From NCBI GenBank assembly GCA_041623475.1, contig JBFJWU010000066.1:1-12265 (forward strand): a DNA stretch of 12,265 nt, read 5' to 3'. Shown in pieces: positions 1 through 12,265 of this stretch (positions within the stretch are counted from its first letter, which is position 1; every line of letters starts with the position of its first letter). A program made the position numbers and the translations under genes. A model generated the notes under the pieces. It was not told the origin of the DNA. It saw only the letters and a program-made list of their open reading frames with translations, and ran no database searches. Source of the stretch: JBFJWU01 sp041623475 [NCBI: bacterium] (GTDB lineage: Bacteria > J088).

Positions 1-2
1 CC

Positions 3-1670
3 CGGGGCCGATCAGCACCCGCATTTCTGGCTTCTGTACTGGTTACACTGGGTATCGCGGGCTGCGGTGACTCAGGCACAGCGACGACAGCAACCAGCCG
101 CCCGGCGACGATCCTGGACACAGCTGAATCCGTTAATTACCTCCAGGGCGTTGGCAGCATCATGGCGGCAATTGTCGCGCCACAGGCGACCTTGCCGAAA
201 GAACTTGACCTGTCCACCCCGACCTACTGTCCCGGGCAGACAGATGCGGTTGTCCAGGCGACGCCGCCGGTCTGCAGCCAGCCGGCGGCCGGCCAAACGG
301 CCTGTATCATTCCCGACATTGATTTTGCCGAGTGCGCTGGTGCCAGCGGCAAGATGAATGTCAAGGACATGCTGCTGAAAAGCGGTGACACGTATACTCA
401 GACGATTGTGACCGAAGGATTTTCGGTCGGTACCGGCGAAGTCGACACCACGATTGTCGAATACAACGGCGAAGTTGTTGTCGCCGGCGATGCCGCTGGA
501 TTGACCATTTCTGAAAGCCAGCACGTGACGGCCTCGTCAACCAATGCGACCGGCGAAACGTCGTTCCTGGTCGATGCAGATGCCGAGAGCGAACTGACTG
601 TGACCATTGACCGGGATAACGGCCTGCTGCTGTTGTCCGGGACTTCCGGATTCGCCGGGAACTTTCTGGATGGCGCAATCCGGGAGGGTGGCCTGGACGG
701 CACCCTGGACAGCCTGGGCTTTCCGCTGGACGGCTCCTGCGCAGGGCCGGTCACCGGGTCCACGACAATCAAGCTGGACGCAGGCATCATCAAGGCGACG
801 TCGATCGTCACCTATACCGGATGTGACGAAAACGGACTGCCAACCGCAAACCTGACCCTGTTCCAGCGTGATGGCTCGCCCTATGTCGAGGCGATGAAAC
901 CAGCCGACGCTGCGGCAACATTTGGTGCCGCAGCCGCTGCGATTACAACGCTCCAGTACGCATTGGCAAATGCGCAGCCGGTCACAACCGAGCCGTATAC
1001 ATCGGGTGACATTGCAATTTCCAGCGATCCCGACACCTGGTGCCGCTTTTTTGACCCGACAGGCGAGAAACTGACCGGGCCAATCCTTGCTGATTTCAAT
1101 GCATCCTATATGCCCTCCAGTGACCGACTGGCTGAGTGCCTTATGATTTCGCCGTCGTGGCCTGACCTTGACAGTCCGCCTGCCGTCACTTCAGAACGAT
1201 CATCTATCATTATCCAGGTTGACTTCGCCGGTGAATTGTCGGATCTGACGATGGCCAAGGTCATCACTGCAGTTTCCGGCGGCAACGTCGCCTTCGACAC
1301 TGCAAGCGATACGCTGTCAACTGTCAACATGTTTACGGTAGACATTTCCGATCCGGACAACCTGGCTGACCTGCGTTCAGAAGCGGCCGCCGCGCTGACC
1401 GCATCGACCGCTGTACTTGGATCGCCGTTTGTCACCGGGGTCCATCCCAATTCCGGAGCGCTCGGCGCGACCATCCCGGACTGGACGTGTATTGTCGAGG
1501 TTGATGACCAATTGACTGCAATGACATCGGACCTCCCGGATTCGGCTTCAGCTACGACCAGCCAATGCGTACCCCAGCCAGCATCGGTAACTGTCGAAAT
1601 CGGTCCGTTGGGCGCGTGGCTTGACAACGGCAGCGACACCGAACTGTTTTTCAAGGTACAACTGCCCTGA
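3..1670 (+). CDS. Putative lipoprotein of unknown function (5' end outside window)
   Basis: The reading frame is open from the left edge to the TGA at 1668-1670, giving about 555 visible codons. The start codon lies outside the window. The first visible residues form a hydrophobic stretch (FLASVLVTLGIAGC) ending in a lipobox I-A-G-C, with the cysteine codon at 63-65, followed by GDSGTATTA. This is a typical lipoprotein signal peptide and spacer, so the protein should be lipid-anchored, in the inner or outer membrane. An internal ATG at 162 would lose this signal and is not preferred. The mature part is acidic, rich in Thr, Ser, Asp and Gly, looks beta-rich, and has about ten further cysteines, which could form disulfides in the periplasm. 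I recognise no domain; in particular I see no OmpA/Pal-like motif. It lies 39 bases upstream of the yfiR-like gene, so it may share that operon. Its function is unknown. Confidence 0.8.
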   Translation, partial: RGRSAPAFLASVLVTLGIAGCGDSGTATTATSRPATILDTAESVNYLQGVGSIMAAIVAPQATLPKELDLSTPTYCPGQTDAVVQATPPVCSQPAAGQTACIIPDIDFAECAGASGKMNVKDMLLKSGDTYTQTIVTEGFSVGTGEVDTTIVEYNGEVVVAGDAAGLTISESQHVTASSTNATGETSFLVDADAESELTVTIDRDNGLLLLSGTSGFAGNFLDGAIREGGLDGTLDSLGFPLDGSCAGPVTGSTTIKLDAGIIKATSIVTYTGCDENGLPTANLTLFQRDGSPYVEAMKPADAAATFGAAAAAITTLQYALANAQPVTTEPYTSGDIAISSDPDTWCRFFDPTGEKLTGPILADFNASYMPSSDRLAECLMISPSWPDLDSPPAVTSERSSIIIQVDFAGELSDLTMAKVITAVSGGNVAFDTASDTLSTVNMFTVDISDPDNLADLRSEAAAALTASTAVLGSPFVTGVHPNSGALGATIPDWTCIVEVDDQLTAMTSDLPDSASATTSQCVPQPASVTVEIGPLGAWLDNGSDTELFFKVQLP

Positions 1671-1709
1671 TTCAGCACGGACAAATCCGGACATTCCAGC
1701 CGCTACGGT

Positions 1710-2282
1710 GTGAAAAGACCTGACCTGATTTCAGCGGGGCCGCTTCAGAAATTGCTCTGGGGCGGCCTTGCCGTTTTGCTTTTATCCAGCGCCACTGTTG
1801 GTGCTGCGGGACAGGTTCCGTCCGCGTTAATGGTCAAGATTGTCATGGCAGCTGTGGCATATGACCGGTCCATCGACGAGCGGTTTGGCGACGTTGTCGA
1901 AGTCGCCGTAGCTGGCGATTCGTCCCGGGCTACCGAACTGATGGCTGTTCTCGGTAAATACTCGGGCAAAAAACTCAAGGGCAAGGATATCCAGTTGACT
2001 AACGTGTCAGTGGCCGATATCGGTACGGCAAAGCTGGATATCGTGTTTTTTGCCGATTCGCTGGGGGCGGACGCTGGCACTGTGGCCGCGCTGTGCCAGC
2101 AGAACCAGATCACGGCCATCAGTGCCGATGAAGATGGTGTGGCCAGCGGCCTGGCGTTGGGTGTCGAGTTGACATCAGACGGGAAACCGAAACTGCTGAT
2201 CAATCTGGATGCCGCAAAGTCGGCGGGCGCGAATTTTTCGGCGCAAATCCTGAAGCTCGCTCGACTGGTCGACGGCAAGTGA
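1710..2282 (+). CDS. YfiR-like periplasmic protein (DUF4154 family)
   Basis: A 190-residue protein with a GTG start. The N-terminus has a basic segment (KRPD) and a hydrophobic core ([19 protein letters not shown]), giving a signal peptide probably cut near residue 33, so the mature protein is periplasmic. The early segment [17 protein letters not shown] and the C-terminal segment [24 protein letters not shown] match the layout of YfiR/DUF4154 proteins as I remember it. In Pseudomonas, YfiR is the periplasmic repressor of the membrane diguanylate cyclase YfiN. Only one cysteine remains (in ALCQQNQ), so the disulfides described for Pseudomonas YfiR cannot form within one chain. No other ATG, GTG or TTG lies in frame between the previous stop and this GTG, and no clear Shine-Dalgarno sequence precedes it. 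Its stop overlaps the MCP start as GTGA. Inferred role: a periplasmic regulator of the downstream MCP. Confidence 0.8.
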
Positions 2283-4225
2283 CTGTTCGCAGCCAGTTAG
2301 GGATCCTGATCGCAGCCTTGTCGCTGCTGTTTGGAATCTTTATTGCGACATATTTTCCGGCGCGCCAGCAGGCCGCCAGTCTCGCCGCCCTGTCGGAACG
2401 TTTGGAAAGTGTTGGCTCCCTGGCTGCCGATCTGCTGGGTCCAAGCATCTTGTTTGAAGACACCGAGGGTATTGAGAACACCGTATCCTTCATCATGAAG
2501 CAGGACGATGCAGCGTTTGTCGTTGTCTGGGATTCATTTGACGATATTCTCAGTCAACAGGTTCGCGACGGGTTCGAAGCCGACCTGCAGGCGTACCTGG
2601 ACCTTGAAGACCGTGCGACATATGCCCGTGACGACCTGACGTTTCGCGCGGTCCCGATCCAGACCGACATGGACCAGGTCGGCACAATTGACATCGCATT
2701 CAGCCAACACAAAGTCCAGGAAGCCGCCATCAATAACCGGTTGGTGGCAATCGGGATTGCAATTGGATTTCTTCTGGTGGGACTGGCGGCGTCGATCCTG
2801 ATTGGTGCCCGACTGGTTCGCCCGCTTGGTGGCATTACCGAATCATTTGTAAAGCTCAGCCAGGGGGAAATCGGCCAGGACGTACCGGAATCAGGCGCCC
2901 GCGAATTTGTTGAATTGTCTCAGGCGTACAATCGCACAACCAGCGTCCTGCGCCAGGTTTTCCAGCAAATTGGAGAAGCGGCCCAAAGCCTGAAGTTCAT
3001 TGTCGATACCCTGCAGGATGACAACGTCTCAATCAAACAAGGGTCGGAAACGCTGGGCGAGACGGTGGGCGAGGTTGTCAGCAGTGTCGAGGAGATCACG
3101 TTTCAGGTACAGTCGGTCGCCGAGAATGCTGAAACCCTCGCCGAATGGATCCGGGTTGCCCATGGGGAAGTTCGCAAGGTCCAGGACGGAGCCGGACTGA
3201 TGCAGGAGCAATCCGGCTCGCTGCGCGAACAAATGGTCACACTTGGGGGCACCATTGAGAACCTCGCGGGCGGAATCGGCAGCATGACGAATGCGATCAA
3301 GTCCTGGGAATCCCAGGCTGATGTCGTAATCGTCGAAGCCCGGGCCGGGCAGGACTTTATTGGTGAGATCCTTCAGCAGATTCACACGAGTATCAACATC
3401 TTCCGGACAGTACGGGCCAGCGTCGAGCAGCTGTCCGGCGAGATCGTCCACATCAGCGAAATCATGGGCAGCCTCGAGAACATTGCCGATCAAACCCATA
3501 TCCTGGCCCTGAACGCGTCGATCGAAGCCGCCAGGGCAGGCCAGGCCGGACGCGGATTCAGCGTCGTTGCCAAGGAAATTCGGCGTCTGGCGGAGCAATC
3601 GGTCAAATCGGTCAAGCAGGTCGAGGAGTCCGTCGAGGGCATTCTCAAACGAAACAAGGAAGTCACGGAAACCGTTGATGACAGCTCGGAGAAGGTCGAA
3701 AGCGGGTTGACTGTAGCCGAGGAAGCAACTGAACGCCTGGCCAATATCGTCGAGCGAATTCAGGAAGTCGCGTCGTTGACAGAATCCATGAGTGGCAAGG
3801 TTCTTGAACAGGAACAAAGCATCCAGAATCTGGCGTCGTACATGAAAAACGTCGAGGAGTTCTCGCTCGTCGTTGGCGAAACCAGTGATCGACAGTTCCA
3901 GGAGACGACATCAATTTCCGAGGCGATGGAATCGCTTGTAAATCTGGGCAGCCAGATCCAACAGGCGATCCAGGAGCAACAGAAAGGCAGCCAGGAAATC
4001 CTGAGGTCCATCCAGACAGTCGATCACTCGGCATCACAAAGCCGGGAAACAGCAAACAATCTGGCATCGACTGTTGGCAACGTCGTCCGAGAGCAGGAGG
4101 TCCTGACATCGGTCGTTGGCTTCTTCAGTACCGGAACTGTATCCGGTGCTGATGGTGACATCGACGAAGAACACTCCGCTGACGGTGAATCACCGACGCC
4201 GGACGATTCAGAATCCGGGACTTGA
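2279..4225 (+). CDS. Methyl-accepting chemotaxis protein, CHASE8-like sensor, HAMP and MCP signalling domain
   Basis: A 648-residue transmembrane chemoreceptor. TM1 spans about residues 7-26. A periplasmic domain of about 125 residues follows; its beginning ([15 protein letters not shown]) resembles the CHASE8 sensor of YfiN-type proteins. TM2 covers about 155-177, and a HAMP domain starting at RLVRP (178-182) runs to about 230. A long coiled-coil signalling domain occupies about 233-612. The hairpin tip is clear at [20 protein letters not shown] (392-411), followed by [10 protein letters not shown] and [16 protein letters not shown]. The arms are about 175-200 residues, longer than those of the E. 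coli receptors. At the tip, H407 and Q422 replace residues that are Asn and Glu in Tsr. There is no C-terminal CheR/CheB-binding pentapeptide. The GTG start overlaps the yfiR stop by four bases (GTGA), so translation is probably coupled. Likely role: inner-membrane receptor passing a periplasmic signal, perhaps through YfiR, to a CheA/CheW-type pathway. Confidence 0.9.
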
Positions 4226-6420
4226 GACGCTTGCCCAGCGAGAATCTGGCGGTATTGTTCGGTCTGGTCGTGATTGCCTTGTCACCCGGACCCGCAACGG
4301 CGCAGGAAGCGGCGACAGACGTAACCAGTTCAGCCAGGGCGGTTTCCCCGGCCACAGATTCCAGCCAGCAGGCAACCACGGCTGTGTCGGAGCCACAAGG
4401 CGATACCGGGTTTGGAGACGAGTTTTCTGACTTCGGGGACCTGGACCTGTCACTGCTGCTGAACACAGAGGTTGTGTCGGCCAGCCAGAAGAAAGAGAAC
4501 ATATCCGACGCTCCGGCTGTAATCGATGTTGTCACCCCCGAGCAGATCCGGGCCTGGGGAGCATCAACGTTAAACGACGTACTGCAGCATATTCCGGGAG
4601 TGGAGGTAATCGAGAACTACTACGGATACACGAACATTAATGTCCGCGGGATCCAGCAGCCGCTGTATAACTCCCAGGTCCTGCTGATGATTGACGGCAT
4701 ACCGCTGATCGAATTCGGAAACATGAGCCTGCACGTTGAACAGGTCCCGATCAACAGCATCGAACGAATCGAGATTATTCGTGGCCCCGGAGCCGTTCTC
4801 TACGGAACGAACGCCTACTCTGCAGTAATCAACGTCATCACCAAAGAACCCGAATCTTCGGGTGGTCAGATTATGGGACTGGCCGGGGCGCCGAAATCGG
4901 GCGAAGCCCGGGCATCCGGCGCATACGTCTGGGAAGGGGGCTACGCGCGGCTCAGCGCCCAATTCCTCCGAACGCCAAACTGGACCGGCCGTGTTGACGC
5001 CGATGAAGCCGGGAGCAGCGGCTCTTTCCCAATGGGCGAGACGGACTTCACGGCACTCCTGCAGGCTGCCCAGTCAGTCGAAGGCCACAAGATCAGTCTG
5101 AGGACCGGGATAATGTCCCAGTCAAAAAACAAGTTTGCAATCGTTCCCCAAAGCCAGTTTCAATCGTATCCAAACGAGATCAACGCGCAGTTCAGTAACC
5201 TGGGCTGGCAGTGGAGTGATGACCAGCTGGAAGTAGCCGCCAACCTGGGTTACCAGCGTAACGACCGGATCGCGCACCTGGGAATCTTGCCCGACCCCGA
5301 AACGCCCCGAGACCCGTTTGCCGGCCGAGTCGGCATTGCGAAACAACATCGTACGACGACACTGGTCAGCTCCATGCTTTATGGTGCCAGGGTCGGATAC
5401 ACATTCGAGTCGCTGTCATTGATGAGCGGTTTTTCACAAACTGTTCATGGGTTGGGAAGCAGCAGGTATTTCCTGGAATTCGAAGACGATGGCCAGTTGT
5501 CGCCGTTGCAACCCGACATGGACCTGGACAGATTGAAGCTGTTCGATACAAACGCATTCCTTCAGGCCCTGTACCGGCCCGTTGACCAGTTGTCCCTGCT
5601 GGCCGGGGTCCGACTTAACTCATTTCGTCCCAACGGGCATCCGGTCCTGGACGCAACCGGACAGGCGCAGCCCACACCAGATGCACAGTTGACCTATAAT
5701 CCGCGAGCGGCCATCGTCTACCGCCTGACCGAAACAGCAACAATGAAATTGCTGTATGGCCGGGCGTTTCGGCTGCCATCACTGTTTGAACTGTTCGCCA
5801 TCGTTGCTGGTGTGGTCGAGGGCAACGAGGACCTGAAGCCGGAAGTGATTGATACGGTTGAATACGCGGTTGACATCAGACCGGTCGATACCTTCAGCAT
5901 CCGTGCCAATCTGTTTATGAACTTTACAGACGATGTCATTGCTCGTTTTGCGGCTCCGGGATCGACGCAGACGTATGTGAATAATCCGGGAGCCTGGATC
6001 CGTGGTGCTGAGCTGACGTTACGATGGCTGCCCCACAAGATGCTCGACATCTACCTGGCCGGCGGCTTCCAGGAAGGGGAGCGCAAGGATCCGGCCTCGC
6101 CGGGCGACGGCTATTCACTGTATCTCCGGAATATTGCCCGCATTACGGCAAACGGATCTGTGATTTTTCGACCCATTGATGAACTATCGATCACACCGTC
6201 GGTCATCCATATCGGCAAACGTGCCGGCCTTGACGGTGTAACGTTGCTGGCAGCGACAACATACTGGCAGGCGACAGACGTCCTTAGTATCGGAATCGTC
6301 GGACGAAACCTGACGGATAAACGCTATGCGTCACCGGAATTGATTCGTGGCCTGCTGCCTGGTGGCTTGACCGTCAACCAGCCGTTGACAATCCAGGGCT
6401 CGATATCTGCCGAATTCTAG
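4222..6420 (+). CDS. TonB-dependent outer-membrane receptor
   Basis: A 732-residue protein starting at TTG, which overlaps the MCP stop as TTGA. The N-terminus is a good signal peptide: RRLP, then [12 protein letters not shown], with cleavage near PATAQ (about residue 28). A Ser/Thr/Ala-rich linker (about 29-65) and an acidic stretch lead to [16 protein letters not shown] (77-91). The plug domain then runs to about 210, with [41 protein letters not shown] and [20 protein letters not shown] (181-200). The rest is rich in alternating aromatic and polar strands, as expected for a 22-strand barrel, and the chain ends in phenylalanine (SISAEF), the usual barrel signature. Family role: TonB-driven uptake of a scarce ligand such as a siderophore, cobalamin, nickel or saccharide; the substrate cannot be told. 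Coupling to the YfiR-like and MCP genes suggests it may serve as a sensor or supply ligand to one. No obvious TonB box was identified. Confidence 0.92.
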
Positions 6421-6434
6421 TTCCAGGGCAGGTA

Positions 6435-8054
6435 TCACTCATCCTGCAACCACGTTGCAAGAACAGCCAATTTTTCTGCTGATGCTGGTCCCCGCAACAC
6501 GATCCGGACAACTGACTGACCATTAGCGTCAAGCGCAGCGGCATCGCCGTCGGCCTGGGCGCGAATCAGTTGGCCGAACGTCGGTCCGCCTTTGTTGATG
6601 ACCATGTCCGGGTCCGGCTCATCAACAATCTGGATAGCCAGCAGACCGGTCGGCCCACCCTTGTGCAATTGGCCCGTAGAGTGCAGGAAACGCGGTCCGA
6701 AACCCGCGGTTACCGGCTTCATTGCAATGTCTTCAATTACGCAGCGTAATCGTTCCAACGCTTCCGCGTGGCCGTCCAGGTCGGCAACATAGCCCTGTAC
6801 AGTTATCCAACGTGCCTCACGCAATTTACCTGTCAATGACCGGATCGAGGCCCGGTCGGCATCGATCGACATTGGCGGTTCGCCTGGCGACTGACCCTCC
6901 AGCACTTTCCGGGCGAAGCTCTTGGCCGATTCCACATCTGGCTGGTCGAACGGATTTATCTCCATCGCGACCCCGGCCAGGGCCGTCGCCGCCTGCCAGC
7001 AATACATCGCCTGAAGTACGGATTCCTCAGTTGGGAAACGCTGAACGATGTGCGGCCCGTTGCCAGGGTCGCCGACATTGCAATCCAGCGAAACGCGGAC
7101 TATTGGGTCCTCTGGACGGCCATCTGGTACCTGGCCTGCCGTCCGGATGATCGGCACCAAACCACGGCCATGTTTACCCAGGCTTTCGGCAACGAGCTGT
7201 TCGATCCAGTCCGCCATCGGCCTGGTTCGCCGATCGACGACCAGCTCCAACGCCGTGCCACCCTCCAATAGCACCGCAACCATCGCGGCAGCAAGCTCCG
7301 CGGCGGGTCCATTGGCATCAAGGATCCGTCGGAACCCTTGCTCATCGATCGACTCCGGCAGACCGGACAACGCGCCTGACCATATCGCCGGCGCCAGCCC
7401 AAAGACCGACAAGGCTGAAAAACGGCCACCCACGTCAGGAGGGGCAACCAGGACTTGCTGAAATCGACTGGCCAGCGGTTCTTTGGTCAGCGCAGTACCC
7501 GGGTCGGAAATGGCCACGAATGGCAGTTCGGGAATCGATGCGTCTGCCTGGCAATGATCGTGCAACCAGCGAAATCCGGAAATAGTCTCAACGGTTGATC
7601 CGGATTTGCTTGCAACAATTACAGTTGCGTGTTGATGGTTGATGCCCTTCCCGATTGCCGCAACAGCAGCAGGATGGCTTGAATCAAGCACCACAAGCCT
7701 GCCGTTTGCCCCCGGAAACAGGCTCGAAAATACCATCGGTGCCAGGCTGGATCCGCCCATTCCAATCAGCACGACCTGGTCGCGCCTGGCTGAACGTCGC
7801 TGGCGAAGGTCGGCAATGGTCTCGTTCAGACCGGCAGGCAGACCCAACCAGCCCAGCCGGTCTGAAGGTCGCTCTGACGTAACAGGCCAGAGGCTGGCAT
7901 CACCAGCGGCCAGGCGTTGCGCGGCCTCCTTCTCGGCCAGCACGTTCCGGGCATCGGCGACCGCATCGACCATGGTTCCCAACCTGACCTGCTGCGTAAA
8001 TTCTGTCAACGAGTCCTGACCTGACGTTCCGTCGTTTCGATCTCGAGGCGTCAT
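6435..8054 (-). CDS. pgi: Glucose-6-phosphate isomerase (like the isomerase half of Tal-Pgi fusions)
   Basis: A 539-residue cytoplasmic enzyme interconverting glucose 6-phosphate and fructose 6-phosphate. Visible sugar-isomerase (SIS) motifs, numbered from the ATG at 8054, are GMGGSSLAP (98-106), ASKSGSTVET (148-157), GGRFS with R211, and AESLGKHG with E290, which lines up with the catalytic Glu region of Pgi. INPFDQPDVE (366-375) and FLHSTGQLHKGG (456-467) follow. The N-terminal GDASLWP and RLGWL and the HSTGQLHKGG motif resemble the isomerase half of bifunctional transaldolase/isomerase proteins, but no transaldolase domain or gene is present here. The frame stays open to 8519, antisense to tatB and the start of tatC; that extension looks like a shadow and was excluded. 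A TTG at 8009, preceded by AGGA, is an alternative start that would give 524 residues. The gene is divergent from tatB and convergent with the TonB receptor, 14 bases away. Confidence 0.88.
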   Translation of the reverse strand: MTPRDRNDGTSGQDSLTEFTQQVRLGTMVDAVADARNVLAEKEAAQRLAAGDASLWPVTSERPSDRLGWLGLPAGLNETIADLRQRRSARRDQVVLIGMGGSSLAPMVFSSLFPGANGRLVVLDSSHPAAVAAIGKGINHQHATVIVASKSGSTVETISGFRWLHDHCQADASIPELPFVAISDPGTALTKEPLASRFQQVLVAPPDVGGRFSALSVFGLAPAIWSGALSGLPESIDEQGFRRILDANGPAAELAAAMVAVLLEGGTALELVVDRRTRPMADWIEQLVAESLGKHGRGLVPIIRTAGQVPDGRPEDPIVRVSLDCNVGDPGNGPHIVQRFPTEESVLQAMYCWQAATALAGVAMEINPFDQPDVESAKSFARKVLEGQSPGEPPMSIDADRASIRSLTGKLREARWITVQGYVADLDGHAEALERLRCVIEDIAMKPVTAGFGPRFLHSTGQLHKGGPTGLLAIQIVDEPDPDMVINKGGPTFGQLIRAQADGDAAALDANGQSVVRIVLRGPASAEKLAVLATWLQDE

Positions 8055-8081
8055 TTTACAACGGACCGTCATCAGGCCGGT

Positions 8082-8090
8082 TGATACAAT
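8082..8090 (+). promoter_or_regulatory. Possible extended -10 promoter for tatBC
   Basis: The sequence TGATACAAT fits an extended -10 element (TGn followed by TACAAT, five of six matches to TATAAT). No good -35 lies at 16-18 bases, which is tolerated by extended -10 promoters. Transcription would start near 8097, about 19 bases before the tatB ATG and just ahead of its ribosome binding site. It sits in the 61-base gap between the divergent pgi and tatB genes. Confidence 0.4.
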
Positions 8091-8102
8091 GTCGCGATAC
8101 CA

Positions 8103-8109
8103 ACAAAGG
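8103..8109 (+). promoter_or_regulatory. Ribosome binding site deciding the tatB start
   Basis: An AAAGGA core lies six to seven bases before the ATG at 8116. An earlier in-frame ATG at 8089 would overlap the putative -10 box and add nine residues (MSRYQQRNR) that TatB proteins lack. The later ATG is therefore the start. Confidence 0.6.
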
Positions 8110-8115
8110 AACCGT

Positions 8116-8418
8116 ATGTTCGGAATCGGCTGGTCAGAATTGATTTTTGCCGGCGTGGTGGCACTGTTGGTCCTGGGACCGGACAAACTGCCAGTCGCCG
8201 CCCGGCAGGTCGGACGTTGGATGCGCGAGCTTCGCGCGACCAGTGCGGACCTGCGCGCCGAGTTTCGTGCTGAACTGGACGATGATTCCGATGCAATCCG
8301 TCCAGCAAGTGGGTCGTCTCTGTTTGAAAATGATGTTGATGACGACCACACGACCCGTTCGCCCGAGGCAGGTTTTGGCCAGGCTCGCCCCAGGATGACA
8401 GAGAAAAATGAAGCCTGA
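8116..8418 (+). CDS. tatB: Sec-independent (twin-arginine) translocase subunit TatB
   Basis: A 100-residue inner-membrane protein. It begins MFGIGWSELIF, closely matching E. coli TatB (MFDIGFSELLL), including E8. A single membrane helix runs from about residue 7 to 20, with the hinge G21-P22, then the amphipathic helix KLPVAARQVGRWMRELRATS and an acidic, poorly conserved tail. With TatC, TatB forms the receptor complex that recognises twin-arginine signal peptides of folded export substrates. The Glu at position 8 and the long charged second helix favour TatB over TatA. The last codons overlap tatC by 11 bases, so the two are co-transcribed and probably translationally coupled. No tatA precedes it, because the neighbour upstream is the divergent pgi. 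Confidence 0.9.
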   Translation: MFGIGWSELIFAGVVALLVLGPDKLPVAARQVGRWMRELRATSADLRAEFRAELDDDSDAIRPASGSSLFENDVDDDHTTRSPEAGFGQARPRMTEKNEA

Positions 8419-9214
8419 TGCATCGGTGGCCCAGTCGGGGCCGGATCATGACCCGGCCATGCCGCTGGTGGACCACTTGGGGGAACTGCGCCATCGCCTG
8501 ATGATGTCCGTAGGGGCAATCCTTGCAGGGTTCGTAATCTGCTACAGCTACGCCGAGCCCCTGTTCAATACGTTGCTTGCGCCCCTTCAGGAAATCCTGC
8601 CAACCAAGGGTGGCAACCTCATATTTACCGGGCTGACAGAACCTTTTCTTGTGTACCTGAAAACCGGGCTTCTGGGTGGCGTAATCCTGGCTATGCCCGT
8701 CATTTTCCTGCAGATCTGGCTGTTTGTTCGCCCGGCATTTCGCGGTCGCGAGGAAAAGTATACAACGGCGTTCGTGTTCTTCGGCAGCTTCCTGTTCGTG
8801 GTTGGAGCGGCGTTTGGTTACTTCCTTGTGTTTCCGTTTGGGTTCCGTTTCCTGATCCAGTTTGCCGATCCGGAGTTCCTGCCCTACCTGACCATTCGTG
8901 AATATTTTTCCCTGACAACCAAGATGCTGTTTGCGTTCGGATTGATGTTCGAAACTCCGCTGGTCCTGGTTTTCCTGGCCCGGCTGGGTGCGATTGATGC
9001 CGCATGGCTGCGCCGGAATCGCCGCTACGCCATTGTCGTAATCTTTGTTGTCGGGGCGATCCTGACCCCGCCGGACGTCGTCACCCAATTGATGCTGGCG
9101 GCTCCGTTAATGCTGTTGTACGAGCTGAGTATCGCGCTGGTGGTAATCATGGGCCGACCTCGCCCGGACACTGTCCCGTCAGAGGACCTTGCGGCAGGCA
9201 GCGATGCCCGGTAA
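8408..9214 (+). CDS. tatC: Sec-independent (twin-arginine) translocase subunit TatC
   Basis: A 268-residue polytopic inner-membrane protein with six hydrophobic helices. Family signatures are PLVDHLGELRHRL (19-31) before TM1, LTEPFLVYLK (76-85) in the first periplasmic region, FGLMFETPL with the membrane Glu at 182, and LTPPDVVTQ (219-227) before the last helices. These correspond to the E. coli segments HLIELRKRL, GVSFEVPV and LTPPDVFSQ. TatC is the core of the receptor complex and binds the twin-arginine signal peptide at its cytoplasmic face. The ATG at 8408 lies inside the end of tatB, an 11-base overlap. The length is slightly above that of E. coli TatC (258 residues), with a hydrophilic tail ending SDAR. 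The call is secure. Confidence 0.97.
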   Translation: MKPDASVAQSGPDHDPAMPLVDHLGELRHRLMMSVGAILAGFVICYSYAEPLFNTLLAPLQEILPTKGGNLIFTGLTEPFLVYLKTGLLGGVILAMPVIFLQIWLFVRPAFRGREEKYTTAFVFFGSFLFVVGAAFGYFLVFPFGFRFLIQFADPEFLPYLTIREYFSLTTKMLFAFGLMFETPLVLVFLARLGAIDAAWLRRNRRYAIVVIFVVGAILTPPDVVTQLMLAAPLMLLYELSIALVVIMGRPRPDTVPSEDLAAGSDAR

Positions 9215-9230
9215 CCAGGACGAATCTGTC

Positions 9231-9476
9231 ATGACGTTCCAGACGACGTTTCGAGTCATGATGGCCGACCGGACCCTTTCGGCCGAAAACCTGGGACACG
9301 GGTTGTCGCCGACCCCCGACGGCGTGGAAAGCCCATGTGGACTGTGTATTCGTGTGCCCGCAGCAAACGTCGGGGACGCAACAGAACTGCTGGCCGAAAA
9401 ACGAATTGTGTGGGAACAGATCTACCGGCGCAGTGCCGGCGGCTGGGAATCCTACGAACCGGACGGGGCCGGGTGA
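9231..9476 (+). CDS. Small uncharacterised protein with a CxxC motif
   Basis: An 81-residue soluble protein that I do not recognise. It starts MTFQTTFRVMMADRT and contains CGLC within a Pro- and Gly-containing region, then VGDATELLAEKRIVWEQIYR and a Trp/Tyr-containing end. The two cysteines could bind a metal or be redox-active, but one CxxC alone proves little. The ATG at 9231 has AGGA ten bases upstream. In-frame alternatives are ATG 9204, overlapping tatC by 11 bases exactly as tatC overlaps tatB, and TTG 9189. It follows tatC closely on the same strand and is probably in the same transcript. Its last 25 bases overlap the end of the convergent dCTP deaminase gene. It could be a spurious frame, but the long open frame beside a close gene argues for a real one. 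Confidence 0.55.
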   Translation: MTFQTTFRVMMADRTLSAENLGHGLSPTPDGVESPCGLCIRVPAANVGDATELLAEKRIVWEQIYRRSAGGWESYEPDGAG

Positions 9477-10609
9477 CCCAATAGCCGATCTTCCCAGGAT
9501 TTGAAATGCTTGCCCAGTGCCAGGTCCTGCCCCTGGTACGAGGATCCAATGTCCACCCCATAAAGTTTGTCGGGCTCTTCGGTCAGGTGCTCATAAACCA
9601 GGCGGCCGACAACCTGGCCGTCCTCGATAAAAAACGGTACCTCGTGGGACCGCACTTCCAGCACCGCACGCGAGCCCATCATGTCGCCGGTACCGTATCC
9701 AAATCCAGGATCAAAAAAGCCGGCGTAATGTACCCGGAATTCGCCAAATGCAGAATCATAAGCCACCATCTCGGCGGCGTAATCTTTGGGAATACGGACC
9801 CGCTCTTTTGAAATCAGGATGTAAAACTCATCCGGGTTCAGGACGATGCTGCCGCTGGCCGGCGAATAGACTGGTTCCCAGAATTCAAGCGGATCGTAAA
9901 AATCAACATTCGCCAGGTCAACGACTTTGGTGTTCTTGTGGCTGCGAAACCCGATCACGTCATGTTCGCCAACACCACCCAGGTCAACGCTGAACCGCAA
10001 CCCGTCCTTGAGGACCGCTTCGGCCGGATTCCCGTCCTTGTCGTATGCGAGGATCTCATCTTCGTCCTGCCGGTACGCATCTTCGTCCATCTTGTTTGAC
10101 TGCCCCCTGAACAGCCGTAGCTGATTCAGGCGATCGCCCTGTCGAACCCGGATGCTGAAGGACAATGGTACGACTTCGACGTACAACGGTCCCGCATACC
10201 CCGCCGGAATCTCCTCGAACTCGACACCGAAATCAGTGATCAGGCGTGTAAATACATCCAGGCGGCCGGTCGAACTTTTGGGATTGGCCCGGCCCGAAAT
10301 ACCATCCGGAAGATTAAGATTTTCCAGCAGGGGAATAATATACACGCAGCCTTTTTCCAGGACTGCCGGATTAGCCATCGAGATCTCGTGCATCAGGATT
10401 TTGTCCAGGCGTTCCTGTACCCGCGCGCCCCGCCCCGGCAGGAAGCTGCCCTGGACACGGTACGCGACAGATCCCAACCGCAGGTCAACGCTGGATGGCT
10501 GGATATTGTCTTCGGGGACCGGAATCGTGCTGACGATCCCTCCCGATTGCACAAGGGAGCGAATTTCCTGTGACGGCAGGACACCGTTTGGCTTTTGTTC
10601 CGTTGACAT
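9452..10609 (-). CDS. dcd: 2'-deoxycytidine 5'-triphosphate deaminase, long two-domain form
   Basis: A 385-residue cytoplasmic enzyme that converts dCTP to dUTP and ammonia, feeding dTMP synthesis. It belongs to the long DCD family, which carries two copies of the dUTPase/Dcd fold. First half: IQPSSVDLRLG (36-46), EKGCVYIIPLLE (85-96), ANPKSSTGRLDVF (108-120), matching the RSSxxR motif of Dcd, then GPLYVEV with E145 at the place of the catalytic Glu. Second half: EFYILISKERVRIP, then AGFFDPGFGYG (296-306) and AVLEVR with E318. Ordinary bacterial Dcd is about 190 residues, so this is close to double length. The ATG at 10609 is preceded by AGGG at a spacing of about nine. It lies 105 bases downstream of the AI-2E-family gene and has its own promoter. 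Its 3' end overlaps the convergent small gene downstream of tatC. Confidence 0.9.
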   Translation of the reverse strand: MSTEQKPNGVLPSQEIRSLVQSGGIVSTIPVPEDNIQPSSVDLRLGSVAYRVQGSFLPGRGARVQERLDKILMHEISMANPAVLEKGCVYIIPLLENLNLPDGISGRANPKSSTGRLDVFTRLITDFGVEFEEIPAGYAGPLYVEVVPLSFSIRVRQGDRLNQLRLFRGQSNKMDEDAYRQDEDEILAYDKDGNPAEAVLKDGLRFSVDLGGVGEHDVIGFRSHKNTKVVDLANVDFYDPLEFWEPVYSPASGSIVLNPDEFYILISKERVRIPKDYAAEMVAYDSAFGEFRVHYAGFFDPGFGYGTGDMMGSRAVLEVRSHEVPFFIEDGQVVGRLVYEHLTEEPDKLYGVDIGSSYQGQDLALGKHFKSWEDRLLGHPAPSGS

Positions 10610-10653
10610 ACTGTATCGCCCTGGGCTTGGATGACCGATACGATCGATGCAAT

Positions 10654-10686
10654 CCGATTCGGGAATTAATGATGCTAACGATTCGT
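10654..10686 (-). repeat. Pair of 9-base odd palindromes around the dcd -10 box (possible operator)
   Basis: On the + strand, CCGATTCGG (10654-10662) and ACGATTCGT (10678-10686) are each palindromic around a central T and share the core CGATTCG. Their centres are 24 bases apart. One lies in the promoter spacer and the other just beyond the -10 box, positions suited to a repressor. Short palindromes also arise by chance, so this is a weak call. Confidence 0.3.
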
Positions 10687-10700
10687 ACCGGTCACGTCAA
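10672..10700 (-). promoter_or_regulatory. Sigma70-like promoter of dcd
   Basis: Read on the - strand, TTGACG (10700-10695, five of six matches to the -35 consensus) is followed by a 17-base spacer and TAGCAT (10677-10672, four of six matches to the -10 consensus, including the key TA and final T). Transcription would start near 10665, leaving a leader of about 55 bases before the dcd ATG at 10609. It lies in the only gap of any size in this half of the window. Confidence 0.5.
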
Positions 10701-10714
10701 CCCCCGCCCCAGCG

Positions 10715-11770
10715 TCAATCAACCATGTAGCGACCATAGGCGCGGACTGCCAGGACTGTTTCCTGAATAACGACTCGAATAACAGCGAAAAGCGGTACGG
10801 CAATTACCAGGCCAATCAACCCGAATAGTTTTCCTGCAACCAGCAACAACAGGATCACAACCAACGCATGGACATCAACCGCTTTACCGATGACAGCCGG
10901 CCCAATGACAAAATTATCGGTCATCTGGGCAACCAGAACCGACGGTAAGACGCCCGTCAATGCCACCATCGGCACTCCAGATACTGCACAGTACATCGCT
11001 CCGGTTACAAATCCGGCAACCGGTCCGAAATACGGAATCAGATTGGTTACCCCAACGACAGTTCCAATCAAAGCAGCACCCGGAACGCCAAGAAGAACAA
11101 GCATCAGGAATGCCGTCAAGCCTACCAGGAACGCCTCCAGCATCACACCACGCAGGTATGCGCCAACCTGTTGGTCCATCCGGTAAAAGATATTGAGCGC
11201 CATCTCAAAATGTCGATTGGGAATACCGGAAAGAAGCGCCTTTCGCGCTTTGCGCCCATCAGACAGGATAAAAAACAAAAGAATCGGAATCAGCAACCCA
11301 CCCAGGATCATGTTGACAACGGCTCCCGGAATTGCCGGCAGAATTGATGTCCTGACAAAACTTCCGCCCTTGGCGGCAATTGCCGCCAAATCCAAATCAC
11401 CCAGAAAAGGAACACTTTCCTTCAGGGTCAATTCAATTTGGTTAACGTTCGCCCTCAAATCCTCAAACAGCTGCGGACCGCGGGCCTCGGCCAGCGCCCA
11501 CTGATTCTGCAGCCAACCTGGCAACTGGAACCCAACGATCGCCAGCACGCCTAATATCAGGGTAAAAATGATTACGATGGCACCTAACCGTGTGCGACCC
11601 TGGCTTTCCCAGCGGACGACGAATGGCTCAACAACATAATTCATGGCAAACGCGATCAAAACCGGCACCGCGATAACGGGAATCTGCAGCAAGGCATAGA
11701 TGCCCGTCAAGCCACCCAGCACAAGCAGGCCGACGGTCAGCCCCAGCCGGGTTTGTGGTTGCAGCTTCAC
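10715..11770 (-). CDS. AI-2E family (PerM/UPF0118) transporter
   Basis: A 351-residue inner-membrane protein with about eight hydrophobic segments. The family layout is clear: two N-terminal helices with VPVLIAFAMNYVVEPFV, a third helix, and a soluble, mostly helical central part (about residues 90-140). The C-terminal helix bundle contains the signature NLIPYFGP (near 243-250) and the late D-N-F-V-I-G-P segment. Members are linked to export or uptake of small molecules: TqsA affects autoinducer-2 export, and some relatives are ion or proton antiporters. The substrate cannot be inferred here. The start is GTG at 11770, overlapping the stop of the cyclic-nucleotide-binding gene as GTGA, so the two are probably translated together. 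No Shine-Dalgarno sequence stands out. Confidence 0.9.
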   Translation of the reverse strand: MKLQPQTRLGLTVGLLVLGGLTGIYALLQIPVIAVPVLIAFAMNYVVEPFVVRWESQGRTRLGAIVIIFTLILGVLAIVGFQLPGWLQNQWALAEARGPQLFEDLRANVNQIELTLKESVPFLGDLDLAAIAAKGGSFVRTSILPAIPGAVVNMILGGLLIPILLFFILSDGRKARKALLSGIPNRHFEMALNIFYRMDQQVGAYLRGVMLEAFLVGLTAFLMLVLLGVPGAALIGTVVGVTNLIPYFGPVAGFVTGAMYCAVSGVPMVALTGVLPSVLVAQMTDNFVIGPAVIGKAVDVHALVVILLLLVAGKLFGLIGLVIAVPLFAVIRVVIQETVLAVRAYGRYMVD

Positions 11771-12264
11771 TTGCTTTCCTCGACCTCGGATTCCAGCTGT
11801 GACAATTTCAAGTTGGCCTGCTCCAGTGCATGTTTTGCATCCCGCAATTCCGAATTGGTATGTCGCAAGCGTTCCGTTAATACCTCGCTCAGGTTCAGGA
11901 CGATCTTGACCCCCTGGTGCGGGTTTCGCTCAATCAGGTCCATCAAGTCTGGCCGGAAGAACCCCCCCAGCGATGTCTCGTCAGTCGTGACGACCGAGGC
12001 ACTTCGGGCAGCTTCATCGATCAGGCTGAACTCGCCAAAGAAATCACCGGCCTTCAGCCGGACCAGCTCGATTTCCTGTTCCTTGCCGTAATTCAGAACA
12101 ATCCGAACTTCGCCGGAAATAATGATGTACATCCCGCTGCCAGGCTGGCCCTCGTAAAACACGACTTCGTCGCGCCCGTAATTACGGATGTGCATCAACT
12201 CGCGAATCACCCGCAGGTCCTTATCCTGCAGGTCGCGAAAGATAAACACTTCCTTCAGCAGCTC
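11767..12264 (-). CDS. Cyclic nucleotide-binding domain protein with coiled-coil tail (5' end outside window)
   Basis: The frame is open to the right edge, and its first visible residues are ELLKEVFIFRDLQDKDLR, the usual beginning of a cNMP-binding domain. The true start therefore lies beyond the window, and the GTG at 12249 is probably internal. The beta-roll is clear: FYEGQPGSGMYIIISGEVRI, then GDFFGEFSLIDEAARSASVV, a phosphate-binding cassette with both its Glu (GE) and its Arg (RSA), so nucleotide binding looks intact. The end (SELRDAKHALEQANLKLSQL) is a predicted coiled coil. There is no helix-turn-helix after the domain, so this is not a CRP-type transcription factor. It overlaps the AI-2E-family gene by four bases and may regulate or assemble with that protein. 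The ligand (cAMP, cGMP, c-di-GMP or none) cannot be told. Confidence 0.85.
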   Translation of the reverse strand, partial: ELLKEVFIFRDLQDKDLRVIRELMHIRNYGRDEVVFYEGQPGSGMYIIISGEVRIVLNYGKEQEIELVRLKAGDFFGEFSLIDEAARSASVVTTDETSLGGFFRPDLMDLIERNPHQGVKIVLNLSEVLTERLRHTNSELRDAKHALEQANLKLSQLESEVEESK

Positions 12265-12265
12265 G

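What the first reader, a model, noticed from the sequence alone, without database searches (positions are those of the whole stretch)
1710..6420. YfiR-like protein, chemoreceptor and TonB receptor encoded as one translationally coupled module
The sequence shows a YfiR-like periplasmic protein, an MCP with a YfiN-like (CHASE8-like) periplasmic domain, and a TonB-dependent receptor, joined by 4-base stop/start overlaps. In the known YfiBNR system the YfiR partner is a GGDEF diguanylate cyclase. Here the same sensing front end appears to be attached to a chemotaxis-type output. Inference: a ligand or state sensed at the outer membrane is relayed through YfiR to the MCP, so the module would control motility or another Che-type pathway instead of c-di-GMP.
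Basis: partly seen in the sequence, partly recalled or inferred. Interest (0 to 1): 0.7.

Follow-up and report, generated by a model that had tools for sequence, protein, structure and literature searches.

The report
Outer-membrane receptor wired to chemoreceptor
Three overlapping genes look like a signalling chain in which an outer-membrane receptor and a small periplasmic protein control a chemotaxis-type sensor, where most relatives that could be examined use a different kind of sensor (a histidine kinase).

Summary
At 1710-6420 lie a DUF4154/YfiR-like secreted protein, a methyl-accepting chemotaxis protein (MCP) and a TonB-dependent receptor, joined by GTGA and TTGA overlaps. The closest known kind is not YfiBNR alone but an already catalogued trio, TonB receptor + YfiR-like + CHASE8 histidine kinase: NCBIfam models all three parts, and Pelobacter plasmid pPRO1 has it in the window's order with the same 4-base overlaps. 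Of 91 DUF4154 genes examined around two genome centres, 81 have a histidine kinase directly downstream. None has a directly coupled MCP; one has an MCP 639 nt away across an opposite-strand ORF (L052). One sits beside a GGDEF gene (L119). The MCP's periplasmic region resembles the CHASE8 domain of the partner kinases above shuffled controls, but weakly. Most likely this is an output-swapped variant in which the receptor signals through YfiR to an MCP. Not shown: YfiR-MCP binding, the ligand, the Che pathway (no whole genome held; structure models unusable). "Instead of c-di-GMP" is unsupported, since MCP pathways such as Wsp make c-di-GMP.

The parts
1710..2282 (+). YfiR/HmsC-like (DUF4154) protein, divergent; signal-peptide-like hydrophobic N-terminus; a single cysteine
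   Evidence: Pfam PF13689 2.2e-11 over cut-off; NCBIfam TOL_0243 YfiR-like 31.4 bits, below its cut-off of 125, and YfiR proper 13.8 bits of 85; translation; hydropathy
2279..2282 (+). GTGA stop/start overlap, yfiR-like / mcp
   Evidence: sequence
2279..4225 (+). MCP: TM1 (about residues 4-25), CHASE8-like periplasmic region (38-139), TM2 (about 150-175), HAMP (175-225), long signalling hairpin (MCPsignal match 378-527; QTHILALN starts at residue 405)
   Evidence: Pfam; hydropathy; profile comparisons; alignment with E. coli Tsr
4222..4225 (+). TTGA stop/start overlap, mcp / TonB receptor
   Evidence: sequence
4222..6420 (+). TonB-dependent outer-membrane receptor: signal-peptide-like start, about 65 residues before the plug match (94-201), barrel, C-terminal Phe; no separate signalling domain listed by Pfam
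   Evidence: Pfam Plug and barrel; NCBIfam TOL_0244 116.5 bits, below its cut-off of 645; TonB-hemin 132.7 bits, below 316.85
3..1670 (+). possible further member of the transcription unit: lipoprotein-like ORF open at the window edge, family unknown, ends 39 nt before the yfiR-like gene
   Evidence: ORF; no Pfam or NCBIfam family over cut-off; lipobox-like LGIAGC read by eye

Best explanation
The three genes form one trans-envelope signalling module, a variant of the TonB-receptor / YfiR-like / CHASE8-sensor trio in which the histidine kinase is replaced by an MCP. Proposed working: the ligand-bound or transporting state of the TonB receptor changes how much YfiR-like protein is free in the periplasm, or how it is presented. 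The YfiR-like protein binds the CHASE8-like periplasmic domain of the MCP and biases its HAMP and hairpin, which controls a CheA/CheW-type kinase. Shown: gene order, overlaps, domain identities (CHASE8 weakly), and recurrence of the same trio with a kinase output in many genomes. Inferred: that YfiR binds the MCP and the receptor (by analogy with YfiR-YfiN and YfiB-YfiR), the sign of control, the ligand, and coupling to CheA.
For: Domain calls and overlaps. Pelobacter pPRO1 has YfiR (3798-4331), a CHASE8-HAMP histidine kinase (4328-5881) and a TonB receptor (5878-7884), the same order with 4-base overlaps at both joints. NCBIfam models the three linked families NF053590, NF053591 and NF053592. 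Of 71 DUF4154 ORFs in the first batch, 61 have a kinase directly downstream (57 of the 61 overlapping or within 20 nt), and 46 of the 61 also have a TonB receptor within 700 nt upstream; in the second batch 20 of 20 have the kinase and 18 of 20 a receptor next to the YfiR gene. The periplasmic-only profile finds the 62 adjacent kinases it was built on (61 plus Pelobacter) and also E. coli DgcN/YfiN, which it was not built on, at 3.2e-11. With filters off, the window MCP is the next hit after the kinases and DgcN in a pool of 3289 sequences and exceeds 2000 shuffles; hhalign gives 75% with TM2/HAMP included against 2.7% for Tsr. Output varies in this setting: in L119 a GGDEF gene ends 2 nt before YfiR and a TonB receptor overlaps YfiR by 4 nt. 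The MCP tip keeps the core LALN..(I/V)EAARAG..GRGF.VVA pattern of Tsr. Literature for YfiR bridging an inner-membrane sensor and an outer-membrane partner: PMC4655355 (passages).
Against: No second directly coupled YfiR-MCP-TonB case was found. The window YfiR and TonB receptor fall below the NCBIfam cut-offs of the trio families, and the MCP is not listed against the kinase-partner model NF053592 at E up to 0.1. The CHASE8 match is weak: the periplasmic-only profile with default filters did not report the window at all; with filters off its E is 0.006-0.02 in the pool (12.8-14.6 bits), not far above the next hits, two hybrid or other kinases' ORFs at 11.5 and 11.2 bits and the sCache MCP of L052 at 9.3. 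The longer profile that includes TM2 and HAMP is not specific: it scores the L052 MCP 51.3 bits, higher than the window's 26.1. hhalign falls to 27% without TM2/HAMP. The family's N-terminal F..F.EWP motif, in a region said to belong to YfiR's conserved surface, is not kept. No binding, ligand or Che partner could be tested.
Confidence: 0.55

Rival explanations
1. Same module, but the MCP feeds a Wsp-like or other 'alternative function' chemosensory pathway that makes c-di-GMP or changes development, so the final output is close to that of YfiBNR and not motility.
For: WspA is an MCP, and a c-di-GMP response depends on wspA and wspR (PMC8846402, passages). The hairpin arm is clearly longer than in Tsr (about 196 residues from HAMP end to the turn, my count). 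No strict methylation consensus and no NWETF-type C-terminus were found.
Against: No Che-family match among the 11 window proteins scanned with Pfam, other than the MCP itself, and nothing positive points to Wsp.
Confidence: 0.25
2. The MCP is an ordinary chemoreceptor with its own small-molecule ligand and only shares an operon with YfiR and the receptor, so that taxis and uptake of one nutrient are co-expressed without physical relay.
For: CHASE8 belongs to the CACHE-like clan that contains direct ligand sensors (PMC8846402, passages). The CHASE8 match is weak. L052 shows an sCache_3_2 MCP near a YfiR-TonB pair with an opposite-strand ORF between.
Against: The MCP sits in the slot that a kinase fills in 81 of 91 examined DUF4154 genes and in Pelobacter; its periplasmic part is nearer to those kinases' domain than any other non-kinase ORF in the pool apart from DgcN.
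Confidence: 0.15
3. Non-functional or chance arrangement: an MCP inserted between unrelated genes, or an assembly join.
For: Single example; source genome not held.
Against: Two in-frame 4-base overlaps, intact domains in all three genes, gene order as in Pelobacter.
Confidence: 0.03

Closest known systems
TonB receptor / YfiR-like / histidine kinase module (NCBIfam NF053590 TOL_0244, NF053591 TOL_0243, NF053592 'sensor histidine kinase, YfiR-like protein-associated')
   Same: Three gene types side by side with close or overlapping ends; DUF4154 protein; CHASE8-HAMP sensor; TonB receptor; Pelobacter pPRO1 gives the identical order YfiR-sensor-receptor with 4-base overlaps
   Different: Output domain is MCP in place of histidine kinase; the window proteins fall below the model cut-offs; most surveyed loci run receptor-YfiR-kinase, not YfiR-sensor-receptor
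YfiBNR (YfiR, DgcN/YfiN, YfiB) of E. coli and P. aeruginosa
   Same: DUF4154 protein; periplasmic domain of the sensor weakly related to that of DgcN through the kinase profile; a candidate outer-membrane partner encoded alongside
   Different: No GGDEF, no OmpA-like lipoprotein found; one cysteine where P. aeruginosa YfiR has two conserved pairs
FecA/FpvA-type TonB receptor signalling to an anti-sigma factor (recalled)
   Same: TonB receptor as the presumed trigger of a trans-envelope signal
   Different: No N-terminal signalling domain listed by Pfam for the receptor; no sigma/anti-sigma family among the 11 window proteins scanned
Chemoreceptors with periplasmic binding-protein input (for example Tar with maltose-binding protein; recalled)
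   Same: MCP reading the state of a periplasmic protein
   Different: The proposed periplasmic relay is a YfiR-like protein tied to an outer-membrane receptor, not a solute-binding protein

Membership tests
TonB receptor / YfiR-like / histidine kinase module (TOL_0243/0244 type) | DUF4154 protein, membrane sensor and TonB receptor encoded side by side | tested here: met
TonB receptor / YfiR-like / histidine kinase module (TOL_0243/0244 type) | CHASE8 periplasmic domain on the sensor | tested here: inconclusive
   Pfam 15.3 of 27 bits; home profile 15.5 bits vs 8.7 in shuffles with filters off, not reported with default filters; hhalign 75% with and 27% without TM2/HAMP
TonB receptor / YfiR-like / histidine kinase module (TOL_0243/0244 type) | proteins over the NCBIfam cut-offs | tested here: not met
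   YfiR 31.4 vs 125 bits, receptor 116.5 vs 645 bits, NF053592 not listed for the MCP; Pelobacter's trio is also below the cut-offs
TonB receptor / YfiR-like / histidine kinase module (TOL_0243/0244 type) | histidine kinase output | tested here: not met
   MCPsignal found; no HisKA or HATPase in the 21-family table
YfiBNR | YfiR (DUF4154) protein | tested here: met
   PF13689 over cut-off; NCBIfam YfiR proper only 13.8 of 85 bits
YfiBNR | GGDEF output on the inner-membrane partner | tested here: not met
YfiBNR | OmpA-like lipoprotein YfiB | tested here: not met
   no OmpA family match in the six window proteins scanned or the five
YfiBNR | two cysteine pairs in YfiR | tested here: not met
   one Cys in the window protein; pairs described for P. 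aeruginosa in PMC4655355
Methyl-accepting chemotaxis protein | TM-periplasmic-TM-HAMP-MCPsignal layout | tested here: met
Methyl-accepting chemotaxis protein | conserved hairpin tip for CheA/CheW | tested here: met
   alignment with Tsr; Phe373, Asn376 and Glu391 of Tsr are Asp, His and Gln here (residue roles recalled)
Methyl-accepting chemotaxis protein | methylation sites | tested here: inconclusive
   four relaxed motif matches, no strict one; motif pattern recalled
Methyl-accepting chemotaxis protein | cheA/cheW in the genome | not testable with these tools
   no whole genome held

The most novel reading that the evidence does not exclude
A chemoreceptor array that reads an outer-membrane TonB receptor: the receptor, through a YfiR-like periplasmic relay, directly modulates an MCP, so cells steer or switch behaviour by what the outer-membrane transporter is binding, not by what reaches the inner membrane. 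The TonB/YfiR front end would then be a general adaptor that can be plugged into kinase, diguanylate cyclase or MCP outputs.
Probability: 0.38. Interest if true: 0.72.

Novelty: new variant of a known kind. Interest (0 to 1): 0.5.

Why it matters
The kinase form of this trio is common in the genomes surveyed and catalogued by NCBIfam, but six searches of the open library listed no paper that describes it in title or abstract opening. An MCP in the same slot, together with the GGDEF case in L119, suggests an exchangeable-output module and gives a direct test of whether chemosensory arrays can be driven from the outer membrane.

Tried and rejected
Rejected: YfiBNR with an MCP swapped in as the main frame, because the receptor and the common kinase trio fit better. 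Rejected: chance arrangement (two overlaps, Pelobacter order). L052 was looked at as a second MCP case and kept only as a weak one: the gap is 639 nt with an opposite-strand ORF (5431-5832, which I read by eye as PilZ-like; no family search was run on it), and the MCP has sCache_3_2, not CHASE8.

Led nowhere: genome-contig scan with the TonB receptor (38 stretches, none confirmed); the dCTP deaminase scan confirmed 2 of 101 stretches, a Nitrospirae and a Rokubacteria MAG, which became the two centres of the survey and have no DUF4154 themselves; viral contigs with the MCP (none); plasmids with the window YfiR (none) and with the Pelobacter YfiR (itself only); plasmids with the MCP N-terminal part (20 weak records, matches within residues 125-234); plasmid TonB loci L002, L003 and L122-L125 showed no YfiR by my profile; the MCP searched in 395 genomes of the phylum of G001 gave many ordinary MCP matches, none of which I followed; PDB sequence searches (none). 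AlphaFold on single sequences: YfiR mean pLDDT 42.1, MCP residues 1-234 53.5; too poor, so no fold search was run. The source organism stayed unidentified: its dCTP deaminase is at most 53% identical to plasmid-borne Alphaproteobacteria copies and 52% to full-length matches in the phylum of G002 (one 115-residue fragment 54%). The survey covers the surroundings of two genome centres plus one plasmid, so absence elsewhere is not shown. That these are Nitrospirota and Methylomirabilota is my reading of the titles of L006 and L007.

Rows dropped before the count: (61 match rows), three fragment rows of G293 on contigs C25 and C77 were not fetched, and G282 (below cut-off; fetched as L121) was not recognised as YfiR by my profile, leaving 57; all 14 rows were used, giving 71. 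In one search, 21 rows were new; G432 (stops inside) was not fetched, leaving 20. Opposite-strand shadow ORFs of YfiR genes seen were removed. E. coli YfiR (L004) fell below my profile's threshold and, like Pelobacter and the window, is not in the 91. L108 and L109 give the same scores and gene coordinates and may be near-copies; both were counted.
Full report
Observation. Three ORFs on the + strand, 1710-2282, 2279-4225 and 4222-6420, overlap by four bases at each joint (GTGA 2279-2282, TTGA 4222-4225). Pfam assigns DUF4154 (YfiR/HmsC-like, 44.5 bits), HAMP plus MCPsignal, and TonB plug plus barrel, all over cut-off; CHASE8 on the MCP is below cut-off (E 0.024) though it spans positions 5-101 of the 102-column model. 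Upstream, a 555-aa lipoprotein-like ORF open at the window edge ends 39 nt before the first gene and may share its transcript. Downstream, a convergent phosphoglucose isomerase-like ORF ends 14 nt away.

What it is. A TonB receptor, a YfiR-like protein and a sensor side by side is an established arrangement. Pelobacter propionicus plasmid pPRO1 carries YfiR (3798-4331), a CHASE8-HAMP histidine kinase (4328-5881) and a TonB receptor (5878-7884), the same order as the window with both joints overlapping by four bases. NCBIfam holds models for the three: TOL_0244 receptor, TOL_0243 YfiR-like protein, and 'sensor histidine kinase, YfiR-like protein-associated'. The window proteins relate to the first two but lie below the cut-offs; Pelobacter's proteins lie below them too.

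Survey. From two genome centres I searched for DUF4154: 52 of 295 relatives of G001, 13 of 95 in the phylum of G002, and 70 of 395 in a wider draw of the phylum of G001, which overlaps the first. I fetched the neighbourhoods. First batch: 71 DUF4154 ORFs at 69 loci; the nearest annotated gene downstream on the same strand within 700 nt is a histidine kinase in 61 (57 of them overlapping or within 20 nt), a TonB receptor in 6, none in 3, an MCP in 1. Of the 61, 46 also have a TonB receptor within 700 nt upstream. Second batch: 20 of 20 have the kinase, 18 of 20 a receptor beside the YfiR gene. Together 81 of 91 have a kinase directly downstream and 0 of 91 a directly coupled MCP. The one MCP (L052) lies 639 nt downstream beyond an opposite-strand ORF and has an sCache_3_2 domain. 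In L119 a GGDEF gene ends 2 nt before YfiR and a TonB receptor overlaps YfiR by 4 nt. Orders differ: most surveyed loci run receptor-YfiR-kinase; the window and Pelobacter run YfiR-sensor-receptor. These tallies rest on home-made profiles, checked with Pfam on selected proteins.

Does the MCP carry the partner domain? I built a profile from the N-terminal parts of the 62 adjacent kinases (61 plus Pelobacter) and cut it to the periplasmic columns. It finds the 62 it was built on, and E. coli DgcN/YfiN (3.2e-11), which it was not built on; with HMMER's default filters it does not report the window MCP. With filters off the window region scores 15.5 bits, against a maximum of 8.7 for 2000 shuffles of the same region, 9.3 for the L052 MCP and below 0 for the two other MCPs reported. 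In a pool of 3289 sequences (three of them forms of the window MCP) it comes directly after the kinases and DgcN with 12.8 to 14.6 bits, E 0.006 to 0.02; the next hits have 11.5 and 11.2 bits, so the margin is small. The longer profile with TM2 and HAMP gives the window E 1.2e-6 and none of 200 shuffles, but it is not specific for CHASE8: it scores the sCache MCP of L052 51.3 bits, above the window's 26.1. Profile comparison gives 75% with TM2/HAMP and 27% without, against 2.7% for Tsr. I read this as a probable but divergent CHASE8 domain.

Output. The MCP hairpin keeps the core tip pattern of Tsr with Asp, His and Gln in place of Tsr Phe373, Asn376 and Glu391, among other changes. From HAMP end to the turn I count about 196 residues, clearly longer than Tsr. 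No strict methylation motif and no NWETF-like tail were found. This suggests a signalling-competent receptor but does not say which Che pathway it serves.

Mechanism. In P. [quoted passage not shown] The conserved surface of YfiR is formed by helices alpha3 and alpha4 with contributions from strand beta7 and the N-terminal helix, and about 30% of it is covered by YfiB; the YfiN interface itself is not confirmed (PMC4655355, passages). The window YfiR keeps the C-terminal segment ([24 protein letters not shown]) in family register but not the N-terminal F..F.EWP motif, and has one cysteine, so the cysteine-pair chemistry described for P. aeruginosa YfiR cannot apply. By analogy the TonB receptor takes the place of YfiB, and the MCP that of YfiN or of the kinase. 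The relay is inference. The sign of control and the ligand are unknown; TonB-hemin is the top-scoring NCBIfam model for the receptor but is far below its cut-off.

Novelty. The parent module is known to annotators; the MCP output appears to be a new variant. Searches of the open library for YfiR with TonB, MCP or histidine kinase, and for DUF4154 and CHASE8, listed no paper whose title or abstract opening describes either form (listings only, apart from passages of PMC4655355 and PMC8846402). Most subscription papers are not in that library, and the survey covers only the surroundings of two genome centres.

Noticed in passing
window 3-1670: Lipoprotein-like ORF of unknown family (LGIAGC near the open start), same strand, ends 39 nt upstream of the yfiR-like gene; could be part of the module.
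   Followed up: partly
L119 2-373, 376-909, 906-3293: GGDEF gene, YfiR and TonB receptor in a row: a possible diguanylate-cyclase-output version of the TonB/YfiR module (the GGDEF gene is cut by the contig end, so its sensor domain is not seen).
   Followed up: partly
L052 3035-8829: TonB receptor and YfiR that pass the TOL_0244 and TOL_0243 cut-offs, with an sCache_3_2 MCP downstream across an opposite-strand ORF (5431-5832); possibly a second, looser MCP link.
   Followed up: partly
L116 5845-9603: Two YfiR-like genes flanking one TonB receptor, with no kinase detected by my profiles in the 16 kb stretch.
   Followed up: no
window 6435-8519, 8089-9214, 9189-9476, 9452-10609: Flanking genes: phosphoglucose isomerase-like (best NCBIfam match, below cut-off, is the transaldolase/isomerase fusion), TatA/B and TatC, a Se/S carrier-like protein, and a two-domain dCTP deaminase (PRK07559).
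   Followed up: partly
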